Positions 1-64,000 of a stretch of DNA of 64,000 nucleotides are shown piece after piece (position 1 is the stretch's first letter; each line of letters begins with the position of its first letter). This stretch comes from Nitrosomonas halophila (lineage in GTDB: Bacteria; Pseudomonadota; Gammaproteobacteria; Burkholderiales; Nitrosomonadaceae). The stretch lies in NCBI RefSeq assembly GCF_900107165.1, contig NZ_FNOY01000006.1:1-64000 (forward strand), written 5' to 3'. A model generated the notes under the pieces. The model did no database searches and was not told the origin of the DNA. It saw only the letters and a program-made list of their open reading frames with translations. The translations under genes and the position numbers were made by a program.

Positions 1-383
1 TCGGGGATATTTTATGGCAGCAGGATGTGAAGCGAGCACACCAGGCAAATGCGCGCGATTCGAAGTATCGACGAACGGCCTGACTCGCTCTCCAAACACT
101 AGAATAATAGCCTGATTGCAAGCAATCAGCGGTGACTGCTGGGCAAAATTCGGGGTTTCCAGGCAACATTTCCCAAAATCGGCAACGGATGTGTTATCGA
201 ATGCATCATTTTGCTGCATTGTAGTCAACGTGATTAAAAATTAGGCAGGCCAATGGTGGAAAATGGGGTTCTCGGGCAGACACTAAATACTCTCGTTATT
301 TCAATGGCAAAATAGGATTTTTAGACTCGTGCTATTTAAGGTATAATTATGTTTATCTAGGTACGATATTTTAGTTTTATCAA
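1..383. other. gene-free left edge, upstream of the nucleotide-enzyme operon
   Basis: No convincing gene is seen. The first ~240 bases have host-like base composition, while composition becomes AT-rich from about 230 onward, so the edge of the acquired segment probably lies here. A short hairpin (ctgattgc/gcaatcag, about 112-129) is present. A reading frame on the minus strand runs off the left edge from about 130, but it is short and matches nothing I recognise. Confidence 0.5.
320..347 (+). promoter_or_regulatory. candidate sigma-70 promoter of the four-gene nucleotide operon
   Basis: The -35-like hexamer TTTAGA (320-325) is followed by 16 bp and a perfect TATAAT (342-347). The predicted start near 354 would give a leader of about 30 nt before the ATG at 384. 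It is the only such promoter seen upstream of the four overlapping genes, so it probably drives all of them. Confidence 0.5.
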
Positions 384-2480
384 ATGCTTCATGTAACCCT
401 TCAGCGATTACTGCAAGGCGTAGGTCCTAGTCGTGAAGCAATTTATTGGAAACACGGAATCTTTACATGGGATGATTTGGAGAAATTTTTAACTTCTCAA
501 AAAGAATTATTCCCTAATGAGCCTAAACAATACCAAGAACATCTCTCCTGCATATCAAAAGCAAAATCCGCTTTTGAAGCCAAGGATGCTGCATATTTTG
601 CAAGCCTCCTAGATCGCCGCGATTATTACCGTATCCCCCTTTCATTCCAAGAAAAGACTATTTTTCTTGATATCGAAACAACGGGATTGAGTCGATATTA
701 TGACGTTGTCACTCTGGTTGGATGGTATTACCAAGATAAATATAATGCTTTTATTAGGGGGGGTGACGAGTCACCATTGATATCAGCGTTATCTGATGCG
801 CGAGTAGTTATAACTTTTAATGGATCTCTATTTGATCTTCCTTTTCTACGCGAAGCTTTTGTTAATATTCCAATTCCACCTGTACATATTGATCTTCGAT
901 TTTTAGCTAAAAGAGCACAGCTTTCGGGTGGGCAAAAAGTAATTGAAGAGAAGCTCGGTTTCAAGCGACCAGATAATTTAATTGATATAAAGGGAGAAAG
1001 CGCCCCAATTCTTTGGCATCAATATCGTAGAGGCAATTTAGATGCTCTTAAACTTCTAATAGAATACAATTACTACGACATTCTCGGCATGAAGTTTATT
1101 TTTGATGAGGCTGTCAAAATAATAAATAAAGACCGGGCAATACCTTTACATATTTATAAAAATCTTCCGCAGTTCTTTAATAAAAAAGAGCTGACCTCAA
1201 TCAAAATGGGCCGGTTAAATTATTTTCTCAATGAGAAGAATTTACCTTCGTTCAAAGGAGCTACTGGTCCTGCGATTACACTCAAACACCTTCATATTAC
1301 TCAGCCAAGCCTGCTAAAAATAGTGGGAATTGATTTAAGTGGCTCAGAAGAAAGGCCATCTGGATGGTGTTTACTGACCGGCACAGAAGCTATTACACGA
1401 ACTATCGGGAGCGATAAAGAACTTATATCAGCAACCTTAGAAACCAGACCGCATCTAGTTTCAATTGATTCACCCCTATCCCTACCACGGGGCAGAATTT
1501 CCGTTTTTGATGATGATCCCGGTAGACACAAATTCGGTATCATGAGGGACTGCGAGCGCCTGCTAAAAAAGCGAGGAATCAATGTTTATCCCGCGCTAAT
1601 TCCCAGTATGCAAAAACTTACCGCCAGAGGAATTAGATTGGCAGCATATTTCCGGAGTCAAGGTATTCCTGTGATCGAAAGCTATCCAGGTGCGGCACAG
1701 GATATTATGGGAATTCCCAGAAAGCGTGCAAGCTTGAGCATGTTATGTGAAGGACTTGGTGAATTTGGAGTTAGAGGACCCTTTTTACGCGAGCAACTTA
1801 CACATGATGAAATAGATGCGATCACATCTTCAGTTGTCGGTGTTTTTTTCTGGAGCGGTAAGTTTGAAGCATTGGGATCAGAAGTTGAAGAAGCATTGAT
1901 TATCCCGGACTTACAAGCAGACACCACTAACTGGAGCAACAGAAAAATAATTGGGATCAGTGGGCATATTGCAGCCGGCAAGACAACGCTTGCTCGCTAC
2001 TTCGAAACTCAAGGCTATCATTATACGCGCTATAGCATGGTTTTAACTACGATGATGGGAAGTCTGGGCAAAGAAGTGACTCGTCCTAAACTTCAAGAAT
2101 TTGGTAACCAGGTGAACCAAGGTCTTGGCCAGCGTGGGCTTTGCCGAAAGCTTCTAAAAACGCTACCTGAGAAAGGAAATATAGTAATTGATGGCCTGAG
2201 ATTTCCTGATGATCATGCTTTCTGGGTAGAAGTATTTGGCCCTGCTTTTTCGCATATTCACATTGATGCTTCAATGGAACTTCGTAGACTGAGATTCGAA
2301 AATAGAGAATCGAGTCCGATGTCATTTGAAGAAGCAGAGGCTCATCCAGTAGAAAAACAAGTCGCTTCTTTGCATGCACTTGCACATCACGTACTTACCA
2401 ATGAAAAGAGCTTCCAGAATCTATATTCAGATACAGATCATTTAATTTCACATTCTTTATTGAGGTCTCAATGCCAGTAA
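384..2480 (+). CDS. three-domain fusion: RNase H-like exonuclease (YprB-like), DUF429-type nuclease, P-loop dNMP-kinase-like domain
   Basis: A 698-residue protein with three parts. Residues ~85-240 form a DEDD-type RNase H-fold exonuclease of the YprB kind: D96 and E98 in DIETTGL, D151 in FNGSLFDLPFL and D232 in YNYYD are the expected metal ligands. Residues ~310-510 resemble DUF429, a second predicted RNase H-fold nuclease, with GIDLSGS (D317) and SIDSPLSLP (D362). Residues ~524-698 hold a P-loop (GHIAAGKT, K533) in a fold resembling dephospho-CoA and deoxynucleoside monophosphate kinases. The stop overlaps the next gene by 10 nt. The codons are AT-rich, unlike those of the genes after 5153. 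Fusion of two nucleases to a nucleotide kinase is unusual. The substrate is unknown; a role in degrading or sensing modified or foreign nucleic acid is inference. Confidence 0.7.
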   Translation: MLHVTLQRLLQGVGPSREAIYWKHGIFTWDDLEKFLTSQKELFPNEPKQYQEHLSCISKAKSAFEAKDAAYFASLLDRRDYYRIPLSFQEKTIFLDIETTGLSRYYDVVTLVGWYYQDKYNAFIRGGDESPLISALSDARVVITFNGSLFDLPFLREAFVNIPIPPVHIDLRFLAKRAQLSGGQKVIEEKLGFKRPDNLIDIKGESAPILWHQYRRGNLDALKLLIEYNYYDILGMKFIFDEAVKIINKDRAIPLHIYKNLPQFFNKKELTSIKMGRLNYFLNEKNLPSFKGATGPAITLKHLHITQPSLLKIVGIDLSGSEERPSGWCLLTGTEAITRTIGSDKELISATLETRPHLVSIDSPLSLPRGRISVFDDDPGRHKFGIMRDCERLLKKRGINVYPALIPSMQKLTARGIRLAAYFRSQGIPVIESYPGAAQDIMGIPRKRASLSMLCEGLGEFGVRGPFLREQLTHDEIDAITSSVVGVFFWSGKFEALGSEVEEALIIPDLQADTTNWSNRKIIGISGHIAAGKTTLARYFETQGYHYTRYSMVLTTMMGSLGKEVTRPKLQEFGNQVNQGLGQRGLCRKLLKTLPEKGNIVIDGLRFPDDHAFWVEVFGPAFSHIHIDASMELRRLRFENRESSPMSFEEAEAHPVEKQVASLHALAHHVLTNEKSFQNLYSDTDHLISHSLLRSQCQ

Positions 2481-3502
2481 CCGTTATTGTTGGTGGGCAG
2501 TTCGGTTCTGAGGGAAAAGGCAAGGTCGCGCATTTTTTAGCTAAAGAAATGCATGCATCTGTTGTGATAAGAGTTGGCGGCCCCAATTCTGGCCATACTG
2601 TCATTTCAGAAGAAGGGCCATTGATCTTTAGGCAACTTCCTACAGCGGCTATTTTGCCTGATGTCAAATGCGTACTTCCAGCAGGAAGTTATATTTTCCC
2701 ATCCCGCTTACTAGAAGAAATACATACCGCCAACCTCTCTCCCGCACGGCTTCTCATCGATCCTAACGCCATCATTATTACTCCGGAAACCCTCCAAGAT
2801 GAAAATCAATCCATGCTTGGATCCACTATAGGCTCTACACAAAGTGGTACGGGAGCAGCGGTTCTGGCAAGAATCAGTAGACTTGGACGTGCAAAGCTAG
2901 CACAGAATGAAGAGAGCCTGAAACCTTATATTCGTCCGGCAACTTCTTTTCTTCGTGAAAAGTTAGATAAAAAAGAACGAGTAATCATTGAGGGTACACA
3001 AGGCTTCGGGCTGTCTGTATTGCATGCGCGTGATTATCCATTTACGACAAGTCGAGATACTACTGCAGCAGGCTTTGTTGCAGAAGCAGGGTTAAGCCCA
3101 TTAGACGTTGATGATATTGTTTTAGTGATTAGAGCTTTTCCGATTCGAGTAGCTGGAAACTCAGGCCCATTACCGAGAGAATTCACATGGCAGGAGTTAG
3201 CTGATGAGTCTGGCTCCAATGCACCGATAATCGAATATACCTCGGTAACAAAAACCGTTCGTCGTGTTGCACGATTTGATCCTGAAATTGTGCGCGATGC
3301 GATCATGTATAACAAGCCAACACGAATCGTCCTGAACCATCTTGATTATATAGATACTGCTCATTCAGATTCTATTGGCATCTCATCGAAATGCTCGGCT
3401 TTCTTACGCTATGTAGAAAGTGAGATTGGCTGCCGTATTACTTATACCGGGCTGGGACCAAACCATCTAATACCTCTTGAAAATCTTTTAAAGTTGGCAT
3501 GA
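2471..3502 (+). CDS. PurZ-like short adenylosuccinate synthetase homologue with Ser replacing the catalytic Asp
   Basis: A 343-residue member of the adenylosuccinate synthetase family, shorter than the ~430 residues of bacterial PurA and close in size to archaeal PurA and phage PurZ. The P-loop reads GQFGSEGKGK: Ser13 stands where E. coli PurA has its catalytic Asp13. The general-acid His is kept (GGPNSGHT, His42), as are an EGTQG motif and the Arg-rich aspartate-binding region (KTVRRVARFD). The nucleotide-specificity motif reads NHLD, not TKLD, so GTP may not be the cofactor. Loss of this Asp with gain of Ser is, as I recall, a mark of phage PurZ, which joins aspartate to dGMP on the way to 2-aminoadenine. 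GAGG lies 6 nt before the ATG, and the gene overlaps both neighbours. Family membership is firm; the PurZ-type reaction is inference. Confidence 0.8.
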   Translation: MPVTVIVGGQFGSEGKGKVAHFLAKEMHASVVIRVGGPNSGHTVISEEGPLIFRQLPTAAILPDVKCVLPAGSYIFPSRLLEEIHTANLSPARLLIDPNAIIITPETLQDENQSMLGSTIGSTQSGTGAAVLARISRLGRAKLAQNEESLKPYIRPATSFLREKLDKKERVIIEGTQGFGLSVLHARDYPFTTSRDTTAAGFVAEAGLSPLDVDDIVLVIRAFPIRVAGNSGPLPREFTWQELADESGSNAPIIEYTSVTKTVRRVARFDPEIVRDAIMYNKPTRIVLNHLDYIDTAHSDSIGISSKCSAFLRYVESEIGCRITYTGLGPNHLIPLENLLKLA

Positions 3503-4503
3503 GCAGAGAATATTCGGCAGGCTACGAAATTGCTAAGAATGAGCAGGAAGCAGCTTGCCGTTTTGAGGAATTTTCATCTAAGGATCCATTACCCGAAGTT
3601 CCTCCTGCTCTTTTGAATTCTGGAGATATTCATGATTATGCTCGTATTACGAGCATGGTATACCCATTTGAAGAAAAAAAACTTAAATCAGCATCTTATG
3701 AGGTAGATTTTTTAGGGAAAGTTCATTATGTAAATGAGGAAAGTGAAGTAGAAGTTACTGAACTTGAAAAGCATAAGCCATTTACATTAAAAAAGAACTC
3801 CATTGCGTTTCTTTATATTCAAACAAAATTCTTTCTGCCAGATTATATTGCTATTCGCTTTAATTTAAAAATTACCCACGTACATAGAGGGTTATTATTA
3901 GGTACAGGACCATTAGTAGATCCTGGGTTCGTTGGTCGGTTACTAATTCCGCTGCATAATTTAACATCCAAAGATTATGCTATTAAGGGGGGAGATGGCC
4001 TGATCTGGGTTGAATTTACAAAACTATCACCACATAGAAATTGGAATACATCTGCTCGTGAAGATAGTGCCGCTTATAAATCCTTTCCTAGTAAAAAAAG
4101 AAATCTTCCTGTACAAGTGTATTTTAATAAAGCATCACCTCAAGATGGAAGACCGGCAAGTAGTTCAATACCTGGGGAAATAGCAGCTACTAAAAAACAT
4201 GCAAAAGATGCTGAGCAACATGCAAAAGATGCTGCAAATCGAACCAAATGGATTTCTATTGCAACCATACTTGGGCTTATTACTTTGGTTTTTATGACGT
4301 GGGATTTAATTTCGGCTACCAATCAACATATTGCAACTGCACGTGACTTAGTAGAAAATTTGAGTGCGGAAAAAAATAATATAAATAACAAGATTGAATC
4401 TTTGGAGATCCAGATTAGATCTCTTACTGAATCGTTGGAGAAAAAAAACAAGGGTTTTCCAAAAAACGCACAAGAAAATTACCCAAATGATTCATCGCAT
4501 TGA
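3499..4503 (+). CDS. membrane-anchored dCTP deaminase/dUTPase-fold protein, probably non-catalytic
   Basis: A 334-residue protein joined to the previous gene by an ATGA overlap. Residues ~60-205 resemble the dCTP deaminase/dUTPase trimer fold (LLLGTGPLVDPGFVGRLLIP resembles the HRIDPGWSG region of Dcd). The Ser-Arg pair of the SSLAR motif and the catalytic Glu expected just after it are not seen (HVHRG and PLHN stand there), so deamination is doubtful. A helical AKDAEQHAKDAA stretch (~230-245) leads to one transmembrane helix (~251-270) and a coiled coil (~285-322). It could be a nucleotide sensor or a membrane-bound scaffold. Catalytic dCTP deaminases are a known antiphage class, which makes this context notable. 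The function is not established. Confidence 0.6.
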   Translation: MSREYSAGYEIAKNEQEAACRFEEFSSKDPLPEVPPALLNSGDIHDYARITSMVYPFEEKKLKSASYEVDFLGKVHYVNEESEVEVTELEKHKPFTLKKNSIAFLYIQTKFFLPDYIAIRFNLKITHVHRGLLLGTGPLVDPGFVGRLLIPLHNLTSKDYAIKGGDGLIWVEFTKLSPHRNWNTSAREDSAAYKSFPSKKRNLPVQVYFNKASPQDGRPASSSIPGEIAATKKHAKDAEQHAKDAANRTKWISIATILGLITLVFMTWDLISATNQHIATARDLVENLSAEKNNINNKIESLEIQIRSLTESLEKKNKGFPKNAQENYPNDSSH

Positions 4504-5089
4504 GCTATGCGGTGGCATAGCTTCTGGAAAAACAACCCTTGCCAATCTACTGACAAGATTAAGAATTAAGCCCGTCCTAGAAAACTTCCAATCCAATCCT
4601 TTCTGGCAAGCATTTTATGCTGATCCAATTGGCACCGCTTTTGAAACCGAGATAACCTTCTTACTTCAGCATTATCACCAAATAAAAACTGCACAGAAAC
4701 TCGAAAACAAGACAGCTTGTGACTTTTCTCTGCTGCTCGATCAGGCATATGCGCGTGTCACACTTTCTCAAGATAAGCTACAAGCTTTCCTCGCCGTTTA
4801 TCAAGAGGTAAATAAAGAATTGCCCCCTGCATCGTTACTTATATACCTCAGATGCAATCCTGAGATTGAGCTCGATAGAATTAGGCATAGAGGAAGGAGG
4901 GTTGAAAATTCAATTACTATTGAATACTTGCAGCAAATAAATATGCAACTAGAGCGGCTTATAGCTGACTATTCTGATGCATTGTTTGTAGTGGATAGCG
5001 GCCAGCTTGACTTTGCCAATAATGAGAATGTAAAAAAATACTTACTTGAACAAATTGAAATGAAGGTTTCCTCGACACTTCAATTTTAG
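4487..5089 (+). CDS. deoxynucleoside kinase-like protein (dAK/dGK family)
   Basis: I chose the ATG at 4487 (200 residues) over an upstream start at 4394, because family similarity begins with MIHRIELCGG and this start overlaps the previous stop by only 17 nt. The Walker A motif is GGIASGKTT (Lys15). CDFSLLLDQAYARVTL resembles the substrate-site segment of bacterial deoxyadenosine/deoxyguanosine kinases, and an Arg-rich lid (RIRHRGRR) follows LIYLRCNPE. Such enzymes phosphorylate deoxynucleosides to dNMPs. Here it is the last gene of the AT-rich operon and could feed dNMPs to the PurZ-like enzyme; that link is inference. Confidence 0.7.
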   Translation: MIHRIELCGGIASGKTTLANLLTRLRIKPVLENFQSNPFWQAFYADPIGTAFETEITFLLQHYHQIKTAQKLENKTACDFSLLLDQAYARVTLSQDKLQAFLAVYQEVNKELPPASLLIYLRCNPEIELDRIRHRGRRVENSITIEYLQQINMQLERLIADYSDALFVVDSGQLDFANNENVKKYLLEQIEMKVSSTLQF

Positions 5090-5152
5090 GCAAAGACAAA
5101 GGGTATATACATTCCGCCATCCCGTCCAACCGGATTCTAGGATGATTTGTCT

Positions 5153-6682
5153 ATGCTAATGCTCGACTGGGGCATTCTACTGATCGGCCTGCCATTGAGC
5201 GGCGCATTGCTCACTTTCATATTCCATGCCCAGTCCCGCTGGCTCGGAATAGGAACTGCACTCACCATCAATGGCTCACTGGCTGCCTTGCTGATGCAAT
5301 TCTTTGCCTCAACCGGCACCCAGCGCTACCCAATCGGTAGCTGGGGCGCCCCCCTGGGCATCGAGCTTTATCTGGATGGCCTGAGTATCACCATGCTCAG
5401 CATGTGCTCGCTGGTAGGGCTGGCAGTCAGCTGCTATGCGCCCGCCTACTTCCATATGCAATCGGCCGACAACCGGGCATCCACTGCAACGGACTCCGTC
5501 CCATTCAACAAACGATCCGGTTCAGGGCCTGTCAGGCAGATAAACAAGGGTGAATACTTCTGGCCATTATGGCTGCTGCTCTGGACAGGCCTGAATGCAC
5601 TCTTCCTGTCAGCGGATATCTTCAATCTATATGTCACGCTGGAATTGATAGGCCTCTCCGCGGTCGCCCTGACTGCTCTGGCTGGCAGCCAGGAAGCACT
5701 CACCAGCGCCATGCGTTATCTGCTCATCAGCCTGCTCGGATCTTTATGCTATTTGCTCGGTGTCGCGCTGCTCTATCATGCCTTTGCCACCGTCGACCTC
5801 ACCCTGCTTGCCGAACGCATGACGGCCGTGCCAGCCACCTGGGCATCACTGGGGCTGATGGCAACAGGGTTGGCACTCAAGACGGCATTGTTTCCTCTGC
5901 ATTTCTGGCTGCCCGCCGCGCATGGCAGTGCCGCCGCACCCGTCAGTGCATTGTTATCCGCCCTGGTAGTCAAAGCCTCTTTTTATCTCTTGCTGCGGCT
6001 ATGGCTGACGCTATTCGAAGCATTCAATCCGGGCGTTCCGGATTTGCTGGGCCTGATGGGTGCAGCCGCAGTCATATGGGGCTCACTCCAGGCACTGCGC
6101 CAGGCCCGCCTGAAATTGCTGGTTGCCTATTCGACCGTCGCGCAGCTGGGCTATTTGTTTATTGCCTTCCCGCTTGCCGCAGGCCATGCTGGCGCTTGGT
6201 ATGGTGCGCTCTATCTAGCCTTGTCGCACGCGCTGGCCAAGGGTGCCATGTTTCTGGCAGCAGGCAATATTCAGTTATTCGCTGGACATGATCAAATCAC
6301 CGCACTCGAACGGGTTGCGCAGCAACTGCCGGTCAGTCTGATGGCCTTTGCGCTGGCGGGTGTCAGCATCATAGGGCTGCCACCCAGCGGTGGCTTCATC
6401 GGGAAATGGTTGTTGCTGGAGGCCGCCATCTCCCAAGGCCACTGGGGATGGGCGATCATCATCCTGGCGGGCGGCCTGCTGGCGGCGGGTTATATATTCA
6501 AGGTCATCGGTTACGCTTTCAACCAGGCAACCACACCCCATGCCGTGCAGCCAGTCCCCGCCGTAATGCAATGGAGCGCCCTGCTCCTCGCGATCGGCTC
6601 ATTGCTGCTTGGATTGTTCGCTGCGCAGCCACTCGCTTTGTTGGCGGTTGGCAGTCCCTTTCACTCCATCAGCCTGCCATGA
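5153..6682 (+). CDS. proton-translocating membrane subunit, NuoN/MrpD-like (first of three)
   Basis: A ~509-residue polytopic protein of the complex I/Mrp antiporter-like family (NuoL/M/N, MrpA/D). It keeps the family's charged residues: the mid-membrane Glu (YVTLELIGLSA), Lys in LALKTALFPLHFWLP and Lys in SALVVKASFY. A hydrophilic insert (~residues 105-135) interrupts the N-terminal helices. ATG at 5153 was chosen; AGGA at 5139-5142 also allows a TTG start at 5147. The next gene overlaps by 4 nt. No NADH- or hydrogen-oxidising subunits are adjacent, so the coupling partner is unknown. Confidence 0.8.
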   Translation: MLMLDWGILLIGLPLSGALLTFIFHAQSRWLGIGTALTINGSLAALLMQFFASTGTQRYPIGSWGAPLGIELYLDGLSITMLSMCSLVGLAVSCYAPAYFHMQSADNRASTATDSVPFNKRSGSGPVRQINKGEYFWPLWLLLWTGLNALFLSADIFNLYVTLELIGLSAVALTALAGSQEALTSAMRYLLISLLGSLCYLLGVALLYHAFATVDLTLLAERMTAVPATWASLGLMATGLALKTALFPLHFWLPAAHGSAAAPVSALLSALVVKASFYLLLRLWLTLFEAFNPGVPDLLGLMGAAAVIWGSLQALRQARLKLLVAYSTVAQLGYLFIAFPLAAGHAGAWYGALYLALSHALAKGAMFLAAGNIQLFAGHDQITALERVAQQLPVSLMAFALAGVSIIGLPPSGGFIGKWLLLEAAISQGHWGWAIIILAGGLLAAGYIFKVIGYAFNQATTPHAVQPVPAVMQWSALLLAIGSLLLGLFAAQPLALLAVGSPFHSISLP

Positions 6683-8181
6683 GCATGCAAAGCTGGCTAC
6701 CATTGCTGATTCTGGCGGGCCCGCTGACGTTGGGTTTGATTATATTCATGTTGCCCGAGAACAGTGTGCGCACCCGGACAACACTCAATCTGCTGGCGGC
6801 ATTGATCAAGCTGGGCATGGTTGGATGGATGATTTGGCATGTCTACCGCGGACAACACTTTGAATCCAGAATTGTGCTCATGTCCGATTTCGACCTTGCC
6901 ATGCAAGTAGGGCCGCTTTCGGTATTGTTCCTGGGTTTGTCGTCGGTATTGTGGCTGGCAACCACCATCTACGCTGTCGGTTATCTGGAAGGATCGCCCC
7001 ACCGCAGCCGCTTCTTTGGGTTCTTCAGCCTGTGCGTGGCCGCGACCGCAGGTGTGGCAATGGCCAGCAATCTATTCACTTTTCTCCTTTTTTATGAACT
7101 GCTGACACTGGCCACCTACCCACTCATCGTGCATCGCGGGACTGACATCGCGCGGCGTGCCGGGCAAACTTACCTGGTTTACACCATCGGCGGCGGTACG
7201 TTACTGCTGGCGGGAACCGTCTGGTTATATACCCTCACCGGCACACTCGAGTTTGCGCCACAAGGCGGATTCGTGCGGACTCTCGGGCAAGCCCATCATG
7301 CCGACCTGACTGCCATTTTCATGCTATTGATCGTGGGCTTGGGCGTCAAGGCTGCATTGGTGCCCCTACATAGCTGGCTGCCGCAGGCCATGGTCGCCCC
7401 GGCGCCTGTCAGCGCGCTGTTGCATGCGGTCGCAGTCGTCAAGGCGGGTGTATTTGGGATTGTACGCGTTCTGTATGATGTGTTTGACATTGAGTTCGCC
7501 GCACAGGAGCTAGGGGTCACCACCCCGCTCGCGATCATCGCCGCAGTGACCATTCTCTATGGCTCGCTGCGCGCCCTGTTCCAGGATGACCTGAAACGCC
7601 GCCTGGCCTTCTCAACCGTCAGCCAGGTATCCTACATTACGCTGGGTATCGCGCTGGCAGGCCCCTTGGCGGCAATCGGCGGCCTGGTCCACCTCGTCCA
7701 TCAGGGATTGATGAAAATCACGCTATTTTTCTGCGCGGGCAATCTGGCCGAAACGCTTGGCATCCATAAAATCAGCGAGATGAAGGGCGTAGGTCAGCGC
7801 ATGCCATTCACCATGGCGGCATTTACCCTGGCCGCACTGGGCATGATCGGCATGCCACCGATTGCCGGATTCATCAGCAAATGGTATCTCGGTCTGGGGG
7901 CCCTGCAAATGGAACAGAACTGGGTCATCTGGATACTAATCGCCAGCACCCTGCTGAATGCTGCCTATTTTTTACCGATAATCTATGCGGTATGGTTCTG
8001 CGATCCACCAGCCAGCTGGCCGGTCATGCGCAAACCCACCCATCAGGAAACTACCTGGGCATTGCTGCTCCCTCCAGTCGCGACAGCACTGTTGTCACTG
8101 ACGGCCGGCATGCTGGCGGCGCTTTCGTTCAGTCCCCTGGAATGGGCGTTATTCATCATTCACAGTCAATTCTGGCGCTGA
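6679..8181 (+). CDS. proton-translocating membrane subunit, NuoM/MrpD-like (second of three)
   Basis: A 500-residue polytopic protein of the same family. The start at 6679 overlaps the preceding stop (ATGA). The essential Glu is present (LLFYELLTLATYPLI), as are Lys in GLGVKAALVPLHSWLPQA and Lys in VAVVKAGVFG. The KAAL-PLHSWLP-A-APAPVSALLH core is typical of NuoL/NuoM. It probably forms a membrane H+ (or Na+) channel module with its two neighbours. The start of the next gene overlaps its stop by one base. Confidence 0.82.
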   Translation: MSMQSWLPLLILAGPLTLGLIIFMLPENSVRTRTTLNLLAALIKLGMVGWMIWHVYRGQHFESRIVLMSDFDLAMQVGPLSVLFLGLSSVLWLATTIYAVGYLEGSPHRSRFFGFFSLCVAATAGVAMASNLFTFLLFYELLTLATYPLIVHRGTDIARRAGQTYLVYTIGGGTLLLAGTVWLYTLTGTLEFAPQGGFVRTLGQAHHADLTAIFMLLIVGLGVKAALVPLHSWLPQAMVAPAPVSALLHAVAVVKAGVFGIVRVLYDVFDIEFAAQELGVTTPLAIIAAVTILYGSLRALFQDDLKRRLAFSTVSQVSYITLGIALAGPLAAIGGLVHLVHQGLMKITLFFCAGNLAETLGIHKISEMKGVGQRMPFTMAAFTLAALGMIGMPPIAGFISKWYLGLGALQMEQNWVIWILIASTLLNAAYFLPIIYAVWFCDPPASWPVMRKPTHQETTWALLLPPVATALLSLTAGMLAALSFSPLEWALFIIHSQFWR

Positions 8182-9932
8182 TGAACATCCTGTTGCCGAC
8201 ACTCCTGATTGCTGCTGTTGCCTGGCCATTGTTGCTGGGCCTGATTTTGTCCTTGCCACGCCGGCCCGGTATTGTCTTGCGGCTTGCGCCCTGGGGTGCG
8301 CTCCCCGCACTGCTTGCAGTCATTTTTCCATCACCCGATCCGCTGATTGAAGTCCCCTGGCTTCTACTCGGCAGCCTGTGGGGGCTAGATCCGGTCAGCC
8401 GGCCATTCCTGCTGCTGGCGGGACTATTGTGGGGAATCTCTGGCTGGCATGCCAGCACAAGTATATCCGCATCACGGCAGGCACACTTTTTCTCTTGGTT
8501 CAATCTGGCACTGGCCGGCAATATCGGCCTGATCCTGGCACAGGACATGCTGAATTTTTATCTCTTTTTCACGCTAATGAGTCTGGCCTCCTATGGCCTA
8601 ATCATTCATACGCGCACGGCCGAGGCCTGGCGCGCAGGCACCCGCTACATCATCTTGGTCATGCTCGGAGAGGCTGCCATCTTTGCCGCGTTGCTCTTGG
8701 CTGCAGCGGCGGCTGGAACGCTTTCGTTCGAGCATGCCCGCCCGGTGCTCGGGCATTCTGTCTGGCTGGATATGATATTGCTGACGGCCTGGCTGGGTTT
8801 CGGCATCAAGGCCGGTGTGCTTGGATTGCATGTGTGGCTGCCACTCGCACACCCGGTCGCACCTGCCCCGGCCAGCGCTGTACTCTCGGGGGTCATGATC
8901 AAAGCAGGCCTGCTTGGCTGGTTGCGGCTGCTGCCGCTGGGCGAAACCATGCTGCCAGCATGGGGCGCATTCTGGATCATCCTGGGGCTGACTGCCGCAT
9001 TTTACGCAGTCGTGATTGGACTCACCCAACGCGACGCCAAAACCTTGCTGGCCTACTCCAGCATCAGCCAAATGGGCATTCTGACCGCGACCATCGGACT
9101 CGGTTTGCTGACACCGCACGCCTGGCCCGCCATACTCTCGGCGCTGCTGATTTATGTGCTGCATCACGGCCTGGCCAAGGGCGCATTGTTTCTGGGGGCC
9201 GGCATACTTCATCAAAGCGATACCCGCTCACAAAAATGGGTCTGGATGGGACTCTGGCTGCCTGCCCTGGCCCTGGCCGGTGCGCCCTTTACCAGCGGCA
9301 TGCTGGCCAAAACGCTGCTCAAGCAGCAAACGTTGCAATTGCCCGAGTATTGGGCGATGCCATGGCAAGTGCTGCTACCCGCCAGCGCCATCGCCACCAC
9401 CCTGCTGCTGGGGCGATTTCTGCTCATGACCGCACCCCACAATCCTGCCAGACCGCCCGGCAATCCCGCTCCAATCGGGTGGCAGTGGCCATGGTGCATC
9501 CTGCTTGCCAGTATCGCCGCCTTCCCGCTGGGCATGGGACGGATCTCACCCTTTCACTGGACGGGGCGCGCATTGCTGGACAGCCTATTACCGGTGTTGG
9601 CAGCCGCTCTGAGTGTGCTCTATATCAGCCGTTCCCAATCACGCCTGCAGCAGACCGCCAAGGTATTGAACACGCTCCACCTGCCACCTGGCGACATGCT
9701 GACAGTCTATGAACAGGCAGTCATGTACATACTGGCCGGCTGCCGGCGACTGGGCCGCGATGACTTGCCCCGCTGGCTGGATGCCAGCAGGCAAAAATTT
9801 CTAGCACTGCGCACAAGCCTGGACTGGCAAAAGATCGGCACAAAACTAGAAACTTGGCTTGCCTGGTGGCCACTGGCCCTGACAGGATTTATACTGCTCG
9901 GCTTGATCCTGGCCAATGCCAGCTTGCGCTAA
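8181..9932 (+). CDS. proton-translocating membrane subunit, NuoL/M-like (third of three), lacking the conserved Glu
   Basis: A 583-residue polytopic protein starting at ATG 8181, one base into the previous stop codon. Core motifs are kept (GIKAGVLGLHVWLPLAHPVAPAPASAVL, shortened here to its key GIKAG and HVWLPLAHP parts; Lys in GVMIKAG). Where the family has YELL, it reads FFTLMSLASYG, so the mid-membrane Glu is replaced. A cytoplasmic/membrane C-terminal extension (from ~residue 480) ends in one more helix. It may be a structural or altered-coupling subunit. The gene is followed at once by a perfect 23-bp inverted repeat. Confidence 0.75.
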   Translation: MNILLPTLLIAAVAWPLLLGLILSLPRRPGIVLRLAPWGALPALLAVIFPSPDPLIEVPWLLLGSLWGLDPVSRPFLLLAGLLWGISGWHASTSISASRQAHFFSWFNLALAGNIGLILAQDMLNFYLFFTLMSLASYGLIIHTRTAEAWRAGTRYIILVMLGEAAIFAALLLAAAAAGTLSFEHARPVLGHSVWLDMILLTAWLGFGIKAGVLGLHVWLPLAHPVAPAPASAVLSGVMIKAGLLGWLRLLPLGETMLPAWGAFWIILGLTAAFYAVVIGLTQRDAKTLLAYSSISQMGILTATIGLGLLTPHAWPAILSALLIYVLHHGLAKGALFLGAGILHQSDTRSQKWVWMGLWLPALALAGAPFTSGMLAKTLLKQQTLQLPEYWAMPWQVLLPASAIATTLLLGRFLLMTAPHNPARPPGNPAPIGWQWPWCILLASIAAFPLGMGRISPFHWTGRALLDSLLPVLAAALSVLYISRSQSRLQQTAKVLNTLHLPPGDMLTVYEQAVMYILAGCRRLGRDDLPRWLDASRQKFLALRTSLDWQKIGTKLETWLAWWPLALTGFILLGLILANASLR

Positions 9933-9989
9933 GAGCTCGTTAATGAATAACTTGGGATGATACGCTCAAGTTATTCATTAACGAGCTCT
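9932..9989. repeat. perfect 23-bp inverted repeat with 12-nt loop
   Basis: Arms at 9932-9954 and 9967-9989 are perfectly complementary; the loop is 9955-9966. It lies directly after the stop of the third membrane subunit. There is no T-run on either side, so it is not a classic intrinsic terminator; it could act as an mRNA 3'-end stabiliser, a REP-like element or a protein-binding dyad. Confidence 0.8.
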
Positions 9990-10102
9990 AAAGCAGCTTG
10001 GGCAGACGTCGATATCATTCCAGATTACTTGTCATGGCACAGCACTGTCGTAAATTTCACTTATTCAACGCTCTTAACTACTCTCGAAGGAGAACTACAT
10101 TG

Positions 10103-10561
10103 ATGCAACGCAACATTAAAGGCTTCACCATCATTGAACTGATGATCGTAGTGGCGATCGTCGGCATTCTGGCAGCGGTGGCTGTTCCTGCTTATCAGGA
10201 TTACACCATTCGCGCCCGTATTACTGAAGCAATCAGCATGGCATCGGCTGCCAAGACCACCGTCAGCGAGAATATCGCGGTCAATGGCGGCGAACCCCCT
10301 GCTGACGCCTGCTTGGGAGTTGCCACCATCACAGCCCCGACAACAAATATCAATTCAATGACCTGCGAATCTTCCTCGGGCAATATTACTGTCACAACCA
10401 CCCCTGCAGCTGGGGGGGTCACATTGGTGTTTGCCCCGACCCAACCGGGCTCGGCAGGCAGCGCGATCGTTTGGACCTGCACACAAACCGCTGGCAGCAG
10501 CAATCATGTTCCGCCCAACTGCCGTGTCCCAGCCGAGGCAGGCGGCGCCGAGGAGAGCTGA
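10103..10561 (+). CDS. pilA: type IV major pilin
   Basis: A 152-residue pilin. Start ATG 10103 is preceded by AAGGAG at about 10087-10092. The leader MQRNIKG is followed by [16 protein letters not shown], the PilD cleavage site with the conserved Glu at mature position 5 and the hydrophobic assembly helix. The C-terminal part has Cys residues (DACLG, MTCESS, WTCTQT, PPNCR) able to form the usual D-region disulfide. It stands alone, convergent with the pilus ATPase operon, with a MITE between the two 3' ends. Confidence 0.85.
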
Positions 10562-10576
10562 AACCACGCATCCTTA

Positions 10577-10738
10577 CTAGGAGACTGTCCGAGAATAGCG
10601 ATCGTAGCGAGGGCGAAGCTGTCTGAGCGGGATTTTTCGATCATTTGAGGCGAATAGTGGTTCTATTCAACAAAAAGGATCGAAAAATCCAGCCTGGCAG
10701 GTTCGTCCGCAGTAGATCAGTCTCGGACAGCCTCCTAG
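10577..10738 (+). repeat. MITE copy A (~154-bp core, CTAG flanks)
   Basis: Palindromic element with core 10581-10734. The ends GAGACTGTCCGAGA and TCTCGGACAGCCTC are inverted repeats, and both sides carry CTAG (10577-10580, 10735-10738). It is 5 bp shorter than the other copies near its right end. It lies between the 3' ends of two convergent genes and has no transposase gene. The remaining bases up to 10941 hold nothing recognisable. Confidence 0.85.
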
Positions 10739-10941
10739 GCACTGGCCGGACGATGGCGGACCCGCTTCGACCGGCTGACAGCAAACATCCATCCAACCTG
10801 TCGCTGTCGCTGTCGCCATCGACCTGCCGCTCCAGTGGATGCCCCACTTAAGCCGGATCACCTCAGGCGCGGCGCCATGCCGCGTCTGAGTGCCACTCTC
10901 ATCCCATCCCTTCATTCAAAGGAGGCAGCATGCCGGCTGTA

Positions 10942-13317
10942 TCATCTGATGCACGCGGCACGGACTTGGCGCATATCGGTAATGCCCTGCAAGACTTTTT
11001 CAATTCCGTCCTGTCTGAGCGTACGCATGCCTTCGCGCAGCGCGGTAACGAGCATTTCAGCCACGCGGGCGCGCTCCTGAATTTTTTTCTTCATGGCATC
11101 GGTGGCAGTGAGCAGTTCATGCAAGCCGGCCCGGCCAGCGTAGCCAGTACCGTTGCAATGGTCACAGCCTACCGGTTCATGCAGCATGATACGTGCATGG
11201 GCATCGCCATACTGTTCTGTCCAGCGCGCCAAGATTTGCTGGTAGGCGGTGCTGGGCTCCGCCTTAAACTGATCGATTTGTTTCAGATCCATGCAATATT
11301 CGGTCAGCAGCAGGCGGATTTCTTCCGGACTGGCCACATGCGGCCGCTTGCACCGGCACAAGCGTTTAACCAGGCGCTGCGCCAGAATGCCCAGCAATGC
11401 ATCGGAAAAGTTGAATGGATCCATTCCCATATCCAGCAACCGAATGATGGATTCCGGCGCACTGTTGGTATGCAGAGTAGCAAACACCAGATGGCCGGTA
11501 AGCGATGCTTCGATGCCCATGCTGGTGGTTTCCCGGTCGCGCATTTCTCCCACCATGATGATATCCGGATCGGCCCGCAGAAAGGATTTCATCACCGTCG
11601 CGAAGGTCAAGCCGGCCTTGGGATTGATTTGCACCTGGCGCAAGCCTGATTGCGTGATTTCGACCGGATCCTCCGCTGTCCAAATCTTGGTGGCCGGTGT
11701 GTTCAGGTGCTTGAGGATGGAATGCAGGGTGGTGGTCTTGCCGGACCCGGTCGGACCACAAACGAAGAACAATCCGTAGGGTTTAGCGATCAGCGACTTG
11801 AGCACCTGCAGATTCGGCCCGGCAAACCCCATTCTCTCCAGCGGAATCGGCTCGCCCGCAGTCAGTATCCGCATGACCACATCTTCCACGCCGCCAGCCG
11901 AAGGAATGGTCGCCACCCGCAACTCGATATCAAGGATAGAAAATTTGCGAAAATTGATTTTGCCATCCTGCGGCTTGCGCTTTTCTGAAATATCCAGATC
12001 GCACATAATCTTGATGCGCGTGATCAGCGGGTTACGATAACGCGCCGGCAACTCGATATAAGGCATCAAGGAACCGTCTTTACGGAAGCGGATGCGGGTA
12101 TTGCCTTTACCGGGCAATGGTTCGACATGAATATCGGAAACCCCCATCTTGTAGGCATCCATAATGATACGATTGACCAGTTTGACCAGCTCGTTATCCG
12201 CCGCTGCCAGGGCCTCATCGAGCTCATTGGTAGGCTCTTCCGTTTCCTCGACGAAACGCGACAGCATGCTATCAATGCTGTCCCCGCCCTCTTTCAGTCC
12301 ATCCTCTCCATAAAACAAATCCAGGGTTGCCCGGAATTCACGCTGGGTACAGACTGTATAGATAATCTTGTGTTTGGGAAAAACCTGGTTGACGATACGC
12401 AATGCCTTGATGCGCTCGGGATCCAGTGTCAGTACCGTCAAGCCATCCATGCCGTCGTCTATCGGCAGCCAGCTGTTGCTCTCAACAAACTCACGCTTGA
12501 GATGCTTCAACAAAGCCAGCGGCCTGGCACGATCCGCCTGGTAAGGCTCGTATCTGACACCAAAGAAGGCGGCCAGCGCGGCACCGATCTGGGCGGGTTC
12601 GATCTGGAACATATCGAGTAAAATGTCTTCCAGGTTGTCCCCTGTGGCACGTGCTTTCCGTTTGGCCAATTCGAATTCCGAAGCGCCAATCGCCCCGGTG
12701 GCGATCAAATGATCGTAACGGGTACGCGTGAACAGCCGTGGCCGCCGTTGCCGTTGAAAAGCGTTCGCCAACGCCTGGCATATCCCGCTCACACTGTCTG
12801 CCATATCGTGCGCAAAAGGTTGATTCTCCTGATGATTGACAATTTGCACCATACCCAGCAGCTCATGGTGGCTGCGATTTAAAATGGGGACAACCAGCAC
12901 CTGCCGGCAACGCAGGCCGAGGGACGCCTCAATTGGCTGCAACCAATGCGGCTGCACACCTTTAGCCTTGAGCGCAGCATGATCGGTTGCATCTTCGAGA
13001 TTGATCATTCTTTTGTGCAGGCTGGCGTAGCCGATCAGACTATGTCCATTGATCGGCAACTGAAGCGCCGGGTTGGCTGTCTCCAGGCCACTGGTCACCC
13101 GCGAAAGCATGCCAGTCCCGTCCTCGCTGACCGCATAAATCATCAACTGCTCAGCTTGACACAATCGGCAAAGGTCTTGGCCGATCCCGCCCAGGATAAC
13201 ATCGATATTTCCAGTTGCTTCGATCTTCCCTATTATCGCCTGAAACTGCTGCACCAGGCCCGGCCAGTCGTGCTGAACCGGGCAACCCGCTACGCCCGGT
13301 TGTCCATTGATAGGCAT
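10942..13317 (-). CDS. GAF-domain type IV pilus / type II secretion assembly ATPase (PilB/GspE family)
   Basis: A 791-residue protein. Start ATG at 13317 has GGAGG 9 nt upstream; a longer frame to 13392 has no such site. Residues ~25-190 form a GAF domain (SLIGYASLHKRMINLEDA). Residues ~200-360 are the GspE N-terminal domain, followed by the secretion ATPase core with Walker A GPTGSGKT, Asp-box TAEDPVE, Walker B IIMVGEMRD and His-box GHLVFATLHTN. Cysteines in CRCKR and CDHCNGTGY form the tetra-Cys zinc motif. An N-terminal GAF domain is not usual for PilB and suggests ligand control. It follows the phosphodiesterase gene by 17 nt. Confidence 0.85.
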   Translation of the reverse strand: MPINGQPGVAGCPVQHDWPGLVQQFQAIIGKIEATGNIDVILGGIGQDLCRLCQAEQLMIYAVSEDGTGMLSRVTSGLETANPALQLPINGHSLIGYASLHKRMINLEDATDHAALKAKGVQPHWLQPIEASLGLRCRQVLVVPILNRSHHELLGMVQIVNHQENQPFAHDMADSVSGICQALANAFQRQRRPRLFTRTRYDHLIATGAIGASEFELAKRKARATGDNLEDILLDMFQIEPAQIGAALAAFFGVRYEPYQADRARPLALLKHLKREFVESNSWLPIDDGMDGLTVLTLDPERIKALRIVNQVFPKHKIIYTVCTQREFRATLDLFYGEDGLKEGGDSIDSMLSRFVEETEEPTNELDEALAAADNELVKLVNRIIMDAYKMGVSDIHVEPLPGKGNTRIRFRKDGSLMPYIELPARYRNPLITRIKIMCDLDISEKRKPQDGKINFRKFSILDIELRVATIPSAGGVEDVVMRILTAGEPIPLERMGFAGPNLQVLKSLIAKPYGLFFVCGPTGSGKTTTLHSILKHLNTPATKIWTAEDPVEITQSGLRQVQINPKAGLTFATVMKSFLRADPDIIMVGEMRDRETTSMGIEASLTGHLVFATLHTNSAPESIIRLLDMGMDPFNFSDALLGILAQRLVKRLCRCKRPHVASPEEIRLLLTEYCMDLKQIDQFKAEPSTAYQQILARWTEQYGDAHARIMLHEPVGCDHCNGTGYAGRAGLHELLTATDAMKKKIQERARVAEMLVTALREGMRTLRQDGIEKVLQGITDMRQVRAACIR

Positions 13318-13334
13318 GTCCACATCCCTCCATC

Positions 13335-14099
13335 CTAGAATTCGAATATATGACCACTCAGCAATCTGCGTGGATGACCCCGCGTGACACATGCAATGAT
13401 TTCGCGCATGGTCACGTCCGCTTCATCCTGGCGCAAGTGAGTAATATATATTTCGGCATCATGCCGGAGCTTATTCAGCCCATCAGCCAGCATGGCTGGA
13501 TAGAGATGTTTCGCATGCAAGGCGATGTCCCGTTTTGCATTGCTGAAAGCCGATTCGATGATCAGGTAGCGTAAATTATCAATTCGGTTGATTGCTTCCC
13601 ATAATGGCTCATGCGCGCTGGTGTCACCGGTGAATACCAGGCTGGCCTGCCCGGAATCAAGCTGGTAACCGATCGAAGGCACGACATGATGAGTCGGCAA
13701 CGGCGTGATCTTGCGTCCATCCAGCATGATGCTCTCACCCACCACAAGCGGCTGATAGCGCATATAAGGCTGCCGAGCATTGGGGATAATAGAAAAATCT
13801 GGCCAGATATGGCCATTGAACACATGCTGCTTCAGGCATTGCAAGGTGGCAGGCAAGGCATGTACGGTCAATGGCTTGACACGCTGACAGCCGGCCGTAT
13901 CGACCAGAAAAGGGATAAACGCAATATGATCCAAATGTGAATGGGTTACAAACACATGGTCGATTTTCAACAACGCATTCAAGCCAAGCTGACCCACTCC
14001 AGTGCCGGCATCGATCAGAATATCCTCATCCAGCAGCAATGCGGTGGTATGCCCCCCCTCGCCGATGCCACCACTACAACCCAATATCCTCAGCTTCAA
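13335..14099 (-). CDS. metallo-beta-lactamase-fold hydrolase, class II cyclic-nucleotide phosphodiesterase-like
   Basis: About 254 residues from a TTG at 14099, chosen because a strong GGAGG lies 10 nt upstream and the family starts with KLRILGCSGG. The metal motif is THSHLDH; downstream ligands appear in FTGDTSAHE and ITHLRQDE. The family hydrolyses 3',5'-cyclic nucleotides; RNase Z-like enzymes share the fold. The frame stays open upstream into MITE copy B as far as 14231, so a MITE-encoded N-terminal extension is possible but unlikely. It is cotranscribed with the GAF-domain pilus ATPase, which suggests cyclic-nucleotide control of pili (inference). Confidence 0.7.
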   Translation of the reverse strand: MKLRILGCSGGIGEGGHTTALLLDEDILIDAGTGVGQLGLNALLKIDHVFVTHSHLDHIAFIPFLVDTAGCQRVKPLTVHALPATLQCLKQHVFNGHIWPDFSIIPNARQPYMRYQPLVVGESIMLDGRKITPLPTHHVVPSIGYQLDSGQASLVFTGDTSAHEPLWEAINRIDNLRYLIIESAFSNAKRDIALHAKHLYPAMLADGLNKLRHDAEIYITHLRQDEADVTMREIIACVTRGHPRRLLSGHIFEF

Positions 14100-14132
14100 G
14101 ATTACATCACCTCCCTCTCCGATTTGACAAGA

Positions 14133-14299
14133 CTTGGAGGCTGTCCGAGAATAGACTGATCTACTGCGGACGAACCTGCCAGGCGGGACTTTCCGATCCT
14201 TTTCGTTGAATAGAACAACTATTCGTCTCAAAAGATCGGAAAATCCCGCTCAGCCAGCTTCGTCCTCGCTACGATCGCTATTCTCGGACAGCCTCCTAG
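14133..14299 (-). repeat. MITE copy B (159-bp core, inverted orientation)
   Basis: Core 14137-14295, in the opposite orientation to the other copies, flanked by CTTG (one mismatch to CTAG) and CTAG. The terminal inverted repeats GAGGCTGTCCGAGAATAG and CTATTCTCGGACAGCCTC are perfect over 18 bp. It lies just upstream of the phosphodiesterase start and downstream of the uspA 3' end. Confidence 0.85.
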
Positions 14300-14365
14300 C
14301 CGATGGCTGAGCCGTTGCCAGGGATGAAGGCGGACTACATCAGCTTTTCACAAGACCGATGCGCG

Positions 14366-14791
14366 TTATTTGAGCAGCAGTACCGGGGTGGTTGCAAGCT
14401 GTATCAATTTGCTGGCAACCGAGCCAAGCAATAATCCCTTGATGGCACCCAACCCGCGCGGACCGATGACAATCTGATCACATGCTATTTCGGCAGCAAA
14501 TTGCACGATCATGGTCACGGGTTCCCCCACAACGATATGATGTTGGTAGGCGACATCCGCTTGGTCCAACAACGCGCGCGCCTGCCCCAGGTCCTTCAGC
14601 CCTTCTTCCTGGTAATAATTGCCGATTTCTTCCTTGTTGATGAACATGGCAATATCACCATGTAGTGGCACCCGTACATTCAGCAGATGTATCTCTGGTT
14701 TTTCCTTGTACCAGTCGAGCCGTTCCATAAATTGTTCCACAGCCCGGCCAGAAGCTTCAGATCCATCCACCGGCAGCAACATTTTTAACAT
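14366..14791 (-). CDS. universal stress protein, UspA family
   Basis: A 141-residue single UspA domain. Start ATG 14791 is preceded by GAGGAG at 6-nt spacing, ruling out the longer frame. The ATP-binding motif IGPRGLGAIKGLLLGSVASK (G-x2-G-x9-G-S type) and the N-terminal LLPVDGSEAS Asp are present, so it is probably a nucleotide-binding stress protein of the cytoplasm. Confidence 0.85.
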   Translation of the reverse strand: MLKMLLPVDGSEASGRAVEQFMERLDWYKEKPEIHLLNVRVPLHGDIAMFINKEEIGNYYQEEGLKDLGQARALLDQADVAYQHHIVVGEPVTMIVQFAAEIACDQIVIGPRGLGAIKGLLLGSVASKLIQLATTPVLLLK

Positions 14792-14970
14792 GCAGCGCTC
14801 CTCATTCACGTGTATTTCATCACAGACAAAACTCGCGGGCATACACCGGAAAACCATCCCGGACAAGAACAAGCCCATGCCGGCCGATGAGAGCCGCCAA
14901 TGACCCGGGCCGCCAGCAATCCTGTACCCGGACAATATGATTTTCCCGTCACGACCAGGTTGTCCGATCT

Positions 14971-15684
14971 TCAGTCTCTGTTCACAAGATCGACCGGTGC
15001 CCGCAGCTTTTTATGGATTCTGGCCGTCAACCATTTTCCTGTCGCCACCACCAGCAATGCACCACAGGCCGGCACCAGCCAGTGTAAATATGCGGCCTGG
15101 GTTTCTACCCAGTCTTGGGTGACGGTATCGGTTGTCAGCATGCCGCCCGCAATCCAGCCAAGCAACCCAGCGCCGATGATAACAATGACAGGAAAGCGCT
15201 CCATCCATTTCATGATCACTTTGCTTCCCCAGACTATGATCGGCACGCTGAAAACCAGGCCAAATGTCACCAAGGCGAGGCTATCCCTGGCCGCACCGGC
15301 AATCCCTATGACATTGTCCAGACTCATGACCGTATCGGCAATGATGATGGTTCTGATGGCGCCAAACAGCGTCGGGCTGTCGCGCACGATGGGGCCATCG
15401 CTCGCCGGCTCGGGCAACAACAGCTTGACCCCGATCCATAACAGCAGCAAGGCACCGATAATCTTCAGAAACGGAAGCGCAAGCAAGTGGAGTGCAAAAA
15501 ACACCAGCATGATACGCATGCCAATCGCACCCACCATTCCCCAGAATATGCCCCGGTTACGCTGCGTCTCCGGCAAACGCCGGCATGCCAGTGCGATCAC
15601 GACCGCATTGTCCGCCCCCAGGACAATGTCGATGGCAATAATCTGAAAAACCGCCACCCAAAACAGGGAATCAGTCATCTCCAT
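14971..15684 (-). CDS. TerC-family integral membrane protein
   Basis: A 237-residue protein with about seven membrane helices. Acidic membrane motifs typical of TerC are seen twice: IDIVLGADNAVVIALA and IADTVMSLDNVIGIAG. The family is linked to metal (Mn2+) export and metallation of secreted enzymes. An Arg/Lys-rich C-terminal tail follows the last helix. Ten bases separate it from the patatin gene upstream, suggesting cotranscription. Confidence 0.85.
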   Translation of the reverse strand: MEMTDSLFWVAVFQIIAIDIVLGADNAVVIALACRRLPETQRNRGIFWGMVGAIGMRIMLVFFALHLLALPFLKIIGALLLLWIGVKLLLPEPASDGPIVRDSPTLFGAIRTIIIADTVMSLDNVIGIAGAARDSLALVTFGLVFSVPIIVWGSKVIMKWMERFPVIVIIGAGLLGWIAGGMLTTDTVTQDWVETQAAYLHWLVPACGALLVVATGKWLTARIHKKLRAPVDLVNRD

Positions 15685-15693
15685 ATCTTTCCA

Positions 15694-16851
15694 TTATTCA
15701 TCGGTAATAAATGCGTAAATCTCATCCTGTCGCCGCAACGTATCCCGGTACCCCATATCAATCAACGCCTGACAGTAAGACGCCTCGAACAACACATAAC
15801 TCAGCAGGGCCGAGCCATTCGGTTTCATCGCCCCAACGGCCCTGAACAGATAGCGCATGGTGCGCGGCAAACTGTCGGCATGCGCTTGCACATAGTCATC
15901 GATTTTTTCACTGGGAGAAATGATCATGGAATGGATTGGGCGCAGCGACGGCGTTTTCTCTTTTTCGCTATTCGGAATCAAGGCCAGTGTCTGATTGATG
16001 CGCTGCAAACGCTCCAGATCGACATCGAGGCTATCGACAAAAATACTGTTCAACACATGTCCCGCTATCTGTGCCATGGGTGGATAGCTGGTCACTTTAA
16101 CGCGTTCGCAATCGATATCCTTTTTTTCATTCACGCCGATTACCAACACCCGTTCCGCGCCGAGGTGCAGCGCCGGACTGAGTGGTGCAAGTTGCCGCAT
16201 GGAACCGTCACCAAAATATTCACGATTGACCCGGACTGCCGGAAAAATGAAGGGAATCGAGGCTGACGCGATCAGATGCTGGATCCCGATCCGCACCGGC
16301 ACACCGATCCGCTGCGCGCGCCTCCAGGGTGTAATGTTCAAATCACCTTGATAAAACGTAACCGACTGGCCCGAAGCATATCCCCAGGCGGTTATACCCA
16401 GCGCATGCAGCGCACCCGCGTGGATGCTTCTGCGTATCCCCCTGAATGGAAGATGACGGCCCAGCAAGCGCTTGAGCGGCACATTATTCAATAGCGAAAC
16501 AGGCCTGCCGGCCATTCTGCTGGAGATAACCGACCCCAGGCAACGCAACGTATTCTGCAACACACCAGCCAGATCAGAACGATAAACCTGCTCGGTACGC
16601 AGGTTCCCCCAGACCGTTTCAAGCTGTTTCACACCCAGAGAAAAATGCGTTGCGGCCATGGCAATTCCCGCTGCATTGATCGCACCCGCCGAGGTGCCGC
16701 AAATAATGGGAAAAGGACTGCGCGCATGGGGCGGCAGCATTTCGGCTATGGCTCTGAGCGCTCCCACCTGGTAGGCGGCTCGCGCGCCACCACCGGTCAA
16801 TACGAGACCCAGTTTGGGACGTGACAAGGGATTTTTAGTTGTTTCACTCAC
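15694..16851 (-). CDS. patatin-like phospholipase / acyl hydrolase
   Basis: A 385-residue patatin-fold protein. The oxyanion motif GGGARAAYQVG and nucleophile motif GTSAGA are near the N-terminus, and the dyad Asp lies in FGDGSMRQLAP. No signal peptide is evident, so it is cytoplasmic or membrane-associated. It probably hydrolyses membrane phospholipids or acyl esters. The promoter should lie in the gene-free region beyond 16851. Confidence 0.85.
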   Translation of the reverse strand: MSETTKNPLSRPKLGLVLTGGGARAAYQVGALRAIAEMLPPHARSPFPIICGTSAGAINAAGIAMAATHFSLGVKQLETVWGNLRTEQVYRSDLAGVLQNTLRCLGSVISSRMAGRPVSLLNNVPLKRLLGRHLPFRGIRRSIHAGALHALGITAWGYASGQSVTFYQGDLNITPWRRAQRIGVPVRIGIQHLIASASIPFIFPAVRVNREYFGDGSMRQLAPLSPALHLGAERVLVIGVNEKKDIDCERVKVTSYPPMAQIAGHVLNSIFVDSLDVDLERLQRINQTLALIPNSEKEKTPSLRPIHSMIISPSEKIDDYVQAHADSLPRTMRYLFRAVGAMKPNGSALLSYVLFEASYCQALIDMGYRDTLRRQDEIYAFITDE

Positions 16852-17669
16852 GGACGACAGGTATTCTCCAGATTGTTTTCAGCTTGCCACGCGGCATTCG
16901 TGGACAGATTGTCCAAACGGAAAGATGGGGCATGACATGCTTCGCTAATGCCCTCCCAGTCTTTCAGTTATTGCAAGGGTTACATCAGGATCGGCGCATG
17001 GAGGTATGACAAAACTCACCTTCACCTGCCCATTTATTCACTATACTGAATCGCAAGTCCACTGCATAGGAAGCCGATTCAGAAAATAGAATGATCCAGT
17101 GCAGAAATATTTCTATTCTGGCTAATAGGCTATTTATGGCGCGATAGTGAAGCATCCATCTTCGCAAAGCTTTGCTTGGTTCTCATGCCTCTCTCGCTAT
17201 TCTCGCACATCTTTCGCAAGATGCCCCTGGCGAGCTGCCGCAACAGCGTATAATGCGAGGCTGCAGCAAATGCTATTCGGATAATCGAGCATGAATCATG
17301 CGAAAGGCTGGCTTTGGTATTTTGCCAACCAAAGTTTGTCAGTCCATGGATTATGAGGAAATTTTTTCACCAGGGTTAAAATATTCATGACCTTCAGGCT
17401 CACATTTACAGTTAACCGGGTCAAAACTCACTCACATGCTTGTCCGGCACTGAATGGCATTGTCCGCATGCTCTGAAGATGGCGATTGGTCATCTCGATA
17501 AGGCACAATATTCTGCCGTACCCATGCGGCTGCTCGATGACTGCCATTTGGCCTCTGAACCAGTAAAACAGACACGATTGACCTACATACAGGTGCATGT
17601 TTGATCCGGTCGCGATGACAAGCAGCGGTTAACTGAGTCGATACAACCAAATAACCTTGTAAAAACATT
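16852..17669. other. 818-bp gap without a recognisable gene
   Basis: This divergent gap lies between the patatin and proline iminopeptidase genes. Short frames exist (for example 78 residues at 17432-17668, minus), but none shows family features or a convincing ribosome site. It may contain promoters for both flanking genes. No hairpin with a T-run and no MITE was seen. Confidence 0.5.
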
Positions 17670-18620
17670 ATGACGCATACTGGGCTTTTCCCTCACATCG
17701 AACCCTTTGAACAAGGCATGCTGCCACTCGACAGTATCCACACCATGTACTGGGAGCAATCAGGCAAACCCGATGGCGTGCCTATCCTGTTTCTTCATGG
17801 CGGGCCCGGGGCCGGATCCACCCCCGCTCATCGCCAATTCTTCGACCCTGGCCATTACCGGATCATCATCTATGACCAGCGTGGCGCCGGTCGCTCTACG
17901 CCACTGGGTGAAACACGTGACAATACGACACCTCTGCTCATCGAAGACATCGAAATACTGCGCCAACATCTCGGAATAGACAAATGGCTGGTATTCGGCG
18001 GCTCCTGGGGAAGCACGCTGGCGCTGGCCTATGGAGAAACCCATCCAGATCGCTGCCTGGGATTTATTTTGAGAGGAATTTTTCTTTGTCGGACAAGCGA
18101 AATCAACTGGTTTCTGTATGGGCTGCGCAATTTCTTTCCCGAAGCCTGGCGTGAGTTTGTCACACCGCTTTCACCCATCGAGTGTTGCGACATTCTTTCG
18201 ACCTACTATCGCTTGCTGATGCACCCCGATCCGGCGATTCACATGCCTGCCGCCCGGTCATGGGGCCGCTACGAAGGACGTTGCTCCACCTTGCTGCCCA
18301 GTCCAGAAACAGTCGACTATTTCGCCAGCGATTCCGTTGCGCTCGGTCTGGCCAGAATGGAAGCACATTATTTCATTCACAACATTTTTCTGCCCGAAAA
18401 CAGCCTGCTCGAAAACGTGGAAAAGCTGCATCATCTGCCTGCCGTAATCGTGCAAGGCCGTTACGACGCTGTCTGTCCGATTACCAGCGCGGAAGATCTC
18501 CACCGGGCATGGCCACAAGCAGACTATGTCATCGTTAACGATGCTGGCCATTCTGCGTGGGAACCCGGCATTCAGACCGAGCTGATCAAGGCAACCGAGG
18601 CCTTCAAGTCGAAATTGTAA
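17670..18620 (+). CDS. pip: proline iminopeptidase
   Basis: A 316-residue alpha/beta hydrolase that removes N-terminal proline from peptides. The oxyanion motif HGGPGAGS, the family segment YDQRGAGRS, nucleophile motif GGSWGSTLAL, acid in GRYDAVCP and His in DAGHSAWEPG are all present. Length is as expected for the family. It is cytoplasmic, convergent with bioD, with only 13 bases between the stops. Confidence 0.9.
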   Translation: MTHTGLFPHIEPFEQGMLPLDSIHTMYWEQSGKPDGVPILFLHGGPGAGSTPAHRQFFDPGHYRIIIYDQRGAGRSTPLGETRDNTTPLLIEDIEILRQHLGIDKWLVFGGSWGSTLALAYGETHPDRCLGFILRGIFLCRTSEINWFLYGLRNFFPEAWREFVTPLSPIECCDILSTYYRLLMHPDPAIHMPAARSWGRYEGRCSTLLPSPETVDYFASDSVALGLARMEAHYFIHNIFLPENSLLENVEKLHHLPAVIVQGRYDAVCPITSAEDLHRAWPQADYVIVNDAGHSAWEPGIQTELIKATEAFKSKL

Positions 18621-18633
18621 AGCCAGTGCGGCA

Positions 18634-19308
18634 TCAGTTCAGGCCGAGCTTGGAGAGATCGATCTGGTCAGCCATGTAGTGTATGTCGACAGGCGCCTGA
18701 TGCGGTAAAACGCCTAGCAAGGGGCAGTCCAGGCGTTCAATCAGCGCACGGAGATTCTCTTCCGGCTGCAGCATAGCCGGATCGATCCGATTGGCCACCC
18801 AACCGGCCAGGGTCAAGCCAGCGGCATGAATGGCACGGCAAGTCAGCAAGGCATGGTTGAGGCAACCCAGCCTCATCCCGACGACCAATATGATCGGCAG
18901 TCCCAGCGCCCTGGCCAGATCACTGATGTCGTGGCGGCTGCCCAACGGCACCAGGAAACCGCCGGCACCTTCGACAATTGTGACATCCACCTGGGAGCGA
19001 AGGTTGGCATGCGACCGCTGAATCACATCCAAGTCGATGGCCTGACCCGCCTGCTGCGCAGCAATATGTGGCGCAATCGGTTCCGTGAAGGCGTATGGAT
19101 TGATCAAGGCGCGCGGGGCATCATAATTGCTGGCCGCAATCAGTAATTCCACATCTTGCCATCGTCCGTTCTCACAACCCGCCGCTACCGGCTTCATGCC
19201 GACCACGGAATGACCTCTTGCCGCCAGGGCGTGCAGCAACGCGCAGCTGACGACCGTCTTGCCAACACCGGTATCGGTGCCCGTTACAAACCATCCAGCC
19301 GTCGTCAC
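18634..19308 (-). CDS. bioD: dethiobiotin synthetase
   Basis: A 224-residue ATP-dependent ligase that closes the ureido ring of dethiobiotin from 7,8-diaminopelargonate and CO2. P-loop GTDTGVGKTVV is at the N-terminus, and the VEGAGGFLVP motif follows at ~residue 110. It is the last gene of the bioB-F-H-C-D operon, three bases after bioC. Confidence 0.9.
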   Translation of the reverse strand: MTTAGWFVTGTDTGVGKTVVSCALLHALAARGHSVVGMKPVAAGCENGRWQDVELLIAASNYDAPRALINPYAFTEPIAPHIAAQQAGQAIDLDVIQRSHANLRSQVDVTIVEGAGGFLVPLGSRHDISDLARALGLPIILVVGMRLGCLNHALLTCRAIHAAGLTLAGWVANRIDPAMLQPEENLRALIERLDCPLLGVLPHQAPVDIHYMADQIDLSKLGLN

Positions 19309-19311
19309 TGG

Positions 19312-20205
19312 CTAGTCCAATCCGAGCTTGCGCCGGGTTTCCGGCTTGAGGCTGACGGTGCGTGGTTCCGGTTTCCAGGCGTGGCCATACACGACCTCAT
19401 AGGTTGCCGGCAACTTGCCATCCTGGCGCAACGCTTCGTAGCGATCGATTACCTGCTGCCAGACCCCTTTGCCAGTCAGGCCGCGGCGCCGGCCATGCGT
19501 CACGTTTTGCGCCCCGATCGCCTTGAGATCCCGCATCACACCCCTGACATCATCATAGGTCAGCGTGATGTATTCCATATCCATGACCGGCAGTGAAAAA
19601 CCACAATGCACCAGCAGATCGCCAATGTCATGCATATCCGTAAAACGATTGACATGACTGAAGCGATCCACGGGTTTGAAGGCCTGGCGCAACTCCTTCA
19701 ACGTATCGGGCCCAAATGTGCTGAACATCAGCAATCCACCCGCTTTCAGCACACGATGCGCTTCCGAGAATGTCTGTTTGAGATCATTGCACCATTGAAT
19801 GGCCAGATTAGACCAGATCATCCCGATGCTGGCCTCGTGCAGCGGCAACTGCTCGATATCCGCGCAAATATAGCCCGTGCTGCGACGGTGGACAAATAGC
19901 AGCCATCGCTGCCAGCCAGGCAACATGTCAGCCCCAGATGCGCGCGCCTGCAGATGCATTGAGTGCGCGATATCGATCGCCATCATCGCGGCTGCGGGAT
20001 AGCGCGCAGCCAATAGACGTGTGCCATAACCCGGTCCGCTGCCGGCATCGAGTATCGTATCGGGCATGTATTTTATATATTCCAAACGCGACAGCATGCG
20101 ATCGCAGATCTCACGCTGCAGCACAGCCGACTGCTCATAGCTGGCGGCCGCCTGCTCAAATGCCCGCCGCAGCAGGCGCTTGTCAAGGGTATGATCGTAG
20201 AGCAT
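19312..20205 (-). CDS. bioC: malonyl-ACP O-methyltransferase
   Basis: About 297 residues from ATG 20205 (MLYDHTLDKRLLRRAF), chosen over a frame start at 20250 because the family similarity starts there; it overlaps the bioH end by 23 nt. The SAM-binding motif ILDAGSGPGYG is at ~residue 47. The enzyme masks malonyl-ACP as its methyl ester to start pimelate synthesis. BioH, encoded just upstream, later removes the ester. Confidence 0.88.
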   Translation of the reverse strand: MLYDHTLDKRLLRRAFEQAAASYEQSAVLQREICDRMLSRLEYIKYMPDTILDAGSGPGYGTRLLAARYPAAAMMAIDIAHSMHLQARASGADMLPGWQRWLLFVHRRSTGYICADIEQLPLHEASIGMIWSNLAIQWCNDLKQTFSEAHRVLKAGGLLMFSTFGPDTLKELRQAFKPVDRFSHVNRFTDMHDIGDLLVHCGFSLPVMDMEYITLTYDDVRGVMRDLKAIGAQNVTHGRRRGLTGKGVWQQVIDRYEALRQDGKLPATYEVVYGHAWKPEPRTVSLKPETRRKLGLD

Positions 20206-20953
20206 CGAAACAATCCGTGAACAATCCGGGGAAAGAAAGAAATGGGGCATGTCCGCAGTGCGGAATAGCCTTTAACTGCGCCTGGCGAAATTGCTGCTGC
20301 ATCCAGTTGGCGGCAGCGATCGGTGTAATCACATCATTCTCTCCATGAATCAACAAGACCGGCTGCATAATCTCCTTCAATTCGGCTCTCAAATCATTCG
20401 TCAACAAAATCTGCAGACCTGCCCGGAGGGCATTCGGTTCGGGTTGGGCGCGTTGCAACAGGCTGCTGCGTAATTGCGCCAGGACCTTGCTCTGATCGAC
20501 ACCCCCTCTCACCTGCAACGTCAGAAAACGGCTCAGGGTTTGTTGATAGTCGCGCGCGAGGTTCTCCATGAAGTACTGCAGTGTCAATGGCTCCATTCCC
20601 CATGGCCAGTCGACCCGTTTCACGAAACAGGGGGTGGTGGCAACCAGCACAAGCCGATGCACGCGTTCCGGCGCCCGCAACGCGAGCTTGATCGCAATCT
20701 GCCCGCCAAGCGACCAGCCACACACGATGCAGCGTTCGGGCAGCTGGGCAGCGATTCGTGACACCACGCCATCGAGTGTGTCAAGCCGACAATCGCGGCT
20801 TAACCCATGGCCTGGCAAATCAATCCGGTGCAAACGAAAGCGTGACTGCAGTCTTGCGGCGACACTGTCCCAGATACCACTGTGCATGGCCCAGCCATGC
20901 AGCATGACCAGATCGGGGCCATCACCCGCCGTTTCAATATGCATCCCATTCAT
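20183..20953 (-). CDS. bioH: pimeloyl-ACP methyl ester carboxylesterase
   Basis: A 256-residue alpha/beta hydrolase. LHGWAMHSGIWD provides the oxyanion region, VCGWSLGGQIA the Ser nucleophile and CGHAPFLSFP the His. It cleaves the methyl ester from pimeloyl-ACP to end the BioC-BioH route. Its start overlaps the bioF stop by 4 nt and its end overlaps bioC. Confidence 0.9.
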   Translation of the reverse strand: MNGMHIETAGDGPDLVMLHGWAMHSGIWDSVAARLQSRFRLHRIDLPGHGLSRDCRLDTLDGVVSRIAAQLPERCIVCGWSLGGQIAIKLALRAPERVHRLVLVATTPCFVKRVDWPWGMEPLTLQYFMENLARDYQQTLSRFLTLQVRGGVDQSKVLAQLRSSLLQRAQPEPNALRAGLQILLTNDLRAELKEIMQPVLLIHGENDVITPIAAANWMQQQFRQAQLKAIPHCGHAPFLSFPGLFTDCFDALRSYP

Positions 20954-22116
20954 GAAATATCCGCCAAGTCATGCAAGGCCCTGACCAGCTGATCGACATC
21001 GGTTTCCGAATGGGCGGTAGACAATGTTATCCGCAGCCGCGCCTGACCCAGCGGGACAGTCGGCGGACGAATCGCCGGCACCCAGATGCCCTGTTCGCGC
21101 AAAGCCATGCTCAGCCGCACGGCTTCCTGACTTTCTCCTACCAGTAGCGGCTGAATCGGTGTCTCCGAGGCCATCAGTGGCCACGGCAGGGCTTGCAATC
21201 CGTGCTGCAACCGTTCGATCAGGCGCTCTAACTGCGCCCGCCTCCAGGTCTGCTGCGCGATCAGCTGCAAGCTCGTCAGCAGCGCATGCGCCAGCAATGG
21301 AGGGGTTGCCGTGGTATAGCCATAGCTGCGCCCATGCTGCACGAGCGTTTCGATGACCGCTGATTGCCCGGCCACAAAGGCTCCCGATACACCGGCGGCC
21401 TTCCCGAGCGTCGCCATATAAATGAGCTGGGGATACTGCTGGCCATGCACATTGGAAAGAAACAGGCTGCCTCTGCCCTGGTCGCCCAGCACACCGAATC
21501 CATGCGCGTCATCCAGCAGCAACCAGGCATCGAAACGCTGACATAATGCCAGCAAATCCGCGATGGGCGCTCTATCACCGTCCATGCTGAATACCGCGTC
21601 AGTCATGACCAAACGCCTGCGTGCCGGGAATTTCGCCAACTGGCGCGCAAGCGCATCCAGATCAAGATGCGGATAACGCACAAATTGCGCGCGGGAAAGC
21701 AGGGCTGCGTCATTGAGTGATGCGTGGTTGAGCCGGTCAGCAAAGACTATATCGCCGCGCCCGATCAGGGCCGTAACCGCCGCCAGATTGGCCATGTAGC
21801 CGGTTGAAAACAACAGTGCGCGCGGAAACCCGCTAAATTGCGCCAACCCCGTCTCCAGCTCGTGATGCGCGCGGGAATGGCCGCTGATCAGATGCGATGC
21901 ACCTGCGCCCACGCCATAACGCCGCGCCCCTTCCGAAACAGCAGCAATCAGCGCGGGATGATTAGCCAGCCCTAGATAGTCGTTGCTACAAAATGCGAGA
22001 TAATTTTTACCGTCAATCGTCACATGTGGTGACTGCGGCCCTTCCAGCACTGGACGAGAACGATAGAGTCCGTCCTGCTGCCGCGTGCGCAGCGCCGCAT
22101 ACAAATCTGTCAGCAT
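20950..22116 (-). CDS. bioF: 8-amino-7-oxononanoate synthase
   Basis: A 388-residue PLP enzyme of the alpha-oxoamine synthase family. It condenses pimeloyl-ACP with alanine. DDAHGFGVLG binds PLP, and the Schiff-base Lys lies in MATLGKAAGVSGAF. Full length; it follows bioB by 5 bases and overlaps bioH. Confidence 0.92.
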   Translation of the reverse strand: MLTDLYAALRTRQQDGLYRSRPVLEGPQSPHVTIDGKNYLAFCSNDYLGLANHPALIAAVSEGARRYGVGAGASHLISGHSRAHHELETGLAQFSGFPRALLFSTGYMANLAAVTALIGRGDIVFADRLNHASLNDAALLSRAQFVRYPHLDLDALARQLAKFPARRRLVMTDAVFSMDGDRAPIADLLALCQRFDAWLLLDDAHGFGVLGDQGRGSLFLSNVHGQQYPQLIYMATLGKAAGVSGAFVAGQSAVIETLVQHGRSYGYTTATPPLLAHALLTSLQLIAQQTWRRAQLERLIERLQHGLQALPWPLMASETPIQPLLVGESQEAVRLSMALREQGIWVPAIRPPTVPLGQARLRITLSTAHSETDVDQLVRALHDLADIS

Positions 22117-22121
22117 AGTGC

Positions 22122-23129
22122 CTACAAGGCATGCAAACCCAGTTTCTCAAACAAGGCCCTGTCGTTGTCAGCTTCGGGATTGCCCGTAGTCAGCAATTTC
22201 TCACCGTAGAATATGGAGTTAGCCCCGGCCAGGAAGCATAACGCCTGCACCGCCTCCGGCATCTCCTGCCGGCCGGCGGAGAGCCTGACCATCGCTTTCG
22301 GCATGGTGATCCGCGCGGCCGCGATGGTCCTGATGAATTCAAAAGGATCGAGCTTGGGCGTTCCATACAACGGCGTCCCCTCGACCTGGACCAGATAGTT
22401 GATCGGCACCGATTCCGGATAGGGATCGAGATTGGCCAGCTGCGCGATCAGGCCCGCCCGGGCTGCACGCGACTCTCCCATGCCAACGATACCGCCACAA
22501 CAGACATTGATATCGGCGTCACGCACTTCTCGCAGCGTCTCAAGGCGATCCTGATAATGGCGCGTCGTGATGATTTCGTCATAGAATTCGGGCGCTGTAT
22601 CAAGATTGTGATTATAGTAATCCAGTCCGGCCTGTTTGAGCTGGGCAGCCTGGCCGGGTTTCAATATCCCCAGGGTGGCGCAGGTTTCCATACCCAACGC
22701 TTTGACTGCGGCGATCATCTCGGCCATGCGCTCGATGTCGCGTTGCTTGGGCCCCCGCCAAGCAGCACCCATACAAAAGCGGGTCGCCCCGCTTTGTTTG
22801 GCGCGGCTGGCCGCTGCCACGACTTCCTCCTGGGACAGCATCGCCTGATTTTGCACCCCGGTATGGTAGCGCGCCGCCTGTGGACAATAGGCACAATCCT
22901 CGGGGCAGCCGCCGGTCTTGACAGACAGCAAAGTGGACAATTGCACGGCATTCGCCTCATGATGCTGGCGATGGACTGTTTGCGCCTGATAGAGCAGATC
23001 TGCAAAGGGCAGATCCAATAATGCCTGGATGCGCGCAATAGGCCAACGGAACGACTGATCCGATTGACCCGAATGTTCTGATTGCGGCACCGATTGCTTG
23101 CCAGAAATTAAACCAGTTCCAGATTCCAT
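22122..23129 (-). CDS. bioB: biotin synthase
   Basis: A 335-residue radical-SAM enzyme that inserts sulfur into dethiobiotin. The cluster motif [10 protein letters not shown] is present, as are [12 protein letters not shown] and the C-terminal [12 protein letters not shown], typical of BioB. First gene of the operon. bioA is not next to it and must be elsewhere in the genome. No strong ribosome site is seen before the ATG, and the N-terminal ~25 residues are variable, so the start is less certain than the rest. Confidence 0.92.
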
Positions 23130-23134
23130 GTTCG

Positions 23135-23959
23135 TTGACGGCGAAAGCCTTGCTCCAAGTTATAATAAGTTCCGCCGAATCATCAGGGATAGCGTCAGAG
23201 TTGTCAAATTTTCTTTCTCAAATACTGAACAAACGATTAAACCTTGGGCAGTGCTTTCAGCATGGACAATGTCTGTTATGCCTTGCGGCCTGTGATCAGG
23301 CCCTATGCGATGCCTGTATCCGCAGCCTGCCCTGGCTGCCTCGCGAGCATTGCCCGGCCTGCCTGCTGCCTATGACTCCTGCGCGCCTCTGCGGCACCTG
23401 CCTGGCCAAACCGCCGGTCTGGACAGATGCAAAAGCCGCTTTACAATACGCCTTCCCGGTTGATGCCATGATCCAGGGCTTGAAATACCAGACCGATCTG
23501 ACGCTTGCGCCAATCTTGGCCGATTTGCTGCTTGCCGAGGTTGCGTCCGCGATCCGGCCTGATTGCGTCGTTCCGGTGCCCATTCATCCAGCCAGATTGC
23601 GGCAAAGAGGTTTTAACCAGGCACTCGAAATCGGGCGCCACTTATGCCAGAAGACAGGCGACAAGTTGCTGCCGGCTGCCTGCACACGCACCCGCGAAAC
23701 GCCCTCCCAGACGGCACTCTCCTGGAAAAAGCGGCGCAAGAATGTCCGGCACACCTTTGCCTGTGCGCTCGACTTCTCCGGACAACATGTCGCGATTCTG
23801 GATGACGTCATGACAAGCGGGGCAACGCTGGCTGAAATGGCCAGCGTTATTCAGCACCAAGGCGCGGCCCGCATCAGTATCTGGGTCGTGGCACGCGTGC
23901 TGCCCCGCCCCTTTGCCAATGCAGCACAATGCATGATCGGCGATCAACACCCGGCCTGA
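23135..23959 (+). CDS. comF: ComF-family phosphoribosyltransferase-like protein
   Basis: Up to 274 residues; the start is unresolved. The longest frame begins with TTG 23135, but the first ~35 residues do not look like the family and overlap the bio promoter, so a later start (for example TTG 23201) is likely. A Cys-rich zinc-finger region ([16 protein letters not shown], then CPAC and CGTC) is followed by a type I PRTase domain with the PRPP loop [13 protein letters not shown]. Family members act in DNA uptake for transformation or are of unknown role. The type IV pili elsewhere in the window fit a competence role. Confidence 0.8.
23179..23207 (-). promoter_or_regulatory. bioB: candidate sigma-70 promoter of the biotin operon
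   Basis: Read on the minus strand, a perfect -35 TTGACA (23207-23202) is followed by 17 bp and GATGAT (23184-23179, four of six matches to TATAAT). The predicted leader to the bioB ATG is about 43 nt. It lies inside the 5' part of the comF reading frame on the other strand. A TATAAT also occurs on the plus strand at 23161-23166. No BirA-type operator was identified. Confidence 0.45.
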
Positions 23960-24014
23960 TCACCTGACGCGCAGAATGACTGCCTTACCCATTACTCAAA
24001 GAAGTTGAACCTGC

Positions 24015-24479
24015 ATGCTTGAAATTATTCTCTATCAGCCCGAAATCCCGCCCAACACCGGCAATATCATCCGCCTCTGCGCCAACACAGGCACACGCTT
24101 GCACCTGATCAAGCCTCTGGGATTCCAACTGAACGACAAACAGCTACGGCGTGCGGGACTGGATTACCATGAATCGGCTTGCCTGATCATCCACGACAAT
24201 TGGGATGCCTGCCTGGCAAATCTGCCAGGCAGGCGCATGTTCGCAGTGACCACCAAAGCGACACAGCATCACGATCAAGTCAGCTACACCGATCAGGATG
24301 TTTTCTTATTCGGCTCGGAAAGCCGGGGTTTGCCCAGAGATCTGCTGGAGACTTTTCCGCACCATCGCCGCATTCGCATCCCGATGCTGCCCGCCCGCCG
24401 CAGCCTGAATCTTGCCAATTCTGCTGCGATTATCGTTTATGAGGCCTGGCGACAAAATGGTTTCGAAGGCGGCATGTAA
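24015..24479 (+). CDS. trmL: tRNA (cytidine/uridine-34 2'-O)-methyltransferase
   Basis: A 154-residue SPOUT methyltransferase that modifies the wobble base of certain tRNA-Leu. The N-terminal YQPEIPPNTGNIIRLCAN and the knot motifs LFGSESRGLP and IPMLPARRSLNLANSAAI are diagnostic. Full length. It lies 55 bases after comF on the same strand. Confidence 0.92.
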   Translation: MLEIILYQPEIPPNTGNIIRLCANTGTRLHLIKPLGFQLNDKQLRRAGLDYHESACLIIHDNWDACLANLPGRRMFAVTTKATQHHDQVSYTDQDVFLFGSESRGLPRDLLETFPHHRRIRIPMLPARRSLNLANSAAIIVYEAWRQNGFEGGM

Positions 24480-24513
24480 CAGCCCAATGGATGCCAAAAT
24501 GAGACGCAGGGCG

Positions 24514-25515
24514 TCAAAGCGCGACCACAGCGCCCAAATGCTTGCTCAAGGCATTCTGATAGGCGATATGGGCTGCGCTGACATCCTGCACAGCCACCCC
24601 GACCGATTTGAAAAAAGTGATCTGATCGGGGTGGCTACGACCCGCCTTTGATCCCGACAGGATCTCACCCAGTTCAGCATGAATATGCGCTTGGGTGATC
24701 AGCCCCTGCTGCAAGGGCACGACCAAATCACCCGCCTCATTGAGCGCTGATACTCTTGCATCGACAACAACCAGCGCGCGGCGCACTGTTTCGCTATCCA
24801 CTTCCTGCATCGCTACGGTATAAGAACCGACACCATTGACATGGGCACCCGGTTTGAGCTGTTTGCCGCTGAAAACGGGCGTGGGTGAAGTAGTGGCCGT
24901 ACAAATAATATCGGCTCCGGAAACAGCTTTATCGGCACTGGCCGCTACCGTGATGCGCTGCGGCACGGGCCCGGTACCCGCCATTTCGGCCGCCATCTTC
25001 TCGGCGTGGGCAGTGGTTGGGCTATAGATACGCACTTCCTGAACATCACGCACGCTGCAGACGGCCTCCAACTGCGTGCGCGCCTGAACGCCACTGCCAA
25101 TGATCGCAACGATGCTCGCTTCAGCGCTGGCCAACAGATCTGTCGCCGCGCCCGAGCCGGCACCGGTACGAATAGCCGTGAGCGAAGCCGCCTCCATCAG
25201 CGCCAGCGGCCGGCCTGTATCTGCTGCCAGCACCATGACAACCCCATGAATCAATGGCAAGCCGGCTGATGGATTGTCAGGAAAGACCGAAACCACTTTC
25301 ACGGCCAGGCCCTGGCTTTGCTGCAGATGTGCTGGCATGACCAGCACAGTCCCAATCGTCTCTCCCGAAACGGCAGCCACCTCCAACCGGCTGCGCAGGG
25401 GCATTGCAGCTTGTCCCGCTGATAGCTGAACAAATGCCTGCTTCATGCCGGCAATGGCCGCCGTCATCGGCAAGGCTTGCCTGATGTCAGCTGCAGATAA
25501 AATACGTATTTCCAT
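24514..25515 (-). CDS. ornithine cyclodeaminase / mu-crystallin family dehydrogenase
   Basis: A 333-residue NAD(P)-binding enzyme with the family segment SLTAIRTGAGSGAATDLLA and Rossmann motif IIGSGVQARTQLEAV. The family includes ornithine cyclodeaminase, alanine dehydrogenase and 1-pyrroline-2-carboxylate reductase; the sequence alone does not decide the substrate. It converges with trmL and is upstream of nothing obviously linked to it. Confidence 0.8.
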   Translation of the reverse strand: MEIRILSAADIRQALPMTAAIAGMKQAFVQLSAGQAAMPLRSRLEVAAVSGETIGTVLVMPAHLQQSQGLAVKVVSVFPDNPSAGLPLIHGVVMVLAADTGRPLALMEAASLTAIRTGAGSGAATDLLASAEASIVAIIGSGVQARTQLEAVCSVRDVQEVRIYSPTTAHAEKMAAEMAGTGPVPQRITVAASADKAVSGADIICTATTSPTPVFSGKQLKPGAHVNGVGSYTVAMQEVDSETVRRALVVVDARVSALNEAGDLVVPLQQGLITQAHIHAELGEILSGSKAGRSHPDQITFFKSVGVAVQDVSAAHIAYQNALSKHLGAVVAL

Positions 25516-25609
25516 AAAAATATATTATTTATAAACAAAGATCAGTCATGATTAACCGGCCAGTGGTGCCTCCGGCCACGAACTCTTGGCGCTTCCCTGG
25601 CAGGCCATC

Positions 25610-25633
25610 AGTCATTCAGTCATTCAGTCATTC
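25610..25633. repeat. three tandem 8-bp repeats at the end of pilQ
   Basis: AGTCATTC occurs three times in tandem, spanning the pilQ stop (25624). Because the stop falls in the first unit met by the ribosome, slippage would not alter PilQ. Confidence 0.7.
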
Positions 25634-27774
25634 AAGGCAGAACGTATGCTGCCACCCAGGTTCTCATGCAAGATACGAGGCGTCACAAATATCAACAATT
25701 CCCGCTTGTCATCACGTTTTGCTGTATTCCTGAACAAATTGCCCAGAATGGGAATGTTCCCCAGGAAGGGCACTCGGTTGCGATCTTCCTTTTCTATCTG
25801 CTCAAAAATACCGCCAATGACTACCGTCCCGCCATTCTCCACCAATACTTCGGTAATGATCTGCTTGGTATCGATAGCAGGTCCGGCTGGCGTATTCTCG
25901 CCGCGGGTATCCTGATTGACCTGCAACTTCATGATGATATTGTCATCGGGCGTGATTTGTGGCGTAACTTTAAGGCCAAGCACGGCCTTCTTGAACTGAA
26001 TTTGTGGCCGGGTCGCACTCACGATCTGGAAGGGTATTTCAGTCCCCTGCTCGATACTCGCCTCCACCCGGTTGGCCGTAACCAGGCGCGGGCTGGCGAT
26101 AATGCGCCCCTTGCTGTCCGATTCCAGCGCGGACAGTTCCAGATTGATCAACCTGCCATTGTTAATCTTGATCAAACTCAGACCGAGCGCGGCCGGACCG
26201 CCGGCAACCCCGGCCAGCGCCGCAGCCGGCAAGTTGACATTCAGATTGTGCCCGCCTCCGGGCGGCATCCCGGCAGCCAAATCACTGGAATGATCCAGAT
26301 TCCCCGAAATGCCCAGATTGCGGTTTCCGATCCGGGTCGCGTTCTGGACGCCGAAACGGGCGCCTAGATTGCGGCTGAAGGTGTCGGTCGCTTCGACAAT
26401 CCGGGTTTCGATCATGACCTGCCGCACCTGGGTGTCAAGATGGCCAATATGCTTGGCCACTTCGGCCAGCCTGGCCGGGATATCGGTAACGGTCAGCGTA
26501 TTGCTGATATCATCGATTTCGACCGCACCCCGTTGGCTCAGGATGCCTTTGAGCGGAATTGAACTCGCCGTCCGGTAATTCAATTTGAAAGTTTCTGTAT
26601 GCAAAGTCTCCAGTTCTGAAATTTGCTGGCGTTGTTCCAGCTGCAGTTTCTCGCGGGCAGCAATTTCTTCCCTTGGCGCCACAAAAATGACATTGCCCAC
26701 TCTGCGCTTATCGAGATCATTTGTCTGCAGTACGATATCCAGTGCCTGGTCCCAGGGCACATCCTTCAATCTCAGGGTTAAGCTGCCCTTGACGGAATCG
26801 CTGGCGATGATATTCAGATCGGTAAAATCGGCAATCACTTGCAAGACCGCGCGAACTTCCACATCCTGGAAATTGAGCGACAGCTTCTCTCCGGTGTACC
26901 CTCCACTGGCCAGCCTTTTATGGATGGGGATTTGCTCATCCTCATTGACTGGCCTCACCTCGAGTATCAGCTGTCTCCCTGTCTGATAGGCTACATGGGC
27001 CCAATGACCATAGGGTTCAATTGTCAGCCATATACTGTCGTCCCTTGTGATGGCTTCGATAAATTGCACCGGTGTGGCAAAATCCATGACATTCAGGCGT
27101 CGCTCGAGATTCGGCGGCAGGTAAGCTTTTGCAAACTCCACCAGCAACCTGCCGCCTTGACGATGCACATCAACAACCGCTCCAGGCTGGGACAGCTCCA
27201 CCACGACCCGCCCTTCGCCCTGTACCCCGCGCCGGAAGTCGATATCCAACAGACTCATCCGTGTCCGGCCTGGCTGCACACCGGCACTGGCAAACATTGC
27301 TGGATCAGAGGGTGTATGGACCAGCCTGGCTTCCTTGAGGACTATCAGCAGGTGGTGATTGTCAAGGGTGCTTTCATAACCCACTGCTTTCGACAAATTC
27401 ATGATCAAGCGGGTCCGGTCCTCGGTCTGGACGACATCGATTCCATGCAGAACGCCCTGCCTGACTTCAACCCCAGACTTATCGAGCGCACTGGCAGCCT
27501 GATCCAAATCGAAGTAGAGGCGTGCTGGATTATTCAGCAATACGCCGGCAGGAGGCGCCGCGAGCGCTCGATCAAGTGTTATTCTGACAATCAGCCAACC
27601 ATTTTCATGAACCGATATATCCAGCGCACGAATACTGTTTTTGACCAGGGGCGCATCCGCTGCGCGCGCCAGCCAGGCCGCCGCCAGCAAACAAACCCCT
27701 AATGCGCACAAAGTCATTCGGATGAACAGCAACCGCCTTTTGCTGCACCATGCCTCAAGCTTCATCCAGTTCAT
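25624..27774 (-). CDS. pilQ: type IV pilus secretin
   Basis: A 716-residue outer-membrane secretin through which the pilus passes. It has an N-terminal signal/membrane segment (~17-40), AMIN-like peptidoglycan-binding regions (~45-280), a secretin N0/STN region (VRAVLQVIADFTDLNIIAS) and the C-terminal secretin domain with IPFQIVSATRPQIQFKKAVL and VPFLGNIPILGNLFRNT. Its start overlaps the pilP stop (TAATG). Full length; last gene of pilMNOPQ. Confidence 0.92.
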   Translation of the reverse strand: MNWMKLEAWCSKRRLLFIRMTLCALGVCLLAAAWLARAADAPLVKNSIRALDISVHENGWLIVRITLDRALAAPPAGVLLNNPARLYFDLDQAASALDKSGVEVRQGVLHGIDVVQTEDRTRLIMNLSKAVGYESTLDNHHLLIVLKEARLVHTPSDPAMFASAGVQPGRTRMSLLDIDFRRGVQGEGRVVVELSQPGAVVDVHRQGGRLLVEFAKAYLPPNLERRLNVMDFATPVQFIEAITRDDSIWLTIEPYGHWAHVAYQTGRQLILEVRPVNEDEQIPIHKRLASGGYTGEKLSLNFQDVEVRAVLQVIADFTDLNIIASDSVKGSLTLRLKDVPWDQALDIVLQTNDLDKRRVGNVIFVAPREEIAAREKLQLEQRQQISELETLHTETFKLNYRTASSIPLKGILSQRGAVEIDDISNTLTVTDIPARLAEVAKHIGHLDTQVRQVMIETRIVEATDTFSRNLGARFGVQNATRIGNRNLGISGNLDHSSDLAAGMPPGGGHNLNVNLPAAALAGVAGGPAALGLSLIKINNGRLINLELSALESDSKGRIIASPRLVTANRVEASIEQGTEIPFQIVSATRPQIQFKKAVLGLKVTPQITPDDNIIMKLQVNQDTRGENTPAGPAIDTKQIITEVLVENGGTVVIGGIFEQIEKEDRNRVPFLGNIPILGNLFRNTAKRDDKRELLIFVTPRILHENLGGSIRSALND

Positions 27775-28301
27775 TATTCTCGCTCCCGCGTCTGCAGCAT
27801 GAGCACGCTCATACGCTCAGTCCAGTCATGGTCACCGTTGCGCACGATTTCCCTCAAAGTAATCTCCGCTTCGGTAATTTTCGCAATCAAGCCAAAATTT
27901 TCTCCCAGATAATTGCCTCTTTTGACTCGATAAATGCTGTTATCCGGCGTCTTGATCAAACCAAAGACATGCCTGCCACGCTGCAGCGAGCCCACCATGG
28001 TCAAATTCTCCAGCGGATAGCTCTCCAGTGCCTCCTTGGGGCGCGCCGGATCAGGTTGACGTTCATTCCGGACAGTTTTGTCCTGTCGGCCTGCACGATT
28101 GCTGAATGGATCCTGCAGTTCAAATGGCTGATAAACGAAACCCTTGAGCGGCTGGATTACCGGCAAGGCATCTATTTTCCCGTGCAAATTCCCTCCCGAG
28201 TTTTCGATAAAAGCCTCCAGGTCATCATAACCTTGCTCGCCACAGCCACTGCTCAGCAGAATGCTCACTAGAAGCACGCATGGATGGAGCCGCCCACTCA
28301 A
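27774..28301 (-). CDS. pilP: type IV pilus lipoprotein PilP
   Basis: A 175-residue protein with a lipobox (LLSSGC) after a short signal peptide and the PilP beta-domain (NLTMVGSLQRGRHVFGLI, VKRGNYLGENFG). It links the inner-membrane PilNO complex with PilQ. It overlaps pilO by 4 nt. Confidence 0.9.
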   Translation of the reverse strand: MSGRLHPCVLLVSILLSSGCGEQGYDDLEAFIENSGGNLHGKIDALPVIQPLKGFVYQPFELQDPFSNRAGRQDKTVRNERQPDPARPKEALESYPLENLTMVGSLQRGRHVFGLIKTPDNSIYRVKRGNYLGENFGLIAKITEAEITLREIVRNGDHDWTERMSVLMLQTRERE

Positions 28302-28909
28302 GGATTTGCCTCATTCAGTTCAGCGCTTGCCTCATCGAGATAGCGATAGGTCTTTGCAACCGCATGCAGCACCAGTTGATGGTTATGGCCTGGAATGATT
28401 TCTATATCATGCAGCGTCACGATGCGTGGCAGCAAGGCCAGATCGCTGGCAAAGGCACCAATATCGTGATAACTGCCGGTTGCCCTGAATGTAACCGGCA
28501 ACTCGGCATAAAAGTCCTGGATGATTTCGCGCGCTGCTGGTTTGAACAACTCGAACTGTAACCCGCGCCCCAATCCAGCACGATTGATATCCACCAGCAA
28601 GGCATCCAACTCAGATTTATCGGACAGTTGTGTTAACAGAGTGCGTAGCGTTTGCTCTACATCTGCCAGTTGCAAACGCAAGACATCGAGATTCATCGCA
28701 CTACGCTTCCTGAGCACATAAGTGTTCTTGAGTTCGGCCTCTCGCGTCCGCGCCTGATCCAGGGCTGCCCATTGTGCTGTCCAGTCCAGAAAATACCCCG
28801 CCAGGATAATGCTCCCCACCAACCCTGCCAGTGCGCAGACCTTGACCGCTTTCGGCCAATTGCCTGGTTCACTGAAACGCACATGGACAATCTCATCCAG
28901 CAAGCTCAT
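28298..28909 (-). CDS. pilO: type IV pilus inner-membrane protein PilO
   Basis: A 203-residue bitopic protein with one N-terminal membrane helix (~24-45), a coiled coil and a ferredoxin-like C-terminal domain (YAELPVTFRATGSYHDIGAF). It forms heterodimers with PilN. Overlaps both neighbours by 4 nt. Confidence 0.9.
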   Translation of the reverse strand: MSLLDEIVHVRFSEPGNWPKAVKVCALAGLVGSIILAGYFLDWTAQWAALDQARTREAELKNTYVLRKRSAMNLDVLRLQLADVEQTLRTLLTQLSDKSELDALLVDINRAGLGRGLQFELFKPAAREIIQDFYAELPVTFRATGSYHDIGAFASDLALLPRIVTLHDIEIIPGHNHQLVLHAVAKTYRYLDEASAELNEANP

Positions 28910-29511
28910 AACTGATCCCTCCCCGATTCAGCATACCTATCGATCGCATCTTGTTGCGCAGCACGGTCCGGTCGCTCGACGAGCCTGACACTCAAGTCAA
29001 ATTCATTGAGTCGCGCGCCATTCACGGTAACCGCTCTGATTTCGATCAGCAGCGGCGACTCAAACCAGGGAGAGGCCTCCAGACTGCGCATCAAGCGTGA
29101 CACCCAGACATGAGATTGGGCATAGCCGCCAAGATGAAGCTGCTGCTTGCTTTGCCTGAGACTTTTCAGATAAACGCCTTCCGGCATTTGCCGTGCAATT
29201 TGATCCAGTAGCTGTACCACTAGAACACGATTCGCCTGCAGGCTCTCGACCACACGCCTACGCGCCAGCAGCGCCTGGGTTTTTTCCCTGATCGCCTGAA
29301 TTTCAGTCAGCTGCCGTTCAAGCTTGACCAGCTCAGCCTGCAGAAACCGATTGCGCTTGTCCTGATACGCGAGGCCAGACGCCAGGACGGCATGCACACC
29401 CCACACCACCAACACACCCAGCAACGATAGCAAGCCGGCCATCCAGGCGAATTGCCGCCGGCGTAATTGGCGTTCAGTTTCACGATAGGGAAGCAAATTG
29501 ATATGGATCAT
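28906..29511 (-). CDS. pilN: type IV pilus inner-membrane protein PilN
   Basis: A 201-residue bitopic protein. The N-terminal MIHINLLPYRE motif binds PilM in the cytoplasm; a membrane helix (~24-46) and coiled coil follow, then a periplasmic ferredoxin-like domain (PEGVYLKSLRQS). An unusual gap of about 90 bases separates it from pilM. Confidence 0.9.
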   Translation of the reverse strand: MIHINLLPYRETERQLRRRQFAWMAGLLSLLGVLVVWGVHAVLASGLAYQDKRNRFLQAELVKLERQLTEIQAIREKTQALLARRRVVESLQANRVLVVQLLDQIARQMPEGVYLKSLRQSKQQLHLGGYAQSHVWVSRLMRSLEASPWFESPLLIEIRAVTVNGARLNEFDLSVRLVERPDRAAQQDAIDRYAESGRDQL

Positions 29512-29602
29512 GCCGGTCGCCTCAATCGATCACACGCTGTTCATTCTTGCCATGGTTACGCCATGCATCATCGGCCGCCTCCACCCGTTAGGCATTTCTA
29601 CA

Positions 29603-30724
29603 TCAGTGCATCACCGTACCACGCTTGGCCAATCCACTGGCAATCAGAAGTGCAGGGGCATCCATATTGAGTTGCCTGGGTACAATACGGCTAGACAACC
29701 CGATACCCGCAAATGGATTGACCAGTTGCGTAGTGATTTGCGTATGTTCGAACACAGTCTCCTTCAGGCCAGGGAGGCATGCGCAACCGCCGGATAGGAA
29801 AATATAATCCACCCGAGCAAATGAAGTGGATGTGAAAAAGAACTGTAGCGCGCGAGTGATTTCCTGCAGTAACTGCCCGCGAAAAGGCATCAAAACCTCA
29901 TTATGGTAGCTATCTGGCAATGTTCCGCTGCGCCTGGCCATCTCGGCTTCTGCCAGCGAGAGCCCAAAGCGGTTTTGGATGGCCTGGGTAAGCTGGGCAC
30001 CTCCAAAGAATTGATCGCGCATATACACCGACACATGATTGACAAGCACATTGACCCGGGTATTGTGGGCACCAATATCTACCAGAACAATCACTTTATC
30101 TTTACCCCCACCCGGCAATTGCCGCATGATCACTTCAGAAAACATGGCTTGGGCCGCAAACTGCTCGACATCCATCACGATCACTTTCAAACCCGCAATC
30201 ATTGCGGCCGCCACGCGATCTTCAACTTTGTCCCGGCGCGAAGCCACCAGCAACACTTCCATGTTTTCCGGCTGATGGAGCACAGGTCCCATGACTTGAA
30301 AATCAAAATTGACCTCATCCAGCGCAAACGGCATGTATTGACTGGCCTCGGCTTCGACCTGGAAGATTAAATCATCTTGCTGCAAATCTGCAGGCAAACA
30401 GATTTTCCTGGTGATCACAAGTGCTGCCGGCAGCGCCATCGCAATTTTTTTCTGACGTGTGTCCATCCGTTGCCAAGCACGCCGGATACTCTCTCCCACC
30501 GGGTCAAGCTGGTTGATATTGCCATCCTGGATAGCTGTCGCCGGGATCGGCTCGATCACATAGCGCTCCAGCCGGATCCCTTGAGCACGCCCACCCATTC
30601 GGGAAAACTCGACCATTTTGACTGAGGCAGTACCCACATCCACACCTATCAACCTGGATGCATTCCCCAGAAAACCCATACTGAAATCGATATTTTTCTT
30701 GAATATTGATTTATTCAACGCCAT
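29603..30724 (-). CDS. pilM: type IV pilus actin-like ATPase PilM
   Basis: A 373-residue actin-fold protein: LIGVDVGTASVKMVE (phosphate 1), VLVDIGAHNTRVNVL (phosphate 2) and IFLSGGCACLPGL (adenosine motif). It is cytoplasmic and docks to the PilN N-terminus. No clear ribosome site precedes ATG 30724; ATG 30679 is an alternative. First gene of the pil operon, divergent from mrcA. Confidence 0.9.
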   Translation of the reverse strand: MALNKSIFKKNIDFSMGFLGNASRLIGVDVGTASVKMVEFSRMGGRAQGIRLERYVIEPIPATAIQDGNINQLDPVGESIRRAWQRMDTRQKKIAMALPAALVITRKICLPADLQQDDLIFQVEAEASQYMPFALDEVNFDFQVMGPVLHQPENMEVLLVASRRDKVEDRVAAAMIAGLKVIVMDVEQFAAQAMFSEVIMRQLPGGGKDKVIVLVDIGAHNTRVNVLVNHVSVYMRDQFFGGAQLTQAIQNRFGLSLAEAEMARRSGTLPDSYHNEVLMPFRGQLLQEITRALQFFFTSTSFARVDYIFLSGGCACLPGLKETVFEHTQITTQLVNPFAGIGLSSRIVPRQLNMDAPALLIASGLAKRGTVMH

Positions 30725-30953
30725 ACTTATTGTTATATGTGGAATTGATTGCTCAAAAAATGCGCGGCTCTCGCGCTACCGCCCGTTCGACAATGCTCTG
30801 CTCCCGTTGATTTGCCCAATGACGTACATACCCGCAGTCGACGCCGATTCCTGGCAAATTTCGTAATGGGTTGATGCACATGCATTAACAACCGATAGAC
30901 CCTTTATAATTCCGTGTTAAATTATTTTTTTACCGACCCGAAACTAACTTCCA

Positions 30954-33257
30954 ATGCTATTCCGCTGGTTTTTTCGCATCTTCCTGGCCATGTTCGCCGT
31001 GGGCATGGTCAGTGCCATGCTGCTGGTCTTCGCCGCGCTGGTCATACTGCCGACCCTGCCTTCTCTTGACACGCTCACTGATTACCGTCCCAAAATACCT
31101 TTACGGATATATAGCGCCGAAGGTTTACTAATTGGTGAATTCGGTGAGGAGCGCCGCGATTTTGTCAAGTTTGCTGAAGTGCCCGTTTCGCTCCGGCAGG
31201 CCATCCTGGCAGCCGAGGATGATCGTTTCTACCAACATCATGGCGTGGATTACATTGGTGTCTTACGCGCGATCTATTCCAATTTCACAGCCGGTGGCGC
31301 ACTCCAGGGTGCCAGTACCATTACCATGCAAGTCGCGCGTAATTTTTTTCTGACCAAGGAAAAAACACTGACCAGAAAATTCAGTGAAGCATTACTGGCT
31401 TTTAAAATTGAGCATAGCCTGGGCAAAGATCGTATCCTCGAGCTCTACATCAATCAGATTTACCTTGGGCAACGGAGCTACGGATTCTCGGCAGCAGCCC
31501 GGACTTATTTCAACAAGCCGCTCGGTGACATCACGCTGGCCGAGGCCGCCATGCTGGCTGGGCTTCCCAAGGCGCCCTCCCGTTTCAACCCCGTTGTCAA
31601 TCTGGAACGCGCAAAAACACGACAGCAGTATGTGTTGCGAAGAATGCATGAACTCGAATACATTTCAGAAAAGGAACTGGCGCGCGCCAGGAAACAACCC
31701 ATCGCCATCCATCGGCCGGTCCGGGTATTTGCGATGCCGGCTAGCTACGTGGCTGAAATGGCACGCCAGGTCGTCTACCAGCGTTATCGCGAAGAAGCGT
31801 ATACGCGCGGCTTCAAGGTCTACACAACCCTGAGAAAAACCGACCAGGACGCGGCCTACCGGGCGCTGCGCAAAGGGGTGATGACCTATGACGAACGCTA
31901 TGGCTACCGGGGAGCAGAAGCATTTCTCGGGCTACCCAAGCAACGCGCAGATCTGAAAAACACCCTGCAAGGCATCCGCGACAGTGACGATATTCTGGCT
32001 GCATTGGTGTTATCCGTCAGCGCTGACTCGATTGAAGTCTATCTCAAAAGCGGCGAAACGATTCGGATCTCGGGCAACGGGCTGAAACCGGGCCGAAAAT
32101 TCATGACCAATGATGCTAAACTGGGCGATCAACGCATCCGGCCGGGTGCGTTGATCCGCATAACCCGAGACGGAAAAAATAGCTGGCAAATTACACAACT
32201 ACCACAGATCGAAGCCGCGCTGGTTGCAATCGACCCGGCCGATGGCGCCATCCGCGCATTGGTCGGCGGCTTTGATTTCAATCTTAATAAATTCAATCAC
32301 GTCACGCAGGCCTGGCGTCAGCCGGGATCGAGCTTCAAGCCATTCATTTACTCCGCCTCGCTTGAAAAGGGCTTCACACCAGCCACTATCATCAATGATG
32401 CGCCGCTTTTTCTGGGCCCCGAACAAACCGGAAGCAAACCCTGGGAACCGAAAAATTTTGATGGCAAATTTAGCGGTCCGATCAGGATGCGCACAGCCCT
32501 GACCCATTCGAAAAACCTGGCCTCCATCCGCATTCTGCAGGCCATTGGCCCTGTTTACGCTCAGGACTATATTCAGCGCTTTGGCTTCGATGGCAAACAG
32601 CATGCCCCGGTTCTCCCCATGGTGCTTGGTGCGGGCTCGGTGACACCGATGCAAATGGCTGCCGGTTATGCCGTCTTTGCCAATGGCGGTTATCGCATCC
32701 ATCCCTATTTCATTCAAAGAGTCGAGGATGATACCGGCAAGGTACTCGAGCGAGTCCGGTTTGCCACTGCGGCCAAGAACGCCAAGCAAGTCATTGATCC
32801 ACGCAATGCCTTTCTCATGACCAGCATGATGCAAGATGTCATTCAGAGAGGAACCGCTACCCGGGCAAAAGCGCTCGGCCGCAATGATATCGCTGGCAAA
32901 ACCGGCACGACCAGCAACTATATCGATGCCTGGTTCTGCGGGTATCAGAAAAATCTGGTGGCAGTGACTTGGATGGGCTTTGACGAGCCCAAATCGATGG
33001 GGCGCAACGAAACCGGGGGACGGACAGCACTGCCCATCTGGATTGACTACATGGCCAGCGCACTCAAATCCGCACCTGTCGCCAATCCTTCTCCACCCAG
33101 GGGGATCGTGGTTGCAAAAATCAATCCGGAAACGGGCTTAAGGGATCAATATGGAACGCTCAATGAATATTTTTTCCAAGAACAGCTTCCTCCTGAAACG
33201 GATTATCTGTATAGAGATTTCGGCATCACTGATCAGCTCGAAAACCAGCTGTTCTGA
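30954..33257 (+). CDS. mrcA: penicillin-binding protein 1A
   Basis: A 767-residue bifunctional peptidoglycan synthase. It has an N-terminal membrane anchor (~8-32), a glycosyltransferase domain with catalytic Glu in EDDRFYQHHG and GASTITMQVARN, an OB-like insert, and a transpeptidase domain with SSFK (Ser nucleophile), SKN and KTGTT. It is divergent from pilMNOPQ, the usual order in many proteobacteria. A TATAAT at about 30905 upstream is a possible -10 without a clear -35. Confidence 0.92.
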   Translation: MLFRWFFRIFLAMFAVGMVSAMLLVFAALVILPTLPSLDTLTDYRPKIPLRIYSAEGLLIGEFGEERRDFVKFAEVPVSLRQAILAAEDDRFYQHHGVDYIGVLRAIYSNFTAGGALQGASTITMQVARNFFLTKEKTLTRKFSEALLAFKIEHSLGKDRILELYINQIYLGQRSYGFSAAARTYFNKPLGDITLAEAAMLAGLPKAPSRFNPVVNLERAKTRQQYVLRRMHELEYISEKELARARKQPIAIHRPVRVFAMPASYVAEMARQVVYQRYREEAYTRGFKVYTTLRKTDQDAAYRALRKGVMTYDERYGYRGAEAFLGLPKQRADLKNTLQGIRDSDDILAALVLSVSADSIEVYLKSGETIRISGNGLKPGRKFMTNDAKLGDQRIRPGALIRITRDGKNSWQITQLPQIEAALVAIDPADGAIRALVGGFDFNLNKFNHVTQAWRQPGSSFKPFIYSASLEKGFTPATIINDAPLFLGPEQTGSKPWEPKNFDGKFSGPIRMRTALTHSKNLASIRILQAIGPVYAQDYIQRFGFDGKQHAPVLPMVLGAGSVTPMQMAAGYAVFANGGYRIHPYFIQRVEDDTGKVLERVRFATAAKNAKQVIDPRNAFLMTSMMQDVIQRGTATRAKALGRNDIAGKTGTTSNYIDAWFCGYQKNLVAVTWMGFDEPKSMGRNETGGRTALPIWIDYMASALKSAPVANPSPPRGIVVAKINPETGLRDQYGTLNEYFFQEQLPPETDYLYRDFGITDQLENQLF

Positions 33258-33383
33258 GCATCCATAAAGCTCCCGCACTGACACGGGGGGGCGGGGCAGC
33301 TGGCCACCGCCCATCAGACCGGGATCGAACCTGCAGTGTTCATGTCTGAAATTCCCGGTCAGGGTATATGATCTTGCCCGCGC

Positions 33384-34421
<1,038 letters not shown>

Positions 34422-34684
34422 TTATTCATTCCGTTACCCGGCTACCCAATCTGAGAAAACGCCGAGCAATCGGTCATTTCTGTTCATCACAAGACGTACG
34501 AAGCCACGACACCCAGAGGAATATGCTGATATTGCAATATTCCAGGAGGGCTTCGCCAAACGCGCCATGACGCATTTTGACTGTTGCAGAGCTTGCCTAA
34601 CCTGCCAAGGCACAAGCTATCGCGGCGCCAAATGCGGGCCAGCTGCTTAGTGACAAAAAAATAATAAAAAAATTTAATCGATTG

Positions 34685-34713
34685 TTGAACTAAATTAAAT
34701 TCAGCTCATCTTA
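34685..34713 (+). promoter_or_regulatory. promoter of tandem sRNA unit 1
   Basis: TTGAAC (34685-34690), a 17-bp spacer and ATCTTA (34708-34713). The same hexamers and exact spacing recur before units 2 and 3, although the spacers differ, which argues for a conserved promoter. Confidence 0.55.
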
Positions 34714-34719
34714 AGAACA

Positions 34720-34819
34720 GGTAGCCGAGATGGTTGCCTCTCGCCTTCCCTCCCTGGGCGAGGCCTTACAAACAAGGCGATTCCCCCCGGTTTAATCCCC
34801 TTTAACCGGGGTTTTTTTT
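34720..34819 (+). ncRNA. putative small RNA, tandem unit 1, with anti-Shine-Dalgarno loop
   Basis: A predicted ~100-nt transcript. Stem CTCGCC (34740-34745)/GGCGAG (34757-34762) shows the loop TTCCCTCCCTG, whose CCUCCCU is complementary to Shine-Dalgarno sequences. A terminator hairpin ends it. No reading frame of note is contained. Tandem sRNAs with CCUCC-type loops are known in alphaproteobacteria (CcsR/cuckoo RNAs); homology to these is not claimed. Confidence 0.65.
34785..34819 (+). terminator. intrinsic terminator of sRNA unit 1
   Basis: CCCCGGTT (34785-34792) pairs with AACCGGGG (34804-34811), followed by eight T. Confidence 0.85.
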
Positions 34820-34953
34820 GCCTGATCGCCCGATCCAACCGAATCCCGGCACTCGCTCCCCCCGAAAACTTTTCCGTCATAAACGAATAGCATTCCTCGG
34901 CCTTTGAGCATATTTGAGAATTGAATCTGGCCATTCAATTGTCGGACAAATTT

Positions 34954-34982
34954 CTGAACTAATTCTGATTTATAGCATCTTA
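34954..34982 (+). promoter_or_regulatory. promoter of tandem sRNA unit 2
   Basis: CTGAAC (34954-34959), 17-bp spacer, ATCTTA (34977-34982). The first base differs from units 1 and 3. Confidence 0.5.
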
Positions 34983-34988
34983 TTGATA

Positions 34989-35090
34989 GGTGGTTGATAT
35001 TGACCCCTCTCGCCTTCCCTCCCTGAGGCGAGGCCTTATACAAGCAAGGCAATTCCCCCGGTTTACTCCCCTTTAACCGGGGGCTTTCTT
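34989..35090 (+). ncRNA. putative small RNA, tandem unit 2
   Basis: Stem CTCGCC (35009-35014)/GGCGAG (35027-35032) with loop TTCCCTCCCTGA. It has the same architecture as unit 1: own promoter, C/U-rich loop, ~40-nt single-stranded link, terminator. The loop is fully conserved while flanking bases diverge. Confidence 0.65.
35055..35090 (+). terminator. intrinsic terminator of sRNA unit 2
   Basis: CCCCCGGTT (35055-35063) pairs with AACCGGGGG (35075-35083), then CTTTCTT; the T-run is weaker than in unit 1. Confidence 0.75.
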
Positions 35091-35217
35091 ATCGCTCCCA
35101 TTCTTTTAACACCGCCCATCTCTGACATGCTTCCGTTCAGCCGAGGCTGTTGCAACAGGACAGCATCCTGCGCGACAGGACGTCATGCTGATGCAAATAA
35201 AAACTGCATAATAAATA

Positions 35218-35246
35218 TTGAACTAAACTGAATGCGCTGAATCTTA
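35218..35246 (+). promoter_or_regulatory. promoter of tandem sRNA unit 3
   Basis: TTGAAC (35218-35223), 17-bp spacer, ATCTTA (35241-35246). Confidence 0.55.
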
Positions 35247-35252
35247 AAGGCA

Positions 35253-35354
35253 AGTGGTTGGTAACAACTGCTTCTCGCTTCCCCTCCCTGAAGCGAGGTG
35301 TTGTAAACATGACGATTACCCCGGTTTAATCCCCTTTGGCCGGGGTTCTTTTTT
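35253..35354 (+). ncRNA. putative small RNA, tandem unit 3, with compensatory stem changes
   Basis: Stem CTCGCTT (35274-35280)/AAGCGAG (35291-35297) with loop CCCCTCCCTG. Relative to units 1 and 2 both sides of the stem change together (CC/GG to TT/AA), so pairing is kept; this is covariation evidence for a functional RNA hairpin. It ends just before the 3' end of convergent engB (35371). Confidence 0.65.
35319..35354 (+). terminator. intrinsic terminator of sRNA unit 3
   Basis: CCCCGG (35319-35324) pairs with CCGGGG (35340-35345), extended by T-G wobble pairs, followed by TTCTTTTTT. Confidence 0.8.
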
Positions 35355-35370
35355 GCCCGTCCGACTCTTC

Positions 35371-35991
35371 CTACTCTCCTGGCTGGGCGGCGCCCGCTTC
35401 GAACCAATTCTGCAATATTTGAATGGCATCCTCCACGCCTTCGGCTGTCAGACTGGAAAAAGTCTGTACGGTACAATGCGGGTAGTCACTGGCAAGCAAA
35501 CGGCGCACGCTGTTCAATGCCGCCATGGCTTTGCTTCGGCTCAATTTATCCGCCTTGGTCAGCAAAATATGGACCGGCTTTTGTGTCTGTGCAAACCATG
35601 TCAGCATTTGCCGATCGAGCTCTGTCAAGGGATGACGGATATCCATAATCAGCACCATGCCATAGAGTTGTGTGCGCGTCTGCAAATAAGTACTCAGCAA
35701 ATGTGCCCAATGCTGACGAATCGCCAGCGGTACCTTGGCATAGCCATATCCCGGCAGATCCACCATGTAGCGCCCATCCCCGAGCTGGAAGTAATTGATA
35801 TGCTGGGTTCGACCCGGTGTTTTGCTGACGAAAGCAAATCTGCTCCGGCCTACCAAGGTATTGATGGCACTTGACTTGCCGGCATTCGAACGCCCGGCAA
35901 AAGCGATCTCCACGCCAGTGGCATCGGGCAAATCTCTTAAATGATTGACTGTCGTATAGAATTCAGCGTTTTTGAAAAGTGGATGTGGCAT
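35371..35991 (-). CDS. engB: ribosome-biogenesis GTPase EngB/YsxC
   Basis: A 206-residue GTPase: G1 [11 protein letters not shown]3 [11 protein letters not shown]4 TKADKL. The family assists late assembly of the large ribosomal subunit and is usually essential. Full length, monocistronic, with sRNA unit 3 convergent at its 3' end. Confidence 0.93.
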
Positions 35992-36093
35992 AAGTCTGGA
36001 TTCTCTATTGACTGTTATCTATCCTGTGCATGCACATGAAACTCAGCGCTTGGCAGCAATGCCGGCAACGCATGCGCTTACTGGTCGGAGCGA

Positions 36094-36927
36094 TCACCCT
36101 GGTTCCCGGGCCATCACCACCAACCCTTCCAGCACCAGATTATCGACCACCTGGTGAGGCGCCTGGAGATGGGCACTCAGCAACGCTGCGTCTCCGCCGC
36201 TCAAGAGAATGGTTAAATTACCTTTATTTGAATGCGCCGCCAGAAGGTCGCACATGCGTTCCAACGCGCCGACCAATGCCTGGATTGCTCCACTATACAA
36301 GGCGTCGCCCGTATTGCGGGGAAACTTCTGAAAGCTGTCGGATGTGCTAACCGATAGCGCCCCAGTTTGATTCGGCAACACCTGCCGCATCAAATGAAAG
36401 CCCGGCACAATAATGCCCCCCAAGAACTCTCCCGTATCAGTCAGCGCATCGACCGTCATGGCCGTACCCGCGTTGACAACCAGACACCCTTGCCGCAGGC
36501 TGTGCCATGCGGCGATCAATGATGCCCAGCGATCACACCCCAGCTGGCCGGGATTGGTGTAACGATTCTGCACGCCACACTGGCGGGCTTTCGCCTTTAT
36601 CCACACTGACGGCGCAGACCACCGCGCCAACAGCAATTCCAGCTCTCTGGCAGCCAGAGAACCTGCAACATTTGAAACGACAATCAAGCTTGGCGCAGGC
36701 AGTTCCGACCAGGCCTGGGCCAACTGCATGCGCTCGCGCTGCGGCACCATACCGCGCGCCACCCATCGATCGCCAGCATATACCCCCCACTTGATGGCGG
36801 TATTGCCGGAATCGATTGCCAATAAACAAGATGAATCGTTCAGCTCCGTCTCCTCGACCGGATGGACAGAAGGATGCTGCCCAGAACATCCCGAACCCAA
36901 TTCAGTGCGATAGCTTGGCGCGCCCAC
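36094..36927 (-). CDS. coaX: type III pantothenate kinase
   Basis: Up to 277 residues; catalyses the first step of coenzyme A synthesis. AIDSGNTAIKWG (phosphate motif), GCDRWASLIAAW, NAGTAMTVDAL and GGIIVPGFHLM are family motifs. Family similarity starts at about residue 29. The upstream ATG (36927) has no clear ribosome site, while AGGAGACGGAG precedes a CTG at 36843, so a CTG start is possible. It follows birA by 45 bases, a common pairing. Confidence 0.88.
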   Translation of the reverse strand: MGAPSYRTELGSGCSGQHPSVHPVEETELNDSSCLLAIDSGNTAIKWGVYAGDRWVARGMVPQRERMQLAQAWSELPAPSLIVVSNVAGSLAARELELLLARWSAPSVWIKAKARQCGVQNRYTNPGQLGCDRWASLIAAWHSLRQGCLVVNAGTAMTVDALTDTGEFLGGIIVPGFHLMRQVLPNQTGALSVSTSDSFQKFPRNTGDALYSGAIQALVGALERMCDLLAAHSNKGNLTILLSGGDAALLSAHLQAPHQVVDNLVLEGLVVMAREPG

Positions 36928-36972
36928 ACCCCAATTATATAACCGCCATACCCCACACAGCTATTTTGCAAT

Positions 36973-37962
36973 TCAGGCCACGCCACGCAGGCTCACTTCC
37001 CCGCTGTTCAAGTGCAGCATGCCGGCGGGGGTGTTGATCTGGAGCGCGCCACTCGGAGTCACGCCGCTTGCAATGCCATGCTTGACGGTACCATCCGGAA
37101 AATCAATCTGCACCAGCCTGTCCTGATAGGCATGATAACGCATCCATTCCTCTTGAAACGGCTGAAAGCCCTGCTGCTCGAAAACATCGAGCACTGCCTT
37201 CAGCTCTCTTAACAAAAGCGCCAACAGGTGATTTCGATCGGGCATATGGTCTGTGATACCAGCAATATCCGTCACAGCCTGATCGATGCGATCCCTGACG
37301 CCGCCAGATAGTTTCAGATTGAGACCGATGCCGATAATTACCGTACTCGGACTGAGCATATCCCCATGCAGCTCAATCAACACACCTGCCAGCTTGCGCG
37401 TGTCAAACAGCACATCATTCGGCCATTTGAGCGCGACACCCTGCACACCGATTCTGGTCAGCGCGCGGATAATCGCGAGCCCCACTGCCAGACTCAGTCC
37501 GGAAAGCGCATGCACCGTGCATTTCGATGGCCACAGCAGGGAAAAAGTCAAACTATCTCCCAAGCCGGATAACCACGACCGGCCACGACGGCCACGCCCG
37601 CCCGTCTGCAGCTCCGCCGCCACGACCTGCTTGCAGCGTTGATCGGGAAAATCATGCTCGACCGACCGTTGCAGTAACAACGAGTTAGTGGATTCAGCGA
37701 TCTCCAGAGTCTCTATCTGAAATTCATCCGCCATTTCATCAAGATGCTGCCGGATCTGATCGCTATCCAGCCACTGGAATGGATTCAGCCAGCGGTATCC
37801 CCGGCCGCGCACACGATGAATGACCAATCCATATTGTTCCAGATCGCGCAGCGCATTGGACACACTGGCTCGCGAGATACGCAATGCCTGCCCCAAGGCC
37901 GTACCCGAATGGTAATCGCCATCACTCAGGTTTCTTAAAACAGCAAATGCCGCTGGCTTCAT
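36973..37962 (-). CDS. birA: bifunctional biotin-protein ligase / biotin operon repressor
   Basis: A 329-residue protein. An N-terminal winged helix (ALRISRASVSNALRDLEQYG) precedes the ligase domain with the biotinyl-AMP loop GRGRRGRSW, KWPNDVLF and a C-terminal SH3-like domain (GTVKHGIASGVTPSGALQI). It attaches biotin to carboxylase and, having the DNA-binding domain, may repress biotin genes such as the operon at 18634-23129. Confidence 0.92.
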   Translation of the reverse strand: MKPAAFAVLRNLSDGDYHSGTALGQALRISRASVSNALRDLEQYGLVIHRVRGRGYRWLNPFQWLDSDQIRQHLDEMADEFQIETLEIAESTNSLLLQRSVEHDFPDQRCKQVVAAELQTGGRGRRGRSWLSGLGDSLTFSLLWPSKCTVHALSGLSLAVGLAIIRALTRIGVQGVALKWPNDVLFDTRKLAGVLIELHGDMLSPSTVIIGIGLNLKLSGGVRDRIDQAVTDIAGITDHMPDRNHLLALLLRELKAVLDVFEQQGFQPFQEEWMRYHAYQDRLVQIDFPDGTVKHGIASGVTPSGALQINTPAGMLHLNSGEVSLRGVA

Positions 37963-37998
37963 GGACGGTTTAGTTTGAATTACCGACAGGTGTGTTCT

Positions 37999-38165
37999 CT
38001 AGGAGGCTGTCCGAGAATAGCGATCGTAGCGAGGGCGAAGCTGGCTGAGCGGGATTTTTCGATCATTTGAGGCGAATAGTTATTCTATTCAACGAAAAGG
38101 ATCGAAAAATCCAGCCTGGCAGGTTCGTCCGCAGTAGATCAGTCTATTCTCGGACAGCCTCCTAG
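37999..38165 (+). repeat. MITE copy C (159-bp core, perfect CTAG flanks)
   Basis: Core 38003-38161, with CTAG at 37999-38002 and 38162-38165. The 18-bp terminal inverted repeats are perfect, and the whole core can fold back through a central GAATAG/CTATTC stem. It lies between the birA start and the smbP terminator. Confidence 0.9.
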
Positions 38166-38183
38166 TATTGCTTGTCTCACGCA

Positions 38184-38206
38184 TAAAAAAAGCGGAAGAT
38201 TCCGCT
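38184..38206 (-). terminator. intrinsic terminator downstream of smbP
   Basis: On the minus strand AGCGGA/TCCGCT (38206-38201 and 38196-38191) with a 4-nt loop is followed by a run of seven T. A second GC-rich hairpin (38229-38256) without a T-run lies between it and the smbP stop. Confidence 0.75.
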
Positions 38207-38269
38207 CATTTCATCTCTTTTCCCGCAAGACGCCCCCGGTTATAACCGGGGACGTCTTTATATCTGCGT

Positions 38270-38617
38270 TTAGTGGCCAGATTTCTGCATATGCTTGATT
38301 GCTTCATCCATATGTCCAGTCGCGACATCGGCATGCCCCATTTCAGCATGCTTGATCGCTTCCTCTAAATGCTTGATTGCCTCATCCATATGCTGATGGG
38401 CTTCAGCATGTTCTTTGGAAGCATGCTTGGCATGATCCAGGCTTTTCTTTGCATGCTTAAGCAACTCTTTGGCATGCCCGTCTTCCCCATGCGCATGGGC
38501 TTTACCCGCATGCTCCATTGCTTCAGAAGTATGGCCTGCATCCTTTGCATAAACTTGGGCACTCATGCACAGTGCCAAGGCACTCGCTGCAACCAAGCTT
38601 GTCAGGGTTTTCATCAT
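38270..38617 (-). CDS. smbP: small periplasmic metal-binding protein (SmbP)
   Basis: A 115-residue protein with a signal peptide ending near AQVYA and a mature part made of His- and Glu-rich helical repeats (about 20 His). This matches SmbP, a periplasmic copper-binding four-helix protein described from Nitrosomonas europaea. It probably buffers copper, which ammonia oxidisers need in quantity. A near-perfect AAAGGAGGT precedes two adjacent ATGs (38617, 38614); the second gives better spacing. Confidence 0.88.
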   Translation of the reverse strand: MMKTLTSLVAASALALCMSAQVYAKDAGHTSEAMEHAGKAHAHGEDGHAKELLKHAKKSLDHAKHASKEHAEAHQHMDEAIKHLEEAIKHAEMGHADVATGHMDEAIKHMQKSGH

Positions 38618-38801
38618 GTTACCTCCTTTAAAGATTAAAGTTAAAACATGGTGCTAGAAAATTTTCTACCATACGTGCAATCAAGTTTGAACATGCTTGG
38701 AATCCAGCCACCCGCCAAAGGCGGCCATACAATTCCTTGCAGACTGTACGCATATGCTTTTATACCATATCTATATGCAAAGATATGCCCTATTTGCACC
38801 C

Positions 38802-39623
38802 CTATATGCCGCGTAACAATTCATTGATACCGGTTTTGGAACGGGTCTTGGCATCGACCTGTTTCACAATCACCGCACAATAGAGGCTGTAGCGCCCGTT
38901 CTCGGCAGGCAGATTGCCGGAGACAACGACCGACCCCGGTGGGATACGGCCGTAACTGACTTCCCCGGTTTCGCGGTTGTATATCTTGGTACTTTGCCCG
39001 ATATACACCCCCATCGATATCACCGAGTTCTCGCCCACGATCACGCCTTCGACGATCTCTGAACGCGCGCCGATAAAACAGTTATCCTCGATAATCGTCG
39101 GGCTGGCCTGCACAGGTTCCAATACACCTCCAATGCCAACACCACCGGATAAATGCACATTTTTGCCAATCTGCGCACAGGAACCGACAGTCGCCCAGGT
39201 ATCCACCATGGTCCCCTCGTCAACATAGGCACCGATATTGACATAAGAAGGCATCAACACAACATTGCCAGCGATGAACGAACCCCTGCGGACCGCCGCC
39301 GGGGGAACCACCCGGAAGCCGCCATCGCGAAAATCACGCGAACTATAATCCGCAAACTTGGACGGAATCTTGTCGAAGTAATTGGAAAACCCCCCTTTGA
39401 TGAAACTGTTATCCTCCATCCGGAAAGACAGCAGCACGGCTTTCTTGATCCATTGATGCACCACCCACTCGCCGTTGATTTTCTCTGCAACCCGCAGTTT
39501 GCCGGTATCGAGCAGATCGATGACTTGCGCCACGGATTCCTTGAGATTGGCTTCCACATTACGCGGCGTAATCTCGGCGCGGCGTTCAAAAGCGTCTTCT
39601 ATCGTCGCTTGCAATTGTTCCAT
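38802..39623 (-). CDS. dapD: tetrahydrodipicolinate N-succinyltransferase
   Basis: A 273-residue left-handed beta-helix acyltransferase of the succinylase lysine/diaminopimelate pathway. The hexapeptide-repeat core runs from about residue 105 to 220 ([21 protein letters not shown]). AGGAG lies just before the ATG. It directly follows dapC and works on the step before it. Confidence 0.93.
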
Positions 39624-39644
39624 AGGGCTCCTTAAATTATAGAA

Positions 39645-40841
39645 TTAGGATTTACTAGAAATTTGTTTAATTCTTTCCATCGCTTCCACACATTCCGCCA
39701 CAGGGGCAACAAGTGCCACCCGCACGAAATTTTCACCTGGATTGGTCCCATGCGCCTCACGCCCGAGATAACTGCCCGGCAATACCGTGACACCGCCCTC
39801 ATGATACAAACGCCGGCAGAACTCGACATCGCTGACAGGGGTTCTCAACCATAAATAAAACCCGGCATCGGGCATGCTGACTGGCAAGGTATCTCCGAGT
39901 ATCTTCATGGCGCTGGCAAACTTTTCGCGGTACAAGTCGCGGTTTTCGGCCACATGCTGCTCATCGCTCCAGGCGACTGTGCTGGCCGCCTGCACAGCAG
40001 GATTCATCGCGCTGCCATGGTAGGTCCGGTAAAGCAGGAATTTCTTGAGAATGGTGGCATCGCCCGCCACAAACCCGGAGCGCATACCGGGCACATTGGA
40101 GCGCTTGGATAGACTGCCAAACACCACCAACCGGGGAAACCCGCTACGCCCCAGCTTCTCCGCTGCTTCCAAGGCGCCCAGGGGAGGATGGTCCTCATCA
40201 AAATAAATTTCCGAATAGCATTCATCGGCAGCGATCACAAACCCATAACGATCGGACAGCGCGAACAAGTGCTGCCACTCTTCAAGCGACAGCACTCTGC
40301 CGGTGGGATTGTTAGGCGAACAAATATAAGTCAGCTGCGTGCGTGCCCAGACCGCATCAGACAACTGCGCGCAATCCGGCGAAAAGTTGTTTTCAGGCAG
40401 CAAGTTGAGGAAATGGGGCGTGGCGCCCGCCAGCAACGCCGCACCTTCGTAAATCTGATAAAAGGGATTCTGGCACACCACAACCGGTTCCACCCCGGCA
40501 TGGGTATCAACAACGGCCTGTGCAAAAGCGAACAAGGCCTCTCTGCTGCCATTGACCGGAATCACTTCCGTGTCTGGATTGACGTTAGACAAATGATAAC
40601 GCCGCACCAGCCAGGTCGCGATGCTGCTCCGCAACCAACTTGTGCCAAGGGTTGTGGGATAATGCGCCAACCCTTCGATACGATTGATCAATTCGCGCTT
40701 GATGAACTCGGGGGTCGCGTGCCTGGGTTCACCAATATGCAAACCAATCGGTGACAATGCGGCATTGGGTGATAAATCCTCAAGTAATTTGGCAAGTTTC
40801 TGAAATGGGTATGGCTGAAGGTTTTCTAGCGAGGAATTCAT
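39645..40841 (-). CDS. dapC: N-succinyldiaminopimelate aminotransferase
   Basis: A 398-residue class I PLP aminotransferase. The PLP Lys lies in FGSLSKRSNVPGMRSGF and the substrate-binding segment reads YICSPNNPTG. The adjacent dapD supports the DapC assignment over other aminotransferases. Full length. Confidence 0.9.
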   Translation of the reverse strand: MNSSLENLQPYPFQKLAKLLEDLSPNAALSPIGLHIGEPRHATPEFIKRELINRIEGLAHYPTTLGTSWLRSSIATWLVRRYHLSNVNPDTEVIPVNGSREALFAFAQAVVDTHAGVEPVVVCQNPFYQIYEGAALLAGATPHFLNLLPENNFSPDCAQLSDAVWARTQLTYICSPNNPTGRVLSLEEWQHLFALSDRYGFVIAADECYSEIYFDEDHPPLGALEAAEKLGRSGFPRLVVFGSLSKRSNVPGMRSGFVAGDATILKKFLLYRTYHGSAMNPAVQAASTVAWSDEQHVAENRDLYREKFASAMKILGDTLPVSMPDAGFYLWLRTPVSDVEFCRRLYHEGGVTVLPGSYLGREAHGTNPGENFVRVALVAPVAECVEAMERIKQISSKS

Positions 40842-40939
40842 GCTGTTCCAAGGTTCTCGACGAGCAAGATGCTCGCGAATTAAATATGTTTCCAGGGCAA
40901 GTTAGAAGTGCGAAACAGCAATTATAAAGGGCGCACGCA

Positions 40940-41827
40940 GTGTTGACCAAAAAAAATATACTGCCCATGACCACCTTGCTGCTAGGCGCCAGCATCTGGG
41001 GTGTGGCCTGGTATCCATTCCGATTACTGCAACAAGCAGGCATCAGCGGTGAATTATCGACGGCACTGACCTATCTTATCGCCCTGCTGACGGGTTTGAT
41101 TTTGTTTCACAAACATATCAGGCTGTCGAAAATCCGCGGCCCGGCGCTCCCTCTTCTGCTGGGAATCGCACTATGTGCCGGATGCGCCAGCGTTGCCTAC
41201 ACACTGGGAATCATTCACGGTGAAGTGATGCGGGTGCTATTTCTGTTCTATCTGGCACCACTCTGGACCATATTGTTTGCACGCCTGCTGCTTGCCGAAC
41301 GCCTGAGCAAACATGGTTACGCCATCATTCTGTCATCACTGATCGGCGCCCTGCTGCTGCTCTGGCAACCGGGCCAGAAACTTCCGGTGCCAGCCTCTTA
41401 TGGCGACTGGATGGGGCTCATCGGGGGATTTATGTTCGCGTTGACCAATGTACTGGTCCGCAAGGATCAGCAACACGATATACGATTGAAATCACTTGCC
41501 GCCTGGTCCGGTACGGCCCTGATCGGCTTCTCCGTGGCACTGATGCTGGACAACATCCCCGACCTCCTCCTGCTCCAGCCGGAGACATGGCTGCTGTTGC
41601 TGAATGTAGGATTTCTGGTGTTCTTTCTCGGCTTGCTATGGCAGTACGGACTGACCCACACACCGGCCAATCAGGCAATCGTAATCTTATTGTTCGAGTT
41701 GGTGGTCGCCTCGTTCGCCGCGCATTATCTCGTAAACGAATATCTGGCAGCCAAGGACTGGGTCGGCGGCCTCCTGATCGTATCCGCCAGTCTGTTTTCC
41801 GCCAGAGTCAATCGTGACCGGGCATAA
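40940..41827 (+). CDS. EamA/DMT-family transporter
   Basis: A 295-residue protein with about ten membrane helices in two EamA repeats, the DMT metabolite exporter family. The start is GTG 40940 or TTG 40943. It is divergent from dapC. The substrate cannot be told from sequence. Confidence 0.82.
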   Translation: MLTKKNILPMTTLLLGASIWGVAWYPFRLLQQAGISGELSTALTYLIALLTGLILFHKHIRLSKIRGPALPLLLGIALCAGCASVAYTLGIIHGEVMRVLFLFYLAPLWTILFARLLLAERLSKHGYAIILSSLIGALLLLWQPGQKLPVPASYGDWMGLIGGFMFALTNVLVRKDQQHDIRLKSLAAWSGTALIGFSVALMLDNIPDLLLLQPETWLLLLNVGFLVFFLGLLWQYGLTHTPANQAIVILLFELVVASFAAHYLVNEYLAAKDWVGGLLIVSASLFSARVNRDRA

Positions 41828-41831
41828 AAAA

Positions 41832-41867
41832 GAAACCGCCAACCGGGTGTATGCATCCGGTTGGCGG
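41832..41867 (-). terminator. terminator hairpin between EamA and multicopper oxidase genes
   Basis: An 11-bp perfect stem, CCGCCAACCGG (41836-41846)/CCGGTTGGCGG (41857-41867). Read on the minus strand it is followed by TTTCTTTTTT, so it ends the multicopper oxidase transcript; it may also stop EamA readthrough. Confidence 0.8.
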
Positions 41868-41917
41868 CAAGGGAGAAATTTTACAAAAACTTTTCCCTTT
41901 TATTTTTAGTGCAAGCT

Positions 41918-44631
41918 TTACTGACCAGGGTTAAGCTGTGCAGCTGTCAGACTCTCTTTGAAATTACTGGGTAATTTTTGCACCCAACCGTTATACACAT
42001 TGGGAATCGCCAGCACACCCTGGCCACCCATGCCGGCCATACCGACAATACCATCATCCCTAAGCGTTTCATCATCAGCCACCAAGGACACAGTACCCGC
42101 GATCGCCACATCCTCGATATTGCCATCACCATTTGGATCAATATCGACCACAAACATACGGTTACTGAATTTGCTCGTGACATAAGCATAATAGCCGCCG
42201 CCTGCCTTGGCCCCAAAATTGGCACCGTGGCAGCCGGGATCACACTCGAACATCTTGACGATAGTGTCAGTTTCCGTATCAATGACAATAATCTGCCCAC
42301 CGGTATTGGCCACCACGACCGCCTTGCCATCTGGCGACACAGGAATCTGAATCGGCAGCACACCAACCGGACCGTCAATCTCGCCCGTAATCGGATGATA
42401 GTTTTCTATCAGATCAATGGTTTTGACTAGATCACCAGTATGGCCATTGACCACACTGACTGTGTGATGCAACAAGTTGGATGCATAGATCTTGCTGTCA
42501 TCAGGCATCATGCCAATGGCGATTGGATGTGCACCGGGAAGATTGTTCCCTGTCGCCGTTCTGGACTGGATAGCGCCATCTGCCGAATAAATTCCCACAT
42601 CATCGGTATTAATATTCGGCGTCACGATCCTGGTTCCATCCGCGCTGACCCAGTGACCATGTGGATGGGCCGATTTATGCCCATGTGGTTGCGTGGGTGT
42701 GATTCTATTAACTTCGGAGGCGCCAGCGTCTATCATCGCCATCCCATTCTGGCCATTGATCGCCACCACAATCTGATCGTTGGTAGGCAAAGTCAATACA
42801 TGCGACGGCGTTTCACCTACCTTGATATTGTGCAACATGGCGCCCGTTTCACGATTGATCGCAGGCAGCGCAATTTTGCGCTTGACCTTCCAATCACCTG
42901 CATCCAGCACAGTAATCGTACCAGGCTTGGTTTTATTGGCGGTTTTCTCAAACTGTGCATTGACCCATACCTCGCCGATTCCCGGAATTGACGGCGGATT
43001 GGGTGCTGGAAGCGCTGCATTCACAACATTAAGAATACTCAGCGGCGCAGCCACCCCTCCGTCCGTGAGTGCTTCACTTCTTGGTGCGCCTGAAATTCTT
43101 ACAGGGAGACTAGGAAAAGTTACGTTCCATACGCCCGATGAATAATCCTGCCAATTATCTGGTGCGGTGGCCACAAAGAATGTGGTCAGCAAACGGATCG
43201 CGAGATCGCTATTGGTGGGCAAATCTCTGATACCGGTCACGAGATCGATGGTATAGTCTTGCGCCGGATTACCCAGATCGAGCCCCTCCGTACTGGGATC
43301 GTCCACAATGACCGCCCCAAACATGTAAGGATGCACCTTACAAGTAAAGACATACAGCCCAGGTGTATGCAAGGTTACAAATCCCCCTCCTTTATAGGCG
43401 GCAGACTGATCGAAAGGCATATGCTCCGCACCGCTCGGCCACAGCAGTGAACTGATAGTATGGACCGCATTGGTGTCGGACATCGTAAAGTTGACACTGC
43501 TGCCAGGAGCAATCACTTCAAGTGATTTGGTTTTAATATCAAAAGGCAAACCCACAATCGCATCGCCCCGGGCGCTCCTGAACCAGCTTGCTGGCTCATC
43601 CGAAACTTCGAAAGTCACGACACCCGGCACATCTTCAGGCCCCAACAAAATCCGCCCGTAGGGAGAAGCGCCGACTATGGCCGAACCATCGCCACCGGCT
43701 TCCACCACTTTGAAGTTGCCGTGCATGCCTGCTTCCATATGCGCAATCAGATGGCAATGGAATTGCCAGTCGCCCGCACCGACTCCTGATCCTGCCTTGA
43801 CGGTAAATGAATGCGTATCAAATCCATCGGTCAGTATTCTCGTGTCGATCACTTTATCCGTGCCTTCCTTCAACCAACGATGTGCGTGGATATGGAAAGT
43901 ATGGCCAGGTCCAATCGACAAAACATGAAATCTGACAATTTCGCCAAGAACTGCACCCGGCGTCGGGTTTGCCCAAAGCGGTCTTTGTGTTGCGCCATCC
44001 GCAGAGATTTCGGTACCCCAGAATGTTGAATCCACCATAAACAGCACATATTGCTTGTCCAGGTTATCCTGGGTAACCGGTACGATCGCACCATCATCAT
44101 CCACGTAGTGGTCCAATGGTCTAGGATCTTTGTTATCCACTATCAGTGCGCCGAATAATCCCAGGCGCTCCTTGCCGTTATCCCCATGATATAAAAAGGC
44201 ACCCACAGTACTGGCGGTAAAGCTGTAATTTCTGCTTGTACCCGGCAGTGCCTTGGCTGCTGCACCAAGCAACGGTCGGCCCGGTATGCTAAATCCTACC
44301 GGCACGGCGGTATTATTTGTAAGGGTGACATTGACTCGATCACCTCTTTTAACGAATATAGTCGGACCTGGAATAACCGCTTGCTCACTGTTAGCCAGCT
44401 TGTAAGCCAGCTGACCATTCGGCAGTGTTTCTCCCTGTATTCGTTGGCAGGTCTGCTGGGTTGGCCAGCCAGCTTGTAAGCCAGCTGACCATTCGGCAGT
44501 GTTTCCGCTGTCAATGCGATATGATGAACAGCCGCCAACACCATGGGAGAAGCCAATAGCGCGACCGCAAACAGCAGCAGCGCCATTAACGTGGCAATCG
44601 AATCTTTAAATCCAGCAATATTTCTATTCAT
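41918..44631 (-). pseudogene. multicopper oxidase with C-terminal beta-propeller, frameshifted by a 74-bp insertion
   Basis: Start ATG 44631 (GGGAAGAG upstream) encodes a signal peptide and the first ~20 mature residues in one frame; from about 44467 on, the protein continues in another frame to 41918. Removing 74 bp restores an open frame of 879 residues (signal peptide, three cupredoxin domains, YVTN-type propeller from ~residue 460). Copper motifs are GPGHTFHIHAHRW, WQFHCHLIAHMEAGMHG and a further cupredoxin with FTCKVHPYMFG. The first domain lacks the usual HWHG. As sequenced it should give no full protein unless the repeat is lost, frameshifting occurs or a downstream start is used (GTG 44305). 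Confidence 0.8.
44393..44505. repeat. 39-bp direct repeats that break the multicopper oxidase frame
   Basis: Identical 39-bp copies at 44393-44431 and 44467-44505 are separated by a 35-bp spacer of unknown origin (44432-44466). The 74-bp offset is not a multiple of three. Recombination between the copies would delete exactly 74 bp and join LPNGQLAYKLA to NSEQAVIPGP in frame. Confidence 0.9.
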
Positions 44632-44668
44632 TTTCTCTTCCCTATCAATATTCTGTAAATTCGCTCGC

Positions 44669-45733
44669 TTAGCGAACTTCAAACAATCCACGCACACCCA
44701 TTAAATCGTTAGTAAAATTTTTGTCGCGGTAATACGCGCTTCGGTTGGCTCGAACAGCGAAGACATGTTTTTCAAGTGGGCCGATCACGGCACGATCAAT
44801 ACGCCTTCTTGTCCCTGGGTCGCTCCAGCGATAACTATCGAGAACAAACTCATGGAGATCGGTGCCCAATGGAATCACGTGAAACCTCACATCGCTGCCT
44901 CTTGCAGCTGACAGGCCGGGATTACTGCCATGCTTGCTTTGAATTTTGGTTACACCATCGATCTCCATTCCCCAGAAAGAATCATCCGTCAAATAGAGAA
45001 CATATTCCTTTGCGTATTGGGGCGCACCGACAGAATCCACAATGATTGCACCATATAGCCCCTTGTGCTCCGCACCATTATGCGTTTCATAGTTATGGTC
45101 ATGGTATGGCCAGGTGCCGGCTGTTCCCAGCGCCACATCCCATTCGTAGGTGTAATAGTGAAAAGTGTTTTCTGGCCCCACTCCCGCGCCCTGGTCTTCC
45201 AGTTGATTGATTACTTTGAGGGTGCCATCACTGACTATTTTGTAATGTACGCCATGCACATGCACGCTGACTTGGTTGCTGATTTTCCCTAGATGGTGAT
45301 CTACATCAGTAATTTCATCAAATCCATCAGAAATTTCATTTTCAATCGTCAGTTTGACTGTGTCGCCTTCAGTCAGAAATAAAGTCGGCCCGGGAATCGT
45401 CGCGTAAGGACTATACCGACCAGTAATATCGTTGCCGTCAACGGTATGGCTAAGCATTTTGTAACCCAACAGTTTATTGCCCAACCCATCATCATAGGCT
45501 GCAACTTCTTCTGCAGACATTCTAATTACATGCTCAGCGGCAATACTTGCACTAGCAGGCAATAATACTAGTGCAAGGATTGCCGACATCAGGACAAATG
45601 TGATGGGCAGTCCACTATTGATAGACTTTGACCAGAAGCTACCTGGATTCTGCCTGCTACAATCGAACCATCCACATCTTTGGGAAAACCGCAGGCAACT
45701 TAGGCCCACAAAACTTAATGCAGTTTGCTTCAT
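44669..45733 (-). CDS. two-domain multicopper oxidase-like protein
   Basis: A 354-residue exported protein. GGGGGA precedes ATG 45733; the hydrophobic signal segment is at ~44-66, so the N-terminus is unusually long and a later start is possible. Cupredoxin domain 1 carries VSVHVHGVHY and TWPYHDHNYETH, the first pair of trinuclear-copper motifs. Domain 2 (~230-354) has no HCH motif. The downstream gene has the complementary HIHAH and HCH motifs. Likely a periplasmic copper oxidase subunit; the substrate is unknown. Confidence 0.78.
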   Translation of the reverse strand: MKQTALSFVGLSCLRFSQRCGWFDCSRQNPGSFWSKSINSGLPITFVLMSAILALVLLPASASIAAEHVIRMSAEEVAAYDDGLGNKLLGYKMLSHTVDGNDITGRYSPYATIPGPTLFLTEGDTVKLTIENEISDGFDEITDVDHHLGKISNQVSVHVHGVHYKIVSDGTLKVINQLEDQGAGVGPENTFHYYTYEWDVALGTAGTWPYHDHNYETHNGAEHKGLYGAIIVDSVGAPQYAKEYVLYLTDDSFWGMEIDGVTKIQSKHGSNPGLSAARGSDVRFHVIPLGTDLHEFVLDSYRWSDPGTRRRIDRAVIGPLEKHVFAVRANRSAYYRDKNFTNDLMGVRGLFEVR

Positions 45734-46607
45734 TTTTTACATCCCCCTTTACACCTATTGATTTCATGGCAAAACAGAGCCATTACCAAAAAATCAAGAA
45801 AGAACAAAAGACTCTGCAAAAGAATAAGGGCAACATTTATGCCAAAAAATTATATTAATTCATATTGAATATGAATGGAGGCGCTATATCCACAACATGA
45901 GTATGGATTTCATTGGGTCGCAGGGGGCGGCTCCATTAGCCGCTATGGCTAGAATCGATAAAAGCAGGCGTCTGATTGTAAAAAAAACCGACATTTCTTA
46001 CCCAGTTATTACGCCTTTCTTTGACTATCCCTACACAGATAATCCCTATAGATGCGACAAAATGCCGCACCCGCAGGGCATCTAGGGGGAATACTTACGC
46101 ACGTAAGAAAACTCGACATCTTCCGTCGCCATTTCGAACATTTTTTCAGCGGCATATCATGCTATCTGCGCATCTCCGCACAATAAAACATACATAAACA
46201 ATTGATTACAGAAACTCAAAAACCGTCTACAAGAAAAAAGGGGTGTAAAAAATATCGACAACCGCTCTCTCAGAATTGCATTGAAAACCGTCAGCAACCC
46301 TTCTGCTGCACGACTTTCTTCAAGAATGATCACTGTTGCAGCGCAACCCGGCGGAGCAGCTAACCCCCTCCCCCTTCCGCATACTATGCACGATGACAGC
46401 CAGTCCTCGCTGGCCGGGCTCAGCCCGATATAAATTTTGAATCGCGAAATACAGGGTTTATAATCGAGTTGACAAGCACAAGGCCGTTCGCTAGTCTGCG
46501 TGGCGCATTTTTACCAGCATCGATACCAAAGCGGGCTATCCGCACCATTCCCGCAGGAACGGGATTGTTCCGTTTAGATCCAATATGAAATGCGCGCGCG
46601 AGACAAT
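45734..46607. other. ~870-bp gap upstream of the multicopper oxidase operon
   Basis: No supported gene; a 62-residue frame (45897-46085, plus) has no recognisable features. It holds a dyad ATTCATAT-tga-ATATGAAT (45858-45876), 125 bp upstream of the oxidase start, which could be an operator, and a smaller dyad CTTACgcacGTAAG (about 46094-46107). Promoters for the oxidase operon should lie here. Confidence 0.5.
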
Positions 46608-46773
46608 CTAGTACTCCGTTCCGCCAAACCGCTTACATGAAATCGCGCCTTCGCCTGTCATGCGTTGTTGCAAATCCTCGCCATAGCTACGGCTATGACT
46701 GCGGTTTGCGCCTAGCCTGGCAGGCGAATCCATCGATTTCATTTGTAAGCTAATTGACGGAACGGAGTACTAG
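46608..46773. repeat. second palindromic MITE type (158-bp core), sharing CTAG with MITE copy D
   Basis: Core 46612-46769 with terminal inverted repeats TACTCCGTTCCG and CGGAACGGAGTA, further matched internally (GCTTACATGAAATCG against a near copy on the other side). CTAG is present at 46608-46611 and 46770-46773. The right CTAG is also the left flank of MITE copy D. No coding capacity and no second copy in the window. Confidence 0.8.
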
Positions 46774-46936
46774 GAGGCTGTCCGAGAATAGCGATCGTAG
46801 CGAGGGCGAGGCTGGTTGAGCGGGATTTTTCGATCATTTGAGGCGAATAGTCGTTCTATTTAACGAAAAAGATCGTAAAATCCGGCCAATCAGGCTCGTC
46901 CGCAGTAGATCAGTCTATTCTCGGGCAGCCTACTGG
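46770..46936 (+). repeat. MITE copy D (159-bp core)
   Basis: Core 46774-46932. The left flank CTAG is shared with the other element; the right side has decayed to CTGG. Several mismatches lie in the right terminal repeat (CGGGCAGCCTA). It ends about 70 bases before the rubrerythrin start and so probably sits in or next to its promoter. Confidence 0.85.
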
Positions 46937-47005
46937 TATCCGGCCATACTTCAGTCACATAATAAAATTAATCATTTTTTACTTTTGTATTAAAAGGAGA
47001 GCACC

Positions 47006-47425
47006 ATGCAACTGAAAGGATCTCAAACCGAAGCGAATCTGAAAGCCGCTTTTGCTGGCGAATCTCAGGCCAATCGCCGTTACCTTTATTTCGCAGCCAA
47101 AGCCGATGTTGAAGGACAGAACGACGTCGCGGCCGTATTCCGCTCCACCGCTGAAGGTGAAACCGGCCATGCGCATGGCCACCTGGAATATCTCGAAGCT
47201 TGCGGCGATCCAGCGACCGGTCTGCCATTCGGCTCATCGCGCGAAAACCTGCAAACAGCCATTGCCGGTGAAACCCATGAATACACCGACATGTATCCTG
47301 GCATGGCCAAGGCTGCCCGCGATGAAGGATTCGACGAAATTGCCGACTGGTTTGAAACCCTGGCCAAAGCGGAACGTTCGCACGCCAACCGCTTCCAACG
47401 GGCACTGGACAGCCTGACTGACTAA
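47006..47425 (+). CDS. rbr: rubrerythrin-type diiron protein without rubredoxin domain
   Basis: A 139-residue four-helix ferritin-like protein. The iron ligands of the rubrerythrin core are seen as E in [28 protein letters not shown] and [10 protein letters not shown]. There is no C-terminal CxxC rubredoxin domain, as in sulerythrin-like proteins. It likely reduces peroxide. AAGGAGAG lies before the ATG. Its pairing with the following Fe-S/DUF3501 gene suggests that protein is its electron donor (inference). Confidence 0.88.
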
Positions 47426-47656
47426 CTGTCCTACGCTTCAGACCGGTGCGCAAGCCACGCGGCCTGCAGCGGTCTGAAGTGCCCACCAGGTGAGAATCGT
47501 CGTCCCATACGGCACGCCAGGCTGATTATCGGCAGTGGCAACCAACCCGCTCCTGTTCGAAAAGCGCGCGCTTCACCGGATTATATTGACACGCGTAAAA
47601 ACCAGTTATCCGCTGGCAGAATTTCTTGTTGAACTTATACCTTTTCTACTTGACCC

Positions 47657-49639
47657 ATGACAACTCGCGAAGGCAGTCTGGACGCCCCCAAACGACAGCC
47701 CCTTGACTGGAAAAACCCGCAATTCCATAATGAAAACGCCCTGTACGATGAAATGTACCGAGTGTTCGATATCTGTCATGGCTGTCGCCGGTGCGTCAAC
47801 CTGTGCACAGCCTTTCCGAGCCTGTTCGATCTGGTAGACGAAAGCGCCAGCGGGGAACTGGACAGCGTTGCCAAACAGGATTTCTGGCAAGTCGTCGACC
47901 GCTGCTATTTGTGCGACATGTGCTTCATGACCAAATGTCCCTACGTGCCGCCCCATCCCTGGAATATCGATTTTCCGCACTTGATGCTGCGCGCCAAGGC
48001 GGTCAAGTACAAACAGCAAGGCGCCCGCTTCCGCGATAAACTGCTATCCAGCACCGACGCCATGGGAAAACTGGCCACGATTCCCGTCGTAGTGCAGACC
48101 ACCAACGCCATCACCCAGACACCGGCCACACGCAAACTATTCAGCAAAGCGCTCGGTATTCATCCGAACAGAAAATTACCGTCCTATGCCGCCCAGACCT
48201 TCCGCGCCCACGCACAAGCCAACGATAGCTTTGCCGTCCGGGACGGCGCGCATACACCGGGCAAAGTTGCAATTTTCGCCACCTGCTACATCAATTACAA
48301 CGAGCCTGGAATCGGCCATGATCTGCTGCGCGTCCTGGCGCACAATGAAATTCCTGCCCGCCTAGTCGAAAAAGAGGCCTGTTGTGGCATGCCCAAGCTG
48401 GAGCTCGGTGATCTGGAAAGTGTGGAAGCTCTCAAAAACCGGAATATTCCCCATCTGGCAAAACTCGCTCGGGAAGGCTATGCCATCCTGTCGGCAGTCC
48501 CTTCCTGCACACTCATGTACAAGCAGGAACTGCCGCTATTGTTTCCCGATGACGAAGCCGTACAGGCCGTTGCCGCAGCCACTTTTGACCCGTTTGAGTA
48601 CCTCATGCTCCGCCATCGCGATGGCTTGCTCAGAACCGATTTCAAGCACTCGTTGGGCAAAGTGTCCTACCACATCCCCTGCCACTTGCGGGTACAGAAC
48701 CTTGGCAAAAAAACCCGCGATTTGCTGCAGATGATTCCCGACACACAAATCACTGTCGTCGAGCGCTGCTCGGGCCATGACGGGACATGGGGCGTCAAAC
48801 AGGAGCACTTCGAGGATTCAATGAAAATCGGCCGCCCTGTTTTCAGACAAATGGCGGACGCGGCACCCGATTACATCAGTTCCGACTGCGCGATCGCCGG
48901 ACGGCATATCCACCAGGGCATCGGCGATGATCCACTGCAGACCCTGCATCCCCTAACATTGCTGCGCATGGCCTATGGAGATGACCCGGCCGGATTACCG
49001 GCAACGTCTCCAGAGAGCGAGACACCCTTCATTCCAGGAGACAAACCGATGACCAAATTATCACGCGACAGCCTCATGACGCTGGAAGCCTATGCCAAAG
49101 CCAGGGACGCGTTCCGCTCCGAGGTCATGGCACATAAAAAACACCGCTGCGTGCACCTCGGCGAGCATGTGACCCTTCTGTTCGAAGATGAACTGACTAT
49201 CCGCTATCAGATCCAGGAAATGCTGCGGGCTGAAAAGATTTTCGATGAGGAAGGCATCCTGCAGGAGCTCGAAGTTTACAATCCGCTCATTCCCGATGGC
49301 CATAACTGGAAAGCCACCATGCTGATCGAATATGCCGACCCAGCTGAACGGGCGGAGCGGCTGGCGCAAATGATCGGCATCGAAGACAAAATATGGCTCA
49401 AAATAGCCGGACATGATCCTGTCCATGCCATTGCCGATGAAGATCTGGAACGCGAGAATCAGGAAAAAACATCCGCCGTCCATTTCCTTCGTTTCGAATT
49501 GACCCCGGCCATGATCCAGGCGCTCCATCAGGGCGCAGCCTTGAGCATCGGAGTCGATCATCCCGCCTATCAGGCGACCATAGCGGCTGTCGAAGAAAAC
49601 ATACGCACAGCACTCGCCAAAGATCTGGTCAGTAGATGA
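47657..49639 (+). CDS. fused Fe-S oxidoreductase (GlpC/HdrB-like) and DUF3501 protein
   Basis: A 660-residue protein. Residues ~40-110 hold two 4Fe-4S motifs (CHGCRRCVNLC and CYLCDMCFMTKCP); two CCG-type domains follow (ACCGMPK, CSGHDGTWG), as in GlpC and heterodisulfide reductase. From residue ~465 to the end it is DUF3501. In many genomes, as I recall, the DUF3501 part is a separate gene beside rubrerythrin and the Fe-S protein. Here AGGAG (49036-49040) and ATG (49049) remain at the junction, so an internal start could also give free DUF3501. Likely carries electrons to rubrerythrin. Confidence 0.82.
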   Translation: MTTREGSLDAPKRQPLDWKNPQFHNENALYDEMYRVFDICHGCRRCVNLCTAFPSLFDLVDESASGELDSVAKQDFWQVVDRCYLCDMCFMTKCPYVPPHPWNIDFPHLMLRAKAVKYKQQGARFRDKLLSSTDAMGKLATIPVVVQTTNAITQTPATRKLFSKALGIHPNRKLPSYAAQTFRAHAQANDSFAVRDGAHTPGKVAIFATCYINYNEPGIGHDLLRVLAHNEIPARLVEKEACCGMPKLELGDLESVEALKNRNIPHLAKLAREGYAILSAVPSCTLMYKQELPLLFPDDEAVQAVAAATFDPFEYLMLRHRDGLLRTDFKHSLGKVSYHIPCHLRVQNLGKKTRDLLQMIPDTQITVVERCSGHDGTWGVKQEHFEDSMKIGRPVFRQMADAAPDYISSDCAIAGRHIHQGIGDDPLQTLHPLTLLRMAYGDDPAGLPATSPESETPFIPGDKPMTKLSRDSLMTLEAYAKARDAFRSEVMAHKKHRCVHLGEHVTLLFEDELTIRYQIQEMLRAEKIFDEEGILQELEVYNPLIPDGHNWKATMLIEYADPAERAERLAQMIGIEDKIWLKIAGHDPVHAIADEDLERENQEKTSAVHFLRFELTPAMIQALHQGAALSIGVDHPAYQATIAAVEENIRTALAKDLVSR

Positions 49640-50151
49640 AAACTGCCTGCCGCTTGTCTCTGTGCCTATTCTTGACTGCTTGCGCGAGCAGCGGCGAATT
49701 CATCGACACGCTCGATCACAATCGGGAATGGGGCGCGATTCAACCGCTCCTTCCGGCTTACCCGCAATCGGAGAATTTACTCGAATTCGATGCCGGCCCC
49801 GCCAGAACTCTGCGCTACTTCATCGACGCCGACTCGATCAGCGTCGATGAGAAACGCATCATTCGTTACAGCTTGATCATCCGCTCGGCACAAGGCGCGG
49901 AAAATGTTTCGTATGAGGGTCTGCGCTGCGAGACCCGCGAACACAAGCGCTATGCGCTGGGAAACAGTGACACGCGCGAGTGGGTGCGCGCACGCGCGTC
50001 AGCGTGGCAGCCACTGGAACATGTCGCGCAACTCCATGCCCAGAAGGAACTGGCCAAATATTATTTCTGTCCGCGCGGACTGGTGGTAGGCTTCGCCAGT
50101 GAAGCCATCCGCGCGCTCAAGGCAGGCATTCATCCCAAGCTTGAGCGCTGA
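49636..50151 (+). CDS. CNP1-like family lipoprotein
   Basis: A 171-residue protein overlapping the previous stop by 4 nt. The signal peptide ends in a lipobox (FLTACAS), so it is a lipoprotein. The body (REWGAIQPLLPAYP, YEGLRCETREHKRYA, YYFCPRG) matches the CNP1-like family of betaproteobacteria, function unknown. Two Cys may form a disulfide. Confidence 0.75.
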   Translation: MKTACRLSLCLFLTACASSGEFIDTLDHNREWGAIQPLLPAYPQSENLLEFDAGPARTLRYFIDADSISVDEKRIIRYSLIIRSAQGAENVSYEGLRCETREHKRYALGNSDTREWVRARASAWQPLEHVAQLHAQKELAKYYFCPRGLVVGFASEAIRALKAGIHPKLER

Positions 50152-50176
50152 AGTTACCGCAGGAACCAAAGCAATC

Positions 50177-50343
50177 CTAGGAGGCTGCCCGAGAATAGCG
50201 ATCGTAACGAGGGCGAGGCTGGTTGAGTTGGATTTTTCGATCATTTGAGGCGAATAGTTGTTCTATTCAACGAAAAGGATCGGAAAATCTGGCCAATCAG
50301 GCTCGTCCGCAGTAGATCAGTCTATTCTCGGACAGCCTCTTAG
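50177..50343 (+). repeat. MITE copy E (159-bp core)
   Basis: Core 50181-50339, flanks CTAG (50177-50180) and TTAG (50340-50343). It lies between the 3' ends of the CNP1-like and slipin genes. Internal differences are shared with copy D (GGCGAGGCTGGTTGAG, GGCCAATCAGGCTCG), so D and E form a subgroup. Confidence 0.87.
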
Positions 50344-50417
50344 TAGTTCCCAAAAAACCGGGGAATTGCTTTGGCTGGTTTTATGCCGTTATGATAACGA
50401 GAGATGAGAACACCGCA

Positions 50418-51233
50418 TCACAAAGAGTTGGTACTACTCGGCTGTTTATTATTGTCAGGTTGCTTTTCCGTTATTTTCTGTAAAGCAGACAAAAATTCCA
50501 TCGGCAGCGGAAAAACGATCGTAGAATTTTTCTCACCAGCGATTTCTGTCAGCGTCTGCAAATAACGAAGTTGTATAGCCTGAGGCTGTTTCGATAACAC
50601 TTGCGACGCTTCCAGCAAATGCTGGGAGGCCTGCAATTCACCCTGAGCATGGATCACCTTGGCGCGACGCTCACGTTCAGCCTCGGCCTGCTTGGCAATT
50701 GCCCTGATCATGGTTTCATTAAGATCGACATGCTTGATTTCCACATTGGCCACCTTGATTCCCCAGGCATTGGTCTGATCATCCAGAATCGCCTGGATAT
50801 CATTGTTCAGCTTATCCCGGCTGGCCAGCATTTCATCCAGTTCATGCTGTCCCAATACAGATCGCAGCGTCGTCTGCGCCAATTGGCTGGTGGCCATGTT
50901 GTAGTCCTCAACCTGAATAATCGCCTTTTGCGCATCCACCACGCGGAAATAGATCACTGCATTGACTTTCACCGAGACATTATCCCGGGAGATCACATCC
51001 TGGCTGGGCACGTCCATGACAATGGTACGCAAATCGACCCGCACCATCGTCTGGATGATCGGGATTATGATGACCAGCCCCGGCCCCTTGACCTTCCAGA
51101 ACCGTCCGAGCATGAATACCACTCCGCGCTCATATTCCCGCAGCACCTTGAAGGCACTGGCCAGAAAAAAAGCAATGAAGACAAGCACCATCGTAATGGC
51201 ATATAGCATATCCGCATCCATATTGAAATCCAT
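50418..51233 (-). CDS. slipin (stomatin/SPFH-family membrane protein)
   Basis: A 271-residue protein: one N-terminal membrane hairpin (~8-28), the SPFH/band 7 domain ([42 protein letters not shown]) and a coiled coil rich in [10 protein letters not shown]. It works with the NfeD-type protease encoded just upstream (2 bases away) in membrane microdomain quality control. Confidence 0.9.
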
Positions 51234-51235
51234 GA

Positions 51236-52645
51236 TTAACGCTCCTTAGTATGATCGGTTAGACAAGGTTTCACTTCCAACATCAAGCCATCAACAGCCG
51301 TCACTTTCACTTTTTGCTTGGATGACAGCGGCGTATGCGCCCGCGCCCGCCACAATTCGCCATGCACCCGAATCCAGCCTTCATGTTCAAAATCTTCCAC
51401 GACTTCACCCATGCTGTGCAAGAGCTCCTCACTGCCTGAAACCACCGGCCGCTTTCTGGCTCTGAGCACCATACCGAGCACAAATATAAAGAATCCCGCC
51501 GAAAGCAGCGTGAATGTCACAATCAGTGGAATGGAAATGCCGTATCCCGGTATCTCAGTATCAATCAGCATAATGGAGCCGATGACAAAGGCGACAACCC
51601 CCCCGATACCCAAGGCGCCGAAACTCGGTATCAGCGCCTCTGCCAGCATAAAGACGATGCCAAGAAAAATCAGCGCAACCCCGGCATAATTGACCGGCAA
51701 TACCTGGAAAGCGAACAGCGCCAGCAACAAACTGATCGCCCCAATCACACCGGCAATAATCGTGCCCGGATTGGCAAACTCCAGAATCAGACCATAGATG
51801 CCGATCAGCATCAGGATATAGGCAATATTGGGATCCGTGATGATCGCCAACAGGCGCGTCCGCCAGTCCTGCTCAATGTGGGCCAGTGTTAACGACTGCG
51901 TGGACAGGCTCATCTCCTGCCCCAGCACATTGACCGGGCGGCCATCGATCCTGGCCAGCAAATCGTCCATATCCTCCGCGACAAGGTCGATCACTTTTTC
52001 TTTCAATGCTTCGCTGGCGGTCAAGCTGACGCCCTCGCGCACCGCCAGCTCCGCCCAATCGGCATTGCGTCCCCGCATCTCGGCCAGACCACGGATATAG
52101 GCCACCGCATCGTTGATGATTTTGTTCGTCATGGCATCCTGGGTGCGGGGCTGTCTCGTTTGTTCGTCTCCCGGCTTGCCATCCGGCGCATCCGGCAATT
52201 GTGGAAATCCACCGATCTTTACCGGCGTGGCCGCGCCCAGATTGGTCGCCGGCGCCATGGCAGCAACATGGGTGGCATAGAGAATATAGGTACCCGCGCT
52301 GGCCGCGCGGGCCCCGCCCGGCGCCACATAACCGACGACTGGAATCGGCGAGGCAATGATCTCCTGAATGATTTCGCGCATCGACACATCCAGACCGCCT
52401 GGCGTATTGATGCGGATGATGGCCACTCGCGCCTGTTGCTCCACCGCCTTGGCTAGGCCGCGTTTGACGTAATCATGCGTCGCCGGGCCAATCGCTCCCT
52501 CGACATCCAGCCACACCGCCAGGCCGTTGGCACGGCTGTTGTCCTCCGCATTCACCTGCCCGAACAGAATACCAGCCCATAGCAAAAGCCCAAGCAACCC
52601 GACACATCGCATCATGAAATATTGACTGGATCTGTATGTATGCAT
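51236..52645 (-). CDS. NfeD1b-type membrane serine protease (ClpP-fold plus NfeD domain)
   Basis: About 469 residues from ATG 52645, chosen because a signal peptide then starts properly ([12 protein letters not shown]). The ClpP-like domain has the Ser in [10 protein letters not shown] and the Lys in [10 protein letters not shown] (Ser-Lys dyad). Membrane helices follow (~300-420), then a C-terminal NfeD OB domain ([13 protein letters not shown]). The family cleaves stomatin-type partners, here the adjacent slipin. Confidence 0.88.
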
Positions 52646-52647
52646 GC

Positions 52648-53280
52648 TTACCCCGATAGCCAACGTTGACGAACAATTTCCCGATTCAGCAGCAGCCATT
52701 GCAAGGCGATGATGGCGCTGGCCGAACCGATCCGGCCGCTATTCAATAACGCCCGCGCCTGAGCCAACGCCATGACATGGACCTTGATATCCTCATCTTC
52801 CTCGGCCTGGCCATGGATACCACCGATCCCGGTTGTATCCACACGCCCACAAAACAGCGCAATCCGCTCGGTCGTGCCACCAGGACTGATCAGATAATCG
52901 TAAAGCGGAATCAGATCGCTGACATGACAGCCCGCCTCTTCCACCGATTCCCTTGTCACAACCTGCTCAGCCGACTCATCCGTGTCGATCATCCCCGCCA
53001 CGATTTCCAGCAGCCAAGGCCCGCCCGGTGCTGACATAGCACCCGCCCGGAATTGTTCGATCAGCACCACCCGATCCCTTTCTGGATCATAGGGCAACAC
53101 TGCGGCGGCATGTCCCCGCTCCAGCAATTCGCGGGTAATCGGACGGCTCCATCCGCCGTCAAACTTGTGGTGCCGCAAACGATACCGCTCCATGCGGAAA
53201 AAGCCCTGAAAACATATGACTTTCTCCAGCACCTCAAATCCCATTTCCGCTTGCGCTGGCCGCGCTGAATCACGAGACAT
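52648..53280 (-). CDS. Nudix hydrolase, ADP-ribose pyrophosphatase-like
   Basis: A 210-residue protein starting at ATG 53280, overlapping the upstream stop; a longer frame is open but only shadows that gene. The Nudix box is complete from GMIDTDESAEQ to RESVEEAG. GPWLLEIVAG and LISPGGTTERI match the ADP-ribose pyrophosphatase (NudF) subgroup. It probably hydrolyses ADP-ribose to AMP and ribose 5-phosphate. Confidence 0.87.
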   Translation of the reverse strand: MSRDSARPAQAEMGFEVLEKVICFQGFFRMERYRLRHHKFDGGWSRPITRELLERGHAAAVLPYDPERDRVVLIEQFRAGAMSAPGGPWLLEIVAGMIDTDESAEQVVTRESVEEAGCHVSDLIPLYDYLISPGGTTERIALFCGRVDTTGIGGIHGQAEEDEDIKVHVMALAQARALLNSGRIGSASAIIALQWLLLNREIVRQRWLSG

Positions 53281-54010
53281 AACCGGTCTCCAATGCATGC
53301 GCCCAATCATAGAAATGGCGTGACTGCGCCAGCTTCGCCATCGATCGATAATCATAAGGCACCGATACCAGCGCCACGCTCCACTCATTGCGTACACGCT
53401 CAAGCAAAGCGTAGTGGGCATCCGGAGAACCGGTCTGGATCACATGCGGATAGGGCGTCGCATCGTCGAAAGCCGGCAATCCCACGCTGCCCGGATTGAC
53501 CACAAGCTGGCCGGATGAAACCCGGATCGCGCGCGGCTTATGCGTATGTCCACACAAAATCAATTTGGCCTGCGTCGCGCCCAGGCGCGCTTCCACTTCC
53601 TGGCAGCTGGCCATGCGTGCCCCGGTGGGTTCAACCGTTTCCAGCAAATACTCGAGATCGCTGCTGGGCGTGCCGTGACACAACAAAATCCCCGAACGCC
53701 ATACCAATTTGACAGCTGGCAACGTTTTCAGCCAGGCCAACTCGCTGGCGCCCAATTGCTCATACGCCACTTCATCCACATCGGTACAAGCTGGTGTCCC
53801 ATAGGCCAGAATCTGATGATCGTGATTCCCAGCCAGATGCACCCAATCCTGGGCCATCAAAAACTGTGCGGTTTCAAGAGGCAGGAGGGGACCGGATAAA
53901 CAGTCCCCCAGATTGATGACTTGATCCACACCATGACGCTTGCAGTGCGCCATGACCGCCTCCAGAGCAGGCAGGTTGCCATGAATGTCTGAGACGACTG
54001 CAAGGCGCAT
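53270..54010 (-). CDS. metallophosphoesterase, YfcE-like
   Basis: A 246-residue calcineurin-type phosphoesterase: DIHGN, GDCLSG, GNHDH and CGHTH give the two-metal site. The substrate is unknown; relatives are broad phosphodiesterases or nucleotidases. Overlaps the Nudix gene by 11 nt, suggesting cotranslation and a linked role in nucleotide clean-up. Confidence 0.85.
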   Translation of the reverse strand: MRLAVVSDIHGNLPALEAVMAHCKRHGVDQVINLGDCLSGPLLPLETAQFLMAQDWVHLAGNHDHQILAYGTPACTDVDEVAYEQLGASELAWLKTLPAVKLVWRSGILLCHGTPSSDLEYLLETVEPTGARMASCQEVEARLGATQAKLILCGHTHKPRAIRVSSGQLVVNPGSVGLPAFDDATPYPHVIQTGSPDAHYALLERVRNEWSVALVSVPYDYRSMAKLAQSRHFYDWAHALETGYVS

Positions 54011-54028
54011 GGTATGAAGAAACTGCAG

Positions 54029-54952
54029 TTAGTGTTTCATATCCGACACTTGCTGAATGCCAGCCAACAGCCAGGCAGCACGGGAATCGTCGAGATCCTT
54101 CTGCACATGCCAGATTTCGTCAAACGACTCGGCCTGCGCATCCGGTGCGTCCCGCAATTGCCCGCTGAAGCGCACACTGGCGATCGCCTGATTGCCTTCG
54201 GTTGTCATATCGACCAGGCTGGCTTCCACGAAGACAACTTCGGTTTGTTGCGCAACAGGCCCTTCCTCCTGGATCTGCTTGTTCAGCTCGGCGAACAATT
54301 CAGGGGTCGTATAAGCGCGGATTTCTTCCAGATCGCCTTTGTCATTGGCAGCCTGCAAGCCGATGAACGAGCGTTTGGCATGCATGAGGAATGCATCCAC
54401 ATCGAAATCCGCCGGCACTTCAAACGTGTCGCCACTGGCCGCACCACTGGCTGCAGCCGCGCCAATGGGAGAAGAAGAAGAAGAAGCCGGCATTTCCGGC
54501 TTGGGCGACAGCACACTGCCCGCCGCACCCCCGGCTCCGGCGCTGGAATACTGCATCGGTCGCGACGCCTGCCCGCCCGCGGATCTGCGCAGCATGCGGA
54601 TCACAAAGAATATCCCGGCCGCAAGCGCGATCAACACCAGAATATCCATGAAATTGATGCCATCAAATGCGCCACCCATGAACAATGCTGCCAACAGGCC
54701 ACCAGCGGCCAATCCGGCCAGAGGACCTAACCACTTGCTGCCCCCGGCGGCCGCACCGGCTGCCCCTGCGGCACCCGTGGCTGACTGGCCAGGCTGCTGC
54801 GGTTTGGGAGCCGCCTGCTGTTTGTTGAGATTGAGCGACTCGCGCTGTTTGCCAAAGCTTTTTCCGCCACCCATGCGTCTGGCCTCGGCATCGAATGCCA
54901 TCAAACTGAAGGTAAACAAGGTTAGCGTCAAAAGTGTTAGTATTCTCATCAT
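54029..54952 (-). CDS. Tim44-like domain membrane protein
   Basis: A 307-residue protein with a signal peptide, a Gln/Ala/Pro-rich linker, two short membrane helices (~75-120), a Ser run encoded by a GAA/TTC trinucleotide tract (54471-54485) and a C-terminal Tim44-like domain (~165-300). The family is common in proteobacteria, of uncertain function, perhaps protein translocation or a lipid-linked role. Confidence 0.8.
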   Translation of the reverse strand: MMRILTLLTLTLFTFSLMAFDAEARRMGGGKSFGKQRESLNLNKQQAAPKPQQPGQSATGAAGAAGAAAGGSKWLGPLAGLAAGGLLAALFMGGAFDGINFMDILVLIALAAGIFFVIRMLRRSAGGQASRPMQYSSAGAGGAAGSVLSPKPEMPASSSSSPIGAAAASGAASGDTFEVPADFDVDAFLMHAKRSFIGLQAANDKGDLEEIRAYTTPELFAELNKQIQEEGPVAQQTEVVFVEASLVDMTTEGNQAIASVRFSGQLRDAPDAQAESFDEIWHVQKDLDDSRAAWLLAGIQQVSDMKH

Positions 54953-55042
54953 GAATCTCTCCGTGAGTCAAAAATATATTTCGAATATCGAGTATAGCAC
55001 CATCCTGAATATCGCTGGACCACACACCAGGAGAATGCACCC

Positions 55043-55909
55043 ATGATCACTAGCATGACAGGTTATGCAGCAATCTCCAAGGAAATCCCGCAGGGTTCTC
55101 TGGCATTGGAGCTGCGCTCGGTCAATAACCGTTATCTTGATCTCCTGTTCCGGCTGCCAGATGAATTCCGGCCATTGGAGCCGGACATGCGCGAACTGCT
55201 CGGCGCCCGGCTGGCGCGCGGCAAAATCGACTGCCGTCTGACCTTCACCGCCTATCCCGGCGCCATTCAGCGGCAACGGCTGAACAACGAGCTCCTGCAC
55301 GAGCTGCGCGACCTGAGCCATGAGATCAAATCGGTCTTTCCCAATGCCGGCGATCTCACCCTGTCGGATATCCTGCGCTGGCCCGGCGTACTCGACAGCG
55401 ACCGCGTTTCCTTCAGCGAACTGCACGCCCCCTGCATGGAATTATTGCAAGCCACACTGCATGAACTCATCGCCACTCGCGAACGCGAAGGCGACAAGCT
55501 CAAGCTCCTGTTGCTGGAACGCCTGCACCGGCTGCGCCAACTGGTGCTGGACCTGCTGCCCCGCCTGCCGGCCATGCTGACAGGCTTTCAGGAAAGATTG
55601 CTCAACCGGCTGCAAGCTGCCGGCCTTGATGAAAAAGACGAGCGTATCCGCCAAGAGTTCACATTATTTGCCAATAAAATCGATGTGGATGAAGAATTAT
55701 CGCGCCTGCAGAGCCATCTGGACGAAGTCGAGCGCACCCTGCAAAAAGGTGGCGTGGCCGGCAAGCGGCTCGACTTCCTGATGCAGGAACTCAACCGGGA
55801 GGCCAACACCCTGGCCTCAAAATCAGTCGACAGCGAAATCACCCAGGCCTCGGTCGAAATCAAAGTGCTGATCGAACAACTGCGCGAACAGATCCAAAAC
55901 ATTGAATAA
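55043..55909 (+). CDS. yicC: YicC-family endoribonuclease
   Basis: A 288-residue protein starting with SMTGYAAISKE; the N-terminal domain has LELRSVNNRYLD and the C-terminal DUF1732 part has RLDFLMQELNREANTLASKS. E. coli YicC is reported to act on RNA, including the sRNA RyhB. It is divergent from the Tim44-like gene. Confidence 0.9.
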   Translation: MITSMTGYAAISKEIPQGSLALELRSVNNRYLDLLFRLPDEFRPLEPDMRELLGARLARGKIDCRLTFTAYPGAIQRQRLNNELLHELRDLSHEIKSVFPNAGDLTLSDILRWPGVLDSDRVSFSELHAPCMELLQATLHELIATREREGDKLKLLLLERLHRLRQLVLDLLPRLPAMLTGFQERLLNRLQAAGLDEKDERIRQEFTLFANKIDVDEELSRLQSHLDEVERTLQKGGVAGKRLDFLMQELNREANTLASKSVDSEITQASVEIKVLIEQLREQIQNIE

Positions 55910-55975
55910 TTATTTATGCCTCGATACAATTTCCAGTAGGATAGAAGCACGGCGCAGTTCTTTGTCGGTTGGGTA

Positions 55976-56040
55976 GTGCGCAAGCGCATCCTAAGCAGGA
56001 GCCGGTGACGATCCAATCGTCGTAGGGTGCGCTTGCGCAC
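55976..56040. repeat. imperfect inverted repeat in the yicC / restriction-locus gap
   Basis: GTGCGCAAGCGCATCCT (55976-55992) faces AGGGTGCGCTTGCGCAC (56024-56040) with one mismatch; a smaller dyad GACGAT-ccA-ATCGTC lies between. There is no T-run. It marks the boundary between the housekeeping block and the restriction-modification locus. Nothing else was seen in 55910-56189. Confidence 0.65.
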
Positions 56041-56189
56041 CGATCGATACCGCCACTTACCGCCTGGATAGGGACCGGTCACATCTGTCGCGTTACTGAA
56101 AATAATTCACAGGCACATAATTTTTTGCACACCCCAAAACCGCCGCCGCTTGCCATGTCGGCCCAAAGTCCTGGGCGAGATAAAAACCC

Positions 56190-56903
56190 TCAATAAACCC
56201 AGTGGTTGTGCGCCAGCGGCATCCTGTTGAGAAGATTCCTACGCTCCTTCCAATCAGGCAGGAATTTATCCATATACGCCTTAAAGCGTTCACTGTGCTT
56301 GCGTTCCAGCAAGTGAACCAGCTCATGCACCAGTATGTATTCCAAACATTCTGGCGGCTTCTTGGCCAGCTCCAGGTTCAACCAAATGCGTTTCGCTTCG
56401 GTATTGCAGCTTCCCCATTTGGTTTTCATTTTTTTTACGCCCCAACTGGCCGCCTCAACGCCCATTTTGCTTTGCCAGTATTCCAGCAGGCTGACTATTC
56501 GTGCCTTCAGACCCACGCGACAATACGCCGAAAGCACCAACGCTTTATTCTCAAGCGAGGTACCGGGATTGACGTACAGGTGGATTTTGCCACGTCCAAC
56601 CCTGACTTCATGACGTCCAGATCGTTCCACGACATTCAAGCGATACCGCTTGCCCCACAGGTAGTGACATTCGCCGCTCACCATCTCCCGGTCAGACTGT
56701 CGGGGTTGTTTGGCGAAGTCACTTTGCTGTTTCTTGATCCAGGGTAGACGACTGATCACCGCCATGCGGATAGCCGTCTCCGTCATGGACTCAGGCGCCG
56801 ATACCCGAACGCGACCATCTGGCGGCAGAACGCTGATATGCAAATTCTTGATCGCCTTGCGATGGAGCTGCATCGTGATTGGACCGATCTCCAGCGTTGC
56901 CAT
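56190..56903 (-). CDS. YgjP/SprT-like zinc metallopeptidase
   Basis: A 237-residue DUF45 protein with HELVHLLERKHSERF, where HExxH and a following His form a zinc site, after KWGSCNTEAKRIWLN. In E. coli YgjP is a UTP pyrophosphatase-like or peptidase-like protein of unclear role. Here it is fused to the hsdR operon (overlap of one base), as in many type I restriction loci, suggesting a conserved accessory role. Confidence 0.82.
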   Translation of the reverse strand: MATLEIGPITMQLHRKAIKNLHISVLPPDGRVRVSAPESMTETAIRMAVISRLPWIKKQQSDFAKQPRQSDREMVSGECHYLWGKRYRLNVVERSGRHEVRVGRGKIHLYVNPGTSLENKALVLSAYCRVGLKARIVSLLEYWQSKMGVEAASWGVKKMKTKWGSCNTEAKRIWLNLELAKKPPECLEYILVHELVHLLERKHSERFKAYMDKFLPDWKERRNLLNRMPLAHNHWVY

Positions 56904-59900
56904 CAGTGGTACTCTTTCTGCGCCTTGGCCAGCGCCATGACGCGCTGGATATCCACCTGGTAATCGGCAGTTTTCTCGCGTATCGCATTCGCGATTTCGC
57001 GTTCTTTAAATCGGTCGCCCACCCAGTCGGCTTTTTTAGTGTAGCGAATGGCGCGATCGATTTTGGTCGCCAAACCCTCATCGTTGCCAAAGTTATCGTA
57101 GAACGCACGTTTGGCGCCCGTATTCATAGACGGCGGATAGTTTGAAGCGGTCTGATCCGGACGAACCACCTTGTGCGCCAGCGCCCGAATGCGCTCCAAG
57201 TATTCCTGGTATTCAATCGACTTTTGTCTGCGCAGCGTAATCAGCTCATCCAGCAATACCGACATCTGCTCATAGTATTTCGGGTTGACCGGATTTTCAT
57301 CCACAATGGTCCTGCGCACGTTATTTTCGATCGTTTCCGCCATCGCTTCAGGGTTGTTGCGAAGGCGCTCGGGCAGTGAGTCCATTGCATCTGCGCCTTT
57401 TTCAACGATCAACTCGATTAAGCCGAGCTCTTCAAAATCCATCAGTGTTTCGCTGTTGTCAGCACGGATATACATATCCAGCAGGTGACGCATGGCTGGC
57501 TCGAAGCGCTTCATCTCAACCAGGTCGCCACTGGCCAGCTTCACTTCTTCACGGACTTTTTCGTAATGAGTCACCTCGTTGCGGACCGACTCGATCTCCT
57601 GTGCAGAATAACCCGCATCGGGCATTTCATTGGCAATGTTGGCAAAAGCACGCAGCAATTTCGCCACGTTTTGATACAACGTCAGGCGTAGCGCTTCTTT
57701 TTCGGTCAGCTCGTCTTGATTGCTGCCCGACTCACCACAGAAATAGTGAATATAGTCTTCCGTATGACGCGGGGCTTTTACCGGCTCACATAGCGCACGC
57801 ACCATTTCCAGCGCATTGTCCAAGTCGAGTTTGGCTTGTTCCAAACGGTCTTTCAGCAAACCCGCCACGTCTTCCTTATCGTATCCGTCAAACGCACCCT
57901 GGGTGTAATCGGAGATGGCTTTATCCAGAGACCGGAACAGGTCTTTATAGTCGACGATATAACCGTATTCCTTGTCGTCCCCATCCAGCCGGTTCACCCG
58001 GCAAATGGCCTGAAACAGGCTGTGGTCGGACATTTGTTTATCAATGTAGAGGTAGGTGGCAGAGGGGGCATCAAAGCCGGTCAGTAGTTTATCCACCACA
58101 ATGAGCAAGCGCATTTGGCCTGGCTCCTTGATAAAACGCTGCTTGACCGCTTGCTCAAACGCCTCGACACGGTTGACGGCCTGCTCTTCAGATTGCTCGA
58201 AGTAGTCGGCCAACATCCTGCGATAGATATCGTACTTGAACAGCTTTTCGGTCAGCCCTTCGCCGGTTTCTTCGCCCTTGATACTGGCCGCTGTCGGCTG
58301 AAAACTGGTGACGATGGCCACTTTGCCTGCCAAATCGGTGTGGCTGAACATTTCATAGGCTTTGCAGGCTTGGTACACGCTGGAGCAGACCAGTATGGCA
58401 TTGCCATAACCATCCATCAGCCGTGGTTTGGTATCCATATCCAGCAAGATGTCATTCGCGATCTGCTGCAAGCGCGACTTGCTGGACAGCACCTTTTGCA
58501 GGGTGCCCCATTTCTGCTTGAGATGAGTTTTCGCCAGATTAGACAACCCTCGGGTTTTCGCCTCAAACCATTCGTCCACCTTTTTCTGCGAAGTGATGTT
58601 CTGATCAATATCCCGCGCTTCATAGCGCAGATCCAGCACCACCCCATCGGCCACCGCCTCATCGAATTTGTAGGTATGAATGTAAGCGCCAAACACCTCG
58701 ATGGATTTCTTTTTGTCCTTTTTCATCAACGGCGTGCCGGTAAAGCCCACAAACATGGCTGCCGGCAAGATCAACTTCATGGCTTCATGCAGTTTGCCAG
58801 ACTGCGTGCGATGACACTCATCGACAAACACAAACCAATCACCCTTGGCCTTGAAGCCGGCAGGCAAAGACTGCTTCAACTCTGCAATAAACGCCTCGGT
58901 GGCCGCATCGCTTGCACTATCCGGCTGGCGGCCAAATTTATGCACCAGCGAACACACCAACCAGGGATTAGGCTGATGCAAGGTCGCAATCAGGTCGGCA
59001 CCGCTTTGGGTGCGATAAATGTCTTCCTCAACGCCCGTGAATACTTTCTCGATCTGTTCATCCAGTTCGGTGCGGTCAGTGACGATCAATACACGGCTGT
59101 CTGTTACATTCTCCCGTATCCATTTGGCCAGCCAGACCATGGTCAGACTTTTGCCCGAGCCCTGGGTATGCCAGATAATCCCACCTTCCCGTCTGGCGAC
59201 ATGGCGCTTAGCGGCTTCAACACCAAAAAACTGATTGTGGCGGCAGGCCTTCTTAATCCCTGCGTCAAACACGATGAAATCGTGAATGATTTGCAAAAAT
59301 CGCTGCGGGTTGCAAATGCGGCTTAGGTGAAAATCCAGCGGGCGCGCATAGGGATTGGCGACATCCTCTTTCCATTCCAGGTAATACTTTTCAGGCGTCT
59401 CGATCGTGCCATAGCGCAGCCCCTGGGTATCGTTACCCGCCATCACCAGCTGCAGGGTGGTAAAAAAGTTGCGGATAAAGTCTTTCCTTTGGTTATCCAG
59501 ATTCTGGCGAATACCTTCACTCACCGAGACTGACGAGCGCTTGAGCTCAATCACGCAAAGCGCGATACCGTTCACAAAGAGCACGATATCAGGGCGCTTT
59601 TTGTATTCGCCTTTTATGGAAACCTCTTCGGCAATGGCGAAATCGTTGGCTGCAGGGTTTTGCCAGTCAATCAACCACACGGTCTGGTTCTGCTCGCCCG
59701 CGCCTGCTTTGTCCTTCACGCCATAGCGCAGCAAGCGGTAGACATCCTTATTGGCGTAGTAGAGCTTTTTGCCTTCTCCCAGTGCCGCCGCTGCATCCAA
59801 CTGGCGAATCGCGCGCGTGATCAGCGCAGCACTCACCCCACGCTTTTTCAGCCAGGCGGTCAGCATATCCACTTCAATATTTTTGTTATGGTCTCTATCC

Positions 59901-59995
59901 CGCCAATCGCCCAAATAGCGATAGCCCAGTTCCGTTTGGAAGAACTGGACGATGCGATTTTGTGTGGCGCGTTCGCGCTGGCCGACCTGACTCAA
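56903..59995 (-). CDS. hsdR: type I restriction enzyme, R subunit
   Basis: A 1030-residue protein. The N-terminal PD-(D/E)xK nuclease motif is RPDIVLFVNGIALCVIELKR; the SF2 motor follows with Walker A HTQGSGKSLTMVW, DECH box FVDECHRTQ, and motif TGTPLMKKD; motif VI lies in ICRVNRLDG. A helical C-terminal domain binds the methylase. Full length. It is separated from hsdS by the Fic and small-protein region. Confidence 0.93.
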   Translation of the reverse strand: MSQVGQRERATQNRIVQFFQTELGYRYLGDWRDRDHNKNIEVDMLTAWLKKRGVSAALITRAIRQLDAAAALGEGKKLYYANKDVYRLLRYGVKDKAGAGEQNQTVWLIDWQNPAANDFAIAEEVSIKGEYKKRPDIVLFVNGIALCVIELKRSSVSVSEGIRQNLDNQRKDFIRNFFTTLQLVMAGNDTQGLRYGTIETPEKYYLEWKEDVANPYARPLDFHLSRICNPQRFLQIIHDFIVFDAGIKKACRHNQFFGVEAAKRHVARREGGIIWHTQGSGKSLTMVWLAKWIRENVTDSRVLIVTDRTELDEQIEKVFTGVEEDIYRTQSGADLIATLHQPNPWLVCSLVHKFGRQPDSASDAATEAFIAELKQSLPAGFKAKGDWFVFVDECHRTQSGKLHEAMKLILPAAMFVGFTGTPLMKKDKKKSIEVFGAYIHTYKFDEAVADGVVLDLRYEARDIDQNITSQKKVDEWFEAKTRGLSNLAKTHLKQKWGTLQKVLSSKSRLQQIANDILLDMDTKPRLMDGYGNAILVCSSVYQACKAYEMFSHTDLAGKVAIVTSFQPTAASIKGEETGEGLTEKLFKYDIYRRMLADYFEQSEEQAVNRVEAFEQAVKQRFIKEPGQMRLLIVVDKLLTGFDAPSATYLYIDKQMSDHSLFQAICRVNRLDGDDKEYGYIVDYKDLFRSLDKAISDYTQGAFDGYDKEDVAGLLKDRLEQAKLDLDNALEMVRALCEPVKAPRHTEDYIHYFCGESGSNQDELTEKEALRLTLYQNVAKLLRAFANIANEMPDAGYSAQEIESVRNEVTHYEKVREEVKLASGDLVEMKRFEPAMRHLLDMYIRADNSETLMDFEELGLIELIVEKGADAMDSLPERLRNNPEAMAETIENNVRRTIVDENPVNPKYYEQMSVLLDELITLRRQKSIEYQEYLERIRALAHKVVRPDQTASNYPPSMNTGAKRAFYDNFGNDEGLATKIDRAIRYTKKADWVGDRFKEREIANAIREKTADYQVDIQRVMALAKAQKEYH

Positions 59996-60152
59996 AGCAA
60001 ACTCCTACTCAACTAACGGTACACAATGCTTATCGGACAATCATCCGTGTTTTTCTGACGCCTGCTTTCATCGTTCAATGATTGCAGTGCTTTAATTTCA
60101 GCCTTCATGTTATGATCTAAAATGATATGTAACGCAAAAATTTAAGCTTCTC

Positions 60153-60320
60153 ATGAAAATCAAACGCAGCAAGAATAAAGAAATCAAGGTTACCAAAACC
60201 ATGATTATTCGTGCAGTCGCCAGCTCCACCGCCATCGAAACGGGTCAGCCCATACCTGTCATAGAAGCCAAGCTCAAGGCAGGCAGCACTAAATTCAGAC
60301 ATTTAGTGCTGGCACCCTAA
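60153..60320 (+). CDS. possible small protein (55 residues), opposite strand in the restriction locus
   Basis: An open frame from ATG 60153 to TAA 60318-60320. The product is basic at its N-terminus (MKIKRSKNKEIKVTKT) and shows no domain I know. It has no good ribosome site, but it lies in a 330-base gap between hsdR and the Fic gene that is otherwise empty, and its composition looks protein-like. A TATGAT at about 60112 could serve as a -10. Confidence 0.35.
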   Translation: MKIKRSKNKEIKVTKTMIIRAVASSTAIETGQPIPVIEAKLKAGSTKFRHLVLAP

Positions 60321-60324
60321 CGCC

Positions 60325-60940
60325 TTAAATCTCATTAAACGCTCGCTCAATCCAGTTCATCATCGGCTGGTAATTGCAATCCAGCCCTTGCCGAATCGCC
60401 GCAAAATAGGCATCCCGGTTGTCATCCCAAGACGAATAATCCAACGTACCATATCCCGCCTGAACGGCCATCGCATCGGCCAACATGCGCGCCAACCCGC
60501 CGTTACCTTCGCGAAACGGATGCACTAGAATAAATTCCACATGGATGATCGCCATGGCCTTGATCAGCTCATCGTCCGTTAACGCACGACAAGGCGAGTT
60601 TGGATAAATAATCGCTATCCAAGCGCTTGAGCAAATAAGGAATCTGCGCCGCGGCAGCGAATTGAAACCCGTTTTTGCCCATGTTGACCGAACGCTCAGC
60701 GCCCGCCCAATCGTAAAGCGGCAACAGCCACTGGCGATGCCATGTTTTCAAGTGTTCGGTCGTGATGACGCCTGCCGGCAGTTGCTGAAGCAATACCCGG
60801 TCATACAATTGTTGCAATAATAGCAGCTCAGCCTCATCGATCTCCTCAAGATCGGTAATGCCCAGCTTATTGAGCAACACGCGCTTGCCGGAACCCGGCT
60901 GATAAGCGGTTTGCGAGCCACCGAGCGCGTATTTATTCAT
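60325..60940 (-). pseudogene. Fic-family protein, frameshifted
   Basis: The N-terminal part starts at 60940 (LNKLGITDLEEIDEAELLLLQQL, ends at 60569), and the C-terminal part with the Fic motif HPFREGNGG continues in another frame to 60325. The frames meet around 60580-60590; a one-base change there would join SKLALSC to LTDDELIKAMAIIHVEFILV. The motif has Gly instead of the usual final Arg (GNGR). Intact homologues, as I recall, are common inside type I restriction operons. The first part overlaps the hsdS stop by 4 nt. Could also be a sequencing error. Confidence 0.78.
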
Positions 60941-62184
60941 ACCAACCTTGTTTTCCCCGTCAGCAGCTCTTGCATCATGCCCTGTTTGATCTGGCGGGTT
61001 TTAGCGAGGCGTTGCTCCAATGCCTGAATGTCATCGTCCATATCGGACAAGATGGTGGCGATGGCGGTTTGTTCCTCTTTTTTGGGGATCACAGAACGAA
61101 TTCCTTCTATAATGCTTGCGTTCAAGCTTGGTACTCCAGAAGCTTCGTTGTATTGCATCCAGTCAATCATACAAAACTTGTAGTAAACGAACTTTGCATC
61201 TACCCAAGGCTTGATTTCTGAGTAAAAGAGTGTGTCGACTGTCCAAAATGGTTTATCTGCATAACGTGGTTTATCGATTGTGCCCTTTCTACCGATAAGC
61301 ACCGATGGCTTATCCCACAAATAACTATTTGCCCATCCAATTTGTCCGCCAGTAGCTAAAATTGGATATTCCCCATTCTCAACCTCTACACTTTTCTGAT
61401 TTTTGCCGTGACGAATGGATAGCAGGCTTACAAATGGTGCAATCTCCCAATCCTCCGGAATTTCCCCCAACTCACTTTGCTTATAACCCTTTTTCGAGCC
61501 ATCTTCGCGCAGGGCGAATTGGGGCAGGCGGGTGCGGCCGGTGAGTAGTTGCTGCATGGTGGCGGTTTTGATGGCCTGTTTTTTGGCGATCAGTTTTCCC
61601 AGCTCGCTGATCAGCGCATCGACATCGGACAGGGCGTTGGCGATGGCGGTTTGTTCTTCCTTGTTAGGAAAAGGAATTAAGTATGGATAAATGTGCTTAT
61701 TATTAATTTGTGGAATAGATGTTGTGTCGGCAACCGAATCTATACCTCGGTAAGCTAGCTGGTTATATAAATAAAGTTCATCCAAACTTGCAGAGCATGT
61801 AAGAGTCATTAAGTTTGTATCCATAAATGAATCTGTCTTCAATACTCTAATTTTATTGGAAAATATTGATGCTCCTCGTTTGGGAAATATTACGCTTCCG
61901 GCTGGCACAACTTTCGATGTTAGAACAAAATAGGGCGTTGCCTCTGCGTATACGACTCCATTGTTCAGTTGTTCGACCTTAAAATACGGAACACCGTCTG
62001 ACTGAAACTGGAATTTAGATGGGCTCTCGCCACTGCAAATGTATACAAGATCACCGAGTTGTTTCGTTTCCCAATCCTCCGGAATCACCCCAACTTCGGT
62101 TTGTTTATACCCAGCAGGCACAGCATTACCCGTTGCTTCTGTCAGATATTCCGCACTTACTTCCGCAACCTGATGGTTATTCAT
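60937..62184 (-). CDS. hsdS: type I restriction enzyme, S (specificity) subunit
   Basis: A 415-residue protein from ATG 62184, which overlaps the hsdM stop (ATGA). Two target-recognition domains are each introduced by a near-identical segment, YKQTEVGVIPEDWE (~residue 25) and YKQSELGEIPEDWE (~230), and each is followed by a coiled conserved spacer (NKEEQTAIANALSDVDALI and KKEEQTAIATILSDMDDDI). The two domains recognise the two halves of a split DNA site. The recognition domains are lower in GC than the conserved parts, as is usual for swapped TRDs. Confidence 0.92.
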   Translation of the reverse strand: MNNHQVAEVSAEYLTEATGNAVPAGYKQTEVGVIPEDWETKQLGDLVYICSGESPSKFQFQSDGVPYFKVEQLNNGVVYAEATPYFVLTSKVVPAGSVIFPKRGASIFSNKIRVLKTDSFMDTNLMTLTCSASLDELYLYNQLAYRGIDSVADTTSIPQINNKHIYPYLIPFPNKEEQTAIANALSDVDALISELGKLIAKKQAIKTATMQQLLTGRTRLPQFALREDGSKKGYKQSELGEIPEDWEIAPFVSLLSIRHGKNQKSVEVENGEYPILATGGQIGWANSYLWDKPSVLIGRKGTIDKPRYADKPFWTVDTLFYSEIKPWVDAKFVYYKFCMIDWMQYNEASGVPSLNASIIEGIRSVIPKKEEQTAIATILSDMDDDIQALEQRLAKTRQIKQGMMQELLTGKTRLV

Positions 62185-64000
62185 TGCACCCACTCCAAGC
62201 CCATGGCCTTCAGGTGCCTTGCCACTTTATCGCTCAGGTTTTCAACCGTCTGGGTAATCGTGGGCAGGGGCTCGGCATAACGCTCTTCCAGCTCTTTGAC
62301 CCGGTTGGCTAGTTGCTGGGTGATGCGCTCGATTTCGGCCTCGATCCGGGCTTTGAGGGTGGCCAGCCATTTATCCTCGACTATCAGGGTTTGGATGTCG
62401 GCGTCACTGAGTTGCGGATACTGTTTCAATACCGCCAAATCCAGCGCCTCTTGCGCATCCTTGAGGGCTTTTCTGGCATCGGCCTCAAGATCAAACAGCT
62501 TTTTGGCGTGTGCCAGGGCGGTTTTTTCGTCTGGATCGGTGGCGAGTTTCAGCCGCGCCATGACCGTGGTTTTGGTGACTTTGTCTTTTTCGTTCAGGGC
62601 CTCGCTCAGGCCACCGTCTTCACCGCTGTTTTCCTCGATAAAGCTTTCCAGCGCTTGTGCCGCACCATCCAACTTGGCTTGCAGCGCATCCATGTTGGCC
62701 TGCTCTCTGGCAAAATAGCGGGCGATAATCAAAGTAGGCGGGATCAATTCGGCTTTGTACTTGGTTTTGTTGAGGGTGAGGTCGGGAGTTTCTTTGAGTT
62801 TTTCGCCTTTTTTGGCGACCAGTTCCCGCAGCACTTTTCCGGCTGGCCAGCCGTCCTGCACCAGCACATAGACATCGTCCTGCATGGCTTCCGCCCAGTA
62901 GTCCATCAATATTTGATAGATATCGTACTTGCTCAGCAGCGGGGTGTGGGCGTAGCTTTCCAGCAGGTCTTCACTGATGCGGTGGATGATCTGTTTGGGC
63001 ATCTCCCCCGGTTGCAGGGCTTTTAGCGCCGCCCGTTCGCACCATGCGCTAAAGGGTCGCAAACTTTGCTCGGCAAAGGTCTTGAATTCGCGGTGGTTCA
63101 AAATGGTGCTTTTAACCTGGCTGGCCGCTACCAAGCCTTTGCTGTAACCCGCCCTGTCTGCCGTGAACAACGTGGCGCGAAGGCTGGGGAAAACTTGCCA
63201 GTAGGGTTCCAGGGCATCAATGTCCCGGTTGGGAATACCGCCTTGCAAATGAGCACGCAAGTCGTGCAGGTCTTCCGGCTCGCTGGCGTCGATATAGCGT
63301 GGGATATTCAGGTTGTAATCGTTGGCCGCAATCGCTGCAAGCGGCACCATGCGGCTGTAACGTGGCAGTTCCAGTTGTTTGGTGAAGACATCGACGATTT
63401 TGTGCATGTCCTGGCTGCGCAGGCGGTTTTTGTTGCCATCCTTCATGAAACCCTTGCTGGCATCGATCATAAAGATGCCCGTGCGCGCCTGGGCGTGTGC
63501 TTTGTCGATCACAATGATGCAAGCGGGAATGCCGGTGCCGTAAAACAGGTTGGCGGGCAGGCCGATTATGCCTTTGATGTAACCCTGTTTGATCAGGTTT
63601 TCACGAATGCGCGCTTCGGCATTGCCCCGGAACAACACGCCATGCGGCAGGATCACCGCGCCTTTGCCGGTGCTTTTCAGGCTTTTGATGATGTGCAGCA
63701 AGAAGGTGTAGTCGCCGTTTTTCTCCGGTGGAATGCCCCAAGTGAAGCGGCCAAACTCGTCCTCCGCCGGGTTGATGCCGCTGGTCCAGTTCTTGTTGGA
63801 AAATGGCGGGTTGGCGACAGCGAAGTCGAAGGTTTTGAGCTGGCCGTTGGCGTCTTTCCACTGCGGGTCGGAAATCGTGTTGCCCTTCCAGATTTTGGCG
63901 GTGGCGTTGTGGTGCAGAATCATGTTCATGCGCGCCAACGCGCTGGTGGCGTTATCCATCTCCTGGCCGAAAATCGACAGGCCACGGGGCGCTTCGTCAC
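62181..64000 (-). CDS. hsdM: type I restriction enzyme, M (methylase) subunit, N-terminus cut by the window edge
   Basis: The frame is open to the window edge; ATG 63959 (MDNATSALARMNM) is internal, since upstream residues (RGLSIFGQE) belong to the family. The adenine-methylase motif NPPF lies in VANPPFSNKNW, followed by DYTFLLHIIKSLKSTGKGA. A C-terminal coiled coil binds HsdS/HsdR. The SAM motif is beyond the window. It transfers methyl groups to adenine of the site chosen by HsdS. Confidence 0.92.
   Translation of the reverse strand, partial: DEAPRGLSIFGQEMDNATSALARMNMILHHNATAKIWKGNTISDPQWKDANGQLKTFDFAVANPPFSNKNWTSGINPAEDEFGRFTWGIPPEKNGDYTFLLHIIKSLKSTGKGAVILPHGVLFRGNAEARIRENLIKQGYIKGIIGLPANLFYGTGIPACIIVIDKAHAQARTGIFMIDASKGFMKDGNKNRLRSQDMHKIVDVFTKQLELPRYSRMVPLAAIAANDYNLNIPRYIDASEPEDLHDLRAHLQGGIPNRDIDALEPYWQVFPSLRATLFTADRAGYSKGLVAASQVKSTILNHREFKTFAEQSLRPFSAWCERAALKALQPGEMPKQIIHRISEDLLESYAHTPLLSKYDIYQILMDYWAEAMQDDVYVLVQDGWPAGKVLRELVAKKGEKLKETPDLTLNKTKYKAELIPPTLIIARYFAREQANMDALQAKLDGAAQALESFIEENSGEDGGLSEALNEKDKVTKTTVMARLKLATDPDEKTALAHAKKLFDLEADARKALKDAQEALDLAVLKQYPQLSDADIQTLIVEDKWLATLKARIEAEIERITQQLANRVKELEERYAEPLPTITQTVENLSDKVARHLKAMGLEWVQ

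Follow-up and report, generated by a model that had tools for sequence, protein, structure and literature searches.

A bacterial operon pairing a PurZ-type synthetase with a putative membrane protein of dCTP deaminase fold: a candidate nucleotide-based conflict system

Introduction

Can a bacterial cell sense infection through the dGMP that DNA breakdown sets free, by way of the Z base, 2-aminoadenine? This question is raised by an operon of four genes at the beginning of the window analyzed here, i.e., a stretch of 64,000 nucleotides from Nitrosomonas halophila. We know of no healthy cell that makes the 2-aminoadenine base. PurZ has so far been studied as a phage enzyme, and the PurZ group of PMC12884076 comprises 147 phage and 4 archaeal sequences; here, PurZ is found in bacterial operons of at least three phyla. 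Its pairing in bacteria with either DCD-TM, the product of gene 3, or DUF7002 would give the Z chemistry a host-side role, and both partners are new candidate effectors from two exchangeable partner sets.

Results

Organization of the operon

The four genes are encoded on the + strand at positions 384–2480, 2471–3502, 3499–4503, and 4487–5089, and neighboring genes overlap by 10, 4, and 17 nt, respectively, in agreement with the initial annotation, which had also noted the low GC content (40.4% in the operon vs. 53.9% in the rest of the window). The start of gene 4 at 4487 (MIHRIELCGG...) was chosen by comparison with relatives; the list of open reading frames offers a longer TTG start at 4394. 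The proposal that all genes stand behind one promoter could not be confirmed: the best match on the + strand is a weak promoter-like site at 320–347 (TTTAGA-16-TATAAT, 10 of 12 consensus positions), and such sites occur in the region as often as in shuffled sequence (12 vs. 12.6 ± 3.4), i.e., without excess. An Rfam scan of positions 1–12,000 at gathering scores gave no match.

Domains of genes 1 and 4

Domain searches bore out what had been read from the four genes, namely a fusion of two nucleases with a P-loop domain, a PurZ-like synthetase, a membrane protein with a dCTP deaminase (DCD) fold and a deoxynucleoside kinase (dNK). The product of gene 1 (698 aa), which has relatives in seven other loci, carries a DEDD exonuclease domain (RNase_H_2, PF13482, E 4.4e-27) at aa 93–242 (660–1109, + strand), of which D96, E98, N146, D151, D170, Y228, and D232 are identical in all seven rows of the alignment. 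The following domain (aa 305–515; 1296–1928, + strand) is predicted to adopt a RuvC-like RNase H fold related to DUF429, and D317, D362, H474, D475, and D478 are likewise invariant (7/7 rows). The domain of the window's gene 1 has no Pfam match of its own; a relative from Dyadobacter (55.9% identity over 195 aa) gives a weak match to DUF429 (20.4 bits, cut-off 23), and a model built from a five-row alignment (pLDDT 68, pTM 0.69) has RuvC as its top Foldseek match (E 3.6e-5), suggesting this fold. Residues 309–368 also match weakly the PADLOC candidate PDC-S44 (E 7.4e-5).

The C-terminal part (aa 519–690; 1938–2453, + strand) resembles P-loop nucleoside monophosphate kinases, as judged from AAA_18 (E 3.2e-6, below Pfam's cut-off), the dNMP kinase family phrog_139 (E 4.7e-8) and the N-terminal part of proteins in which a kinase is fused to PurZ (kinase::PurZ fusions). 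The same region matches the PADLOC dCTPase model PDLC02373 (E 1.9e-6), and the kinase domain alone gave no match in the PDB at E ≤ 0.1. Gene 4 encodes a dNK of 200 aa on the + strand (PF01712, E 8.2e-25), which also matches structures of dNK and of deoxyguanosine kinase with E values of 2e-12 to 7e-12.

Gene 2 encodes a PurZ-type synthetase

The product of gene 2 (343 aa, + strand) matches Adenylsucc_synt (E 1.8e-49) and, with E 1.6e-72, the phage PurZ family phrog_1211. PurZ was recognized by a Ser (or Gly) at the position of the catalytic Asp of PurA, and by an insert after a conserved Val, which deforms the deoxyribose loop (PMC8342488). In the motif GGQFGSEGKG of gene 2 this position is taken by Ser13; the alignment shows Ser in 42 of 42 non-PurA rows vs. 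Asp in 3 of 3 PurA rows, these three being the sole representatives of PurA in the comparison and in the trees. The loop reads PIRVAGNSG in gene 2 vs. PTRVGAG in PurA, and every operon and fusion row combines both features, which none of the three PurA rows does. In a tree of 28 rows gene 2 and phage PurZ share a group from which PurA is separate (support 100/99), and in a tree of 45 rows the operon sequences group with viral PurZ (17 rows, 98/95) and are interleaved with the viral sequences. The kinase::PurZ fusions are unsettled in the latter tree, where they are placed with PurA at 82/83. The NCBI curated PurZ model NF038379 scores gene 2 with 236.9 bits, under its cut-off of 300, and the protein is therefore called PurZ-type, its lineage lying outside that model. 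A housekeeping purA copy was considered and rejected, as the host carries a separate canonical full-length purA elsewhere in the genome (G000:C96). The PurZ chemistry, in which gene 2 would convert dGMP and aspartate to dSMP, is thus well supported at the level of sequence.

Gene 3 encodes a DCD-fold protein with a predicted membrane segment

Gene 3 (334 aa, + strand) encodes the protein termed DCD-TM here, with a DCD-fold domain (3625–4032, + strand), one predicted transmembrane segment and a long C-terminal helix. The fold is assigned by profile: PF22769 matches with E 1.8e-5 and 25.3 bits, just below the cut-off of 27, NCBIfam likewise stays below its cut-off, phrog_1663 matches with E 1.2e-8, and the profile of the family finds dCTP deaminases in the PDB with E 1.7e-7. 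The motifs GTGPLVDPGF and IPLHN are conserved. In dCTP deaminase the Glu of the LEF motif is catalytic. The corresponding position is Pro151 in gene 3, Pro in 10 of 10 DCD-TM rows and Glu in the host's own Dcd, and an active dCTP deaminase was rejected on account of this change. The transmembrane segment (aa 254–272; 4258–4314, + strand) is predicted from a hydropathy scan, in which a 19-residue window peaks at 1.91. A peak at the corresponding place is found in 10 of 10 members scanned (1.56–3.03; soluble dUTPase-like control 1.54), the weakest being those of L039 (1.72) and L011 (1.56), the latter no better than the control. A structure model of the protein was poor (pLDDT 47) and unfit for a structure search. 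The earlier description as a membrane-anchored DCD-fold protein stands as a prediction, with the addition that the deaminase fold is non-catalytic.

The conserved core consists of PurZ and DCD-TM

DCD-TM is rare in genomes and was seen in bacteria only, and the gene set is distributed in a patchy manner. DCD-TM was found in 12 distinct loci, including the window, from Nitrosomonas, other Pseudomonadota, Cyanobacteria, Nocardioides and a MAG; weak matches with 25–29% identity occur in G102 and G376. Because the set recurs in other phyla, it is more than a chance assembly. All 12 loci have a PurZ gene no more than 4 kb from DCD-TM, a relative of gene 1 is present in eight of the 12 and dNK in four, and in L003, L010, L011, and L012 no relative of gene 1 is encoded in the fetched stretch of about 10 kb on each side. 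Of the four-gene neighborhood proposed before, the pair of genes 2 and 3 therefore recurs throughout and the complete set does not: PurZ and DCD-TM form the conserved core, and gene 1 and dNK are optional.

Further genes accompany the core in some loci. Two purB genes score above the family cut-off in the Nocardioides genome, where the locus itself contains one of the two, oriented against the other genes; four other genomes have one each. A phosphohydrolase with similarity to the dNMP phosphatases of phages (phrog_318, E 8e-59 and 4.4e-65) is encoded divergently from or near PurZ in L003, L011, and seven fusion loci, and one protein of this type shows a local match to DatZ of S-2L (42% over 60 aa). 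Its activity in L003 and L011 is doubtful, since the HD motif reads HE there. The C-terminal half of the Nocardioides protein at L010:13310–14803, an HD phosphatase by its PHROG name, is a macrodomain according to the PDB search (E 1e-17), and the former assignment was dropped.

A sister set, mostly located on rhizobial plasmids, comprises the kinase::PurZ fusions paired with DUF7002, which is the partner in 9/9 fusion loci; L133 gave a weak DUF7002 match. The kinase is thus linked to PurZ in two ways, by the neighboring fusion of gene 1 and by nine kinase::PurZ fusions. In two loci DUF7002 adjoins an ImmA-macrodomain protein. This partner and a motif had suggested a possible DarT-like ADP-ribosyltransferase; the PDB profile search gave this no support, with only a chance-level match to Talin 1 (E 0.46). 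A protein of about 455 aa had no PDB match at E ≤ 0.1.

Phage link and defense context

The operon has a GC content below that of its surroundings in nine of ten loci. In two genomes of the same genus, small ORFs and not the operon stand ahead of the homologue of the antiporter gene that lies downstream in the window (from position 5147); no exact empty site was drawn, as identity is only 58–59% and the window begins at a contig end. Judged by eye, these small ORFs resemble other antiporter subunits.

Three scans of viral contigs with short peptide patterns, which can miss distant relatives, detected no member of the gene 3 family, and none was found in phages; close relatives of PurZ, unlike gene 3, are present in viruses, and a purB relative stands in 17 of 80 viral PurZ loci (one partial). 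Inspection by eye showed no phage genes in the operon flanks examined, the left flank of the window being the contig end. A prophage remnant, the alternative named in the initial annotation, is unlikely given these flanks and the failure to find gene 3 relatives in the viral collections, and was rejected. Defense-type neighbors occur in five of nine gene 3 loci with both flanks (L003, L009, L010, L011, and L012), a count that mixes domain hits with judgment by eye and has no control count; L006, L038, L039, and L040, which resemble the window in type and for which both flanks are present, have no visible defense neighbors, some judged by eye. L009, also of the window's type, stands after an HsdM gene, and some loci adjoin restriction, SIR2/AbiE, UvrD or ImmA genes. 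For the four proteins of the window PADLOC returned weak matches only (best E 1.9e-6), and the literature searched describes no system that combines these genes, consistent with the view expressed earlier.

Discussion

A tentative model for the operon

From these data we infer roles in signaling and phage defense for the operon. The reading preferred here, which is tentative, is a bacterial conflict system built on PurZ, probably anti-phage, in which dGMP would be turned into a 2-aminoadenine deoxynucleotide and a membrane protein without catalytic activity would perceive it as receptor/effector. Upon infection, free dGMP would rise through DNA degradation, and the DEDD/RuvC-like nuclease, releasing dNMPs from DNA, and dNK, acting on deoxyguanosine, may add to it. 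PurZ would then join dGMP and aspartate to N6-succino-2-amino-dAMP, which PurB, usually that of the host and locus-encoded in Nocardioides, would convert to the 2-aminoadenine deoxynucleotide dZMP. The P-loop kinase, as suggested by its fusion to PurZ, might act together with the host NDK to yield dZDP and dZTP. The DCD-fold domain, in which the catalytic Glu is lacking and the motifs around the presumed pocket are strongly conserved, may bind the Z nucleotide, whereupon the membrane segment would act on the membrane and either arrest growth or kill the cell. The effector of the sister set would be DUF7002 instead. An altered purine deoxynucleotide as product, already suspected in the initial annotation, is supported by the PurZ signatures, by the second purB in one locus and by the kinase fused to PurZ in the sister set.

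The lack of a gene 1 relative within about 10 kb on each side in four of 12 loci bears on the division of roles: because of it, the membrane protein is more likely the receptor and also the effector, the nuclease/kinase protein more likely feeding or priming the pathway. The earlier proposal had the membrane protein sense a normal or altered nucleotide and unleash the nuclease fusion as effector; its sensor part is retained here, its effector part is not. The invariant active-site residues of the nuclease and the gene 1 relatives at eight loci speak for this proposal, which appears improbable in view of L003, L011, and L012, loci where PurZ and DCD-TM stand without such a relative nearby. The same four loci weigh against the Z nucleotide as the weapon itself, since PurZ occurs in all 12 loci and the membrane protein, by definition, in all 12 as well. 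Here, upon infection, the operon would drain dGMP/dGTP and flood the cell with dZTP spoiling phage DNA, the nucleases would cut that DNA, and DCD-TM would only restrain or localize the enzymes. Z-cluster genes are toxic in E. coli, as described for joint expression of datZ, mazZ, and purZ of S-2L, and put Z into E. coli DNA (PMC8342488); their toxicity also speaks for the preferred reading. Nucleases and kinases encoded alongside PurZ and the phrog_318-type phosphohydrolase near PurZ would suit such a weapon; the HE motif of the latter in L003 and L011 and the lack of a DNA polymerase gene in the window's operon would not, and this explanation is considered rather unlikely.

Finally, the genes might have been captured from Z-DNA phages and provide a plasmid or chromosome with dNMPs or dZTP, in nucleotide salvage or mobile-element metabolism without immune role. 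Since the PurZ of the operon is interleaved with viral PurZ, a phage-linked metabolic role keeps a small probability, and the low GC content and the plasmid-borne S. medicae copies point the same way. However, a membrane-anchored dead deaminase fold would not fit simple salvage, no DCD-TM turned up in the viral collections and the operons inspected by eye have no phage structural genes beside them, making this the least probable reading.

Extending the preferred reading of a PurZ-based conflict system, 2-aminoadenine deoxynucleotides, of which only the use as building blocks by Z-DNA phages is known so far, could possibly constitute a bacterial immune second messenger, a proposal made with still more reserve. 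PurZ would serve as synthase, the P-loop kinase and PurB would finish the signal, exchangeable receptors, either DUF7002 or the dead dCTP deaminase fold with its membrane helix, would respond, and PurZ would be traded between phages and hosts.

Comparison with known systems

Cap15-type CBASS effectors combine a beta-rich ligand-binding domain with a membrane anchor and respond to a cyclic dinucleotide made by a cGAS-like synthase. The predicted architecture of DCD-TM is similar; however, the operon is without a cyclic-dinucleotide ligand or cGAS-like synthase, and the domain search detected no cGAS-like nucleotidyltransferase in the four proteins. Defense proteins of the dCTP deaminase type, represented by the PADLOC dCTPase model matched by the kinase region of gene 1, also act on deoxynucleotides, but they use a cytidine deaminase domain, whereas gene 3 has a Dcd/dUTPase-type deaminase fold without the catalytic Glu. 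Clover (CloA/CloB) likewise exerts anti-phage control through deoxynucleotide signals and differs in relying on a dGTPase and a nucleotidyltransferase, without PurZ (PMC12265719).

The phage Z-cluster combines PurZ with DatZ, MazZ or DutZ/DmtZ, and DpoZ (PMC8342488; PMC12884076). It shares with the loci described here the Ser and the loop of PurZ; in addition, some loci encode HD phosphohydrolases close to PurZ, and some of the viral ones have purB as a neighbor of PurZ. It differs in that the hosts here are bacterial and in the partner DCD-TM. None of DatZ, MazZ, and DpoZ is among the four proteins of the window, a YfbR/DatZ-like HD gene being present in other loci only. Closest in logic is Kongming (KomA/KomB/KomC), in which dAMP is converted to dITP as immune signal with NAD depletion as outcome (PMC12948488). 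The domain hits of the window's four proteins include no adenosine deaminase or SIR2 domain, and, as judged by domain content, no gene is common to the operon and Kongming. In both cases a non-canonical deoxynucleotide would be made from an infection-linked dNMP, kinases would raise it to the triphosphate and a receptor would read it; in the window's operon, however, the path would lead from dGMP via PurZ to a 2-aminoadenine nucleotide, with the membrane protein as candidate receptor.

Layout and genomic setting of the operon

The operon consists of four genes on the forward strand, gene 1 (384-2480), gene 2 (2471-3502), gene 3 (3499-4503) and gene 4 (4487-5089), which overlap successively by 10, 4 and 17 nt. 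The sequence does not support the claim of one promoter for all four genes, as made in the initial annotation. The window is the beginning of contig C126 of the 3.2 Mb host genome, and the GC content of the operon is 40.4% compared to 53.9% in the remainder of the window. The GC content is lower than that of the surroundings in nine of the ten loci measured, the exception being L012 (L-numbers denote loci in other genomes, plasmids or viral contigs). Genes for an Mrp/NADH-dehydrogenase-like antiporter (5147-9932) begin 57 nt past the operon. The antiporter homologue of two same-genus genomes (58-59% identity) is preceded by small ORFs resembling other antiporter subunits, and the operon may therefore have landed in or beside an antiporter cluster.

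Gene 2 carries a PurZ-type active site

Gene 2 belongs to the adenylosuccinate-synthetase family and strongly matches the phage PurZ family (E 1.6e-72). It also strongly matches PRK04293, an adenylosuccinate-synthetase model (E 1.6e-78), and the PurZ model of NCBI (E 2.8e-70), at scores of 264 and 236.9 bits that lie under the respective cut-offs of 368 and 300. Two studies describe PurZ as having a Ser at the position of the catalytic Asp and an insert after a conserved Val (PMC8342488; PMC12884076). Gene 2 has both, the insert being PIRVAGNSG, and in a 45-row alignment the catalytic position is Ser in all 42 non-PurA rows and Asp in the three PurA rows. At the level of the sequence, a PurZ-type active site is well supported. 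The base-donor loop retains an Asp (NHLDY) common to the three PurA and three actinophage (PurZ0-type) rows, and Gln or Asn takes its place in the phage PurZ rows (S-2L, VP5, SH-Ab). One source names ATP as the donor of PurZ0 and GTP as that of PurZ (PMC12884076), and another names ATP or dATP as that of S-2L PurZ (PMC8342488); because these differ on PurZ, we draw no inference on the donor of gene 2.

A 28-row tree separates PurZ from PurA with support of 100/99, and the operon rows group together in it (91/90). Upon addition of 17 viral rows, drawn from 80 viral PurZ loci, operon and viral PurZ rows become interleaved, the starred branches forcing at least two changes, and fusions of a kinase with PurZ (kinase::PurZ) are placed with PurA at 82/83. 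The interleaving indicates that PurZ was exchanged between viruses and bacteria, and these trees do not fix the root of the PurZ group. The host purA is a separate gene on contig C96.

Nuclease, kinase and dead deaminase folds

Gene 1 encodes, in this order, a DEDD exonuclease (PF13482, E 4.4e-27), a middle domain and a P-loop kinase-like domain. The exonuclease part has one weak PDB match, 'ancestor of diDNase' (E 0.019). The middle domain has no Pfam match of its own in the window protein; a part of it weakly matches the PADLOC candidate PDC-S44 (E 7.4e-5), and a free-standing Dyadobacter plasmid protein, 56% identical to it, weakly matches DUF429. A structure model built from five rows (pLDDT 68, pTM 0.69) matches RuvC best in the PDB, and every one of its 16 matches at E <= 0.001 is either RuvC or a chloroplast resolvase. 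The candidate metal-site residues of the exonuclease (D96, E98, D151, D232) and of the RuvC-like domain (D317, D362, D475, D478) are identical in seven of seven rows. The Dyadobacter protein (L002:10432-12594) is encoded directly after a diadenylate cyclase that carries DACNG/DACNH sensor domains, and the two may form another nucleotide-signal pair.

By profile search, gene 3 has the DCD/dUTPase fold. The LEF motif of the host Dcd, whose Glu is the catalytic residue, is replaced by [IL]-P-[LI]-H-N, placing Pro at the Glu position in 10 of 10 rows, and the motifs RFNLKI, GTGPL(V/I)DPGF and EFTKLS are near-invariant. A hydrophobic segment is located at the same place in all ten members scanned, L003 and L007 lying outside the scan. 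The transmembrane call comes from this hydrophobicity scan, in which peaks range from 1.56 to 3.03; L011 is left undecided because its peak of 1.56 compares with 1.54 in a soluble dUTPase-like control. A model of poor quality shows a long helix at the C-terminus. The sequences give good support to a catalytically dead DCD fold joined to a probable transmembrane segment (DCD-TM), and we read the DCD domain as a binding domain after loss of catalysis, whose ligand would be a nucleotide. Gene 4 is a deoxynucleoside kinase (dNK), the nearest solved structures being dNK 8puu and the deoxyguanosine kinases 2jaq and 2jas (E 2e-12 to 7e-12).

Distribution in bacteria and viruses

Nitrosomonas sp. Nm84 and Nm33 carry the operon's closest detected relatives. 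Gene 1 is absent from all 36 other same-genus genomes searched and is thus possessed sporadically. Gene 3 occurs in 12 distinct loci: the window, L003 (found via its PurZ; two further S. medicae records share its match), L006-L012 and L038-L040. PurZ directly adjoins gene 3 in ten, and lies 0.8 kb off in L040 and 3.7 kb off in L010. Within the fetched stretches, to which the locus counts refer, a relative of gene 1 is present in eight (window, L006-L009, L038-L040; truncated in L008, where the contig ends, and with the kinase as a separate gene in L040) and dNK in four (window, L006, L008 partially, L039). The contig of L007 ends before any dNK position, and its gene 3 stops short of the transmembrane segment. 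A protein of about 240 residues beginning MQ[DN]RY.GD.GD adjoins gene 3 in L012 (11002-11706) and L040 (10943-11683), alike by eye; that of L012 has no Pfam match, and relatives occur in two plasmid records.

Besides each draw's central genome, gene 3 was found at E <= 1e-15 in 1/387, 1/397, 1/376 and 0/373 genomes, in draws that may overlap and with at most five candidates scored per listed genome; a single-protein search at E <= 1e-6 gave two weak matches among 368 other genomes. Gene 3 had no match among 50,697 phage records and no confirmed relative in three viral-contig scans, the last using the patterns GTGPL[VI]DP and [LV][IV][WY][VF]EFTK; likewise, no relative of the RuvC-like domain was confirmed in viral collections. 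PurZ relatives are encoded in 98 viral stretches (nearest 61% identical), 80 of which were kept, and none of these 80 has a gene 3 relative within the fetched flanks of up to 5 kb. Across these loci, which were not found in viral collections, DCD-TM is invariably accompanied by PurZ, and this association is well supported by sequence. The four-gene arrangement described in the initial annotation is borne out and extends beyond that description: the gene set recurs and is modular, and gene 3 looks cellular, not viral.

Probable pathway product, sister set and neighbourhood

In the Nocardioides locus L010 a purB on the opposite strand scores 348 bits against the TIGR00928 cut-off of 326; this genome has two purB genes above the cut-off, and each of the four other genomes checked has a single one. 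A PurB relative is present in the fetched stretch of 17 of the 80 viral loci (L072, L073, L074, L079, L083, L086, L090, L096, L097, L102, L106, partial, L110, L115, L122 and L127-L129), and some viruses seem to encode the lyase of the Z pathway themselves. The purB of L010 and these viral relatives point to dZMP rather than dSMP as outcome. Association of PurZ with kinases and, once, with PurB is well supported.

In seven Rhizobiaceae/Methylobacterium replicons of the plasmid collection (L004, L019-L024) a P-loop kinase is fused to PurZ and followed by DUF7002; an HD phosphohydrolase and a protein of about 455 residues lie nearby in all seven. L010 and the viral-collection contig L080 also combine kinase::PurZ with DUF7002, but have an ImmA-macrodomain protein in place of these two (macrodomain assigned by PDB search for L010 and by alignment for L080). 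DUF7002 adjoins kinase::PurZ in nine of nine fusion loci, and eight of ten plasmid records with DUF7002 are also PurZ records, those of Caballeronia and Streptomyces lying outside the inspection. As L010 also carries gene 3, it joins this sister set to the gene 3 set. A Rhizobium leguminosarum plasmid cluster (L005:7375-15715) with a PurA-like protein keeping the Asp, PurB, FolE, QueC/QueE and IMP dehydrogenase appears to serve 7-deazapurine biosynthesis and to be unrelated to PurZ.

Defence-type neighbours, tallied descriptively without a control count, are HsdM directly upstream (L009), a type IIG restriction-like gene (L012), a UvrD-type helicase matching the GajB and RTasHel models and, below cut-off, general PcrA/Rep models (L011), an annotated UvrD beside ThiF/JAB-like genes named by eye (L003), ImmA (L010, CapP model), SIR2 with DUF87 and AbiE (L020) and UvrD by annotation (L021, L024). 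None was seen by eye at L006, L038, L039, L040 or immediately right of the window operon. Beside PurZ and DCD-TM, both L003 and L011 have, by eye and in differing order, a UvrD-type helicase with two smaller genes as well as ThiF/JAB-like genes; these may represent an island of rhizobial replicons whose genes have been shuffled.

Proposed mechanism and comparison with known systems

In the mechanism that we propose, dGMP would be the infection cue, a Z nucleotide would act as the signal, DCD-TM would serve as receptor and membrane effector, and the outcome would be protection against phage. Among the matches listed from open-licence PMC on PurZ and defence, on adenylosuccinate synthetase together with either dCTP deaminase or defence islands, on dZTP and immunity, and on DUF7002 and DUF429, none describes such a system. 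Of the published systems compared, Kongming comes nearest in its logic, as presented in a review (PMC12948488). If the signal model holds, the gene set would be a novel variant among nucleotide-based conflict systems.
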